The notes under the pieces were generated by a model. That model did not search any database and was not told the origin of the DNA. It was given only the letters and a program-made list of their open reading frames with translations. Source: Chelonoidis abingdonii (Eukaryota > Chordata > Testudines > Testudinidae). From it: DNA of 64,000 nt. The position numbers and the translations under genes are program-made. Each line of letters opens with the position of its first letter. Positions within the stretch are counted from its first letter, which is position 1. Shown one piece after another: positions 1-64,000 of this stretch. The DNA lies in the NCBI RefSeq assembly GCF_003597395.2, contig NC_133778.1, positions 12,342,888-12,406,887 of the forward strand, in the 5' to 3' direction.

Positions 1-286
1 TGATCTTAGCTTACTTTTTCTGCTCTGGCTTCTCTCTACTGAATCAGAGCCCTGCCAACTATTCCCTCCAGCCCTTTCTCTCACCTGGATGCCATCAGCA
101 CTTAAACCTGGCTATTTATATTCCTTACAGGTGGGGCTCATCCTGTAATCAGGATTGGCTTAGGCCCAGGCTCTCCAGCTCAAGGGCAAGTCACCTTGTT
201 ACACTTCCTAAATAAGCTCCAACCCTAAAAAGTATCAAGTACAATGAAGTACAGTAGGAAGGAACCCTGGATTGTGTTGCCAGCTT

Positions 287-440
287 GCTGCTAGCTGATG
301 GGGGATCTTGGGCAAATCATTTCACCGCTGTGTGTTTCACTTTCCCCATCTATAAAATGACCTCCTTTGTAAAGTGCTTTCAGATCTACTGCTGAAAAGC
401 TCATAATAATAATAGCTAGCTCTGATAATTATTTATAAAT
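287..440 (+). repeat. MIR/CORE-type SINE fragment
   Basis: Contains GATCTTGGGCAAATCATTT and CCCCATCTATAAAATGA in the order found in MIR-class tRNA-derived SINEs, followed by the AAGTGCTTT segment. The tRNA head is missing. The preceding 286 bases hold nothing I can name. Confidence 0.55.
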
Positions 441-552
441 AGATCTTACAAAGGGATGCAACTGACTGAGGGGAAATTATAATGACCAAGCTGCTTCAGG
501 AACTGAATATGCACAAAGAGGAGGACGTCTCCATCTCACAAGAGAGACACTT

Positions 553-785
553 TTGCCTGCTCATAACTGTTGTTCTTCAAGATGTATTGTTCGTGTCTAT
601 TCCAATCAGGTGTGCGCGCGCCACGAGCATGGTCGTTGGAAACTTTTTCCCTTAGCAGCTCCCATTGGGTCAGCTTGGAAGCCCCCTGGAGTGGTGCCTT
701 CATGGTGCTCAATATATGACCCTGCCAATCCAACTCCCCTTCAATTCCTTCTTGCCAGCTACTCCGACAGAGGGGAAGGTGGGTG
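553..785 (+). repeat. Left inverted terminal repeat of the DIRS-like element
   Basis: Aligned by eye to the reverse complement of 6640-6890. Shared words include ATTCCAATCAGGTG, GGAAACTTTTT, TTAGCAGCTC and CAATATAT, in the same order and spacing. Identity looks like roughly three quarters, consistent with an old insertion. Confidence 0.8.
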
Positions 786-915
786 ATATTGGAATGGATG
801 TGAACACCACATCTCGAAGAACAACAGTTATGAGAAGGTGAATAACCATTTTTTCTTCTTTGAGTGCTTGTTAAGGATTCACTAATTGGAGAATTGCTCT
901 GCTGGAAGCTGCATC

Positions 916-1478
916 CTATCTGGCATGCTGGGTGATGGCATAGTTAGTGGCAAACGTTTGCATGGAAGACCAGGTCGCTGCTCTGCAGATCTCCTGGATA
1001 GGCACCTGGGCCAGGAAGGCGGCTGACAAGGCTTGTGCTCTTGTCAAGTGGGCCATAATAGCTGGCGCTGGGACCTTGACCAGCTTGTAGCCAGTATGGA
1101 TGCAGCTTGTGATACAAGAAGAAATGCATTGTGAAGAGACTGGAAGCCCTTTCATCCAGTCTACCGCCGCCACAACAGTTGGTTCGATTTCCTGAAAGAC
1201 TTCGTGTGCTCGATATAGAATGCTAGCACGCACTGGACATTCAATGAGTGAAGCCTCTGCTCCTGCACACTAGCATGAGGCTTGGGATAGAAGACTGGCA
1301 GAAAGATGTCTTGACCAATGTGGAATTGAGCCACCACCTTCGGCAGAAAGGCTGGGTGAGGCCTAAGTTGTACTTTGTCCTTATGGAAGACCATGTAGGG
1401 GGGATTGGAGATCAGTGCTTTTAATTCGGACACCCTCCTGGCTGATGTGATGGCAATAAGAGATACAGAAGGGAGCAT
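916..1478 (-). pseudogene. DIRS tyrosine recombinase (integrase) remnant
   Basis: Two overlapping minus-strand frames together cover the catalytic half of a lambda-integrase-type tyrosine recombinase, which in DIRS elements inserts a circular DNA intermediate. Upstream frame (1478-1161): the first catalytic arginine lies in SARRVSEL near residue 15. Downstream frame (1233-916): HLTR supplies the H-x-x-R pair, followed by QEICRAATW and FATNYAI, whose tyrosine is at the expected position for the nucleophile. All four diagnostic positions can therefore be read, but a frameshift near 1170-1230 separates them, so no complete enzyme can be made. The N-terminal half is not obvious. Identification as a DIRS-type recombinase rests on these motifs plus the upstream RT and RNase H. 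Confidence 0.75.
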
Positions 1479-1896
1479 GTCACCAATGGCTCGAATGGGG
1501 GCCCATTAGTCTGGAGAGGACCAAATTGAGATCCCAAGCAGGTACAGGTGGTCACAAATGTGGATATAACCTTTCTATGCCCTTCAGGAAACACTCTACC
1601 ATAGGGTTGGCTAATAGAGAGCACTCCGACTCCCCTGGGTGGAATGCCGAGATGGCAGTGAGGTGTACCCTGATGGATGATCCTGCCAATCCCTGCTGCT
1701 TTAGATGCAGTAGATACTCCAGGATGAGTGGTATAGATGCCTGAAGTGGAGGAGTGTGACGCTGCTCACACTAGCACGAGAACTTTTCCCACTTAGTTAC
1801 GTAAGTGGTCCCAATGGAAGATTTCCTGCTACCAAGCAGCACTTCCCTCACCAATTCTGAGCATTGGAGTTCCATTGACTTTAAGCATGAAGCTTC

Positions 1897-2590
1897 CTAC
1901 CCATAAGATGGAAGGACTGGAGGTCTGGTTGAAGGAGGTGACCGTGGCCCTGTGTGATCAGATCGGGGTAGAGCGGCAGTGCGATTGGGGTGTCCACTGA
2001 CAGCTCCAGAAGCATGGTGTACCAATGTTGGTGTGGCCACACAGAGGCCAGCAGAATTGCCTCTGCGGATCTTGAGCAGCACCTTGTGGATGAGTGGGAC
2101 CAGCGGAAAGGCATAGATGAGGCAGTCTTCCCAGGGTAGCATGAATGCGTCCAAGATGGAGCCTGGACTATGTTTTTGGACAGAGCAGAATGTTGGACAC
2201 TTCCTGTTGCTCCTAGTGGCAAAAAGATCTATGTGGGGAAACCCCCACCTTTGGAAGATGGAATGTATGACGTCCGGAAGGATGGACCACTCGTGGTTGT
2301 GAAATGACCTTCTGAGGTGGTCTGCAAGCTTGTTCTGTACTCCTGGGAAATAGCACACTCCATTCACCTGGAGGTGTCCTATACAAAAATCCCAAAGCTG
2401 GAGAGCTTCCCAACAGAGAGGGGAGGAGTGGGCTCTGCCATGCTTGTTTACGTAAAACATGGCGGTGGCGTTGTTGGTCATCACCGCTATGCACTGGCCC
2501 TGCATTCTGGACTACAAGGTCTGGCAGGCTAGTCACACAGCTCTGAGCTCCTTGATAGTGATATAGAGTGAGATCTTGGTCTGAAACCAC
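1897..2590 (-). pseudogene. DIRS RNase H domain remnant
   Basis: The 202-residue frame 2505-1897 and the overlapping frame 2590-2213 carry the RNase H region that follows RT in DIRS elements. Visible motifs are MTNNATAMFYVNKHG, where the family usually has an acidic residue at the third position, then NKLADHLRR with its aspartate, and FPHIDLFATRSNRKCP, a segment typical of DIRS and other YR retroelements between RNase H and recombinase. The Asp-to-Asn change at MTNN removes an expected metal ligand. The frame ends in low-complexity residues near 1900. RNase H would remove the RNA strand during cDNA synthesis; this copy should be inactive. Confidence 0.7.
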
Positions 2591-2691
2591 AGACCTTGTG
2601 TCTGGAGATCTCCTAGGTGGGCCCCTAACCCAGAACTGACACGTCCGCTACTAGGGTCATGGAGGGTTGAAGGGTGTTGAAAGAGACTCCT

Positions 2692-3689
2692 TCATGGACT
2701 GTGCAAGGGTCTAGCCACCAATGGAGGGATTCTAGAACTCACTCTGGCACTGTCACTACTGAGTCCAAGCTGTCTCCTCCTGGGTGACAAGTTGACACGA
2801 GCCATGCTTGGAGTGGTCTGAACCTCAGTCTGGCATGTCTGACCACATAGGTGCAGGCTGCCATGTAGCCGAGGAGATTCAGGCATCCTCTTGAAGTTGT
2901 GGTGGGCGTATTGCCTGAGAGTCTGGATGATGTCTGTCATTGCTTGGAATTGGGACTCCAGCAGGATTGCTCTCGCCTGTACCGAGTCCAGCACCACCCC
3001 GATGAATTATATTCTTTGGGTCGGTGACAGCGATGACTTGTTCACATTGAGGAGGAGTCCTAGTCTCTAAAAGGTAGCTCTGACGAACTGGACATGAGAC
3101 TGCACCAGCTCCCTGGAGCACCCCCACAGCAGCCAGTTGTTGAGGTAAGGATACACCTGTACCTGCCTCTTGCAGAGAAAGGCCGCGACCACCGACATAC
3201 CCTTGGTGAACACTTGGGAGGCTGTCGATAGATGGAATGGGAGCACAAACGTCAGGAAATGTCCATGAGCCGGACAAATGACTATGTGAAAGTATGCATC
3301 TTTCATTTCAAGGGTGGTGTACCAGTCTCCCAGATCCAAGGAAGGTATGATCGTGCTCAGGGAGACCACGCGGAACTTCAATTCCACCATGAACTGGTTG
3401 AGTCCTCACAGGTCTAGAATGGGTCTGAGACCCCCTTTGCCTTGGGGATAAGGAAGTATTGGGAGTAGAATCCCTTGCCCCTTAGCTCCTGAGGAACCTC
3501 CTCCACTGCTCCTATGGCAAGAAGCAATTGCACCTCCTGGATAAGGAGTTGCTCATGAAAAGGTGAAAAGGGTCCCTGAAGAGAGATGGGGAAAGGAGGT
3601 GGGAGGGAGGGGAGGAGCAGAACTGGAGAAAATATCCCACTTCTACTGTGCAGAGCACCCAGCAGTCCGATGTTATTTGTATCAAGCAT
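2692..3689 (-). pseudogene. DIRS reverse transcriptase remnant
   Basis: Three consecutive minus-strand frames give an RT in order. Frame 3689-3414 has the fingers region ending GAVEEVPQELRGKGFYSQYFL. Frame 3390-3067 has DLGDWYTTLEMKDAYFHI (palm motif A, with the aspartate of LEMKDAY kept), FHLSTASQVFTKG (motif B) and YLNNWLLWG, where the family has Y-x-D-D. Frame 2997-2692 has VQARAILLESQFQAM of the thumb/connection region. Motifs and order fit DIRS RT, not CR1 or Penelope. Both motif C aspartates are asparagine, so the polymerase is catalytically dead in addition to being frameshifted near 3400 and 3060. Confidence 0.8.
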
Positions 3690-4114
3690 GGTAGAAGTGG
3701 GATAGACTATTCATGAAGCATGGGGAAGGATCCAGAATCACAGCAGGTATGCCATCCTCGGATGTCCCTTCAAAAGCCTTGTTTGGAGCCCAGCGATGGC
3801 TTGGTCAGGCCCCGCCCCTGCCCTGAAGGTGGGTTTGAAGGCTCGCGCCTGTTATTTCTACCCTAAGGCAGTAGAAGTCCTGCCTTGGGTGGGGATAGTA
3901 CTGCCACTGCTGCTGCAGCTGGGGCTTGAAATGCTTGCACTGGGTAGCCGGCGTGTGCATCCCCAATGACTTCATAGTTGCCCTAGAGTCTTTCAGGCTG
4001 TGTAGCTTTCAGTCGACTGGTCTGGTCCGAGAACAGCCCTGTGCCCTCAAAGGGAAGGTCCTGCAAGGTGTGTTGAACTTCCAGAGATAACCCGGACACT
4101 TGGACACAGGAAGT

Positions 4115-4748
4115 TCATCTCATCACCGCCCCCAAGGAGAGGGTATAGCCAGCTGAATCAGCAGAGGCAAGGGAGGCCTGTAGGGAGGTCCTTGCTACTG
4201 CCTTCTCCTCCTTGACTATGGTGGAAAATTCCATCCTTGACTCTGCTGGAAGCAACTCCTTATACTTAGACACAGAAGTCCAAGAATTAAAATTGTACCT
4301 GCTAAGGATAGCCTGCTGGTTGGCTAGCCTAAGCTGGAGGACCCCTGCAGCATGGATCTTCCCGCCAAAAAGGTCCATGCATATAGCCTCCTTAGAGTTG
4401 GGGGCTGGTGGCTGTTGCCGATGCTCCTTTTCATTTACCGAAAAGACCACCAAGGAGCAAGGGTGGGTGAGAGAAAAGGTACTTGTAGTCCTTGGAAGGA
4501 ACAAAGTATTTCCTCTCTACACCACTGGTGGTGGGCAGAATGAAGGCTGGTATCTGCCACAGGGTCTTATTAGTGTTTTGAATGGTCTTTATTAGTGTGA
4601 GCATCACCCAAATGTCTAGCATAGTATCCCTTGCCTTGACCACTTCCTCTGCCTTCAGGCCCGTGTTGCAGGCAATGCAACAGAGCAGGTCTTGGTGTGC
4701 CTTGTGGTCAATAGGAAGGGGCCCTGAAGCTGATGCCCCTGCTACCAC
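4115..4748 (-). pseudogene. DIRS ORF1 (gag-like) core remnant
   Basis: Two minus-strand frames (4748-4431 and 4504-4115) show a helical, lysine/alanine-rich segment with LFGGKIHAAGVLQLRLANQQAI, then LSRYNFNSW, then alanine-rich repeats (KAVARTSLQASLASADSAG). This pattern is characteristic of the conserved part of DIRS ORF1 proteins, which are thought to package element RNA. It lies just upstream of the RT on the coding strand, as expected. The frames overlap out of phase, so the copy is interrupted. Confidence 0.55.
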
Positions 4749-5495
4749 CTCATTGGGTTGGGAAGATGAGGTGGCAAGTGGTGGAACAGGTCCTCCTGTC
4801 CCTCAAGTTGCCTGGGTTGCTCCTGGACTGTACCAGGCTCCGCCACTGGCTCAGCAAAGGAGGCTCTCTCATAGACTAGCAGCAGGTCCTCAGGTGGTTC
4901 TGACCCCACCTCTGCAGTCTGAGGGGGTGGCTTGGAGAGGGCAGCTTCAGCTCCCCAAGGGGCAGGTCTATCTCAAGGTGACTGGGAAGGGCGGCATCAC
5001 AAGGTCACAGACCTAGAGCCCCTGGAAGGGGTAACCTGGGCCTGATGGTAAGCCGAGTGGGTCAAAAAGGGCCATTGTGTGTGGGGTTGCCACTGCAGCT
5101 GCCAGGCCACACGTGCATCCCTTTGGTGCCTGCCCGACCTGTGCTGACTGCATCTCGAATAATATGAGTTGGCATCAGATGCTGAAGAGCCCAAGCGCAG
5201 TGCCGAAGCCCTATGTGCTGGCCACCGGTGTCATGTGGAAGAGGCAGGGGACCAGTATCACGACAGTCTTGCCGAGGATTGATGCTGGCAGTCTGATGAT
5301 TGCGACTGGTGCTGTGGGTCCGGTGCCGGCGATCAGCTGCTGGGCTCCGGAGCCACTTGACGGTGCCAGGACTGCAGGGTGTTGTGGACTGGTGCAGCTC
5401 TGTCCTCAGTGCCAGGGAGATAGATCACCGTGTCCCCGGTGCCAGGCGTGTTCCTGCTGGACTTGGTGTCAGAGAATGATGTTGCGGTGATAGGA

Positions 5496-6310
5496 TCAAG
5501 TCCGCTGCATCATGGTGAGTTTGCCTCTGGATGGTACTGGTCTCAATGGTACCAGAGACTTGTCCCTAATAATTAGGGACTGAGCCGCAGTCACCTCTAT
5601 GAGATATCTTGCGGCTTCAAAAGTGTCTGGGGTGGTGGGTGGCTCCAACACCTCCACCTGGCACTGCACGGCCTGAGAGTCACTATGTGCCAGACTCGAT
5701 GGTGCCTTCTGGGGTGCCGGAGTCGATGGCACCGACTCTTGCTGTCTGGGAGACAGGTCCTTCCTTGTGTGCAGCGATGCGTCCCCTGGCAATTCTGCAG
5801 CTCTCAGAGGAGAGCGCCCTCGCAGTCTTTTTATGTCACCTGTGGGGCACCAGGGAAGTAGAGCGGAGCTGGGCCACTGCTCCCTGTTGCAGTGCCGAGG
5901 CTCTCTCGTATTAGACTGCTTCCTCGGCCCCAAGTCATGACCTGATGCCAGAGCACTCCGCACCGACGCACTCGGCCCGAGCCTGGGCGGTCTGAAGCCG
6001 CTGGATGAAGTGTAGATTCCATGAGCAGCTGCTTCAAAGGGAAATCCCGCCACTTTTTCATCCTAGGTTTAAAAGTCCTGCAGATTTTGCAGCGCTCGGT
6101 CTCATGTGCCTCCCCCAGACGCGTCAGGCAAGAGTCGAGGGGATCACTACTTGGCATGGGCTTGTGGCATGTGCTGCAAGACTTAAAGCCTTGAGCTTGC
6201 GGCATGTTCCAGAGCCCAAGAAGGGGCTGATGGGATAGGGAAAGATCCCGCTCACAAACACTTATACCAGGGGTTGGCAACCTTTCAGAAGCAGTGTGTC
6301 GAGTCTTCAT
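5496..6310 (-). pseudogene. DIRS ORF1 N-terminal part with cysteine cluster
   Basis: Frames 6310-5831 and 6053-5496 form the start of the element's first gene. The upstream frame holds a cysteine/histidine cluster: CSTCHKPMPSSD, then CLTRLGEAHETERCKIC, followed by basic FKPRMKKWRDFPLKQLLME. C-x2-C plus H-x4-C-x2-C spacing looks like a zinc-binding motif, usual for nucleic-acid-binding ORF1 proteins of this group. The second frame is rich in Ser, Pro and charged residues and resembles a linker. No start codon can be defended because the right terminal repeat and the hAT insertion lie directly upstream. Confidence 0.55.
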
Positions 6311-6576
6311 TTATTCACTCTAATTTAAGGTTTTGCGTGCCAGTAATACATTTTAACGTTTTTAGAAGGACTCTTTCTATAAGTCTATAATATATAACTA
6401 AATATTGTTGGATGTAAAGTAAATAAGGTTTTTAAAATGTTTAAGAAGCTTCATTTAAAATTAAATTAAAATGCAGAGCCCCCCTCCCACCCCCCAGACT
6501 GGTGGCCAGGACCCGGGCAGTGTGAGTCAGCTCGTATGCCGTCTCTGGTACCTTTGCCATAGGTTGTCTGATCCTG
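6268..6576 (+). mobile_element. Nonautonomous hAT element, 309 bp, nested in DIRS
   Basis: Begins CAGGGGTTGGCAACC and ends with a degenerate reverse complement (AGGTTGTCTGATCCTG). The flanks are ACTTATAC (6260-6267) and ACCTATAC (6577-6584), an 8-bp target duplication with one mismatch, the hAT signature. The interior is AT-rich with no coding capacity. A 3' piece of a related family is at 37512-37681. It is younger than the DIRS host. Confidence 0.85.
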
Positions 6577-6639
6577 ACCTATACTAACAACTATAACTAT
6601 ACTAACAACTACAAAACAAGAAAACAAGAAGAAGAACTA

Positions 6640-6890
6640 GATTAGGTAACTACACCAAGGGAGCACTTGCAAAACAAGCGAGTCACCATTCCAACGGCTG
6701 CCACAGATGGTAAGAAAGAACTGATGGGGGGTCGGGTTGGCAGGGTTATATATTGAGGGCCATGAAAGCACCAGTCCAGCGGGCTCCCCAGCTGACCCAA
6801 CGTGAGCTGCTAAGGAAAAAAGTTTCCAATCATCGTGCACGCAGCGTGCGCCCACCTGATTGGAATTGACTTGAACAAGCACTTGAAGAA
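6640..6890 (-). repeat. Right inverted terminal repeat of the DIRS-like element
   Basis: Reverse complement of the left terminal repeat at 553-785. In this orientation it would be the 5' terminus of the minus-strand element and would contain its promoter. The outermost part, an AAGCACTTGAAGA-type sequence, recurs at the right end of the second DIRS copy near 38143-38156. Confidence 0.8.
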
Positions 6891-6899
6891 GAAGAGTCA

Positions 6900-7914
6900 T
6901 TTATCAGTATCTCTGAAGCTGTTTTTTTCCAGAGAAATATATGTACAAAACTTTAACATAGTTTATTTTAAGGATTTCTTCTTTGATTCAGGCAATGTCC
7001 ACGCAGTTCCACAGTGTGGACTATGGAGGTGTGAACTGAAGAGCACACCAGAGAGTTCCATTCTAACTACTCCATGTGGATGTGGTACATAGCTCACATT
7101 AGCTTAGTCCTGTCTGAAAGAGGACTATGTTACCAGCGACTAGGTACCAGTTTGCACCAGCAGCATCCATACGTGGCACTTACAATGCAACTCTATGGTA
7201 CACTTTACAATTCACAGCCCCACAGTCCACCCCCCTAGTTTGAAATATAGACAAATCTGTTACACAGTTTTTCATGTGACATATCATCATACTTTTTAAA
7301 GAAACTTTAGATACTACTTTCACAGAGTATTGGATTTTACTCTTTAATACACTTTTGAACTGTTTCTTTAAAGAGTGAGAATTTGTCCCCTTCTATGCAA
7401 GCGCTGTTCACTTATTGGCCTACAATGTCCCCTTTCTTATCTCATAAGAGATATTGTAGCTGCCATTGCAATTAAGCATCACTGCACTGTTTCCATCCTG
7501 AGATTCTGCCATGGCTTAGGCCAGCATCAGCTGGCACAAACTCTTCAGTCAGAGCACATTACTGTGATTAATGTAACTCTTTAAATGCTTCACTCCTTAA
7601 GAGTGTGAATCCTGTATTATTCTGGAACATGAAATTCATTCTTAACTATGAAAATCCTATTGCACCTCAAGGCCCAGATGATGTAAATAGCGGTAGCTAC
7701 CCTGATGTCCAATTGAAATGTGATTTCAGTGGAGCTACCCCAATTTAATTCAACTGAAAATCTGACTGATTGTATTAGAGAGCCAGACTTACTACTGAGG
7801 TAACTACTTTGCATGGAGTTCAGAACTTGAACCAGTTTTAGATTCTGCCTAGTGCAGTGAACATTTAGTACAAATTTTTGTTTATTAACTTACACAGAAT
7901 AATACTTAGCTCTT
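6900..7914. other. No recognised feature
   Basis: AT-rich unique-looking sequence. Only short uninformative frames; no family motif seen on either strand. Confidence 0.5.
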
Positions 7915-8155
7915 AAATAGTGCCTAACATCAGTAGATCTCAAAGCGCTTCATAATATTTAACGTATTTATCCTCACAACATCGCTGTAAGGTAGGGAAG
8001 TATTATTATATCGTTTTATAGATGAGGAACTGAGGGACAGAAAGGCTATAATGAATTGCTCACGGTCATGTCAGAAGTCCATGGTAAAGAAGGAAATTGA
8101 ACCAGGTCTCCCCAGTCCTAGGCTAGTGCCCTAACCACTGGTCCATCCTTCCTCA
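7915..8155 (-). repeat. MIR-type SINE, antisense
   Basis: Antisense MIR words in order: CCTCACAAC, GTAAGGTAGGGAAGTATTATTAT, TAGATGAGGAACTGAGG, GCTCACGGTCATGT, GAACCAGGTCTCCCCAGTCC. A nearly full-length ancient copy. Confidence 0.7.
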
Positions 8156-8159
8156 CGTT

Positions 8160-9028
8160 TTTTCTCCTCTTCAGTTCTCATGATGGACTAGCTCAGTGTG
8201 GAGCTTCTGAGTCCTGGTCCGCAAAGGAACCCAAACCTGCTCTCTTTGAAGTCATAGGTGTCAACTGTGATCAGGACTGGACCCCAAGGTAATAATTATT
8301 TAGCATAGTGAAATAAATACACAATCCTTATAGGGAGAGTATCATTCAACAAAAATGCGACAGCCAGACTGTGTTCTCTGATTGGAAGGTAAATGCCAAC
8401 AAGTTTTGGCAGAGACAGGAGCTCTTCATTGTTTAATCCTCATTCTGTGTTCAAGCACTAACCCTAAGAGCAGTAGGAAATCCTCAGTGCAACACAGCTG
8501 AGATGTAGTACACTGAGGATTTCTTGCAAATGCAAACATTGACTGCAAAAATGTATGTGCTATTTCAACATCAACAATAAGCATTTGTATACACAAAAGT
8601 CAAAGAAATGGAGAAGTTAAGATCCCAAAGCAATGTGTACTTATTATTATGTATTAGTTTTGTTTGCTCTAGCATCCACAATGTGCTAGACATTTGTATT
8701 ACATTGCACATTAAAGGCCTTACACTTCTCTCTCCACACTATGTACAAGACAGAATAATGCACTTCCTGACTGTAAAATTAAATATTCTATTACTTTATC
8801 ATCTACGGCAAAGAACACTGACTTCTAAACAGTGACCATGAGAGAATGTCCATGAACCTGGCCGTTCTGAGCACAATGGCCTTAGTCTCTGCTGATACTG
8901 AAAACAAATGACCCCTTCTATATGCCCAGAGTGTCATTTACAAGTCACGGTATCTTTGTTATTTAAAATTACAGTGAAATGGATTGCATCAGCCAATCGC
9001 AATGCCAGGATGATGTCTGATATTACTA
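8160..9028. other. No recognised feature
   Basis: Unique-looking sequence without a coding frame or repeat that I can name. Confidence 0.5.
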
Positions 9029-9375
9029 CTACTAAGCTCTTACATAGTGGTACCATAGATCTCAAAACATCTTACGCAGGGGAGTAAGTATCATTATTTC
9101 CATTTGACAGATAGGGAAACTGAGGCATGGGGCAGTAAAGTAAAATGTCCAAGGTGTCTCAGCAAGTCTATGAGAGCACCGGAATATAATGCAGGTCTCC
9201 CAACTTCCAGTTCAGTGCTCCATCCGCTATTTTATAAATGGGAAACTGAGGCATAGAAAGGCTAAGTAATTTTCCCAAGATCACCCAGGAAAGGTATAGC
9301 AGAGCTAAGAATTGGACTCCCATCTCCTGAGTCCTAGTACAGTGCCTTAACCATCAGACCATCCTTCCTACCAAG
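9029..9375 (-). repeat. Two adjacent antisense MIR-type SINE pieces
   Basis: The characteristic antisense core (AGGGAAACTGAGGCATGG, then GCAGGTCTCCCAACTTCCAG) ends near 9235. A second core (GGGAAACTGAGGCATAGAAAGG, then TTGGACTCCCATCTCCTGAG) follows at once to 9375. The arrangement is either two insertions or an old local duplication. Confidence 0.6.
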
Positions 9376-9612
9376 ATATTAAGATATATATCTACTTATT
9401 AACCCAATTTACAAATTTTCTGAGGTACCTAAAAGGGTTCTTCCTTCTCTGTCATGTATCTTTACTGTGGGGACACATTCCCACCTCTGACAGCAGCACT
9501 CTTCAGGACAACTTTGTGGCCCTCAGTCAGGATTTTTCTGAGAAAAAAATTATGGGGCCCTCCCTTACACTTAACAGATTTTTCAGGAGTGAGACTCAAC
9601 AGTAATTTTAGA

Positions 9613-9886
9613 CAGGGCCGGCTCCAGGCCTCAGCGTGCCAATCACGTGCTTGGGGCGGCATGCCACGGGGGGCGCTCTGCTGGTTGCCGGAAGGGTAGC
9701 AGGCGGCTCCGGTGGAGCATCCGCAGGCCTGCCTGCGGGAGGTCCACCGGAGCTGCGGGACCAGCGGACCCTCCGCAGGGACGCCTGCAGGAGGTTCACC
9801 GGAGCCGCGGGACCGGCGAGCAGTGGAGTGCCCCCCCGCAGCATGCCGCCGTGCTTGGGGCAGCAAAATGGCTAGAGCCGGCCCTG
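9613..9886 (+). mobile_element. Nonautonomous hAT element, 274 bp
   Basis: Terminal inverted repeats CAGGGCCGGCTCCAG and CTAGAGCCGGCCCTG. Perfect 8-bp target duplication ATTTTAGA at 9605-9612 and 9887-9894. The GC- and CpG-rich interior contains variant repeats of a GGTCCACCGGAGC-type unit, which makes it open in several frames on both strands. Those frames are not genes. Confidence 0.92.
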
Positions 9887-10163
9887 ATTTTAGATAGGAA
9901 GTTTGAGTACCATCCCAGCAAGATTAGCTGCAGCTGCCTTAATGCAGAGTCCACCAATTCTTCTGCTGTGTCCTGCTGCTGCCTGGTTTGAATTAATCCT
10001 TGTTCTATGGCTTCCACTTCAGATCAGTAACAACCCAGCATGCACAATATGACTCAGAAGTTCCAAAGCACATAAGTACAGGGGTTTTCAAAATACCCTG
10101 TGTACTCTGGGGATCTACTATGCAGGGAACACCAGAATACAAAGCAGAAATAGGGGCCAGCAA

Positions 10164-10382
10164 CAGGGGTAGTTCCAGGCCCCAGCATGCCAAGCGCGTG
10201 CTTGGGGAGGCAAGCCGTGGGGGGCACTTTGCAGGCGCTGTGAGGGCGGCAGGCAGGTTGCCTCCGGCAGCTTGCCTGTGGAGGGTCCACTGGTCCCGCG
10301 GCTTCGGTGGGTCCGCAGGCAAACCGCTGGAGGCAGCCTGCCTGCCGTGCTTGGGGCGGCAAAATCCCTAGAGCCGCCCCTG
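10164..10382 (+). mobile_element. Nonautonomous hAT element, 219 bp
   Basis: Starts CAGGGGTAGTTCCAGG and ends CCTAGAGCCGCCCCTG. Target duplication GCCAGCAA (10156-10163) versus GCCACCAA (10383-10390), 7 of 8. Same family style as the element at 9613, with a shared GTGCTTGGGG-rich interior. Confidence 0.88.
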
Positions 10383-10390
10383 GCCACCAA

Positions 10391-10888
10391 ACACCTCTGC
10401 CAAAACTTATGGAAGACAAATGGTGTGTGAGTGGATTTTATCTAAATCAGTCCCAAAATTCAAGAAAGGTTTGACATAGTGTAAGAGATATGTGAAGTAT
10501 TAGAAAGTATTGCGCATCTAAATTAGTGCATTCATGTCAAATCTCAGCCTTGTCTATATCAATGTGGCTAAAATGCAAGGATTCTGCTTTGCCAGCAGTT
10601 TTAGATAGAAGTCTAAGCAGTCAACTTCACTAGGCAAACGTCAGCAGAGTCAAACTTGTTACTTTGCTTGCAAAATGTGAGCACTTTATTACGAGGGAGA
10701 TTGCCAGAAAGCAACTTAGTGACTCAAAAACCTCTGTGGTGAGGAGCAGGAATCTATTTCCATTTCAAAAAATCATTTGACAGCTCTGCAACATCAGTTT
10801 GTAGCTCGGCTTTGAAAATTACATCTTTCTACATCTGATGTTAGTCACTGACTTGCAACTTTCAAACTTGTAAACACAGATCAATCAT
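10391..10888. other. No recognised feature
   Basis: Unique-looking spacer between the hAT and the CR1 tail. Confidence 0.5.
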
Positions 10889-11449
10889 TGAATCTTAGAA
10901 ATATAGGGCCGGTAAGGACCTTGGGAGATCATCAACCGCAGCTTCCTGCACTGAGGCAGGAGCAAGAAATAGACCATCTATCACAAGAGTTTGTTCATTT
11001 GACTCTTAAAAATCTCCACTGTTGAGGATTCCACATCTCCCCTTGGAAGCCTATTTCAGTACTTAACTACCCTTAGTGAGAAAGCTTTTCCTAATATCTA
11101 ACCTAAATCTCTCTTGCTGCAGATTAAGCCAATTACTTCTTGTCCTACCTTCAGAGGACATGGAGAACAATTGATCGCCATCCTCTTCATAAAAATCCTT
11201 AACATAGCTGAAGACTGTTAACAGGTCCTCCCCTCAGTCTTCTTTTCTGATGACTAAACCTGCCCTGTATTTTTAACCTTCCTCATGCTTCCAGTTTTCT
11301 GAACCTTCTCATTTTTGTTGCTCTCCTCTGAACACTCTTTAATTTATACAATTATTTCCTAAACTGTGGCACCCAGAATTAGACACATGACTTTCGTGGA
11401 GGCCTCACCAGTGCAGAGCAGAGAGGGACAACTACCTCCCATGTCTTAC

Positions 11450-12286
11450 CATATATACTCGTTCATAAACCAAATTTTTTTAGTGAAAAAGGGAAGCACC
11501 AGAGAAGGGGGTCGGCTAATGAACGGGTATAGAGAGGGAGAGGTGGGACACAGCCCCTCCCCCTCCAACAGAGGGAGCAGGGAGAGGCAGCACAACCGGC
11601 AGAGCCAGAAGGGAAGAGGCAGGGCCAGCATCTCTCCACTTCTGGCCACACTGCTCTCCGACCAGCCTCCAAAGCAGCTGCAGCTCCGGGGCTGGCAGGC
11701 TGCAGCCATGCCGCTTGGCCTCACCCCCCCAGAGCAAGCTGCCACCGTGCTGCCCGGCCCAGCCTGCTGGAACATGCTGCAGCTGCGTTGCCCGGTCTGG
11801 CCCACCGGAGCAGGCTGCGGCCTCACTGCCCAGCCTGTCGGAGCAGCTCCAGCCAGGCCAGAGATATCCTTCCCTGGTCCTCCCCAGATAAGTGGGAAGG
11901 GATGGGGAGAGTGTGGGGGTCCTGGGGCAGGGGTGGGGGTCATGTGGGGGATGGTCACAGGGGTCACTCCCCTGACTCCCAGCTTCTCCCCCACAAAAAA
12001 TTTCCCCACCAGTTGCTGTCCCGGCCCTTCAGGGTAAGCAGCTGGCAGGGCGGGACACTTTGTTTACTTAGGTTTACCTCTGTGTCTGTGGATGCTTGAG
12101 GTAAACAAACCATCTCGGCCCACCAGCGGCTTATCCTGATGGCCCAGGAGCCAAAGTTTGTTAACCCCTGAATTATAGGGTTGGCTTATCAATGGGTTGG
12201 ATAAGTAAAAAATGGAAATTTTTTACTTATCCATCTTGGAGAGGGTCAAATTATAAATGAACCAGCTTATGATCAAGTATATGAAT
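11450..12286. mobile_element. TIR DNA transposon inserted in CR1
   Basis: Left end ATATACTCGTTCATAAACC; the reverse complement of the right end reads ATACTTGATCATAAGC. The interior is GC-rich and includes, near 12050-12172, a segment with GTAAACAAACCATCTCGGCCC and TTTGTTAACCCCTG that resembles the 3' part of the hAT family at 37512. The 223-codon frame across 11366-12037 reads from CR1 into this element and is not a gene. The superfamily was not resolved. Confidence 0.6.
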
Positions 12287-12387
12287 GATTAGTCTTCTTA
12301 ACAACTGCAACACATCATTGACTCATATTCAATTTGTAATCCACTCCAACACCCAGATCCTTTTCAGCAGTACTACCACCTAGTCAG

Positions 12388-12588
12388 TTATTCTCCCATT
12401 TTGTAGTTGTGCTTCTGATTTCTCCTTACTACGTATAGTACTTTGCACTTATCCTTATTGAATTTCATCTTGTTGATTTCAGACCAATTCTCTAATTTTT
12501 CCAGGTCATTTTGAAATAGAATTATGTCCTCCAAAGTGCTTGTGACCCTTCCTGGTTTAATCTCATCTACATATTTTATAACCCCCAC
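12388..12588 (-). pseudogene. CR1 RT C-terminal fragment
   Basis: A 66-codon frame with LENWSEINKMKFNKDKCKVL, the conserved segment just after the catalytic region in CR1 reverse transcriptase (the same segment appears at 40083 and 43950). The rest of the domain is split by insertions or truncated. CR1 RT copies its RNA at a nicked chromosomal target; this fragment has no catalytic motif. Confidence 0.7.
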
Positions 12589-12589
12589 C

Positions 12590-13376
12590 CACTAGCCCCA
12601 CTTTGCCTCAGTCTCAGCTACTGCCCAGTCCCCACCTAGTCCTCATTCACTGGGGCAGACTGCAGTATAAGCCACTCATCACAGGCAAAGGGGTTTGGAT
12701 CTGCTGCCTCTGGCTTCCCAAAGGCTGCCCATGCAACCCAGTACCTAATAAGCCTTACCAGGCCTGCAGCCTGGGGCTTTGCTAGGAAAGAGCTCCCAGG
12801 GCCGGCGCTACCATTTAGGCGACCTAGGCAATGGCCTAGGGCACCAGAATTTTTGGGGGGCGGCATGGGGCTCCGGGGGACCTACCGCAGTCATGCCGGC
12901 AGATGGTCCCCTGCTGTAAAAGCTCCGGTGGAGCTGCAGCAGTCATGCCGGCGGACGGTGCGCTGGTCTAAAGGCTCCAGCGGACCTACCGCAGTCATGC
13001 CTGCGGCAGGTCCACCGGAGCCTTTAGACGAGCGGACCACCCGCCGGCATGACTGCGGCAGCTCCACTGGAGCTGCGGGGGGACGGCGAAACGGCCGTCT
13101 GCCTAGGGCATCAGAAAACCTGGCACCGCTCCTGAGAGCTCCCCAGCTCCCTTGACTTTTCCCCAGCCCTGCTCCACTCCAGATACCTAGTTAAGCTCCC
13201 TACAACCAAGCCCTTCTCACTTGGAACACAGCCTTTTTATACAGGCCAGCTGCCGCCTGATTGGGGTGTGGCCCAGCTGCATCCACTTCCCCAATCAGCC
13301 CAGCTTTTAGAGCTGCAGCTCTCTCCAGGGCTGGTTTAAACCCTTCAGGGCAGGAGTGAGGAAGCACCCTGCTACA
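12590..13376 (+). mobile_element. LTR fragment related to the one at 38341, with nested hAT
   Basis: Excluding 12797-13134, this matches the second half of the LTR at 38341-39046 in order: CTTTGCCTCAGT, TCACTGGGGCAGACTGCAGT, CCACTCATCA, CTCTCCAGGGCTG, CCCTTCAGGGC and the terminus CACCCTGCTACA. The first part of the LTR is absent. It sits inside the antisense CR1. Confidence 0.7.
12797..13134 (+). mobile_element. Nonautonomous hAT element, 338 bp, nested in LTR
   Basis: Starts CAGGGCCGGCGCTACC and ends TGGCACCGCTCCTG. Perfect 8-bp target duplication AGAGCTCC at 12789-12796 and 13135-13142. The interior holds at least four variants of GCAGTCATGCCGGC, one of them inverted. This is the youngest layer of a hAT-in-LTR-in-CR1 stack. 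Confidence 0.92.
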
Positions 13377-13858
13377 CTTCCTATTCACTAGCCAGTAACC
13401 CTGTCAAAGGAGGAAATTAGGTTGGCTTGGCTTGATTTGTTTTTGACAAATTCCTGTTCCTTATAATCCTATTGTCCTCTAGGTGGTTACAAACTGTTTA
13501 ATAATTTGTTCAAGTATTTTTCGAGGTATCAAAGTTAGGCTATAATTTCCCACGTCCTCTTTGTTTCACTTTTTAAAGATAGGTACTATGTTTGCTCTTC
13601 TCCAGTTCTCTACAACCTCACCTGTCCTCTATGAGTTTTTGAAGACAATTGCTAACAGTTTTGAGATTGCTTCATCTAGTTCTTTAAGTACCCTAAGATG
13701 AATTTCATCAAGCCTTACTGACTTGAATACATTTAACTTATCTAAATATTCTTTAATGTGTTCTTTCCCTATTTTGGCTTGTGTTCCTTCCTCTTAATAT
13801 TAATTGTGTTGAATATCTAATCACCATTAATCTTCTTAGTCAAAACTGAAGCAAAATA

Positions 13859-14461
13859 TATATATCCAAGAGGCATATCATGTGAAAGGCAGATGATTGC
13901 TCCTCTGCATCAATCAGTTTATTCATTTTAAAAGGAAATAATGAGACGTTAATAAATGAAGGGGGGTGGGGGAGAATTGTGAAGCTTAGTTATTATTTAT
14001 CTACTGTATATGTCCAAATACCCTCACAAAGTGCTTACTTGTCTGGCTGCCTAACTGTTTTCACTGTATGAAATATTCTTATCTTGGCTGTCACCCCAAA
14101 TGAAGAATGACTATGTATTTTTGTAACTGGAAAAGCACCATTTAGATCAGCTATTTTAACCTTACTTTCATGTCATTAAAATCAGTTTTTACTTCCTGCA
14201 GGAAAAGAAAGAAAGGGAGACACATGCATCTTCTTTTAGAAAGGGTTGTTCATGTTACTATTTTAGGAAGGTGTTTATATGTTTTGTAAGTGTATTTATA
14301 TTTTGGAGGACAAAATTGCCTTTAAAAGAAAAGTATCTGTATACAAGCAAGTAGAAAGGATCAGTGTTGACTACAGTAACATTGTGACATCTTCTCCAGA
14401 AAAACTGCTTTTGCAGCAAAGAAACATCATTTAAGATAAGAGCTTCTAGCAGTTTAGAAAG
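13859..14461. other. Unique-looking flank, re-read in degraded form after the gap
   Basis: No repeat or gene recognised. The sequence itself recurs, with many small losses, at about 15255-15785 (see findings). Confidence 0.6.
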
Positions 14462-14596
14462 TAAGGCCTGGTCTACACTACGCGTTTAAATCGATTTAAA
14501 GAGCGTTAAATCGATTTAATGCTGTACCCGTCCACACTACAATGCCCTTTATGTCGATATAAAGGGCTCTTTAAATCGATTTCTGTACTCCACCCC

Positions 14597-14621
14597 NNNN
14601 NNNNNNNNNNNNNNNNNNNNN
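14597..14621. other. Assembly gap (25 N)
   Basis: A run of exactly 25 N, a round placeholder size, so the true gap length is unknown. Confidence 0.99.
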
Positions 14622-14639
14622 CGTCTGTCGGCTCGCCCC

Positions 14640-15794
14640 TGAGCAACCCCGTACTGGGCTCCCCGCTCTTGACTTTTCCACGCTGCTCCTCCCGACCCTC
14701 GTTGCTTCCCCGCTTCTACTTGGCACCGCTTTTTATAAGGCCGCTTCCGATGCTGGGTGTGGCCAGTGGATCCTTCCACCCCGACCAGTTTTAGATGCAA
14801 CGCTCTCAGGGTGGTTTTCCACCTCGGCAGAGTGAGCGCTGCTCACTTCTCTTCAGCCCGTCCCCTGTCCTAAGAAGGCAATTAGGTTGGCTTAGGTGAC
14901 TTTGATATTTGGCCATTCTGTTCCCTTCTTCACTATTGTTCTGGTGTTACACCTGTTATCTTTTCGTCATTTCGAAGGTCATAAAGTTCGGTTTTTCGTC
15001 TCTGTTTCTTTTTCAGATCGTCTAAATGTTTTGTTGCTTTTCTCCCTCTCTAATCCTGTTTATAAAGTTTTGCACGCCATGCTACCGTTTTGACAGCTTG
15101 TCTAATCTTTTTTCAAGTACGGAACCTAAAAGGATTTCAATAACTTACTGCTTGAAATCTTACATTACTAAATTTTTTTGTGTTCTTTCCTCTATTGGCT
15201 TGTGTTTTCTCTTAATTTATTGGTTGGATATTAAATACAATTAATCTTCTATCAAGACTGAGCAAATATATTATATAAGAAGGCAATAATCTGTGAAAGG
15301 CAGATGATTGTTGTGCATTCATCAGTTTTTCATTATAAAGGAAATGAACGTTAATATGAGGGGGAGGGGGAATGTAAGTTAGTTATTATTTATAATATAG
15401 ATATGTATCTCACAAGTTGCTTAACTTGTCTGGCTGTAACTGTTTCAAACTGATAATAGATATTCATTATTGTGTAACAAAATGAAGAATGATATGTATT
15501 TGTAACTGGAAGCAATTTTAGATGCTATTTTAAACATACTTAATGTCATTAAATGTTATACTTATGCAGGAAGAAAGAGGGGAGAACATGCATCTTTTTT
15601 ATAGAAGGGTTGTTCAGTTAGTTTTAGGAAGGTTTTTATTTTGTAAGTCGTTTTTTTTGGAGGACAAATTGCTTTAAAAGAAAGTATCTGTACAAACAGT
15701 GAAAGATCAGTGTTGATACAGATAATCTGTGAATTTCTACACGAAAAAATGCTTTGCAGCAAGATCATTGAAAGCTTGCAGTTTGAAAGTGGTG
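14640..15794 (+). repeat. Degraded second copy of 13100-14464
   Basis: Colinear with the sequence before the gap: LTR end, CR1 part, unique flank, then the Harbinger left end. Anchors: AATTAGGTTGGCTT at 13415 and 14880; AGGGTTGTTCA at 14242 and 15606. Between these anchors the spacing is 827 versus 726 bases, a net loss of about 12 percent, made of many one- to few-base deletions. This looks like uncorrected long-read sequence more than a biological duplication. Confidence 0.85.
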
Positions 15795-17910
15795 GTTAAT
15801 CGATAAGGACGTTTACAATCGTATGCTGTACCGATCCTACACATTAGACTTTATTGTCGATATACGCTATTAAGGATTTAGTAATAAAATGACTTGCTCT
15901 GTAACTGATGATAGTCCCTCCCGAAGGATGCGGTATTGAATATTGATAGTTCAAAAATCGGATTACAGTAGTGTGAGAAAATTGAACGTATTGGCTCCGG
16001 GCCGGTTCCCACAGTGACACTGAAACGCTTCTGGACGACAGAAATCTGAAACTGAGCAGCGCGGCAGGTAAAACAGGAAATAAGCGCGACATTTGAATTA
16101 CATTATCTCTGTGTTGCCAAGCGTGGAGCTTGATCAAAAGGGTGGCGATGCAGTCCTCAACAAAAAAGAGTCAAATGGACGGTTGGGATACTGGATTGAT
16201 GCTTTATGATGAGAAATCTGTGTTAGAGTCGGTTACAGGAACGAAATGCAAAAGCGGTTTGACAAAATTCCAAGCTACCGTGTGCGGACAACCGTAAGGA
16301 AGCCAGCGATCACTGGGCTTCATGGGGGAAGGGAGGGAATATGAGGACCAGTTCCAAGTCCCAGCAGTCTCTGAAAAGTTTTGCAATTGCTTGGCTGAGC
16401 CTCAATGATTAGCTTCAAAACCATGGTCTGGCGTGGTATAGGGAAATAAGTCTACAAGGAATTCAAACCACCCCAAACATGTTGAAGAAAGAGGGAAGAA
16501 ATCATTTCTTGTACTTCTTTCAGTAGTCACTAATGTGGTTGATGCTGCTGGTAGAACGCGATGCTACACGCAGTGAAGAGACTATCGTCTTTACCTCTCT
16601 CTGGTAGACGGTGCATAGGCTGGTACGTTCCCTGAACCTGCGAAATAATGCTCAAATATAATGAGGAGAATGATTCCCTGGTTTATTAGTAGATAGGACA
16701 GATGACTATAGCATCTTTCATCGATAGAACTGGGCTTCAGCCCCTCTTTCCTGTGGAAAGACAGATTCTGTACTGCTGGACTGTCAGCGGGGAAGGCTGA
16801 CTCCTGCATTTTTAGTTTCACTAAACAAGTCTTGTTTCTTATTCCTGTTGCAATTCTTTAAATTCAACAATGGGGGGGGACAACTGCAGGTAGCCAGGAG
16901 GTTGGGAGGAGGAGAAGCAACAGATGGGGTTGTATCAGGGATCCCTTGAATGACTGGAAAAAAGAAGTGTGCTCTGATAATGGTCTCTAGTACATTGCTT
17001 ATTAGGCAGAATGGACTCTATATTTGTAGAAACATAAGGGGGGGATTAGATCAGTCAAGTGAGTCATCCCTATTTGTGCTTTTGCGTTGCCGCCGGCGAT
17101 TTTAGCCGCGGGCATCCATGAATGAAGCGGACAGTAGAGAGAGGAGAGATAACTGTCAATCTCATTGCAGTTTCATCCCGTAGACGGTCGAGAACGAACC
17201 GGGTAAACATGTCTGCTATATTGAAAAGCAAATGATGCTGCTGTGTGAGTGGAAGTATCGGCAATCTCTCTCGAGATAGTGAACATATACGTGAGAAAAA
17301 AAAAGCTGGAACGGGCTCATGAGTTGGTGGTGCTATGGACGCTGCAGGGAATCCGAAATGGCGGAAGAGATTGTCACTGAGTGTTTCCCGGAGAAGGAGA
17401 CGACGTTTACCAGAACCCCCGTAGACATTAAAGATCAACCTGAATCAGGGCGGAGAGAGACTGCGGTGACTATCAGGAATAGCTACGGAGCGCTACCTAC
17501 AATGCAACGCTCAGAATGACAGTTAGAGTGGAAGGGTTGTAAATTGTTGAACGCCAACTGAATTTGTGATGGACGCACAACTCCGAATTACTGTGCCTAG
17601 TGTGGCCGCATGAAATCGAAATTATAATATCAGTTTTATAAAACCGATTTTAGCAAATTCGATTTTATCCCGTAGTATAGACGTGGCCTAAGTTAGGTAG
17701 TCACGGTCTGTGATCCACTCATAGGACTGTTTAGAGATTCCTAAATCTTTTCAAACCAGTTCAGCCCTTCTCTAGGATGAATTTAGTGAAATTATTATCT
17801 TTAGAGGTGTCAATTTGATGCAACATGTTAAAAACGTACCTTCTATTCATGGAATTAGAATTTATTTTCTATTCTTTTGAATAGTACTAGAATGCCACAT
17901 AAAAATGATA

Positions 17911-18455
17911 GAGACAAGGTAGATGAGGTAATATTTTTTATTGGACCAACTTTTATTGGTGGAAGAGAAATTTCAAGCTTCACCAAGCTGTTCTTCAGGT
18001 GTGGAAAAAGTATTCAGTGTCATGGCTAAATACAAGCTGGGACATATGTGTTAACCTCTTATGTTTAACAATGTCACAGGAGACCACTTAATTGCCCACT
18101 TCATTTTAACAACTCTACAGTCACAGGATAAAGGAGGGTTAGTAGGTTACAAACTGTTATAATGAACTATAAAACCAGCATCTCTGAGTCCATGATTTTT
18201 AGTGTCTAGCAGAGTGATGAATTTAAGTTCCCAAAGCTTGTCTTTTGAAGGTGTTGTGTAGGTTTCCTTGGAGGATGAGAACTGAGGTTATTCCTTCCCC
18301 CACTTTTCACAGTTTGTAACCTACTAACCCTCCTTTGTCCTACAACTGCAGAGGTGTTAATTGCCCACTTCATTTTAAGAGGTCCCTGAAACATGAATTA
18401 ACCCTTTATGCTTAACAATCTGTTCCACCTTGTATTTGGCTGTGACTAAGGTTAC
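17911..18455 (-). mobile_element. Penelope-like element end with internal hairpin
   Basis: Antisense, the left part (17911-18010) has the layout of a Penelope-like 3' terminus: CTGAAGA core, short stem, GAAA, then a run of about 60 bases containing TTGGTCCAATAAAA. Further in, about 18016-18160 is the inverted complement of about 18305-18452 (for example ACCTACTAACCCTCCTTT against its complement at 18135-18152). The family assignment rests on the hammerhead-like core and on similarity in layout to the ends at 19331 and 45652. Confidence 0.5.
17971..17998 (-). ncRNA. Hammerhead-ribozyme-like core
   Basis: On the minus strand CTGAAGA (17998-17992) is followed by a 5-bp stem AGCTT/AAGCT with a GGTG loop and then GAAA (17974-17971). 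CTGANGA, stem II and GAAA are the conserved elements of a hammerhead, known from Penelope-like elements. Stem III and the cleavage site cannot be assigned with confidence. This is a motif-level call, not evidence of activity. Confidence 0.5.
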
Positions 18456-18467
18456 AAAACTGTCTCA

Positions 18468-18757
18468 GGGTATGGCTATACTCACACTTCACAGCGCTGC
18501 AACTTTCGCACTCAGGGGTGTGAAAAAACACCCCCCTGAGTGCAGCAAGATACAGCACTGTAAAGCGTGAGTGTAATCAGCGCGGCTCCCAGCACTGCAC
18601 GCTACACCCGTAAAGGATGTGGTTTACATTCAGCGCTGGGAGAGCTCTCTCCCAGCGCTGCCACTCCGACCACACTCACACTTCAAAGCGCTGCTGCAGA
18701 AGCACTCCCGCAGCACTGCCGCGGCAGTGCTTTGAAATTCCAAGTGTAGCCATACCC
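18468..18757. mobile_element. Harbinger-type MITE, 290 bp
   Basis: Ends GGGTATGGCTATACTC and AAGTGTAGCCATACCC are inverted repeats, flanked by TCA (18465-18467) and TTA (18758-18760), near-matching 3-bp duplications. It carries three exact CAGCGCTG palindromes (18492, 18631, 18653), the same word that is repeated near both ends of the Harbinger element at 22112. Confidence 0.75.
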
Positions 18758-18760
18758 TTA

Positions 18761-19330
18761 GATTCAGGCCAGATTGCTAGATTAGGGCCACAGAGGTCAC
18801 AGATTCTGATTTTTCATGACCTCCAGGACATTTGGTCTTGAGCTGTCAGCCCCAGATGGCAGGGCTTGGGCTGTCAGTTCCGCCTCCCACACACCTGCCA
18901 GTGACAGGGATTGGGCTTCAGCCCCACACTGGGGTGCTTGGGCTTCTGTGAACTTTTGTTTATTGCCTGCAACCTGTCTGTGACTTTAACTAACCAAAAT
19001 GACCAAGATAAAACCTTAACCCTAGCTGTGATACTCTGATTACATAATATCTTAAAACAATGTATATCAAAATTATAATACACAAGTCAAAATGGGACAA
19101 TAAAGTCAAAAATAGTTTTTACCCTATCAAAACAAAATGTTTCAACATTAACAAAATGAAATTAAAAGGCTGAAACTATTCATTCTGACACTTTCCTGCA
19201 AAATGCTTAGATTTTGACAAAACTGCAGTTTCCAACAGAAAAGTGTTCTCTCTAAAATATTTCAACCAGTTCCGATTACAAGCATTCAGCATTACTACCA
19301 GTTATTATGAAGCACACAGTTACTTATAAA
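18761..19330. other. No recognised feature
   Basis: Unique-looking AT-rich sequence; no family recognised. Confidence 0.5.
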
Positions 19331-19524
19331 GAACAGGAGTATTTGTGGCACCTTAGAGACTAACAAATTTATTTCAGCATAAGCTTTTGTGAGCTACAGC
19401 TCACTTCTTCGGATGCATAGAATGGAACACAGAGACAGGAGATATTTATACATACAGAGAACATGAAAAGGTGGAAGTATGCATACCAACAGGAAGAGTC
19501 TAATCAATTGAGATGAGCTATCAT
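19331..19524 (-). mobile_element. Penelope-like element 3' end, antisense
   Basis: The antisense sequence gives the turtle Penelope-like terminus: GGTGCCACAAATACTCCTGTT at the outer end and AATAAATTTGTTAGTCTC just inside, matching the layout of the sense copy at 45652-45745. 5'-truncated, as usual for these copies. The TA-flanked transposon at 19527 begins right at its inner limit. Confidence 0.75.
19385..19412 (-). ncRNA. Mutated hammerhead-like core
   Basis: On the minus strand CCGAAGA (19412-19406) stands where CTGAAGA is expected. It is followed by a perfect 6-bp stem (GTGAGC/GCTCAC, 19404-19389) and AAAA (19388-19385) where GAAA is expected. The stem is kept but two conserved bases are lost, so self-cleavage is not expected. 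Confidence 0.5.
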
Positions 19525-19526
19525 TA

Positions 19527-20981
19527 GGGCTGTCAAGCGATTAAAAAAATTAATCACGATTAATCACTGATGTTGCACTCCATGTTTTATAAAAATGTTT
19601 AAGTATGATATGATGTAACTGGAATATGTTTTTTGCAAAAGTTCTGTGTAAGGTATCATTGCAAAGTTTGTAATCTATGGAGTGTGCTCATCCTATTTGT
19701 ATGAATGTATCAGTCTTGTATCTGAAATTAGGAATATGAAATATAATTGAGTTGTAGTTGAGTTGTAGTTATGCATTCACCTTATGCATTATGTAATTGA
19801 GTTGTAGTTATGCATTCACCTCATACAAGTACTGTGGTGCAATCTCTTTATCATTAAAGTTGAACTTAAAAATGTAGAATTATGTAAAAAAACAAAACAA
19901 CGTAAAACAATTTGCAGATGCTGCTGCCTGCTTCTTGTTTCAATAAACAGGGGGAGGGATACCTCAGTGGTTTGAGCACTGGCCTACTAAACCCAGAGTT
20001 GTGAGCTCAATCCTTGAGGGGCCATCTGAGGCAAAATCAATATTTGGTCCTGCTAGTGAAGGCAGGGGGCTAGACTTGATGACCTTCTAGTTCTGAGATA
20101 GTTATATCTCCACTTATTTAAAAATGTCACTTGAAAGAGAGAACAGGCATTCACATGGCACTTTTGCAGCCAGCACTGCGAGGTATTTACATGCCAGATA
20201 TAAAAATTTTATTAAAGTAAATGTTTGAAATGAAATATACACAAGCTGAGAGGGAAGGTACTGTACATCTGTGGTCAGGCTTGGGTTATGGGGGGTTACA
20301 GATACCGTTTGCAAGGATGAAAAGATACATACATATCACATAATTGGCAGACCCAGATTGGGGTGCAAGGGTTTTTAAAGTGTCAGTGGATAAGTGGGCT
20401 TGGGTTCGCCACCCATGGGATGAATAAGGAGTCCAAGTCAGTATCGGTGGAGCAGATAGGGTTACTAATCATTCATATGCCCCTTCATACTATCTGGCAT
20501 GTAAATACCTTGCAACACCAGCTGCAAAAGTGCCATGCAAATGCCTGTTTTCGCTTTCAAGTGACATTAAAAAAGAAGCAGACAGCAGTATCTTCCATCA
20601 ATGTAAATAAATAAGAATAAGAAGTAGGACTGAATGGACTTGTAGGCTCTAAAATTTTACACTGTTTTGTTTTTGAGTGTAGTCATGTAACCAAAAAAAA
20701 TCTGCATTTATAAGTTACTTTCACAACAGAGATTGCATGTCAGTATTTGTATGAGGGAATTGAAAAATACTATCTTTTGTTTATCATTTTTACAGTGCAC
20801 ATATTTGTAATATAAAGTGAGCACTGTGCACTTTGCATTGTGTTGTAATTGAAATCAATATTGAAAATGTAGAAGAACAACAAATATTAAATTTCAACTA
20901 GTATTCTATTGTTAAAAGTGCAATTAATTGCAATTAATTTTGAGTTAATCACATGAGTTAACTGCAATTAATTGACAGCTC
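19527..20981. mobile_element. TA-flanked DNA transposon with internal inverted repeat
   Basis: Ends GGGCTGTCAAGCG and its imperfect inverted match (reverse complement GAGCTGTCAATTAA), both AT-rich with ATTAATC-type words, flanked by TA at 19525-19526 and 20982-20983. Inside, about 20120-20205 is the inverted complement of about 20490-20570. A tRNA-headed SINE is inserted at 19951. No transposase frame seen. Confidence 0.65.
19951..20107 (+). mobile_element. Cryptodire-type tRNA-derived SINE
   Basis: The tRNA-like head has an A-box-like TACCTCAGTGGTTTGAG and a B-box-like GAGTTGTGAGCTCAATCC (near 19996). It is followed by GGGCTAGACTTGATGACCTTC, the CR1-related tail segment. This is the polymerase III SINE of cryptodiran turtles and the best single clue to the organism. 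Confidence 0.8.
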
Positions 20982-20998
20982 TAATATTTATTCAAAAC

Positions 20999-22108
20999 AG
21001 ATGGCTATTTTCAGGTGTTTATAACACCTTCCAGGCTGAAATTTGACAAATTTGATCTCTGCTTGAAAACATTCTCTCTTTTGAATGTTTTAAAATGACC
21101 TCATTCTCAAAAATAACTTTCAACCGTTTTGGAGACAGAAGAGTGGAAAACTACATTTGTCATTACAACCAATAGTTATTTAAAAAAAAAGCTGTTACAT
21201 GTTAACAGGAAGAAGAAATTTACAATTTCTTTGGGAGTTGGCCCTTTGCACATATGCCTTCCAATGGTCCAACAAAAACAGATTTTCTTTACGCTGAGAA
21301 GTTGTTTTTTTTAAATACATTGTGGGTATGCACTGAATTTTGTTCTAAGATCAATAATCTGCCACTTCAATCCATTTACAATCATGCAAATGTGACATGT
21401 ATATGGACTAGATATGTCCATTGAGTATGTGATCTCGCAGCAGTCTACTGGAGTTACACATGAACGAATAAAAAGTTGAGCTAAAATTTCATTTTTAGGC
21501 CCCCAGATGTGCAAACAGCTCCAGATAAATCAACCCACGCATCTATGCAGAGCTCCAAACTTTTCAGTGGGACTCTGCACGGATATATAAGGGAGCTCAT
21601 TTGGGGCCTTTAACATATAAAAGAATGTGGAATATGATCTGTGATGATACCTACTGAAGAGAGAATATAGAAGGATGTAGAGCATCATTTCACACGATAT
21701 GTAAAATCATGCATGGAAGGCATGCAAAATAGCCTGTCTTTTTGCAAATTAGCCCCAAAATAAAGGAAGCAAAAAGTCAATGATATAAAGCCAGATAGTA
21801 ACTAAGAAATAAATAAAGACATTACATAAATACATATATACATTTGAGAGAAAAATTAATGGGCAAGATAAAAGTAGCACAAAAACAGACCCCCAGTCCA
21901 TCAAAGCACTTACACACATGCTTATTTTTAAGCCTGAGAGCTGTCCCACTGAAGTCATTGGGACTCCTCACAAGCATGCTTAACTTTAAGCATAAGGGTT
22001 TTGCTAGATTAGCGCCCTAGTGTCTCAACAGAGCCATGCTGTAGAGGTCAGTATTATATCCAAGCCCCAGCTGCTTTCAAGATGATTCTAAAGTCACTAA
22101 GAACCCAC
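20999..22108. other. No recognised feature
   Basis: Unique-looking AT-rich sequence. A CACTGAAGTCATTGGGACTC word at 21949 belongs to a motif that recurs widely in sauropsid repeats. Confidence 0.5.
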
Positions 22109-22530
22109 TAAGGCCTTGGCTACACTTGCAAGTTGCAGTGCTTGTGAGGGGGTTACAGCGCTGCAACTTACACGGTGTCCACACTTACAAAGCTCAGCCA
22201 GCGCTGCAACTCCCTGTCTGCAGCGCTGGCTGTACACCTGGTCTGCTACGGGTGTAGCGAATCCAGCGCTGGTGATGCAACGCTGGTCATCAGGTGTGGA
22301 CACTCATCAGCGCTGTAATTGGCCTCCAGGGTATTAGCAGGTATCCCAGCATACCTTTTCAGCCTCTCTGGTCATCGTTTCGCACTTCACTGCCCTGGGC
22401 TCAGGTGACCCGCCCTTTAAATGCCCCGGGAATTTTAAAAATCCCCTTCCTGTTTGCTCAGCCAGGCGTGGAGTGCAAGTGCAATCAATCAATCAGTGGA
22501 CCAGCTCACGCACCAAAGAACGAGCCCCAG

Positions 22531-22912
22531 CATGGAAGGCACTGCCCAGAGCTGTCAGGAGCTCAATCAGTGTTTGGGGGGTGAAGGAAGCGTGTGCAGG
22601 CACAGCTGCGCTCGCAGCTGTAGAAATTATGATACCTACTGGCAGATATCAAAGTCAATGCAATACAGGGGCTATGACGTGGACGCGTGCAGTGGCAGTG
22701 TTAGGGTAAAGGAGCCTGCAGAGAGCCTCACTGCCAAGCACGTCAGGGAAACCGCCGCTCAGGTGCTTCCCCCAAGACTTGCGCGCTTTTACAAGGGCTG
22801 GAATGCATACTTGGTATGTAACCACTTCCGTCCCGAGGTCCGGAGGACAGTTCGAAGCCTGGTGAGGAGGGGATTTCGTAGTTTGAAAACCCAAGAGGAG
22901 GGAGCTAACTGA
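22531..22912 (+). pseudogene. Harbinger Myb/SANT-like DNA-binding protein relic
   Basis: The plus-strand frame contains RNYDTYWQISKSMQYRGYDVD followed by SGSVRVKE, the conserved middle of the trihelix/Myb-like protein of Harbinger elements (a segment usually read as K-x-I-s-x-x-m-x-x-r-G-y). This protein normally helps recruit and import the nuclease and binds the transposon ends. The upstream part (QRTSPSMEGTAQSCQELNQC) replaces the usual Trp-rich first helix and looks out of frame. The downstream part ends ARFYKGWNAYLV, where the family has RFYKEWDAI. Several shifts are needed to join these pieces, so it is not functional. Confidence 0.6.
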
Positions 22913-23431
22913 GTGTTTGGAGACCCAGACGTCATGCAGTCAAGAGGCTGATTTACAGCTAGGATAGAGAGCTAGCCAGTCCGCAGTCGCGTGGAGCTGG
23001 TAGTGAGGACAAGCAGAGGAGCCGTTCCCGGAAGGGAACTTTTATAGATGGAATGTTTTGGAGGAGGGGGGCTAATGGGCTGCCTGCAAGCCATGCCTAA
23101 TGTGGAATAGCCCTTGATATTGGTCTACACGTCTCGGTAATCTGCTCTGTAATCTCTTCAAAATTCAGCCAGAACGGTGCAGATGCGTTCATCAAATTTA
23201 TGGGGAGCCACGGTGGTACTGTCCCAGTCAGGTCTACGCGTTCCGCGCCATTGGCGTGAGGGGTGAGGGGACCATTGCGGCAACACAGCTAACTGGCGTA
23301 GGGACCCAGGGCGGTATCACATCGCGTAGAAGAGCCTCCCGCACTCTTCCAGTGACCCGGGAGCAGCGAGATATCGGGAGGTATAAAGTTCTGTGGAAAA
23401 TGCAGGGATAGTGGTTAATGTGCTATCCCTG

Positions 23432-23660
23432 TAGCTGCTCTCTGCTTTTCCCCAAGTCACGAAACACATGAGTTTGCAAGACAGTCAGCCCCCCGGTGCA
23501 GCGCTTCCCCTTGACCGAGCATGCTGTGCAAAATGCTCTCTGAGGAGTACCGTGCTGTGGGAGATTGTGGTGGAGGTGTACTCCTATTTCCTAGCTGCTC
23601 TCCTGCTTTCCAAGTCACAGAAACACATTGGATTGCAGAGACAGCAAGCCCCCCTCTCCC
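23432..23660 (+). repeat. Direct repeat, two ~65-bp copies about 162 bp apart
   Basis: GTAGCTGCTCTC at 23432 and CTAGCTGCTCTC at 23594 each start a run containing TCCAAGTCAC/CCCAAGTCAC, AAACACAT, GACAG and AGCCCCCC. It lies inside the Harbinger interior between the two gene relics. Confidence 0.6.
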
Positions 23661-24581
23661 ACTGTGGCCGCATGTGGGGAAACTCACCATGTCTCTCTGA
23701 CTGCGTTCCTATGTGCTAAGCGGCAAGGTAACATATGCTACAATAGCTTAAAAATTCAATGCATCTCTGTACTAAGACGTTATGCTCCCTGTGTTTTTTT
23801 TTAACAGTGACCTTGGATAACTGTCTCCGTCGCCCAGACTTCTGAAAACACGGAAACTTACGGAAAAAACAAGAAAGTAGAGGAGCGATGGTAAAGCAGA
23901 TTATCCATCTGTATTCCAAGATAATGAAAAGTTGCAAGACTGGATGGAAAAAGGAAGGTGGAAAAAGGAAGAGGCTGCCAGAGAAAAAGGAGAAGGCCTG
24001 GCCAGAGAAGAGGAATGGCTACCGAAGAGAAGCACAGATCGGGCTGCTAAGCATCAATGGAAGTGCACAGACAGACCTAATACAGTCAAATGCTAACATG
24101 CAGCAGAGCATTAACGTGCCTTCCTCACTCCATCCCAAGGAAAGTTCAACCAATTTTCCCCGCCCCATACCTGGTTACTCAACAACACTCCGCTGCTCCA
24201 TAGCATCCTGGTTTCTTACTACATACCACAGACCTAAGACATACACATCACCCGTTGACCTAACAGCTGTACTATGGCCTACCTTAATGCACCGATGCAC
24301 TCCCACCATACATGCAGCATATTAGATGCCTGAGCACAGCAGGCATTGCACAACACTCAAGGAAGGACATATTCAAACCTCTGACTTTACTGCTCATCAC
24401 CCTACCCCTGCCTGAATTTTATGTAACTGTATTTTTTAATAAGGATTTCTTATCTTTTAAAAAGCAGTTTTTATTATTACAGAAAGTATACAACATACGC
24501 TGTAGCCACAAGTGAAAATAGGCACTGCCAAATTCATTGCAAAACCACTGCACTTAACTGCTGTGGAAGGTCACCCAACCA

Positions 24582-25662
24582 TTAACTGTTGGCTTTCAGC
24601 CTCAAATTGCTCCTTTTAAGCATCCCTAATCCTTGAAGCACTGTGCTGGCCTTCTCTAGTACGCCCTGCTCTCTGGCTGTGCAAATTCGCCTCCAGGCGT
24701 TCGAACCTCGGAGGTCCATTCGCTCACTGAAAGGTTTCACCCTTCCCTTCACACAAATATTATGGAGGATAAAGCACGCGGTTATGAATCGCTGGGGATG
24801 CTGCTTTCCCCCACGTCTTGCTTCCCGTAGAGGACTTCTCCATCTCCCCTTTAAACGGCCAAAGCACACTCCACAGTCATTCTGCACCGGCTCAGCCTGT
24901 AGTTTGAACCGGTCCCTATGCCTCCTGTCAGCTTCCCTGTATAGGCGGTTTTGGCATGGAGCCAAGGCATAACGGTAATCGTCGTAAGCAGGGTCTGCCA
25001 AGATCACAAATGGGCATTTCCGACGTTCCCCACTGTGATCTTCCGGTCTGGGTAAAAAAGTCTCCTGCCTGCAGCTTCCTGAACATGCCACTGTTCCGAA
25101 AGATGCGTGGCATCATGCACCTTTCCAAGCCACCTGTGTATAATGTCAGTGAAACGCGCACGGTGATCCCAAGCCGCCTGGAGAACCATAGAGAAATACC
25201 CTTCCGATTAATGTACTCAGGTGCCAGGTGGGGTGGCTGCGCCAGAATAGAAATATGCGTCCATCTTATTGCCCCCTCTCCACAGTTAGGGAAAACCATT
25301 TGTGCAAAGCATTCCACCGCTGTCCTGCCATTCCCAGAGTCAGCGGTTCCTTCTTAGCAGGATGGCGATTAATGGCCCTGCTCAAACTATTGCCATCACA
25401 CACTGATCCAACGGTTGACTTTCCTGTTTGACATTTCCACCCAAATGGTTTGCGACCGATCGTAGCTGTCTGGAGTTGCAGCTTCCAGACTGCAATAGCC
25501 ACCGCGTCTCCACTGACAGGGGAAGCTCTCAGTCTCGTGTCCTTGCGCTGCAGGGTTGGGCGAGCTCAGCACAGTCCACTGAAAGTGGCTTTCTTCATCC
25601 TTAAAGTTCTGCAGCCATTGCATCCTCTCTCCCAGACTTGCATGACGATGTGATCCCACCAC
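24582..25662 (-). pseudogene. HARBI1-like transposase (DDE nuclease) relic
   Basis: Minus-strand frames in order. 25662-25396 has a fragment before the helix-turn-helix (EAATPDSYDRSQTIW, where the family has KLATPDSYRSV). 25317-24928 has VFPNCGEGAIRWTHISILA, PEYINRKGI and RIFRNSGMFRKLQAG. 25091-24582 has FVILADPAYDDYRYALAP, GVCFGRLKGRWRSPLR and FITACFILHNICVKGR. These are the landmark motifs of HARBI1-type DDE nucleases. The first Asp (normally A-I-D-G-T-H) reads Arg and the catalytic Glu before FGRLK reads Gly, so the active site is lost as well as the frame. It would have cut and joined the transposon ends. Confidence 0.8.
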
Positions 25663-26203
25663 TCAGTGCTTGTTTCCCGAGCCAAAGGTGGCGGTTCCAC
25701 GGTGCTAAGCTGTCTGTTACTGCACAACAATTTAGTGTCAGGGCGCGTCAGCCGAATCTATTTCATCATGCTGAGCTCTCCTCACTGTCACTTTGGAGCA
25801 TAAGGAATAGCTCAACTGCCAGACGTGATGTCCTGGCAAACATTCACAGCAAAGTCCTCAGCAGCTCGGCTCCATTTCCTACTGAAATCAACGCAGACTC
25901 CACATGGCACCAAATGGCTCAAAAGGGAAGCGATGCAGCACGGGTCGTTGGAACAGGAAGCGGAATGACCCCACCCTTCCGTCCCTTCCCACAACCCACT
26001 GCGCCAAAATGGGACGAGGTGCTCTGTGGGATAGCTGCCCACAATGCACCACTCACAACAGCGCTGCAAATGCTGCAAGTGTGGACACACTGCAGCGCTG
26101 GTCGCTGTCAGTGTGGACACACTGCAGCGCTAGCCCTACACAGCTGTACGACCACAGCTGTAACTACCAGCGCTGCAAAAATGTAAGTGTAGCCGTGGCC
26201 TAA

Positions 26204-28333
26204 GTCCAATAGTGGGGATATAAATAAAGTTGTTCTTGAAAAATCCAAATGTGTGCATCAAAGAAAAGGCAAAAATCATCTTAATTGCATCTGTGTTTAT
26301 GATGGGTGATCTCCAGTCAGTTCAATACCTCAATATTTGAATGTTTTTTATAAAGTTACTGATACTTCATCAGTGAACAAAAAATAATAATAATAAGCTC
26401 TCTCAAGAGATTGCCAACCTCTTTCTTATTATTCTTGCAGCTCCATTTCTTGTCTTCAAAAAAACCAGAAGGTGCAGGTTCTGAAGCACATGAATAAGGC
26501 CGACTGACTACGATAAATCTCAAGCCAAACTTAAAACAATTGAAATCTAAGGAAAGGTTCAGGTTAGTTTATTTTCCCCACGCCCTGCAAATTCTGGCCC
26601 CACCCTCTAGACCCACACAGTCAGGTGACTTAGCTTTGGTGTTGAGGAGATGGTTTGATTCTAAATGTACCAACTATAAAAGGGAAACCATTGAATTATT
26701 GTGGGCCTAAGCATTATATTGTAAGCACCACATTATGAGTGTAAAATATGACAACCCACTACTGTTCCATTTTGTTATTCATCCTTTCCACTCAGACTGA
26801 TTTTCCATTCTTCACTGTTAGCCCTCTGTGCAAGAAACTACAATCTAAGTAATTCATCAATACATCAAATAAATGAAAAGTCATTAATATATTAACAATC
26901 TGTAGGAATCTTGTATGATCCCTAATATTCAAGAAACTTGCTTTCCAAAATGTCATTGGATTCATCAGTATATCATAGTACGACACGTCACAAGTTTTTT
27001 ATTTTAATCAGAAGTATAATTATTTTATAAACATCTGAAATATCAGGAAAAAAGTTGAAAGCGATACCAGGAGAGCTCAGTTTTATCGCATACTACATCT
27101 TGCTTAGCTTGTTAATAAAACTCATAAAAATCACCCACAAAGGTTGTGACTACATAAATCTCCTTTATTCAGCTTTATAACCCTGAATTTTTCTTTTTTT
27201 TTTTTAAAAAAAACAAATATGCAATAGATAGTAAAAGTTAGATTAATTAAAAAGCCATTGTAAAATTGCTCTTACTTCATCTACAGGACTACTGTGTTCA
27301 TCAAACCGTTCAGACACAGTTTAAGTACTGGTGCCAAGCGTAAATTTAAATCTGAAATTGCTCCTTACAACGTTAGTTTTAAGATTTTGCCAAGGCAACT
27401 TCCTACAGCAGTTGCCTATGCAGTGAAGAAGATAGGGAAGCAGTGGCATTGTCTTTAGAGCTGTTTCTCTGGTGCTTAATGATACTTTCCTGGCTGGGAA
27501 ATGAACTTACTGTTCACTATAAAAAAAAAAAAAGGAGCACACAGTTTGAGAAGAAATGCTGCTGGTTTTAACTAGTAGTGTATTTATTTTATTACAATAG
27601 TTAAAATTATACTTAGCATTGTTTAGTATATCAGTGGACTTAGGGAATAAGAACAAAATTGGATATCATATCAAAGATTACATTTCTGATACTAAATAAA
27701 CGTACAAGTCAACAATGTGCATAATAGTGTTTAGTAATCTTTTTTCAGACCATTACTTGACTACCCTATAGTGCCCTTAATACAGATAGTAAAAGTAAAT
27801 ATCAAACTAAGGAAAGCTTCTGAGCATATTCTATGTGATTCATACTGTACAATCCTACAGAAACAAAGGCAACTCTTGCCCCTGTTAAACTCTGCAAACA
27901 TGCTGGCCAATTTCTGTGTCAATCACATATCTCAATCAATCATTTACATTCAAAATAAACGAACTACATAGTAAAGGATCCAACACAAAATCATAAACCA
28001 TCAAGGTAACAGGTTTATAATGACTCAAGGACAGATTCTGTCAGTCACCTAGGGGCTCGGCATTGAGGGTAATGGAGAGTGGCACCCAACCAGGTGGAGC
28101 TCTGAGACAGATTGTGCCTCCCCAATCTCCCTGACACCACACGAATGTACAGGCTGCATCATCCATCATTTGTGCCACTCGGGGCATATAAATGAATTCA
28201 CTCACTGCAGGCATACAGACAAATTCATCCACATATCCATTATTTAAGCCCTGTAAAAGAACTGAGCGGGGCTTCCACTGGGAGAACAGCTACACCAGGG
28301 TGCCTGTGTATGTGCTGCAAAAACTGGAGCCAC
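26204..28333. other. No recognised feature
   Basis: Over 2 kb of unique-looking AT-rich sequence with small A/T runs (AATAATAATAATAA near 26382; T/A run near 27189). No frame above 70 codons and no repeat family recognised. Confidence 0.5.
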
Positions 28334-28337
28334 ATAG

Positions 28338-29054
28338 TGTGGCAGAGCTCTGACCTTGCTCCCGTGGGTCCTGCGCTTCTAGGCGGTTTATGCTAGCCTC
28401 AGTGGCTCACTGTGACCCTCCACATAGCCCTTCTCTCTCTAGGGCCAGGGTTACAGTCTACTGAGCCCTTTTCATCATAGGCCTGCAAGGAGGTTGGTGA
28501 GAGAACTCCCATAGTCTCTGCTTCAGCGCTCTGTCCTGACAGGGGCCTGACTTCCCCTCCCAAGAGATGTTCTTGTAGTGTGGGTTGGGGGAACCCGGGC
28601 CCACCTTCTACTCCGGGTTCCAGCCCAGGACCCTAATGGCAGCAGTTGTTGGCAGCCAACCTTTCACTGCCAGAGTTGCTACATTTCCCTGGGCCACTTC
28701 CCACAGCTTCTCCTGCTTCTCCCTTCTTCACCCTTACCTTAGGGCTCTTTAACAATGGGTGTGAGGGTGCCATCAGTAACCAGTCCTTCAGACACACTTC
28801 CTCACCTCTGACTCCTCCCTGTCTGACTGGAGGGAGTGAGCCCTTTTTATAGTATCAGCAGCCTTAATTAGATCAGTGGTCACATTAACTGAATCCTCAC
28901 CTGACTCTTTGCAGGTTAATTAGAGTCAGGTGTTCTCATTAGCCTGGAGCAGCCCCTGCTCTGGTCAGTCAGGAAACAGAAAACTGTTAACCCAGTGGCC
29001 AGTATATCTGCCTTCTGCTATTCTGCTGTACCCAACTGGCCTGGGTCTATCACA
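28338..29054 (+). mobile_element. Solo LTR, 717 bp
   Basis: Starts TGTGGCAGAGC and ends GGTCTATCACA, with a 4-bp target duplication ATAG at 28334-28337 and 29055-29058. TG...CA ends with a short duplication and no coding interior indicate a solo LTR left by recombination. A 4-bp duplication fits gammaretrovirus-like or gypsy elements; I cannot choose between them. The orientation is nominal. Confidence 0.75.
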
Positions 29055-29104
29055 ATAGGCATTTGCAGAATACCACAATGGGAGTGGCCACAGACACGCA
29101 TCCA

Positions 29105-29590
29105 TATGAAACACCGACAGACCCTGGTTGTCAGGATTGAACCTGGGATCTCTGAAACTAAATGCATGACCTAAAGCCTTAGGGCTCTTAGCTAAGGCTG
29201 TAGAGCCAACTCATTAATCTCTCTCTCTAAGTGGTCTTGGTGCCACTAGATGGGACAGAACACCACACACAGGAAGTGTGTGGGTTACCCAGTTCCCTTA
29301 GCTGAGGAAGTGTGTCTCGAGCTTCAGACTTCCCAGCTGAAATCCCACATGAGCCCCCACTTGTAACACTGGCAGACCCCAGTTGTCGGTGGGTGGGGTC
29401 AAACCTGGGGCCTCTGGAGCTTAGTGCATGAGCCTCTAGTACATAATCAAAAAGTCATATGGCTCTTAGCTAAGGCTGTAGTGCAAACTTATTAATCTCT
29501 CTCTCTCTCTCTAAGTGGTCTCAGTGCCACTAGATGGCACAGAACACCACAGCCAGGAGGTGTGTGGGTTACACATGCAGGTACAGTAGC
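29105..29590 (-). repeat. Two tandem copies of a tRNA-type SINE, antisense
   Basis: Both copies share, in order, GACCC(T/C)(G/A)GTTGTC, GAACCTGGG/AAACCTGGG, GGCTCTTAGCTAAGGCTGTAG, ATTAATCTCTCTCTC, AAGTGGTCT and GTGCCACTAGATGG. They start near 29115 and 29373. Read antisense, the first part resembles a tRNA head with a degenerate B box (CAGGTTCAATCC). The spacing is about 260 bp. Confidence 0.65.
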
Positions 29591-29701
29591 TGAAAACCTC
29601 ACATGTATGGAGGGACTGTAACCGCTATTGCAGCTCACTGGCTGGTATGGTTGCTTGGAGGGTGAGAGCTGGGACCAGCACAGAAGCCGTGAACCCAAAC
29701 C

Positions 29702-30487
29702 CTTGCTTGAGAAAGGGATTTCATTAACTCAGCTGCTCTGCATTCACATAAGTGATATGGTTTTCACACAGAAGGAATAGGCTTCACACTATGCTAAAGC
29801 GTAGGGACTGCTATTTGTCCTTCTCCTTGTCCCTTCTGTGGGATATACAAGGTGAGGGGAAAAAAAAAAACCTCACGTTCCCTCTTCCATTCATGAACTG
29901 AAGTTAGGAAAAATTTGGCCCTCAAACTTCACATTCTGTATAGTCTTTGTTCAGCCGTGAAGGACAGTAATACAGCAGAGAAACTGAATTATTCCTGGAA
30001 TAGCCTCCACAATGAACATATTCACAGCTCTTTTGGAGCTAACTCTCATCTCACTTGCACACGTAGTTCTATTGAAATCAACTAAGTTAGGCCACCAGGA
30101 CTTTAACACCAAAACCAAGTCTGAAAGTTATGAATGAGTGAACAAGTCAGTAAAAGTCAAGGACCACCCTGAACCTCAGCCCAAACATTCAATAATTCTT
30201 TAGGAAGAGTTAGATCAGTTTGGATAAGAAACCCCTTGCCTGATCAAAGGTATTTTTGCCTCTACCTTCCTCACCCCCCCCCCCATTTTTGTGAAAATCT
30301 TGCCATATCCATTGTGCAATATAGCACATCTAGCAATTTCTTCTAGGTCAATAAATTGAGTAGCTGTGAGCTCAGAGACAGGATGCTGACAATAATTCAG
30401 TTCACTATATTCAGTTACAGTCTCAACACTACATAATGATTGCCCAATTGTTTTATTACTCCTTGGTGTTAGGAATAAGGATATTGT
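29702..30487. other. No recognised feature
   Basis: Unique-looking sequence including short A10 and C10 runs near 29861 and 30275. Confidence 0.5.
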
Positions 30488-30968
30488 TGTGACCCATGGA
30501 TTTCAAATGTGGGCCTACAAGGTTCATGGAAGCAGCCATGCTCCAACCCTCCACCTACTGACAACTGTTTACCTGGGACCAACAAAGACCAGGCCCAGCA
30601 TGGAGTCCTAGAGCAGCTGGTTGTTCTGCTGGCCCTATTTAAAAGCCAGCTGCAGGAACAAAAAGCTGTCTGAACAACGGGGCTCCGCCCTGCTCCAGAT
30701 TGTGTGCCTACTGCCCCCCAGCTTGATTTCCTGGCATCCAGACTTGGCTTGTCTCCTGGCATCTGATCTGTGATTCCTGACATCCAGTGGGCTCCTCTGG
30801 TATCCTGTCCCAGCCTGACTATGGTTCCCAACTCATGGTCCTGATCTCCAGTTTGTCTCTTGCTTCTGACCTCCTAGTATGCTAGCCCAGCAGATTCAAC
30901 TTCTGTCTCATGACTGGAGACTCTGGCTCTAACTATGGGGTCTGGCCAACCATAACCTGGCCATGACA
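30488..30968 (+). mobile_element. Possible solo LTR, 481 bp
   Basis: Begins TGTGACCC and ends GGCCATGACA (TG...CA), with CTATTTAAAAGCC as a TATA-like box near 30634. The flanks do not show a clear duplication (ATTGT versus GATAA), so limits and class are uncertain. Confidence 0.4.
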
Positions 30969-32349
30969 GATAAGTAAATATGCACATTTAATTCTCATCC
31001 CTTGAACAGCAAAATTGTTTCATTCCATATTATAAATATAGGGTGCACGGAGTCTATTCTCCTCCTGATGCTCTTGGATTTTACACACCTAGCTCCCATT
31101 AACATTAATAGGGGTTAGGTATATAAATCCCCACCAGAGATGGGAAAATAAACTCTAATATTTTATAACTAGTAACCTTTATTGTGTTGATACTGATTTT
31201 TGTTGCCATGACATCACTCAGTTATTATGATAGAATATGCTCCAGCATATTCGTCAAATATATACGGTAATTACCCTGAATGTAACAAATCATTCCCTTT
31301 TGAGATGCAAAACTGTATCCATTTTCCCCCACTATGTAAATAATAGACTACAGCTACTCAGATGTGGAAACCATCAGTGATTTCACAGAAAAGACCTTCT
31401 GAGAACATTGTTGCAAATTAAATCAGACTTGTGAAATTTCACTTCCAAAGGGAAGAAAATAATGTTAATAAAAATACTATCATCAGTCTTATGGTAAAAC
31501 AGATGCAGGTACATTTTACACTTTGACTCATAAATTTTCAAGACAATTTTGGCACAACACAATTAAAGGTATGTTACTCCTGAGGACATTACCTGTCTCA
31601 TTCTCAAAAAAGGCCTACATTTGAGAAAGCAACTATATGATTAACTATAAAATAAAAATTGGTGTAAACATATGCAAACTTATGCAAAATAATTTAATTT
31701 TGTAGATTTAAATTTTGCTTAGGGTTCTACCAGACTTCAGTGATATTTTAAATGCCTGCAACACATGGTGCATAGCACATACAATTCAATTAGGCATGTT
31801 AAAGTAGGCAATTTTCATGATACGATCGACTTCTAGTTCAGCTTTGTAGAGCACTTTATAAATGTTGCCATTATGAGCCAGACATTTCATCATTTTTAAC
31901 ATATATTAACTAAGAGAGATTATTATGAGCTTTCTTTACTGTGCAGAGATCTGCTCAGTCCTAATTTTAAAGCCAAACCTGAACCTGACTACACCATAAC
32001 AACCCAAACCTGATCCAATCCTGTGAGTGTCAAGACATTTTCAGACCCAGCCCAAATCTGGGTCAGCACTACCACCACCTCATTCTTGGGGCTCAGCCTA
32101 GTTGGGGATATCTGCTCCCCATGCCCACAGTCCATCTCTGGCTGCTTCCTGTGCCCCACTCTTGTCAGCCACCACCACCTTGCAGCCTTGTATGTGCTGC
32201 AGATTGAGTATGCTGACAAGTCACAGAGACAGACTCTCACTCTGTAGCATTTGCAGTACAATGAGGCAGCCGCAGCAGGCAGATTTTTTCCAGGGCCCCC
32301 CAGTTGACTGGGACCCTTGGGCATGGGCCCTGTCAGCCCAGTGGCTAAT
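30969..32349. other. No recognised feature
   Basis: Unique-looking sequence; GCTCCCATTAACATTAATAGG near 31090 is another instance of the sauropsid GAAGTCAATGGGA-type word. Confidence 0.5.
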
Positions 32350-32415
32350 CCGACCCTGGGCTAGAAAAGACATCTCAAGCTCCTTTCCAGTCTTACATTT
32401 CTATGATTCTACAAA
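32350..32415 (+). repeat. 3' tail of a CR1-mobilised SINE or CR1
   Basis: CTCCTTTCCAGTCTTACATTTCTATGATTCTA is the CR1/cryptodire-SINE 3' end with its terminal ATTCTATG-type repeat. Only the tail remains. Confidence 0.6.
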
Positions 32416-32662
32416 CAAGAATGCACCTGAATAAAAGAGGCCACCTTTTAAAATTTGACCCACACAATGTAAGGAGTTGCTGTAAATTATTTACATTACA
32501 GTAACTGTCACTTTCAAGACTGTAATAACTAAAAATATTATTGCATTCAAGTGTTTGACAAGTTCACTTTTGTCTGCCATTCTGGTGTACTGTGTTTTTT
32601 TGCTATTTCCCCATAAAGTTATGTAATTGTCAAAGTCGACCACTGCACTTACCATACAGTAG

Positions 32663-33412
32663 TGTTAGGATATAGATATTCAAGCCTGTCTGGCCTGTAC
32701 TTTAAGAATGTAGGTGTATTCTTATCACTTAGCTAGTTATAGAGGTATAAAAGAAAGAATCAAAATCATTATCTATTTGTGTAAGGGCCCTTTCTCACTG
32801 CGACAGTCTGAGGCCTTGTTTAGTCATGTTTAAATAAGGCAGTCTGGGCTGTTAGGAAGGTGATTCGATCTATCACCTCCAGAGAAAGGGAAGAGCCTAA
32901 AACATGTAAAAGGAAATTTAGTTTGATAGTTTTCTGTCTGGTAAGAACTCACTTATCAATAGACACAGCTGGAGAACCCTTATGTCTGTATAGATGTAGT
33001 TGTGAAATCCTCACTTCTGCATTGTTTTGAATGTTTATTTGCATGGTCTCTGTCTGGTTCTGTGATTGTTTCTGTCTGCTGTATAATTAATTTTTCTGGG
33101 TGTAAACTAATTAAGGTGGTGGGATATGATTGGTTAGCTAATCATGTTACAATACGTTAGGATTGGTTAGGTAAATTTTAGTAGAATGATTGGTTAAGGT
33201 ATAGCTAAGAATATTACTGTATAAATTCGGGGCAAACAGGAAGTAAGTGGGGATTTGAAAATAAGGAAAAAGGAACTTAAATTTAAGCTTGCTGGAAGTC
33301 CACCCCAATAAACATCAAATTGTTTGCACCTTCAGACTTGGGGTATTGTTGCTCTCTGTTCATGCGAGAAGGACCAGGGAAGTATGAGAGTGAAGGAATA
33401 AGCTCTTTAACA
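32663..33412 (+). mobile_element. Solo retroviral-type LTR, 750 bp
   Basis: Starts TGTTAGGATATAG and ends CTCTTTAACA, with a perfect 5-bp duplication AGTAG (32658-32662 and 33413-33417). A TATA-like TGTATAAATTC lies near 33219 and an AATAAA polyadenylation signal near 33307, giving promoter then poly-A signal in the plus direction, the normal LTR order. No internal viral coding sequence is present. It lies within the left TIR of the Tigger-like element. Confidence 0.88.
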
Positions 33413-33779
33413 AGTAGAACCTCAAAGTTACGAACACCAGAGTTATGGACTTATCGGTCAACCGGACACTATGTGGAACTGGAAGTAATCAGGCAGCAGC
33501 GGAGAGACACACACAAAAAACAAATACTTTACTGCCTCAGGGCATTATCCCTGGGGATCAGGGCTTCAGCCAGGGGAAAGGAGGAGCTGAGGCTGCAGCC
33601 ACAGGATGAGGGAGGTCAGAGCTCCCGGCAGGGCGTGGGGCTCAGGGATTCTGACCCTCAGGAGTACGGGGTCTCAGGGCTTCAGCCCTGCGGGGGGGCA
33701 CCAGGGCTCTAGCTATGAGAGGAGCACTGGTTTCAGCCCCAGCACTCCTCCCCACCATAGATAAAGCCCTGATCTCCAC

Positions 33780-33960
33780 CCACCACCATTGAAACCAGGA
33801 ACGGAGCTGCAGGGCTAAAGCCCCAAACCCCAGCACCCCCCTAGAAGCTGAAACCAGGAACAGAGCTGCAGGACTGAAGTCCTGAGCCCTGGCTCGCCCT
33901 ACAAGACTGAAACCAGGAGGGGAGCTGTGGGGCTGAAGCCCTGAGCCCCAGCACTGCCCC
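33780..33960 (+). repeat. Minisatellite, ~57-bp unit, about three copies
   Basis: Units start GAAACCAGGA near 33791, 33848 and 33908. Each continues GGAGCTG(C/T)(A/G)GGGCT(A/G)AAG and ends in AGCCC(C/T)-rich sequence. It makes Pro/Gln- or Ala-rich open frames that are not genes. Confidence 0.7.
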
Positions 33961-34021
33961 CTCCCCAGCCCAGATCTAAAGCCCTGAGCCCTGGTGCTCT
34001 GAGGGCCAGAAGCCCCTCCCC

Positions 34022-34023
<2 letters not shown>

Positions 34024-34092
<69 letters not shown>
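34024..34092 (+). repeat. (CA)n microsatellite, about 34 units
   Basis: Uninterrupted AC/CA dinucleotide run. It is read as a long Cys-Val run in the minus-strand frames 34124-33642 and 34195-33899. Confidence 0.97.
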
Positions 34093-34096
<4 letters not shown>

Positions 34097-34215
34097 GCCC
34101 CAAGTCCCCCGCTCCGACCACCAATGACTGAACCCCTTGTTTAGTGTTACGGTCATTTCAGAGTTACAGACAACCTCCGTCCCCGAGGTGTCCATAACTC
34201 TGAGGTTCTAGTGTA

Positions 34216-35366
34216 AACTAAATACATCTGGTAGCGGTAATTCAGGTTTCTTTTTGTTTTGTTTTTTTTTTAAATAAAGCAAACATTATGCCAGCCTGTT
34301 TATGTCCATCTGTTGCCTTGTATTTGGACTTTTGTTTTGTGCTTATACAGTACCTATACAAGGGGGTCTTGGTCTGTGATAAGAGTTCCTAGGAGCAGCA
34401 GTAATACAATTAATCAGTAATAATTTATGATGAAAGTGTATCATAGCTTTTAGAGAAATCTGTTTTAATGATTTTCTGATGTACTCCAACACTTTGGTTA
34501 CAGCTTCCAAAACCACTATTTAATTCATTATTATCCCAATAATAAAAAGATACAGGAAAAAAATTCAATTTAAAAAATGAAGTTTGTATTTTAATTATAA
34601 TTATGAACATGCAGTATTTCACATATTGTATGACTATCTACTGCATATGCATTACATAATGTAAACTGTACCTATTTCAACAGGCTGTATTGTCATTTTT
34701 CAGGAAGACCAACCCTAAAGAAAGTCTGCAAATTGTAATTTAACATTCCAGTTGACAACTGTGTTTAACGTTTGGGAAGGAAGGAATGAAATATTGCCAA
34801 GTCTTGCAATTTTACTGAGAGTCTCATAATATTTGGTTGATTTCTTAAAACTCCTGCTGGCCTCGCTTGTGTAAATAATCCCATTGATTTAAACAGAACT
34901 ACTTGTGTAATGTAAATGAAACAAGAATTAGACCCAAAAGAGCTGTGAATATGTCCACTGCACTCTTAAGGCATATAAAAAGAACCCAAAATGTATTGTT
35001 TGAAAAAAAACACAAAAAACAATCAACTCAGAATCCCCTTCTCATATGTACTCATCTCAATAACATTTATAAGCAAAAATAGTTTACAAGGGTTCATATA
35101 TCACTATAATGAACTGGTAAACACATTTATAAACCATTTGTTATTGATTAATTTGCAATTATCCTTTATTGATGCTCCCCATACTACTCCCTTTTGCATT
35201 TCATTTTACTTTATTCTGCTTCAAAACAACTTGTTAACTAATAACTGTTATCCCATGCCCCACAGGATGATTAAAAACACAAACAAAGCTATTATGTATA
35301 ACATGTTGACCTGTAGTTTGTAGTGAAAGTACTGAGTCTTCAGACCAGTTTGCCAACATCAGAGAT
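34216..35366. other. No recognised feature
   Basis: AT-rich unique-looking sequence, including a short A-rich tract near 35006. Confidence 0.5.
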
Positions 35367-35710
35367 TAAGGCCTTCTGCACACTAAGAAACTGACCCACT
35401 GATGATAATAGTTGTTAGCAAAAAGTAAGACTACAATTTTGGTGTGGTGGTCATTGGACCACGTTAGTCACAATGCCATTCGGGTTTGGCACGTCTGCCC
35501 CTCCATCTCCAACTACGTAAACTGGTGTTGAACATAAGTTGAATGTAAGAGAACTACTACTGTATATGGGGCAAAACTGTTTTCAGCAATGTTACAGAAA
35601 GCAGGATGTCCCACTAAATGTGAGTGAGACACAATCACACTGTAACAGTGCTGAAAACAGTTTTGTCAAAACTATCCTAGCAGTTGAGAGACATTTTTCA
35701 AAAATGCCTA
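35367..35710. mobile_element. Possible palindromic MITE
   Basis: Begins TTAAGGCCTTCTGCACACTAAG, similar to Harbinger-type ends. It contains a near-perfect inverted repeat: CAAAACTGTTTTCAGCAATG at 35573 followed by TTACAG, against its complement at 35641-35667. The right limit is uncertain; ATGCCTAA at 35703 could be the end plus a TAA flank. Confidence 0.4.
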
Positions 35711-35772
35711 AGGGCGTTAGGCGAACAAGTCCCATCTGAATTCAGAGATTCTAAAGAAGGGACCGCTGTGAT

Positions 35773-36034
35773 CAAGGCTGCCCAGAGGATTCAGGGGGCC
35801 TGGGGTCTTTGGCGGCAGGAGGCCCCAGCCGCTGAATTGCTGCTGAAGACCCGGCACTTCAGCTGTGGGTCCTGGGGTGGAAGGACCCCCCGTCACTGAA
35901 TTGCCACCGAAGACCCGGAGCAGAAGAAGCTCCGGGGGCCCGGGACCCTGCTCCAGGGGCCCAAAAAACTCTCATGGGGGCCCCTGCGCGGCCTGGGGCA
36001 AATTGCCCCATTTGCCCTCCCCTGGGCGGCCCTG
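35773..36034 (+). mobile_element. Nonautonomous hAT element, 262 bp, nested in CR1
   Basis: Left end CAAGGCTGCCCAGAGG and right end CCTGGGCGGCCCTG are inverted. Target duplication GCTGTGAT (35765-35772) versus ACTGTGAT (36035-36042), 7 of 8. Removing it joins CR1 words AGAAGGGACCGCTGTGAT and TATCTAGTCTGACC as in other CR1 tails. Confidence 0.88.
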
Positions 36035-36189
36035 ACTGTGATTATCTAGTCTGACCTCCTGCATAATTAAGGACAAAGGACTTCTCTGAATTAATTCCTG
36101 TTTGAACTAGAGCACATCTTGTAGACAAACATTCCATCTTGACTTTAAAATGTTCAGTGATGCAGAATTCAACACAGTGCTTGCCTTAC

Positions 36190-36765
36190 ATCACTGTTAC
36201 AAATTTTACATACCTGGGGGCTGGTTAGCAGCAAATGGAAAAACTGACAGAACTGCTAGCAGAGCTGTTGAGTGCAGGAGAAGTCTGGCACAAGACAAGT
36301 CAAGTGATTTATGATAAATTAAAAGAACTCAGACTATTTAAGGGACAACTATATAAAACGAAGCTCTTCTGTACATTTCAGAGATATGGATAACCAAAGC
36401 GAGGCACTCGAGAAAACCTGAAACCACTGCGATCAGATGTGTGGGGGCAGTGACAGGGGGTGATATTGCTGGACCACATGCAGAATGATAATCAGAATGA
36501 TATTTCTGCGGTAGTAGAGGGAAACTGAAAAAGAGGAGGCAGAGATGATATGGGTGTGTACAAAGGATGGATGAAGAGAATCCTGCTAGGGAGGCATTTG
36601 AGATCAGAGTTTGCAGGTGGAGAACAGGACACCCAAGAAAACACTTGATTGATTGTGTATGGGAGGATGGAGTAGGTATGAGGCAAGTATTGGAATGGCA
36701 AGCCTGGAAAAGGCTGATCTAGCAACCTGACTCCTGCTACCTAGGAAAAGGAAAAGAAAAAAGGA
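36190..36765. other. Unidentified insert in the antisense CR1
   Basis: This sequence separates two adjacent CR1 segments. It starts near TGTTACAAATTTTACATACC, has a TATA-like CTATATAAAACG near 36350 and ends with an A-rich tract near 36743-36770. An LTR or a poly-A retrocopy is possible. No duplication or family recognised. Confidence 0.4.
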
Positions 36766-37511
36766 AAAAAATTGCACCTTATTTCTAGTCTGAATTTGTG
36801 TAGTTTCACATTCCACCCATTGGATCGTGTTAAGCCTTTGAAGGGCCCTGTATTATCAAATTTCTTTTGTACATACAGGTGCATATAGACTTGAGTCTTT
36901 CGTTAACAACCATGTTTTCCAATCCTTTAATCATTTGTGTAGTTCTTCTCCAAACCCTCTGCCAAATACAGAGGTAATATAAAAAACAGTTTCCGTAAGC
37001 GCTACTCTTCAGGATGTGTGGCGTATGTCCACTACACTATAGGTATGCATGTCCCATGCACCAGCGTAGGAGAGTTTTCCCTTGCAGGAGCCACAAGGGA
37101 AGCCCCACTCATACCAGAGCTCCTCATACTCGGGGTATAATGGGTGGAGCCCCTCCTTTAGTTCCTTCACACAGGAAGACAATGGTAGACTTTGATATGT
37201 CAGGGAAGGAGAGTGGGTCATGTAATGGACATGTGCAACAAATCTCGAAAAACAACAGTTACAAAAAAGTAAGTACCTGTTTTTTCTTCTCTGAGTGCTT
37301 GCATAGGTCCATTACGCTGTAGGTGGGGCTCACAGACACATTGGACGAGGGACAGTAGGACTGTTTTTCCTACATTTACCTCCTCTCTTGAAGCAGATAG
37401 CGCATAATGTCTGGTGAATGTATGAATGGAAGATCACATTGCCACTCAGTAGATGTCCGTAATGAGGATGTGTGCCACAAAGGTTGCTGAGGCAGAATGT
37501 GCTCTGGTCAC

Positions 37512-37681
37512 ACCCCTGTGGCCTGCTACTTCCCGCAGATCCCATTAGCCAGGAACGGCGAAATACAGCCACTGGGAGCTGCAGGGGGCCGTGCCTGTGG
37601 ATGGTCAATGTAAACAAAATGTCTCACAACCCGCCACCGGATTACCCTGATGGGCCATGTGCTGAAGGTTGCCAACCCCTG
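37512..37681 (+). mobile_element. hAT fragment, 3' part
   Basis: Ends GGTTGCCAACCCCTG, the inverted partner of the CAGGGGTTGGCAACC start seen at 6268. The interior GGTCAATGTAAACAAAATGTC and GATTACCCTGATGGGCC belong to the same turtle family. The 5' end is truncated. Confidence 0.65.
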
Positions 37682-37832
37682 TTCTATGTGATGAGGTCTC
37701 TGGATAGCAGTGACTGGAAGGATTTCCAGGTGGACAGGATGAACATCCTGGCTCCCTTGGCCAGGCTGCAGCTATAAGGATCATCTTGCCATTGCCTTTT
37801 TTTGGCTTGAGGATGATCCTGGGAATTAGAAG

Positions 37833-38128
37833 CACCCAGGGTCAAAACCAGAGCGAGCCGGGTATCAGGCAAAGAAGGGCTCTAGGCGGGGATAGGATAA
37901 GGCAAGGCAAGGCAAGGCTGGGTGCAAGGCAGATGCAGCAGGAGCAGGCACAGTGGTGGGCATGAGCATAAAGAAGCCAGTGAGCTGCTGCTAGTACTGG
38001 CTTAAGAGCCAGCCTGATGACTCAGCAGCCTATCAGGCATCACAGGGAATCAGGCAGTTGCTGCAGGCCAGTTGTACTGATGAAGTTGTTCGGAGGCTAA
38101 CTCTGCTGCCGACCCCGATTCCTGACAC
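37833..38128 (-). mobile_element. LTR-like fragment
   Basis: The antisense sequence begins TGTCAGGAATCGGGGTCGGC and runs into a CAAGG-repeat region (AAGGCAAGGCAAGGC near 37902). It is inserted between DIRS remnants and its right terminal piece. The TG start and the position suggest an LTR, but no CA end or duplication is clear. Confidence 0.3.
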
Positions 38129-38340
38129 CTACAGGACCTATACAAGCACTTGAAGAGGAACCTCCCTCTTTCTACTCAATATTCCCATGTTTATACATCC
38201 ATGGATTGCATTAGCTCTTTTGGCCACAGTTTCACACTTCCCCCAGCCTGTAAGTGCAGTCTACATTCTGTGTTTCTAGATGAAAATGAAAAAAAACGAC
38301 AACAACCCGGACACATAGGGACAAAATTAGAAAGGCCAAG

Positions 38341-39046
38341 TGTAGCGGGATGACAACTCACCAGTGTGGCACCTCCTGCTGGTTGTCCAGGGAACTAGCT
38401 CTGTCCAAGCTCCGGAGCACCCTCTCTCAGCTGATGTCTCACCTGCCGCTGGCCCCGTGTCCCTCCCAGACCCCGGTGCCCTTTGCCTAAGGGGTTCTTC
38501 CCACTGCAGTACCCCGTCTGTCCCCCCTCCCAGGGGAACCCCCAACCCTCTATCCCCACCTTGCCTCAGTGGCTACTGCCAGTCACCATCTGCCCCCCGC
38601 TCACTGGGGCAGACTGCAGTCAGTCAACCACTCATCATCAGCAAGGGGGGTTGGACCAGCTGTCTCTTCCTATATCTGGGCTGCCCCTCTGCAGCCCTAG
38701 TATCCTTTAGTGGGTCCTTACTTTGGCCTGCAGTTTGGGGCTTTGCTGGGCTGGAGCTCCACAGCTCCCTGGCCCTTCCCCAGCACTGCTCCACCCTAGG
38801 TACCCTCCTCAGTTTCCCAGGCAGCCAAGACCTTCAGTCTCAAAAGGCTAGAGAGAGAGTGTTTCTTGGTTTCTGGCCCATAGCCCCCTTATAAGGGCCA
38901 GATGGGCCCTCATCAAACCAGCCACAGTAGTGGTCAGCTACCCACTCAGCTTCCCCAGCTGGTCTTAATCCCTCTTACCTGCTGCAGCCCTCTCCAGGGC
39001 TGCTTTTACCCTTTCAGGGCTGGAGCGGGGTGATGACCCTGCTACA
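38341..39046 (+). mobile_element. Solo LTR, 706 bp
   Basis: Starts TGTAGCGGGATGAC and ends GACCCTGCTACA, with a perfect 5-bp duplication CCAAG (38336-38340 and 39047-39051). The terminal inverted match TGTAGC(G/A)GG is longer than usual. The 176-codon frame 38364-38894 lies wholly inside the LTR and is not a gene. A 3' part of the same family is at 12590. Confidence 0.9.
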
Positions 39047-39051
39047 CCAAG

Positions 39052-40676
39052 GTGCAAAATGAGATTAAGCTAGCTAGGGACATAAAGACTAACAAGACAA
39101 CATTTTACAATTACATTAGAAGCAAGAGGAAGACCAAGAACAGGGTAATACCATTACACAATGAAGGAGGAAAAGACAATATCAGAAAACAGAGCAACAG
39201 CCAAAGTGTTAAATGCCCTTTTTTGTTCAGTTTTCACCAAAAAGGTTAGCAGTGATCTGATGACCAATATAGTGAACATCAGCATAAGTGGTGTAGGATC
39301 TGAGGCTAAAATAGAGAAAGAACAAGTTAGATGTCTTCAAGTTGGCACTGCCTGACGAAATACATCCTAGAATACTTAAGGAACTGGCTGAAGAGATCTG
39401 AGACATTCATGATTACGTTTGAGAACATGAGGAGGATGAAAGAGATCTCAGAGGACAGGAAAAGGGCAAATAGAGTACTTATCTATAAAAAAGAGAATAA
39501 GAACAACCGAGAGAATTATAGACCAGTCAGCTTAACTTTGGTACCTGGAAAGATAATGGAGCAAATAATCAAAATCAATTTCTAAGCACCTAGACAATAA
39601 TAAGGTGATAAGTAACAGTCAAAATGTATTTGTCAGTTAATAAATTATGTCAAACGAACGTCATATCCTTCTTTGACAGGGTAACAAGACTTGTGGTTAG
39701 AGGAAAGCAGTAGATGTGATATATCTCAACTGCAGGAAGGCTTTTGATGCTGTCTCACATGACCTTCTCATAAAGAAAGTAGGGAAATATAGCCTAGATG
39801 AATCTCTTACAAGGCAGGTCCACAACTGGTTGGAAAACCATTACTCAGAGAGTAGTTATCATTGGTTCACAGTCAAGCTGGATGGGCATATCGAGTAAGA
39901 TCCCACAGGGATCTGTCCTGCATCTGGTTCTACTCAATATTATCATAAATGATTTGGATAATGGCACAGAGAGTACACCTATAAAGTTTGCAAGTGATAC
40001 ATAACTCAGAGGAGTTGAAAGCACTTTGGAGGACAGGATTAGAATTCAAAATGCTATTGACAAACTGGAGAAATGGTCTGAAATAAATAGGATGAAATTC
40101 AATAAGGACAAATGCAAAGTACTACACTTAAGAAGGAATAATCCATTGCACAAATACAAAATGGGAAATGACTGCCTAGGAAGAAATTATGAAGAAACAG
40201 ATCTGGGGATCATAGTGGATCACAAGCTAAATATGAGTCAACAGTGTAAAACTGTTGCAAAAAAAAAATCTTTCTTGGATGTATTAGCAGGAATGTTGTA
40301 AGCAAGACACAAAAAGCAATTCTTCCACTCTACTGAGCACTAATGAAGCCTCAACTGTGTACAGTTCTGGGCACCACATTTCAGAAAAGATGTGGACAAA
40401 TTGGAGAAAGTCCAGAGGAGAGTGGGAGGGAGATTAAAGGTCTAGAAAACATGACCTATGAGGGAAGATTGAAAAAACTAGGTTTGTTTAGTCCAGAGAA
40501 GAGAAGATTGAGGGGGGACATTATAACAGGCTTCAAGAACCTAAAAGGTTATTATAAAGAGAAGAGAGATAAATTGTTCTTCTTATCCACTGAGGACAGG
40601 ACAAGAAGCAATGGGCTTAAATTGCAGCAAGGGACACTTAGTCAGACATTAGGAAAAATTTCCTAACTGTAACGGC
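39052..40676 (+). pseudogene. CR1 reverse transcriptase relic
   Basis: Plus-strand frames in order give the CR1 RT. NYRPVSLTLVPGKIMEQII (39510-39580) is the conserved entry to the fingers. IYLNCRKAFDAVSHDLLIKK (39717-39776) is motif A, with D of FDAVSH kept. GISSKIPQGSVLHLVLLNIIINDL is motif B. TPIKFASDT is motif C, with FASD where the family has F/Y-A-D-D. WSEINRMKFNKDKCKVLHLRR lies in the thumb, and FKNLKGYYKEKRDKLFF at the C-terminus. Three or four frames are needed, so it is dead. CR1 RT copies element RNA at a chromosomal nick; the endonuclease part upstream is missing. Confidence 0.85.
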
Positions 40677-41430
40677 AGTTAACACTGGAACAAATTACCT
40701 AGGGAGGTTGTGGAATCTCTGTCAACGGAGGTTTTTAAGAACAGATTCGACAAACAGCTGTCAGAGTGGTTTAGATAATATTTAGTACTGCCTCAGTGCA
40801 GGAGAGCAGACTAAATGACCTATTAAGGTACCTTCCACTCCTGCATTTCTATGATTATTTGATTCTACGTATCACTTTACACGTGCCTGTATTAAAATAC
40901 ATATTGTTTGCTTGCCCTCAGTTTACTGTGCGATCCAGATAGCTCTGTATTGGTGACCAGTCCTCTTCATCATTTGCCACTCCCCAATCTGTGTGTCATC
41001 TACAAATTTTGTCAGGAATGATTTTATGGTCTCTTCCCAGTCATCGATAAACATTTTAATTAGAACAGAGCTGAAAACCAATCTTTGCAGGGCCCACTCC
41101 ATGACGAAACAGAAATACACGCACTCAATAATGAGTCCACATTTACAATTCCATTTTTAACTTTATAATTTAGCCAGATTTTCATGACTTCAAGTGTGCC
41201 ATGTTGATTTTGTATCATTTTAGTTTCTTAATCAAAATATTGTGCTCCACCAAGTCAAATGCCTTACAGAGGTCTACGTATATTACACTAACACTATTAC
41301 CTTTATCATCCAAACTTGTAATCTCATTCAAAATGTATAAAGTTAGTTTGGTAAAATCTATTTTTCATAAACTCATGTTGATTGGCATTAATGATATTGC
41401 CAATCTTTAATCCTTTATTAATCAATTTCT

Positions 41431-42233
41431 GACTCAATTCCTTAGGTGGTTTTGTAAAACTCTCATCTTTCAGTCCCAATTGCAGTCGGTCAACTTCTTA
41501 AAGTAGACAGTGCTGAAGAATGGAATTAATTTTTGCCAGCTTGCTCCTAAATAACACAATTTCAATACCACATGTTTTTGTAAGATATCATAACTGCAAG
41601 TTATTATTCAATTTCTGGACCCACTCTAAGATCTCTAGACAGGAAGATAATTTATTTATAGGGGTTAGAACAGATGGCATGGTGAGTTAAAGTGAGTTTT
41701 ACTCTGAAAAGTGGCACTGACTTAACTCAATAGATCTGTTTGTGTGTATTCAGAATCATACCTCCTGAAATCGGGGAAAGTTTTTATTGCTTTGTATTAC
41801 TCTTAGCCTTCAAAACCAATATACTTCTGAGAGGAAGCCATATTCTAGCTGGTCTCTTAGAGTCACTTTTTAAAGTAGAACTATACTTTAATACACACTA
41901 GCTTTTTCCACTGCAAATTTTTATTTTTCAAATCCTACCTAAATCACCAGGGTTTCCCAAACTTAATCTGCCATGGCTGTTCATCCATATATAAAACACA
42001 CATAAAAGTGGCACAATTCCTCACACTTTCACTACAAATCTACAGTAGTTTTATGGTGATCCTAAACACTGGTGAATGCCTCGGTGCTCTGCTCATAGGT
42101 TACAAAGGCGTGCATGTCTGGCAGCAGAACTAGCTGGTGCTGTACTGGATTGTGTGGGTCAAGCATGATTATGTTAGGGGTGTAAGGAATGCAGCCAGGA
42201 CACCCACTATGCTCCAGCTATTCCCTAGGCCAT
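41431..42233. other. No recognised feature
   Basis: Unique-looking sequence after the CR1; no family named. Confidence 0.5.
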
Positions 42234-42236
42234 ACA

Positions 42237-42637
42237 GGGTATGTCTATACTGCACATTAAGCCTAAGTCTGCGGGATCCAGGCTTATGGACTTAATGTTT
42301 CCAAGCATGCACTTAAATGTCCTCACTGCATCGTAAACCTCGGTTTCCAACTGCTGGACCCGTGGCTCACAGACATGCTAACATGTGCATACTGCACTAT
42401 GCAGACATTCTGACTCAGATCTGCAGCTTGACCTGTGTCCACACTGCAAAATGACAGGGCTTGGACCCAAGTCACAGAGGGAGTTGTGCTCTGACTGACC
42501 CCCCAAAAGAGGGTCCTAGGAGCTGGGTCCTGAGTGCCTGCTGACCAAGTTAGACTGATTTGTGTGTGGACGGAAGCAGGCTGGGGCTCAAACATGAATC
42601 AGAACCTAGACTTAGTGTGCCATGTGTAGACATACCC
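42237..42637. mobile_element. MITE, 401 bp, Harbinger-type ends
   Basis: GGGTATGTCTATACTGCAC and the inverted CATGTGTAGACATACCC, with flanking ACA on both sides (42234-42236 and 42638-42640). No coding interior. Confidence 0.75.
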
Positions 42638-42640
42638 ACA

Positions 42641-43165
42641 AGTTCCTTAGAGGCAATACCAGCTGGAGTACAATTAGAGCAGCCCTTAAAACTCCCCTAA
42701 TCAGCGCCTGGGGCTGAACAAGCCCCTGACACCACCAAGGTTGGACAGATGCAAACCACCCCACCTCTCCCATCTCAGAGCTAGGTACCACACCTTTTAA
42801 AAAGTTTGTTTCATTACAGCATTTGGCTGCTTTTTATGTTTAAAAGAAGATACCTTGCTCTAGATTTTAAGTCCAGAACAGACCATGATGATCATCTAAC
42901 TTGACCTCCTGCATAACACAAAACATTTCACCCTCATACAAGATATAGGTTTGAAGAGAATTCAAACATAATGTATAAAAAATCAGCAGCAAGAGAATCA
43001 GAGAAATATTTTATTAAATTATAATGAAAGAAACAGAAGTCCTGCCCTTTTCATTGTGCACCTAAGCAGATGCATACGTTCATTATGAAGCCAAAATAGC
43101 AATGTAAACAATTTCTTTAAATCTATTGATGAAAAATATAAAAAAAAACAAAAAAAAATTCCCAA
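42641..43165. other. Old CR1 tail fragment and unassigned sequence
   Basis: GACCATGATGATCATCTAACTTGACCTCCTGC near 42880 is an antisense CR1 3' end fragment. The rest is unassigned. Confidence 0.45.
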
Positions 43166-43962
43166 AATCATAGAATCATAGGCTCATATGACTGGAAGAG
43201 ACCTCAAGAAGTCATCTAGTCCAGTCTCCTGCACTCAAGGCAGGCCTAAGTATTATCTAGATCATTTCTGACAGGTGGCTGTCTAACCTGCTCTTAAAAA
43301 TCTCCAGTGTCAGAGATTCCACAACATCCCTACGCAACTTATTCAAGTGCTTAATTACCCCGACCATTAGAAATTTTTTCCTAATGTCCAACTTAAACTG
43401 CCCTTGCTGCAATTTAAGCCCATTGCTTTTTTTCCTATCCTCAGAGGTTAACAAGAACAATTTTTCTCCCTCCTTCTAACGCCTCTTTATGTATTTGAAA
43501 ACTGTTATCATGTCCCTTCTCAATCTTCTCCTCTCCAGACTAAACAAGCCCAGTTTTTTTCAATCTTCTCTTACAGGTTGCGTTTTCTAGACCATTAATC
43601 ATTTTTGTTGCTCTAATCTGGACTCTCTCCAATTCATCCACATCTTTCCTGAAATGTGGTAACCAGAACTAGATACAATACTCTGGTTGATGCCTACTTG
43701 GTGCGCAGTAGAGCAGAAGAATGACTTCTTGTGTCTTGCTTACAACACTCCTGCTAATTCATCCCAGAATGATGTTTGCTTTTTTTGCAACAGTGTTACA
43801 CTGTAGACTCATATTTGGCTTGTAATCCACTATGACCCACAGATCCCTTTCTGCAGTACTCATTAGGCAGTCATTTCCCATTTTGTATGTGTGCAACTGA
43901 TTGTTCCTTCCTAAGAGGAGTACTTTCCATTTGTCCTTACTGAATTTCATCCTGTTTACTTC

Positions 43963-45043
43963 AGGTGAGTATTTGCTTCAGGTTGGGGGGCTGTCTGTAA
44001 GTGAGGACTGGCCTGCCTCCCAAGCTCTGTGAGAGTGTGAGATCATTTTCCAGGATATGTTGTAGATCGTTGATGATGTTCTGGAGAGGTTTTAGCTGGA
44101 GGCTGTATGTGATGATGGCCAGTGGTGTTCTGTTATTTTCCTTGTTGGGCCTGTCCTGTAGTAGGTGACTGCTGGGTACCCGTCTCGCTCTATCAATCTG
44201 TTTCCTCACTCCCCAGGTATTTTAGTTTTAAGAATGCTTGATAAAGATCTTGTAGGTGTTTGTCTCTGTATGAAAGATTGGAGCAAATTTGGCTGTATCT
44301 TAGGGCTTGGCTGTAGACGCTGGATCGTGTGATGTGTCCTGGATGGAAACTGGAGGCATGCAGGTAAGTATAGCAGTCAGTAGGTTTCTGGTATAGGATG
44401 GTATTTATCTGACCATCACTTATGTGCACTGTAGTGTCCAGGAAGTGGATCTCTTGTGTGGACTGGTCCAGGCTGAGGTTGATGGTGGGGTGGAAATTGT
44501 TGAAATCCAGGTGGAATTCTTCAAGGGCCTCCTTCCCGTGGGTCCACATGATGAAGATGTCATCAATGTAGCACACGTAGAGAAGGGGCGCTAGGGGATG
44601 AGAGTTGAGGAAGTGTTGCTCTAAGTTAGCGATAAAAATGTTGCCATACTGTGGGGCCATGTGGGCAGGGCCGGCTCTAGCCATTTTGCTGCCCCCAAGC
44701 ACGGCGCCACGCCACGGGGAGCGCTCTGCCGCTCGCCACTCCCGCGGCTCCGGTGAATCTCCCACAGGCGTGCCCGCAGTATGCCTCCACCGGAAGCCGC
44801 AACGGGACCAGCAGACCCTCTGCAGGCACACTTGCGGGAGGTCCACTGGAGCCGCCTGCCGCCCTCCCGCTTGGCGCGCTGGGGCCTGGAGCTGGCCCTG
44901 CATGTGGGTAACCATAGCAGTGCACTGACTTGAAGGTTTAAGTTGCCCCCAAATATGAAATGGTTCTGGGTGAGAATAAAGTCACAAAGCTCAGCCACCA
45001 GATGTGCCGTGGCCTCATCAGGGATACTGCAACTACACATCAC
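43963..45043 (-). pseudogene. Penelope-like reverse transcriptase relic
   Basis: On the minus strand: ATAHLVAELCDFILTQNHFIFGG (about 45024-44956), then, after removal of the 44666-44900 hAT, THMAPQYGNIFIANLEQHFL, the A-P-x-Y-x-N motif typical of Penelope RT. LLYVCYIDDIFIMWTHG follows, with an intact Y-I-D-D catalytic box at 44570-44559, then FHPTINLSLDQSTQEIHFLD and ASSFHPGHITRSSVYSQALR. A second frame (44209-43961) continues RKQIDRARRVPSSHLLQDRP to the end of the half. Catalytic residues survive, but the hAT, a frameshift near 44200 and loss of the N-terminus make it non-functional. Confidence 0.85.
44666..44900 (-). mobile_element. Nonautonomous hAT element, 235 bp, nested in Penelope RT
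   Basis: Ends CAGGGCCGGCTCTAG and GGAGCTGGCCCTG are inverted. Perfect 8-bp duplication CATGTGGG at 44658-44665 and 44901-44908. It is inverted in sense relative to 9613. It supplies most of the spurious long frames here. Confidence 0.93.
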
Positions 45044-45423
45044 ACCAAAGAAACACTAACCCAGGAACCAATCCCTGTAACAAACCTTGTTGTCTACTCT
45101 GTCCCCATATCTACTCTAGCGACACCATCAGAGGACCCAACCACATCAGCCACGGCATCAAGGACTCATTCACTTGCACAGCTACTAACGTTATATATGC
45201 CATCATGTGTCAGCAATGCCCCTCTGCCATGTACATTGGCCAAACTGGACAGTCTCTACATAAAAGAATAAATGGACACAAATCAGACATCAGGAATGGT
45301 AACATACAAGTACCAGTAGGAAAACACTTCAATCTTTCTGGACATTGTATAACAGATTTTAAAGTAGCCATACTTCAACAAAAAACTTCAGAAACAGATT
45401 TCAAAGAGAAACTGCAGAACTAA
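45004..45423 (+). pseudogene. Penelope-like GIY-YIG endonuclease domain
   Basis: The frame gives the C-terminal endonuclease of the Penelope-like protein. It begins with a cysteine cluster (NPCNKPCCLLCPHI, about residues 23-36, and FTC near 58), which resembles the zinc-finger linker preceding the nuclease in this group. NVIYAIMCQQCPSAMYIGQTG (residues 62-82) then supplies the Y-x-I and Y-I-G strands, and HKRINGHKSDIRNG the catalytic-type arginine and histidine. The frame stays open to residue 139. This domain would nick the target for priming. It is oriented opposite to its own RT half, so the two cannot be translated together. Confidence 0.85.
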
Positions 45424-45651
45424 AATTCATTTGAAAATTTAACACCATTAATTTGGGCTTGAATAGGAACTGGAAGTGGCTGGCTCACTACAAAAGCAAC
45501 TTTGCCTCTCCTGGAATTGACATTGTTTCATCAATTACTGGGAGTGGACCACATCTACCCTGATTGAATTGGCCCTGCCAACACTTGTGAGTTAACTCCT
45601 TTCATGTGTTAGTATAATAATGCTGGCATCTGTAATTTTCATTCCATACAT

Positions 45652-45673
45652 CTGAAGAAGTGGGCTTATGCCC
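45652..45673 (+). ncRNA. Partial hammerhead-like core
   Basis: CTGAAGA (45652-45658) is followed by a GGGC-TTAT-GCCC hairpin (45662-45673), but the GAAA box expected after the stem is missing, so part of the core appears deleted. It lies at the Penelope 3' end. Confidence 0.4.
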
Positions 45674-47520
45674 AAATAAATATGTTAGTCTTTAAGGTGC
45701 CACCGGACTCCTTGTGGTTTTTGTGGATACAGACTAACACGGCTACCCCCTGAAACTTTATAAGTGTACTCTCTATCCCATTATCTAAATAACTGATGAA
45801 GATACTAAACAGAACTAGACCCAAAACTGACCTCTGCAGCACCTGACTTGATATGCCCTTCCAGCTTGATTGTGAACCACTGATAACTACTCTCTGGGAA
45901 CAGTTTTCCAATCAGCAATGCACGCACCTTATAGTAACCCCATCTAGACTGTATTTCCCTATTTTGTTTATGAGAAGGTGATGCAAGACAGTATCAAAAG
46001 CCTTACTAAAATCAAGATATACCACATCTACCACTTTCCCCCTATCCACAAGACTTGTTACCCTGTGAAAGAACATTATTAGATTGATTTGACATAATTT
46101 GTTCTTAAAAAATCCAAGCTGACTGCTACTTAGCACCTTATTTTCTTATAGGTGTTTGCAAACTGATTGCTTAATTATCTGCTCCATTATCTTTCTGGGT
46201 ACTGAAGTTAAACTGACTTGTCTGTAATTCCCTGGATTGTCCTTATTTTCCTTTTTATTGACTGGCACTACATTTGCCCTTTTCCAGAACTCTGGAATCT
46301 CTTCAGTTTTCCATGACTTTTGGAAGATAATTGCTAATGGTTTAGATATCTGCTCTGTCAGCTCCTTGAGTATTCTAGGATGCATTTCATCAGGCCCTGG
46401 TGACTTCAAGACATCTAACTTGTCTTATCAATTTTTAACTTGTTCTTTCCCTGTTTTAGCCTCTTATCCTCCCTCATTTTCACTGGCATTTGCTATGTTA
46501 GACGTAAAGTTGCTGCTAACTTTTTTGACGAAAATTGAAACAAAAAAGTAATTTAGCACTTCTGCCATTTCCACATTTTCTTTTATTGCATTTCCCCCGT
46601 CACTGAGTAACAGGCCTATACTATCATTGGTCTTCTTTCTTCTAATGTATTTGCAGAATGTTTTCTTGCTACCCTTTATGTCTCTAGCTAGTTTAATCTC
46701 ATTTTGTGCCTTGGCCTTTCTAATTTTTCCCTAAATACTTGTTTATATAAATCTTTTGTAATTTGACTTAGTTTCTGACTTTTTTTAGGACTCATTTGAG
46801 TTTCAGATCATTGAAGATCTCTTGGTTAAGCCAGGGTAGTCTCCTGTCGTACTCGCTGTCTTTCCTATTCAGTCTGATTATTAAGAGCACAAGCCACTAG
46901 GTCTCTGAAAAATTGCCAACTCTCATGAACTGTTTTTCCGCTTACACTTGCTTCCCATGGGATCTTACCTACCAATTACCTGAGTTTGCTAAAGTCTGCC
47001 TTCTTGAAATCCATTATCTTTATTGTGCTCTTTTCCTTCCTACGATTCCTTAGCATCATGAAATCTACCATTTCATGGTCACTTTTACCCAAGCTGCCGT
47101 TCACCTTCAAATTCTTAATCAGTTGCTCCTATTTCTCAAAATCAAATCTAGAACCTCTTCTCTAGTAGCTTTGTCCACCTTCTGAAATAAAAATTTGTCA
47201 CAAATACATCCCAAGAACTTGCTGGATAATCTGTGCCTTGCTGTGTTATCTTTCCTAAAAGATGTTTGGGTAGTTGAGGTCTCCCATCACCACCAAGTCC
47301 TGGGCTTTGGATGATTTTGTTAGATGTTTAAAAAAAAACAACCCTTCATCCACCTTTTCTTCCTGGGTCGGTGATCTGTAGTAGACCCCTACCATGAAAT
47401 CACTCTTTTTTTTAACCCCTTTATCCTTACCCAGAGACTTTCAACAAGTCTGTCTCCTACTTCCAGCTCAACTTCAGTCTAAGTGTCTACATGTTTGATA
47501 TAAGGAAATACCTTCTCTCT

Positions 47521-50500
47521 TATTTCCTTGTGCATGTTTAAAGTACAGTTTTCACAACCCCATAAGTCAGTCAGTCAAATCAAAAGAAGTTTTCTCTGGC
47601 ATTGTTAAAGGCACTTCTCTTCGTTGTGGGACTATTACCCTGTCTAATTTCAATTTTTTCCAGTTTGCTGCTAGTGCTATTTAAATTTATGCCACACATA
47701 GATCAAATGTTACACATACACACAGAGAGAATGTATTACAAATAAAACATTTAATCATTCAGGTCTTATGTTTTTTTTAGTTTAAGCAAAAATGATTCTG
47801 CCATTTTGAAATGAAGAGACTAAAATAACACTTTCCCCTCATTTTTTAAAGGGTTAGATTTTGGCCTTCCATTGAAATAATTGTTTTTTATTGTGTCACC
47901 TATCATCTGATAGCAGCCACAGCAACTGAACGCTGTGAAGAATGTGGGAATTATCTGTACTAGGTATAGACATAGATTACACCCATAAAAATTATCTCTC
48001 TGGGTTTGGGGGTTATTGTATGACTGGCTAAAAGGTAGTTAATATTGAATCCTCAGAAACCCACAGACTCTGGTTATAGGCAGAATTCAATTCCCTGGAG
48101 CTCAAAGGGACAATACCAACAATCTACTGTGGGAAGAATAACTCCACTACCCTCTGGAGAAACATATAAACTTGTTTGTTCAGGTTCAGAAGCTCTGCTC
48201 CAAACCCCAGGAGATCTTCAGGCAGAACTCTGAACAAGACAACCTGCAACTTTAAGGGGAGAGAGACATTGACTGATAAAGGCTGCAGGAGTGCACTCTA
48301 TCTCACCCATCCCAATGCTATGACTCTATCTAAAATTGGCTAGGAAAAAAATCAAAGTTTAGATAAGATAGTATGTGTTTCAGCTTTTGTTATTTTATCC
48401 CTTGTCTCTCAATTTGTCTCCCATTAATAAATAAATCATACTTGTTTTGAAAAGCTGTCCTAAGTCACTGCAATTTCATACTAGTCATAAGCTTCCAGAC
48501 AGAATTCTGAAGCAGGGTCCGAATTCAGTTGGACCTGAAAAGGTAATATGCTTCTGGGAACTGAAGTGCTGTAACCTGGTGATCCAGTCTAAAAGTGGGC
48601 TGAACTGGACATTCTGCCTGGAGAGAAGGGCGGGCACAGACTGGTGGCTCGTAAAAGGAGCTCATGGGAGTGAATGAAGGGGGGCAGGAGGGGGCAAGGT
48701 ACAATGCACACTGGGAACAGTAACAACTACATACAATGTTTCATAGACATGATGGGTTGAATCCTGGCCCCTCTGAAGTCAATACTAAAACTCCCATTGA
48801 CTTTAATAGGTCCAAGATTTAAACCAATTTAACTACATACACACAGAGATGTGGCAGCACTTGATTCTGAGGCACAGCTTTTATCAACAAGCAATTACAA
48901 GTTTAGAACAAATGTCTCAAGAGACATTAAAAAGCATTTATCTATATATATGACATCCTCCAAGTAGGTTAAGCGAGTTTTAGATTATTTACCATTAATA
49001 TACCATGGGAATCTGGCCAGGCACATGAAATTGATTTTGAGAAGAAGGAGAGAACCTTGTCTGATGAACTTATAGAAGATGAACATACTGCAAAGAGGAA
49101 ATGAAGGCACTCCTGGGCTGGGTTCTAATCTCTGGTGCATGGCAAACATTTAAAATAGTTCAGAAATTCTGCTTCTAAACCTCCACACTCAGGGCTACAC
49201 AGTCCCATCGGATCTGCACTGCAGAACATGAAATTTCATCAGACAGTCAAGAGGCTGACAGCAGCTGCAGCACTTAGCTGAGGACCACACTGCATGCTAC
49301 CACCCAGCAAAATGAATGGTCATCTCCATAACTCTATGGTGGGGCTTGCCAAAAGACATGCAAGCAGCACAGAACACTACAGGACTGATCTAAAGCCACT
49401 GAAGTTGGGTCAAAGACTCACACTGGACTTTGGATCAGGCTCTAAAATATATGCCATCAGAAAAAAAAGAAGAAGGGAAAAGCTGAGTACAAATCAATGA
49501 TTTTATTGGGCTTTTCAGCCCTGAAGGAGTGCAGTAATTTATTGGCAGTCTAGTTACAAGGTTTTCTATTCATGTAATTTTTATCCATTTTTTAAAAGAA
49601 CAGTTGTATTTTGACTAGTAGAAGAATAATAATTTATTTTAAGACACTGAATTAATGTAGATTTGAGTGCCTTGCAGTTATTTGTATGTTGCGGTAGTGC
49701 CCCGAAAATGACAGATGGTATCTAAAAAGAGTCCATTTTCCAAAGAGCACATTTATGTTTCTGAGACAGGGATTTAAAAAAAAAAAAAGAGGGTCAAAGG
49801 GTCAGACAAAAGCTTCACTGTTTACAAAAGGAGGAGATATTGGAAGCTGCAGGAATATTCAGAGATCAAAATGATCCCAGTGATTTATAAGCCCAATATT
49901 CATCTTCTGTAGCTAAATGCGACTCTGATCTACATAGGCTGGTGGAAGAACAGCATCTTCCTGGGAAAAAGTTCGATCCATGGGAGGCGCCTGGACTACA
50001 AGTGGCATCTTCACAATCCCAGGACCCTGCTGACACCAAAACCTACTTTACCTAATTGAACTTCAGACTTTCTGGTGTGAAGACCTTTCCACTGTTCAAT
50101 TGGGACCCTCCTTGACCCCTTGGGCACCACCAAAGAGCATGGGGAACCCCTGAGCCACAGTGATTCTATAGTATCAGATGGACTAGGTGCCCTGATGGGA
50201 AAGAAGAGGACCAAACATCTGGTGGTAATAGCTATGAACAACTTCTTAATATTCAATTAAAATATGCTAATTTGAAAGTCCAGGTGACCATCTTAAAATC
50301 TGATCATCCAAATATAACTAGTATTGGGGGTAACATCCTTTAAATGGAGTGTCATCTTCAGCATGTGTATATGCCAATCCAATTTTCATATCCTTATCAC
50401 AAAATGCTATTCTAACTCCTTGACTATCTGTTTTAAAAATATAGCATTAAAAATGATAAAAAAAAAAACATACTGACTTCACAGAGCCTCCTGTTTTTTC

Positions 50501-50554
50501 TAGCAAACGTATACAGACAGGCAATGCTAAACATAAATCAAGAGAGGAAAGATG
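47521..50554. other. No firmly recognised feature
   Basis: Mostly unique-looking. About 48005-48680 has the feel of a retroelement end (an AATAAATAAATC poly-A-signal-like site near 48427), but no ends or duplication are visible. A sauropsid CTGAAGTCAATA word occurs near 48774. Confidence 0.45.
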
Positions 50555-50800
50555 GTCTTAAGCTTAAGGCACTGATCTGGGACTCAGGGCAGTTGTATTT
50601 AATTCCAGATTTTCCAATAGACTCTGTGCCCCTAGGAAAGTAATTCAGCCTCCTTGTGTTTCAGTTCCCCATCTGTAAAATGGGGATATTACTGTTTTTC
50701 TCCCACCCTTTGTCTGGCTTGACTATTTACAGTTTAAGTTCTTTGGGGTAGGGACTCTTAAAAATATATGTACAGTACCTTGCACATGTGCCCTGATCTT
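50555..50800 (+). repeat. MIR-like tRNA-derived SINE fragment
   Basis: GGCACTGATCTGGGACTCAGG, then CCCCATCTGTAAAATGGGGATA, then TACAGTACCTTGCAC. The sense-strand MIR core is well preserved. Confidence 0.65.
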
Positions 50801-52439
50801 CATTTGGGATGCTACGTATTATCACAATACTGCTAACTAATAATGGAAACTGAAATAATCCATAAAAACACAATAAATATGAAAACACAGTATATTTGTA
50901 CTCAACAGTAAGGACATCATGTTCAGACGACTTATCAAGAAAATTTTGAGCAGAAGAGGAATTCAAAGATATATTTAAATGCCCCACTTGTAGAATGAAT
51001 GCACTGGGCAAATCAGCTATTAGAAAAAAATTGAAAGGGTGTGCTTATTTGATTACAATCCTAAAAGCACTACCAAACAGCACAGTTCCATCAGTGAAAT
51101 AAAATTGCATACACAAAAAATACAAGTACAGTCACCTCGTTCATTTTTCATCCGCTGAGACTGTCAAGTCACTGTTCCGTGCAGATACCTACTTTAATTC
51201 TGCACTAAGAATTCTTTGCACATACACTATGAGAAATGAAGCATGAATGCACTGGTGGAAACAATTAACGTAACTTTCCTAACTCAGTCTTTAAAACTTG
51301 AGACATTTCACAGAAAGAAGCTGAAAATCTTTGTCATTTAATAGCGGAAAAATCATCCTGGGTTGATTACCATAACCAAACAGAATTTCACCTGAAAGTA
51401 AGGAGAACTCTGCTAAAGCAAATAATCTGACCAATATTAATTCCTTTTGCTGCAAGAAATGTTGATTTTTTGTTTTCAGATCTGATATTTAAAGTAGCAT
51501 GTGAACCCTGATACTGTAACACTAGCAGAAATAACCTTGCAAATTCAATGGACTGCATATTTAAACTTTCAGTGTTCTAGCCCCAGTGAAGTACTGACAA
51601 GCTTCTGAGGAGTATGTGGGAAACTCCTATGCTTTCTGCTGCAAGCCATGAATGAATAAAAGTGCTTCCACCTGGTCATCTCCGGTGACAACTAGACCTC
51701 CAACTATCACCTGTTAAAACCTTGACATTTGTTGCAGGCTAGAGAGCTGCTGAGTGACTACTGTTGAAAATAGAGAGCTTAGTCGATCAGATACAAAAGT
51801 GAGGATGGAGAAAGGTCTCCCAGGGAAAGCGTCTTTTTGTTCCTTTGACCTAGGCAACACAAAGCTTTACCTGAAACATTGTATTATGAAAGAAGAAAGA
51901 AACTAATAGAAGCAGTATAAGAAAAAGAAATGAGAAAATTATTAATATTGTTTAGGAACAACTAAGTGCACATTTTCTCTAGTCAGGATTTGGCAGAAGC
52001 TGGGTCAGATATTTGATCTTTTCTGGGCTTTTGAATTTTGTTCTGCACATACCGGAAAGTCTATCTAGAAAACCAGGGAAATGAATAAAGTCCCAGGCTA
52101 GAATATTCAAGTCCCGCAACTGTGACATCACAGTATTCCAGGATATTTCAACCAATAGTGTAGCTCTTCTTTCTGGCAGGCTAAACAAAACTGCTCTTAT
52201 AAAGTGTAGTGTTAGCCAATCTACAATGTGTCCTGTATCTCAGGTTCTCCTTATTATTCAAATGTCAGACCAGACACAGACCCTTGAGAGCATAAGCTGG
52301 TGCCTGAAAAAACAATGCTGTATGTCCCCTGTGTGTGTCTATACCCAGACCTGGAAATCTCATCATATTCTGAACAAGTATAGCATGTCTTTCTATGTCC
52401 ACAAAGGGCATTTTTCTTTTTGTAAGCAATGACCACCCA
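50801..52439. other. No recognised feature
   Basis: Unique-looking AT-rich sequence with only short frames. Confidence 0.5.
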
Positions 52440-52620
52440 CTCTCTACTCCTCATGGCACGCCCTCCTTGATGTTAGTAAAGGCTTTAATGCTGTGGACCA
52501 CTTTATGGTATCTTGCCTTGTCACACCTAGCTATACAGGATGCAAACATTTTTAGTTTCCTTCTGTCACGGTTCTGCTCTTACCCAATTGCTATGCTTCT
52601 GGTGGTGACTCCACATTGCA
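52440..52620 (+). pseudogene. Possible L2-like LINE RT fragment
   Basis: The plus strand reads SLLDVSKAFNAVDH, then HFMVSCL in one frame near 52460-52515. This resembles motif A of L2/CR1-group RTs (L-L-D-x-S-x-A-F-D-x-V-D-H). The following TVLLLPN could be the next loop. No further RT motifs are clear. An ancient fragment at best. Confidence 0.4.
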
Positions 52621-54086
52621 ATAATACCCTTACGCATTCCCAAGTACAAAGTCAATGTTGATTTTTTTCTGCTCTGCTTCTTTTACCATTCAAAAAACCA
52701 ATTCTAAATCATAACACTCTCTCCTTACCCTTTCCCCATTCACAATCCATGCTCTTCCCCCCTCCCTCCAACTCTAAGTTCCTAGTGGTTCTGCCACACT
52801 TTACTCATCACTCATAATCCCTGTAGTCTCTGCCCTTCTCCTCCTCCCTTTATGTTCTCACCCAGCTATAGCACATCTGCCAGTGACTGGGAAATGAGAC
52901 CACCATTGTTATTTGCTACTGTCCTGTTTCTGTGTAGGTGTTGCTTCCATGTATGCTTACTCCAGGGTTGAACATAGTGGGAGCAGCAAGCAGGCAGATC
53001 AACTGGTAGGCACCTTCAAAGGGCCTGCTGGCATTATTTGTTCCATCTCCAACAGCAAAGGGAGCTTCATGGAATGATGTTGGGAGTGGTTTGAACCATT
53101 CCTCTCTCTCCTGTGGGTCTTCTACTCAACCCTGTTGCAGCTTCTGGTGCTTTCCCCTGCTCGTTTGGTGCCAGCAAGTGAATCAGACAGGTGAAGGGAG
53201 GACCATGGAGTGTCATTCTTCTGCTTGAGGAAATGGTACCCCTGGAAAATCCCTTTTGGATTTGGATCTATGTCTGTGGTTTTTCCTTCATTCCAACGCC
53301 TCTAATCAATGGAATCAAACAGGACAGAGTGCTTGCTGTCACAGCCCCAAGGAACCCCTCCCTCAGAGGGTCCCACAGGGAGGCAGATCAGCCTTCTATG
53401 TTGCTAACACTGGTGCAGGCATTGCAAAGCATGTTGGGAAGAGTCAAAGGTGTGGAGTGAAAGATTCTTTTGCAGGTTGCAAGAGACCAAAGAGGGAGAA
53501 AGAGAGCAGAGAATGGGCTAACTCAGTCCAAAAATAAGATGCTGACTCCAGCTCAAGGCTGCAGCACGCATCTGACTCTCAGCTGCCAGCCAAGAAAGAT
53601 GGGGGCCTATTCCACCCAACCAGCCATGAGAAAGGAGGACTCAGCTGAACAGGATTGCAGAGGCTGCAAAAACAAGCGAGACAGTGAAGGCAAGCGCGGG
53701 ACCGGGGGATGATAACCATTTTGCGTCCCCGAGGTTGGTGTGTTTTGAGAAAGCTAAAAAAGCCATGGAAAGCTAGTTTAAACTGGTACAAAAAGCACCA
53801 GGAACAGAAGTCCCTAAACAAGTCGCCCCAAAGGACCCCAGGACTTAAAACCCTCTCAAGAGCTGAAGCAAGTCAGAGATCAACAGCGGACCCTGGACAA
53901 TCCATGCATGGGACAAGAACTCCTGTCCACCCTTCCCCCTCTTCTTACATTACACTCAGGCTTGGGCAGCTTCGGGTAGTGCGGGTGTGAGTATGAAAGT
54001 GAGTTAGGGCTTGGGGCACTAACACTTTCTTCCTTTCTCCACTGTTATTTTATTATTTTATTACTAACGCTTTAAAACTCAGTCAC
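52621..54086. other. No recognised gene
   Basis: Includes a purine-rich stretch (53460-53900) with frames of 80-93 codons rich in Lys, Arg and Ser that match nothing I know. Could be part of an unidentified LTR. Confidence 0.4.
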
Positions 54087-54471
54087 TTAGGCCTGGTCTA
54101 CACTATGATTTTAGGTCGAATTTAGCAGCGTTACCTCAATTTAAGCCTGGACCCGGCCACACGATGAAGCTCTTTTTTTTTTGACTGAAAGGGTTCTTTA
54201 AATCATTTTCTTTATTCCACCTCTGACAAGGGGATTAGTACTGAAATCAGCCTTGCTGGGTCGAATTTGGAATAGTGCGGACGCAATTTGACGGTATTGG
54301 CCTCCGGGAGCTATCCTAGAGTGCTCCACTGTGATCGCTCTGAACAGCGCTCTCAACTCAGATGCACTGACAGGTAGATAGGAAAAGGCCCACAAACTTT
54401 TGAATCTCATTTCCTGTTTGGCCAGTGTGGCAAGGTGCAGGTGAGTGCAGATCTCATCAGCAGAGGTGACC

Positions 54472-55018
54472 ATGATGGAGTCCCAGGATCACAAAAGAGC
54501 TCCAGCATGGACCGAACAGGAGGTATGGGCTCTCCTCGCCCTATGGGGAGCTGAATCCATGCTAGCTGAACTCTGTTCCAGTAAATGAAATTTACAAAAC
54601 ATTAGAAAAAGTCTCCAAGGGCATGAAGGACAGAGGTCATAACAGGGACGCAAAGCAGTGCTGCGTGAAAATTAAGGAGCTATGGCAAGGCTACCAAAAA
54701 AACAGAGAGGCAACCAGCCACCCCGGATCAGAGCCTCAAACATGCTGATTCTATGATGAGCTGCATGCCATGCTAGGGGGTGCAGCCACCACTACCCCAA
54801 TCCTGTGCTTTGACTCCATGAATGGAGAATCACGCAACACAGAAGCGGGTTTTGGGGACAAGGAAGATGATGATGAAGAGACTGAAGATAGCTAACAGCA
54901 AGGAAGCAGAGAAACCAGTTTCCCCAACAGCAAAGATATGTTTCTCATCCTGGACCTGGAGCCAGTAACCCCTGAACCCACCCCAAGCATGCTCCCGGAT
55001 CCTGAAGGTGGAGTGTAC
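54472..55018 (+). pseudogene. Harbinger Myb/SANT-like DNA-binding protein relic
   Basis: From ATG at 54472 the sequence reads MMESQDHKRAPAWTEQEVWAL, the Trp-bearing first helix of the SANT/Myb-like domain, then LLALWGAESMLAELCSSK and a stop at 54586-54588. One frame over it continues with EIYKTLEKVSKGMKDRGHNRD, AKQCCVKIKELWQGYQKN, a stop within EPQTC-stop-FYDELHAMLGG, an acidic stretch (GFGDKEDDDEETEDS) and MFLILDLEPVTPEP. Domain order (DNA-binding trihelix, acidic linker, C-terminal LDLEP motif) matches Harbinger proteins that bring the nuclease to DNA. At least one frameshift and two or three stops make it inactive. Confidence 0.8.
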
Positions 55019-56493
55019 CTGGTGAGTGTACCTTTGTAAATATTACACATGGTTTAAAAGCAAGAGTGTTTAATGATTAATTTGCCCTGGCATTCCCGGA
55101 CAGTACAGCTATTGGAAAAGTCTGTTAACATGTATAGGAATGGAACGGAAATCCTCCAGGGACATCTCCGTAAAGTTCTCCTGGATGTACTCCCAAAACC
55201 TTTGCAAAAGGTTTCTGGGGAGGGTGGCCTTATTCCGTCTGCCATGGTAGGACACTTTACCATACCAGGCCAGTAGCACGTAGTCTGGAATCATTGCATA
55301 ACAAAGCATGGCAGCGTATGGTCCCAGTGTTTGCTGGCATTCAAACAACGTCTGTTCTTTATCTCACTGTGCTATCCTCAGGAGAGTGATATCATTCATG
55401 GTCACCTGGTTGAAATAGGGTGCTTTTATTAAGTGGACATTCAGAGGTTCCCATTCCTACTCGCTTGTTTGGCTGTGGCTGAACAGAAATGTTCCCTCTG
55501 TTAGCCATGTGGTGGGGGGAGCGGGGAAGCATGAGTGATCTCTTGCACCAAACTGGCAGACCCTCAACACAAGAGGCAAAATGAGACCTTGTAACGAAAG
55601 CACATGTGCTGTGTAATGTGAACAGCAAGGTTTAACGTGAAAGAGTATACCCATTGCTCCCTAAAATGTGCCTTTTTAACTACCACTTTCCCTTTTCCTC
55701 CACCAGCTACAAATATTTCTACTTCGCAGAGGCTAGCAAAGATTAGAAGGTGAAAAAAACGCACTCAGGATGAAATGTTCTCTGAGCTCCTGCTGTCCTC
55801 CCACACTGACAGAGCACAGCAAAATGCGTGGAGACAGAAAATGTCAGAATGCAGGAAAGCACAATATGAACATGAGGAGAGATGGCAGGCTGGAGAGTGT
55901 ACGTGGTAGGCTAAAGAGAGTAAGTGGTGGGTTGAAGCTGATAGGTGGCATCAGCTTGCTGACAGAAGGCAAGAGTCGATGCTCAGGCTGCTGGAAGATC
56001 AAACTCATCCTCCAGCGTATGGTTGAGCTGCAGGAAAGGCACTACAGCCCTATGTAACCAACAGCCCTCCTCCCCAAGTTGCATTGCCTTCTCACCTAGA
56101 TGCCCAGGAATGCAGTGGGAAGGGGCCTCCGGCCACCCAGCCACTCCACCCCAGAGGATTGCCCAAGCAACAGAAGGCTGGCCTTCAATAAATTTTAAAA
56201 TGCAGTGTGTCCTTGTCCTTCCCTCCTCCCCCACCCCACCCAGTGCTTCTATCCTCCCCCACCCCTCCTGGGCTACCTTGGCAGTTATCCCGCTATTTGT
56301 GTGATGAATTAATAAAGAATGCATGAATGTGAAGCAACAATGACTTTATTGCCTCTGCAAGTGGTGATCGAAGTGGGGAGGGGAGGTTGTCTAGGTTACA
56401 GGGAAGTAGAGTGAACCAAGGGCGGGTGGGGTTCATCAAGGAAAAACAAACAGAACTTTCACACCGTAGCCTGGCCAGTCATGAAACTGATTT

Positions 56494-57798
56494 TCAAAGC
56501 TTCTCTGATGCGCATCGCGCTCTCCTGTACTCTTCTAACCGCCCTGGTGTCTGGCTGCGCGTAATCAGTGGCCAGGCGATTTTCCTCACCTCCCACCTCA
56601 CCATAAATGTCTCCCCCTTACTCTCACAGATATTGTGGAGCGCACAGCAAGCAGTAATAACAATGGGAATATTGGTTTTGCTGAGGTCTATCCAAGTCAG
56701 TAAACTGCGCCAGCGTGCTTTTAAATGTCCAAATGCACATTCTACCACCGTTCTGCACTTGCTCAGCCTATAGATGAACAACTCCTGACTACTGTCCAGG
56801 CTGCCTGTGTATGGCTTCATGAGCCATGGCATTAAGGGGTAGGCTGGGTCCCCAAGGATAACTATAGGCATTTCAACATCCCCAATAGTTAATTTCTGGT
56901 CTGGGAAGAAAGTCCCTTCCTGCAGCTTTTGAAACAGACCAGAGTTCCTGAAGATGCAAGTGTCATGTACCTTTCCCGGCCATCCCACGCTGATGTTGGT
57001 GAAACGTCCCTTGTGATCCACCAGTGCTTGCAGCAGCATTGAAAAGTAACCCTTGCTGTTTATATACTCGCTGGTTTGGTTCTCCGGTGCCAAGATAGGG
57101 ATATGGTTCCGTCTATCGCCTCACCACAGTTAGGGAATCCCTTTGCAGCAAAGCTATTCACTGTGACCTGCACATTTCCCAGAGTCAATACCCTTGATAT
57201 CAGCAGCTCTTTGATTGTGTTGGTTACTTGGATCACAGCAGCCCCCACTAGTAGATTTGTCCACTCCAAATTGATGCCTGACTGACCGGTAGCTATCTGG
57301 TGTTGCAAGCTTCCACAGGGCTATCGCCACTCGCTTTTCAACTGTGAGGGCTGCTCTCATCTTGGTATTCTGGCGCTTCAGGGTAGGGGAAAGGAAATCA
57401 CAAAGTTCCATGAAAGTGCCCTTATGCATGCGAAAGTTTCGCAGCCACCGGGAATCGTCCCACACCTGCAACACTATGCGGTCCCACCAGTCTGTGCTTG
57501 TTTCCCAGGCCCACAATCGGCATTCCACAGCATGAACCTGCCCCATTAACACCATGATGTGCACACTGCTGGGGCCCATACTTTGTGAGAAGTCTATATC
57601 CATGTCTATGTCCTCATCACTCTCGTCACCGCATTGCCGTTGCCTCCTCACCCGGTTTTGCTTTGGCAGGTTCTGGTTCTGCATATACTCCAGGATAATG
57701 TGCATGGTGTTTACAGTGCTCATAATTGTTGTGGTGATCTGAGCAGGCTCCATGATCCCAGTGCTATGGCATCTGGGCTGAAAAAAGGTATGAAACAA
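56494..57798 (-). pseudogene. HARBI1-like transposase (DDE nuclease) relic
   Basis: Three minus-strand frames join in order. 57798-57154 has DWWDRIVLQVWDDSRWLRNF, then VAIALWKLATPDSYRSVRHQ and FGVDKSTS (helix-turn-helix). 57308-57060 has FAAKGFPNCGEAIDGT, with the first catalytic Asp. 57093-56494 has SEYINSKGYFSMLLQALVDH, VGWPGKVHDTCIFRNSGLFQ (second Asp), IVILGDPAYPLMPWLMKPYT, VVECAFGHLKARWRSLL (catalytic Glu) and ITACCALHNICE. All three acidic residues are still encoded, but two frameshifts (near 57160-57300 and 57060-57095) break the protein. Length and motif order fit a complete HARBI1-type nuclease, which excises and integrates the element at TWA sites. Confidence 0.88.
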
Positions 57799-58728
57799 TT
57801 GTCTGCTCTGACGGAGGGAAGGGCGACTGACGACATGGCTTACGGGGAATTAAAATCCACAAAAGGGGTGGCTTTGCATCAAGGAGAAACACAAACAGCT
57901 ATCACACAGAATAGCTCCTTCAAGGATTGAACTGAAAACCCTGGGTTTACTAGGCTGTTGATTTCATGGAGGGAGGGAGGAAGCTAATGAATACAACACA
58001 AATCGGGTCTATTTCTTGTTTTGATCCACTCCATCTATCACTTACATCTTCAGGCGGCAGCAGAGGTGCAGTTCTACTGCTAGCCATCGTCATCTCCTGG
58101 TTGCTCAGCAGAAGATGGGAATGACCTGGCTGAGTCACTCCCATGTCTGCCCAGGTGCCCCTGACTGACCTCACTGAGGTCGGCTAAAAGAGCACCCAGG
58201 AGTATGACGATGATGACTACCAGTCGTAACACACCATCTGCTGCCAAAAGGCAATGAGCTGCTGCTGCGTAGCAATGCAGTCCCATGTCTGCCAGCACCT
58301 AGGAGACTTAGGGTGACAGTCAGCTGTGCAGGCTCCATGTTTGCTGTGGTATGGCGTCTGCACAGGTAACCCAGGAAAAAAGGCGTGAAACGATTGTCTG
58401 CTGTTGCTTTCACAAAGAGAGGGGGGACCTGACGACATGTACCCTGAATCACCCACAACATTGTTTTTGCCCCATCAAGCACTGGGATCTCAACTCAGAA
58501 TTCCAATGGGCAGCGGAGACTGCAGGAACTGTGGGATAGCTATCCACAGCTACCCACAGTGCAACGCTCCAGAAGTCGACGCTAGCCTCGGTACTGTGGA
58601 CGCAGTCCGCCGACTTAATGCACTTAGAGCATTTTTTGTGAGGACACACACAATCGACTCTATAAACGATTTCTGAAAAAACGACTTCTAGAAATTCAAC
58701 CTAATTTCATAGTGTAGACCTACCCTTA

Positions 58729-59249
58729 GTGTGCTCCATCATCTCCTCCCCTAACAATCCTGTGGCCCCAGACTAATCACCTGATGTCTCAGGCAAATTG
58801 GTAACAGAAATCTGTCACATTGCAAGTTCTTGCATTCTCTGTTATTCTTTATTCTTGTCTGCTACCTCTAACCTTAGCTAGCACATTTATGCAGAGAAGA
58901 CTGAGCTGTACATGTCTTTCAATATTTTTAAGGCACACAGATACCACAGTCATATGCACAATTTAAGAAATGACATGGATAGTCAGATTTAATGACTCCT
59001 CTTTATTGTTCCTCTTGGTCTGTCTTAAGTTAGAAAGCTTTATGTTTCTTCTCCCTCAACTAAATATCTCAAATATAGCAGCTCTTGTGCAATCCTCAAA
59101 CACGGCTCACCTCTTCTTCTTGACCCAGGTCTCCTTTTTGCTTCCCCTATCTCTTAACCTTGACATAGTCAGGAAGTTACCTTCTGTACCCACACCTACA
59201 AATTTGCTGAAATGAGCGTCATGATTTCATTTCTTCTGACTTTGATTAT
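58729..59249. other. No recognised feature
   Basis: Unique-looking sequence. Confidence 0.45.
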
Positions 59250-59690
59250 TTCAGCTCCTTCATCTATGGCAACTCAAAGTCCCAGCTCTCCATACTCCAG
59301 CAGGTGTAGAACTTGTAATTGCTCACTTTCATTCACACAAAATAAAATCCACTGGCTCCCCACTCATTTCTAAATTAAGTTGCAAATTGCCCTCCATTTA
59401 TTTAGAACTTCCTAAAGACCTTCTCCTCTTACTTGCAGACCTTAGCTGTTTTTACCCTCTTTTTCCCTTTCAATCACCTAGCACTGGCCTTTTCTCTGTC
59501 CCTTTACACCCACATATCATGACAGATGCAATACTTTGCACTTCCTGCCATGCAGAACAGAAGTCATCCTACTCTCCAGCTTTTTACCCACTCCATTTTA
59601 TATCAAATCTCAGCAGAAATGATCTCTCTTCTTCCTATCATTTTCTCTCACTTTCTTTCTTTTCATTATTACTTTGTAACTGTGTGATAC
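59250..59690 (+). pseudogene. Possible L2-like LINE RT C-terminal fragment
   Basis: The plus strand near 59285-59320 reads LSILQQV followed by a stop and NL. In an adjacent frame near 59350 ATCCACTGGCTCCCC reads IHWLP. These resemble the L-x-R-L-Q-x-V-Q-N and L-x-W-L-P-V motifs near the end of L2/CR1-group RTs. Very decayed. Confidence 0.4.
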
Positions 59691-59699
59691 ATTAGACAA

Positions 59700-61083
59700 A
59701 GTAAAGCTGTATTGCATTTTTGTATTAAGACCATTTGTATATCATTATCATATTTCATATCTGTTACATTTATGAATTTCTGTCTTCTTTGGTGCAGGAT
59801 TTCCCATTCTAATTAATTGTGTGGGTGACAAGAATGTGCTTGCCTATCCTTCATCTTACTATTACTATCAAAATTGCTTTACATTTTGCTGTGGAATGCC
59901 TGAAGTACCCATGATATTTTGTTTAGAATCATTAGGAATCAATCTTCCCTGCACTGGGGAGAGGAATATTTCCAGAATTGCTGTTAAACTGTGTGTGTAT
60001 TTTTCCCCCACAATATTAAAAAACAAATACATATTTGTCCTTTTCCTACTGCTGAAAAAGCTGACAGGAGTTCTACACTGCTGATGAGTTTCAATCAAGA
60101 GAAAATCATTAGCCCAGATTTAGATTTTTCTCTTGTTTCTTTTTCTATAGCTAGGGAACCATTATTCCAGCTGATTAAGCTACATTATAATACAATGGTA
60201 CCCATGCAGTATGTATTATTGTGGATGCTCAATCAGATTTTTGAGGTTATATATTCTATTCTGTGTAGATGATATGCCAGAATCATAGAATACCCAGGAG
60301 ATTCCCTCCAAGGAGAGTGTGTATCTTGGCTAGGGAACACTTGTACATATAAATAAGGAAATAGAAAGTATGAGGGATGGAGGCTCCTGAGTGGTAAGTG
60401 CACTCACGTTAAACAGACTAGTTTACAAGTTGGACACAATTTCCCATTTTCAGTTGTTACTTCCATTAATCTTTAGAAATCTCAAATTTAGGGAGATTCC
60501 ATTAAAAAGTGAGTATTTGCCACATGGTGGAATTGGAAATAACCCTTTTTTCTTATTCAAAATAAATGTACAGCTATGTTAACCATTGCTAAGAGGTTGA
60601 CTTTTTAATGGCAATCAATGGAGCAAGCAATGGGTATAACCAATACCATCCTGCAAGGTTTGGCAACAAACTTAGTAATGGAAACATGAAACATTGTTGT
60701 GTGGCACACTATTTCAATATTTTGCACGCAAAGGGAAGATGGTGAGCTCTGGCAGTGCACAGTTAAAGTAGTTTAGATGCCTCATTTGAAATGTATTATC
60801 TTAACTCTGCAGTTCCTAGGTTTCTAACATTAGGATTTTGGATTTTTTAAAATCTAACATTCTTGACTGGTAGTATGCACTCACATAATGCTATGTACCT
60901 GTGATCTTACTACCTCTTAAACATTTTTTGTGTGAAGAGATCTTCCTCCCTTTATCCTCTGAAACAGAATCTGAGGAGAACAAAAATGAGAGAGACAAGG
61001 ATAATTCTCCTTCCTCATAGAAACTCACAATAGATTTAGATTTTTTTTTTCAAAAGATTTGATTTTTATTGTTTAATTTGGAG
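59700..61083. other. No recognised feature
   Basis: AT-rich unique-looking sequence without a family match. Confidence 0.5.
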
Positions 61084-61419
61084 CAGGGGTTCTCAGACTT
61101 CATTGCACCATGATCCCCTTCTGATAAATTACTACACCACCCCAGGAGAGGGTGGGGAGGTGCAAAACCCAAGTCCTGCCACCCCGGGTAGGGGCAGAGG
61201 GGCAAAGATGAAGCCCAAGGGGTTCAGCCATGGATGGGTCAGGAGCCCTGTAGCCCGAGCCCCTCTACCCAAAGCTAAAGCTGAAACCGAAGCCTGAGCC
61301 CCAGGTAGCGGGGCTCAGGCTTTGGCCCTAGGTGGTGAGACTAGGCGTTAAGCAAGTCTAACACCAGCCCTGGCTACTCCATTAAAATGGAATCCCCACC
61401 CGCAGTATGAGAATCACTG
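61084..61419 (+). mobile_element. Nonautonomous hAT element, 336 bp
   Basis: Starts CAGGGGTTCTCAGACTTCATT and ends GTATGAGAATCACTG, inverted ends of a common turtle family. The flanks ATTTGGAG and CCTTAGAG agree at 5 of 8 positions, so the duplication is weak. The interior has repeated GAAGCC/GAGCCCC words. Confidence 0.7.
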
Positions 61420-61522
61420 CCTTAGAGTATGTTCACACAGGAGCTAGGAGCAAGCTTCCCAGCACAGGTAGACAGACATGCTATCTCTGCTTGAGCTGGC
61501 ATGATAAAAACAGAAGTGTGGA

Positions 61523-62835
61523 TCATAGAATCATAGAAGATTAGGGTTGGAAGAGACCTCAGGGAGGTCATCTAGTCCAACCACTTGCTCATAGCAGGAC
61601 CAACCCCAACTAAATCATCCCAGCCAGAGCTTTTTCCAGCCAGGCCTTAAAAACCTCTAAGGATGGAGATTCCACCACCTCCCTAGGTAACCCATTCCAG
61701 TGCTTCATCACCATCCTAGTGAAATAGTTTTTCCTAATATCCAATCTAAACCTCCCCCACCGCAACTTGAGACCATTGCTCCTCGTTCTATCATCTGCCA
61801 TCACTGAGAACAGCCTAGCTTCATCCTCTTTGGAACCCCCCTTCAGGTAGTTGAAGGCTGCTATCAAATCCCCCCTCACTCTTCTCTTCTGTAGACTAAA
61901 TAAGCCCAGTTCCCTCAGCCTCTCCTCATAAGTCACGTACCCCAGCCCTCTAATAATTTCCATTGCTCTCTACTGGACTCTCTCCAATTTGTCCACATCC
62001 TTTTGTAGTGAGAGGCCCGAAACTAGACACAATACTCCAGATGTGGCTTCACCAGGCCGAACAGAGGGGAATAATCACTCCCCTTGATCTTCTGGCAATG
62101 CTCCCACTAATGCAGCCCAATATGCTGTTAGCCTTCCTGGCAACAAGGGCACACTGTTGACTCATATCCAGCTCCTTGTCCACTGTAATCCCCAGGTCCT
62201 TTTCTGCAGAACTGCTGCTTAGCCAGTTGGTCCCCAGCTTGTAGCAGTGCATAGGATTCTTCTGTCCTAAGTGCAAGACTCTGCACTTGTCCATGTTGAA
62301 CCTCATCAGATTTTTTTTAGCCCAATCCTCCAATTTGTCTAGGTCACTCTGGAACCTATCCCTACCTTCTGGTGTATCTACCTCTCCCCCCAGCTTAGTG
62401 TCATCAGCGAACTTGTTGAGGGTGCAATCCATCCCACCATCCAGATCATTAATGAAGATGTTGAACAAAACCAGCCCCAGGACAAACCCCTTGGGCACTC
62501 CACTTGATACTGGCTGCCAACTAGACATCAAGCCATTGATCACTACCCATTGAGACTATCTAGCCAGCTTTCTATCCACCTTATAGTCCATTCATCCAAT
62601 CCATACTTTTTTAAACTTGATGGCAAGAATACCGTGGGAGACCATATCAAAACCTTTGCTAAAGTCAAGATATATCATGTCCACCACTTTCCCCATATCC
62701 ACAGAGACAGTTATCTCATCATAGGAGGCAATCAGGTTGGTCAGGCATGATTTTCCCTTGGGGAATCCATGTTGACTGTTCTTGATCACCTTCCTCTCCT
62801 CCAAGTGCTTCAAAATGTTGGGGCACAAATGCTGG
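61523..62835 (-). mobile_element. CR1 LINE, antisense, 5'-truncated
   Basis: Starts with the 3' repeat (ATCATAGAATCATAGAAG) and the best-preserved CR1 3' region in the window (GGTTGGAAGAGACCTCAGGG). It continues through the RT C-terminal half to about 62835. Confidence 0.9.
61610..62835 (-). pseudogene. CR1 reverse transcriptase C-terminal half
   Basis: Sense order on the minus strand: frame 63059-62592 includes KSCLTNLIASYDEI and DMIYLDFSKGFDMVSHGIL (motif A, with FDMVSH). Frame 62543-62049 has SSGVPKGFVLGLVLFNIFIND (motif B), LNKFADDTKLGGEV with intact F-A-D-D, then LMRFNMDKCRVLHLGQKNP and DMSQQCALVARKANSILGCI. Frame 61963-61610 has [20 protein letters not shown], then [20 protein letters not shown]. 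Only two shifts interrupt these pieces. This is the youngest-looking CR1 here, but it is 5'-truncated and lacks the endonuclease. Confidence 0.9.
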
Positions 62836-63000
62836 CTTAGGCTAGAGCCCCTTGAGGTAGGACCAAGGGGATCAGGCGGGCATGGACTCAGGTGGCAACC
62901 CCATGCCACTGTCAGTGCTGCAATGTCCACACTGTGAGTTAGCACAAGTCTGTCTTCATGGGCTGGGAGCTGCAGTGTAAATATTCTATATGGGTCTACA

Positions 63001-63428
63001 AGGTGTTTAGGTAGAACATTTGTATTTATGAAGGACAGGAAAAAACATGATACAAACATCTGGGTATGTTTTAAGAGGGAAAATGTGAGCTATCAAAATG
63101 GTAAAGTGTGGGTACAAACCAGTTTTCATAATGAGAATAACATTCCTAGAAATTATATTAGGGACATCATTGATTGTTTCAGGCCTGGAAGGGGATATCC
63201 AAGAAAGGCAACACGGTCAGACCTAGAAATAGGGCTAAAGGGAGCTGCATGGACTGACTGGACAGAAGAACTTGAATGAGAGAGGCAAAAGTTTCAATAC
63301 AAAGGTTTATATGGTATCCTCTTTGTAACATCTGAGTGCACTTTACATAGCTTAGATGCAAGCAAGAATACTCCCTAATGGAAAAAAAAAAGAGTAAAAT
63401 ACAGTGATCCACATGGCATCACATTTAG
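63001..63428. other. No recognised feature
   Basis: Unique-looking sequence with an A-rich run near 63381. Confidence 0.5.
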
Positions 63429-63429
63429 T

Positions 63430-63863
63430 TACTCCTGGGGGAATTCTGCACCACTGCACATGCGCAGAATTCATATCCGCCTGCAGATTTTTTTTTCTCT
63501 GCAGCATATAGATTCTGTTGGCGAGACACTGCAATTACACCTTTTGCCCTACAAGGGCTCCTGTGGCACCAGAAGAGAGGGCAACCAGCCAGAGAGGCTG
63601 TGTTCCTCACAGCAGGGCAAGGTGAGGCAGCACTGGAGAGACAGAGTGTGGCACGCAGGACTGCTGGGGGGTTATAGACTGTGGTTCAGAAGGACTAGTG
63701 GGGGGACAGACTGGAGCATGGGCTCAGAAGCTAATGGGGTGACAGCACTGAGCCAGAGGCTGAATGGGAGGAGGGCTGCAGGGCCACATGGGGACGGGGG
63801 GTTCAGGGACACATGGGGATGGGGGCAGATGTGCCTGACTGAATGGGAGAGGCCAGGAGGCAG
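63430..63863 (+). mobile_element. TIR-type element, left end seen
   Basis: TTACTCCTGGGGGAATTCTGCACCAC at 63430 is the start of a turtle DNA-transposon family with a GCGCAGAATTC-type palindrome nearby (63463). The right terminus is not recognisable before 63864. Confidence 0.5.
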
Positions 63864-63865
63864 TA

Positions 63866-63986
63866 GGGTGACCAGGTGTCCCGATTTTATAGGGACTTTG
63901 TCCAGATTTTTGGGTCTTTTTCTTATATAGGCTCCTATTATCCTCCACCCCCATCCCGATTTTTCACACTTGCTGTCTGGTCGCCC
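63866..63986. mobile_element. Short TA-flanked MITE, 121 bp
   Basis: GGGTGACCAGGTGTCC and the inverted TGTCTGGTCGCCC, flanked by TA at 63864-63865 and 63987-63988. The interior contains two CCCGATTTT words. Mariner-style duplication. Confidence 0.75.
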
Positions 63987-64000
63987 TAGGGGTCAGCCAT

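Follow-up and report, generated by a model that had tools for sequence, protein, structure and literature searches.

The question raised by this locus is whether a stretch of tortoise DNA is present twice in the genome or was read twice during its assembly. The window analysed comprises 64,000 nucleotides of Chelonoidis abingdonii (NCBI RefSeq assembly GCF_003597395.2, contig NC_133778.1, positions 12,342,888 to 12,406,887 of the forward strand), and positions are counted from its first letter. A run of 25 Ns at 14597-14621, the sole N run of the window, separates two readings of similar sequence, the second of which had been described in a first-pass annotation as a degraded repeat of the first.

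The repeated stretch

The in-order repetition of pre-gap sequence after the Ns was borne out by alignment. The clean left copy at 13096-14462 (plus strand), consisting of an LTR-like end, a CR1 segment and a flank, reappeared directly after the Ns at 14622-15790 with order and orientation kept (E 4e-132). The alignment score was 2922, while none of 50 dinucleotide shuffles made from the left copy scored above 564. The repeat had been placed from about 14640, but it begins at 14622, the first base after the Ns, which aligns with 13096. The left copy measures 1367 b and the right copy 1169 b, a net loss of 14.5%; the 1411 alignment columns hold 1034 matches and 91 substitutions, with 242 b deleted and 44 b inserted.

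The CR1 part of the left copy also matched 46041-46475 and 39744-39221, while the flank portion was without a further match in the window besides the noisy copy. The LTR and CR1 labels are those of the first-pass annotation; reverse-transcriptase profile matches were obtained only in other ORFs of the window. A reverse-transcriptase fragment lies on the minus strand at 62049-62555 (RVT_1, E 2.1e-10). Just left of the duplicated stretch is a GC-rich palindromic array (12870-13074), with a tandem unit of 52 b, in which 154 b match their own reverse complement at 87%.

The element at the contig break

PIF/Harbinger elements are defined by 3-bp TWA target-site copies and terminal inverted repeats. 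Past 15790 the right copy enters the left end of the transposon in which the left contig stops (14465-14596 against 15790-15900: score 184, maximum 114 among 200 mononucleotide shuffles). In the left contig a TAA, a putative target-site copy read directly at 14462-14464 (plus strand), is followed by GGCCTGG and by the left end of a Harbinger-like element (14465-14596, plus strand). After the gap the element occupies 15790-17688 (plus strand) and closes with GGCC, followed at 17689-17691 (plus strand) by a second TAA, the putative target-site copy of the right edge, near which ordinary sequence probably restarts. Correcting these 1.9 kb for a net loss of 14.5% gives an estimated element length of about 2.2 kb. 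The right terminal inverted repeat at 17671-17688 (minus strand) shares, as reverse complement, 15 of 18 bases with 14465-14482. TAA copies were thus found on both sides together with inverted ends.

A second element, at 54089-58725, is matched by the first at both ends; it has TTA flanks and contains a DDE_Tnp_4 ORF (minus strand, 56494-57120; PF13359, E 5.1e-33). The matched parts lie at about 54111-54621 and 58350-58756, with scores of 523 and 440 against maxima of 299 and 227 among 60 mononucleotide shuffles; in the element middle several of 16 overlapping 240-b windows failed to outscore the highest of 15 shuffles. The left end at 14465-14596 was 74% identical to 54089-54221 with only 2 gap columns in 133, so it seems clean up to the Ns. 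From the shared TAA edges, the inverted ends and the matches to the relative, it follows that both readings belong to one Harbinger-like insertion. Its likeness to PIF/Harbinger elements lies in these same features, including ends held in common with a relative that carries a DDE_Tnp_4 ORF, and the element is a bystander at which the contig broke and not the cause of the artefact.

A further ORF in the second element (57154-57849) gave no Pfam match. Sequence at 24582-25700 is a distant relative of the transposase at 56494-57120 (64% over 1104 columns to 56497-57528), its Plant_tran match falling below the cut-off (E 0.0075); it is contained in a CpG-rich stretch at 22.8-25.5 kb with CpG observed/expected ratios (o/e) of up to 0.72.

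Error spectrum of the right copy

Seven paralogue pairs from the same window, some of them overlapping each other, served as controls. The gap pair had 2.03 indel events per substitution, against 0.10-0.38 in the controls, and a transition/transversion ratio (ts/tv) of 0.40, against 0.63-1.62. Under three other scorings the indel ratio of the gap pair was 3.12, 1.47 and 0.70 (controls 0.45-0.81, 0.08-0.30 and 0.04-0.18) and its ts/tv 0.37, 0.39 and 0.41 (controls 0.50-1.53, 0.62-1.63 and 0.65-1.69). The gap pair therefore ranked above the controls for indels under all four scorings, under three of them by a wide margin. The ts/tv alone would not decide, since the lowest control (0.63; pair 24618/56497, the DDE_Tnp_4 ORF and its distant relative) comes near the gap pair.

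Errors were also specific to base and strand. On the plus strand 180 of 664 A or C bases were deleted, against 62 of 703 G or T (p 3.3e-19), and the asymmetry was present in each of four segments and under three scorings. Among isolated bases the deletions were A 46/174, C 34/151, G 14/154 and T 18/179. Transversions made up 65 of the 91 substitutions (26 transitions), with 38 A<>C exchanges against 7 G<>T. In the seven control pairs the smallest p for strand asymmetry was 0.0075, in the opposite direction. Deletion rate was flat over homopolymer runs of 1, 2, 3, 4 and 5 or more bases (0.17, 0.19, 0.18, 0.18 and 0.14). One-base deletions formed 56% and two-base deletions 34% of those observed, against 71% and 21% predicted by a model of independent per-base deletion. 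Error per left-copy base was 0.31-0.38 in the first four 150-b bins counted from the Ns and fell to 0.21-0.27 in the five that follow.

The errors of 14622-15790 are read-like and not evolutionary. Asymmetry of this kind would not be expected from mutation of double-stranded DNA over 1.4 kb; it fits the reading of one strand with weak signal for two bases, and the noisy sequence would then stem from one molecule or from reads of one orientation. A dye explanation for the joint failure of A and C, by which two bases would have shared one laser in early PacBio instruments, was considered, but a literature search found nothing on it.

The left copy as template

A three-way test was made with the left copy, the right copy and an outside CR1 copy from elsewhere in the window, two such outsiders being used. 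At the sites where the left copy differs from the outsider, the right copy had the outsider base at only 2/116 and 3/143. The left base was kept at 81 and 103 of these sites and lost at 24 and 26, and the remaining 9 and 11 showed a third base. In two control trios of real paralogues the outsider base was present at 50/245 and 34/137. Changes in the right copy were equally frequent where left copy and outsider agree (27/247 undeleted sites) and where they differ (11/92). Because the outsider base is nearly absent from the right copy, the left copy has had essentially no history of its own, and it is the right copy that changed; mutations spread over both copies, as in old paralogues, were not found. 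The left copy served as the template of the right copy.

An indel spectrum resembling that of old genomic paralogues had been named in the first-pass annotation as one of the observations that would speak against read noise. The spectrum found differs from all seven control pairs and is strand-asymmetric, with its changes on the right copy. The earlier interpretation as unpolished long-read sequence is accordingly upheld for 14622-15790 by the spectrum, the strand asymmetry and the three-way test. Rather than a separate unpolished contig, the stretch is better seen as an extension that gap filling with long reads gave to the right contig and that overlaps the left one.

Origin of the duplication

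The duplication looks like an assembly artefact rather than a real one, and its best explanation, which we hold to be very probably correct, is that gap filling of the PBJelly type, with long reads and from one side only, left an overlap unrecognised. A contig of short-read type would have stopped at 14596, about 130 b inside the Harbinger-like element, and the next contig would start near the right end of the element, at about 17.69 kb. From an anchor in the right contig, long-read sequence would have been added leftwards through the roughly 2 kb of the element and for about 1.4 kb more, over DNA that the left contig already contained. The overlap would have been missed because the added sequence was about 27% different from the truth, and a minimal gap of 25 Ns kept, with false duplication as the result. 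The higher error found beside the Ns would be expected if read support became thinner with distance from the anchor in the right contig.

Overfilled gaps are reportedly left by PBJelly with exactly 25 Ns; a literature search for this habit found no statement of it, only 25 as a default minimum gap. The evaluation of overfilled gaps in the bald notothen is reportedly of the type of Rayamajhi et al. PBJelly is described as treating 25 or more Ns as a gap, extending the flanks with reads, and calling a gap overfilled where extensions exceed its predicted size without overlap (English et al. 2012, PMC3504050). At the present locus a gap of 25 Ns lies beside sequence with read-like errors, two features of overfilled gaps. 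Cases have been reported in a cichlid (a 20-b gap overfilled with 779 b; PMC4580222), in a bird-of-paradise assembly (236 overfilled gaps; PMC7757076) and in the notothenioid assembly of the bald notothen, where 28,377 gaps were overfilled and duplication arose in 37 complete BUSCO genes; the same report considers a snapping-turtle assembly possibly affected likewise (PMC9635638). A turtle assembly is described as made with ALLPATHS-LG and PBJelly (PMC7718744), with no link to this window established. The likeness to a PBJelly overfilled gap would extend to a long-read extension past the predicted gap, an unrecognised overlap, a kept gap and a false duplication; the present case differs in that the extension is one-sided and that error rate and deletion bias are above the figures given for PacBio reads. 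The authors of DENTIST report, from simulated reads, mean identities of PBJelly fill of 88.6-95.2% in three of their species and 89.2% in human (PMC8848313), and the 73% of identical columns found here is below these values.

The reading with most to be said for it beside gap filling, though still improbable, is that a long-read assembler or an assembly merge left a contig end of low quality, or that the noisy stretch is nanopore sequence. The VGP describes false homotype duplications where contigs meet across a gap (PMC8081667), and here too one genomic sequence stands on both sides of an inter-contig gap; the VGP description concerns overlap-layout-consensus contigs, whereas the second copy here is uncorrected. 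The excess of deletions over insertions suits nanopore reads better than typical PacBio figures (PMC7671305), but ONT errors are given there as mainly transitions and as frequent in homopolymers, against 65 transversions among 91 substitutions and a deletion rate independent of run length in the right copy. Noise on one side of the 25-N gap with clean sequence on the other fits one-sided extension. There is little probability that a real recent duplication or a second haplotype is present, the extra copy being known only from raw long reads and its noise being technical. Sequence alone does not separate one locus read twice from two near-identical loci, and the private bases of the left copy are kept in the right copy, as either origin gives. 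No base, however, separates the copy from the Ns, and the copy runs on through the element that the left contig breaks off in; an unrecognised overlap covers both, so no extra event is needed.

An old tandem duplication, in which an ancient duplication of flank and element end was followed by mutational divergence, would account for the arrangement of the parts as a direct repeat. It was rejected on the error spectrum and the three-way test, and we consider it very unlikely: the spectrum is unlike that of the seven paralogue pairs, the strand asymmetry is absent from them, the changes are on the right copy alone, and CpG o/e rises from 0.12 to 0.66, the opposite of CpG decay. A biological, strand-asymmetric local hypermutation that cost one strand roughly one in four of its A and C bases but spared G and T has a probability close to nil, and would, if true, be unlike any described. 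A missed hairpin adapter giving a palindromic read was also rejected; the repeat is direct, and that artefact is described as opposite-strand (PMC3504050).

As for the platform of the gap-filling reads, the A<>C exchanges and the homopolymer-independent deletions point to PacBio. PacBio data are reported to have more A<->C and G<->T transversions, and ONT data more transitions together with a proneness to error in homopolymers (PMC7671305). Raw PacBio reads are given a total error of about 13-15% and are insertion-rich (PMC3504050, PMC7671305), and nanopore fail reads a total error of 21-23% (PMC4722697). Against PacBio fill stand the roughly 27% of columns that differ and the excess of deleted over inserted bases (242 against 44). 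We lean towards PacBio without counting this as a result.

The artefact is of an ordinary, known kind and nothing new as biology. Copy-number estimates would be too high because of the apparent duplication, and any gene model, indel or CpG value taken from this stretch would mislead. A base- and strand-specific error spectrum with paralogue controls from the same window offers a cheap, read-free test for raw read fill.

Extent of the noise

Noise is demonstrated in 14622-15790. That the element from 15790 to about 17690 shares it, as the first-pass annotation had supposed, is supported in part: CpG o/e and the deletion rates at the ends speak for it, the missing A/C deletion excess against it. 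At 15790-16300 the CpG o/e was 1.19, where the matching end of the relative at 54089-58725 has 0.43; at 17180-17690 it was 1.14, compared with 0.56 at the other end of the relative. Deletion rates against this relative were 14-16%. The CpG richness of the element may be native, since the part of it that closes the left contig (14464-14596) has an o/e of 1.42. The A/C excess was not seen in the element interior relative to 54089-58725 (36/251 against 36/258; 35/219 against 29/199). These A/C minus G/T differences of 0.004 and 0.014 compare with 0.057 +/- 0.032 and 0.060 +/- 0.035 for simulated noise at the most divergent setting, less divergent settings giving larger differences. Comparison with a relative 60% identical may be too blurred to show the signature, or gap fill near its anchor may be of better consensus.

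A reference-free noise scanner was weak, 49% of held-out noised windows exceeding the 95% line of clean ones; 12 of 20 overlapping windows starting at 14550-17400 exceeded that line, and the known-noisy windows at 15150-15749 fell below it. CpG o/e was 0.37-1.09 in nine windows inside the region and had a mean of 0.24 and a maximum of 0.72 in 200 outside, and is supportive rather than diagnostic because 38 of the 200 were at or above the inside minimum. Within the element, 16300-17180 had a near-background CpG o/e of 0.43, and 4 of 6 overlapping 300-b windows were below the scanner's 95% line. CpG o/e, the deletion rates and the weak scanner make the element probably noisy at least at both ends. 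We recommend that 14622 to about 15790 be masked, and probably also parts of the next 1.9 kb.

CpG counts per 200 b fell from 8-12 over 17001-17700 to 0-2 over 17701-18500, which fits a right noise boundary near the right end of the element, and reached 10 again near 18.5 kb. This second, local rise occupies 18401-18900, to the right of the element and beside inverted matches at 18019-18575.
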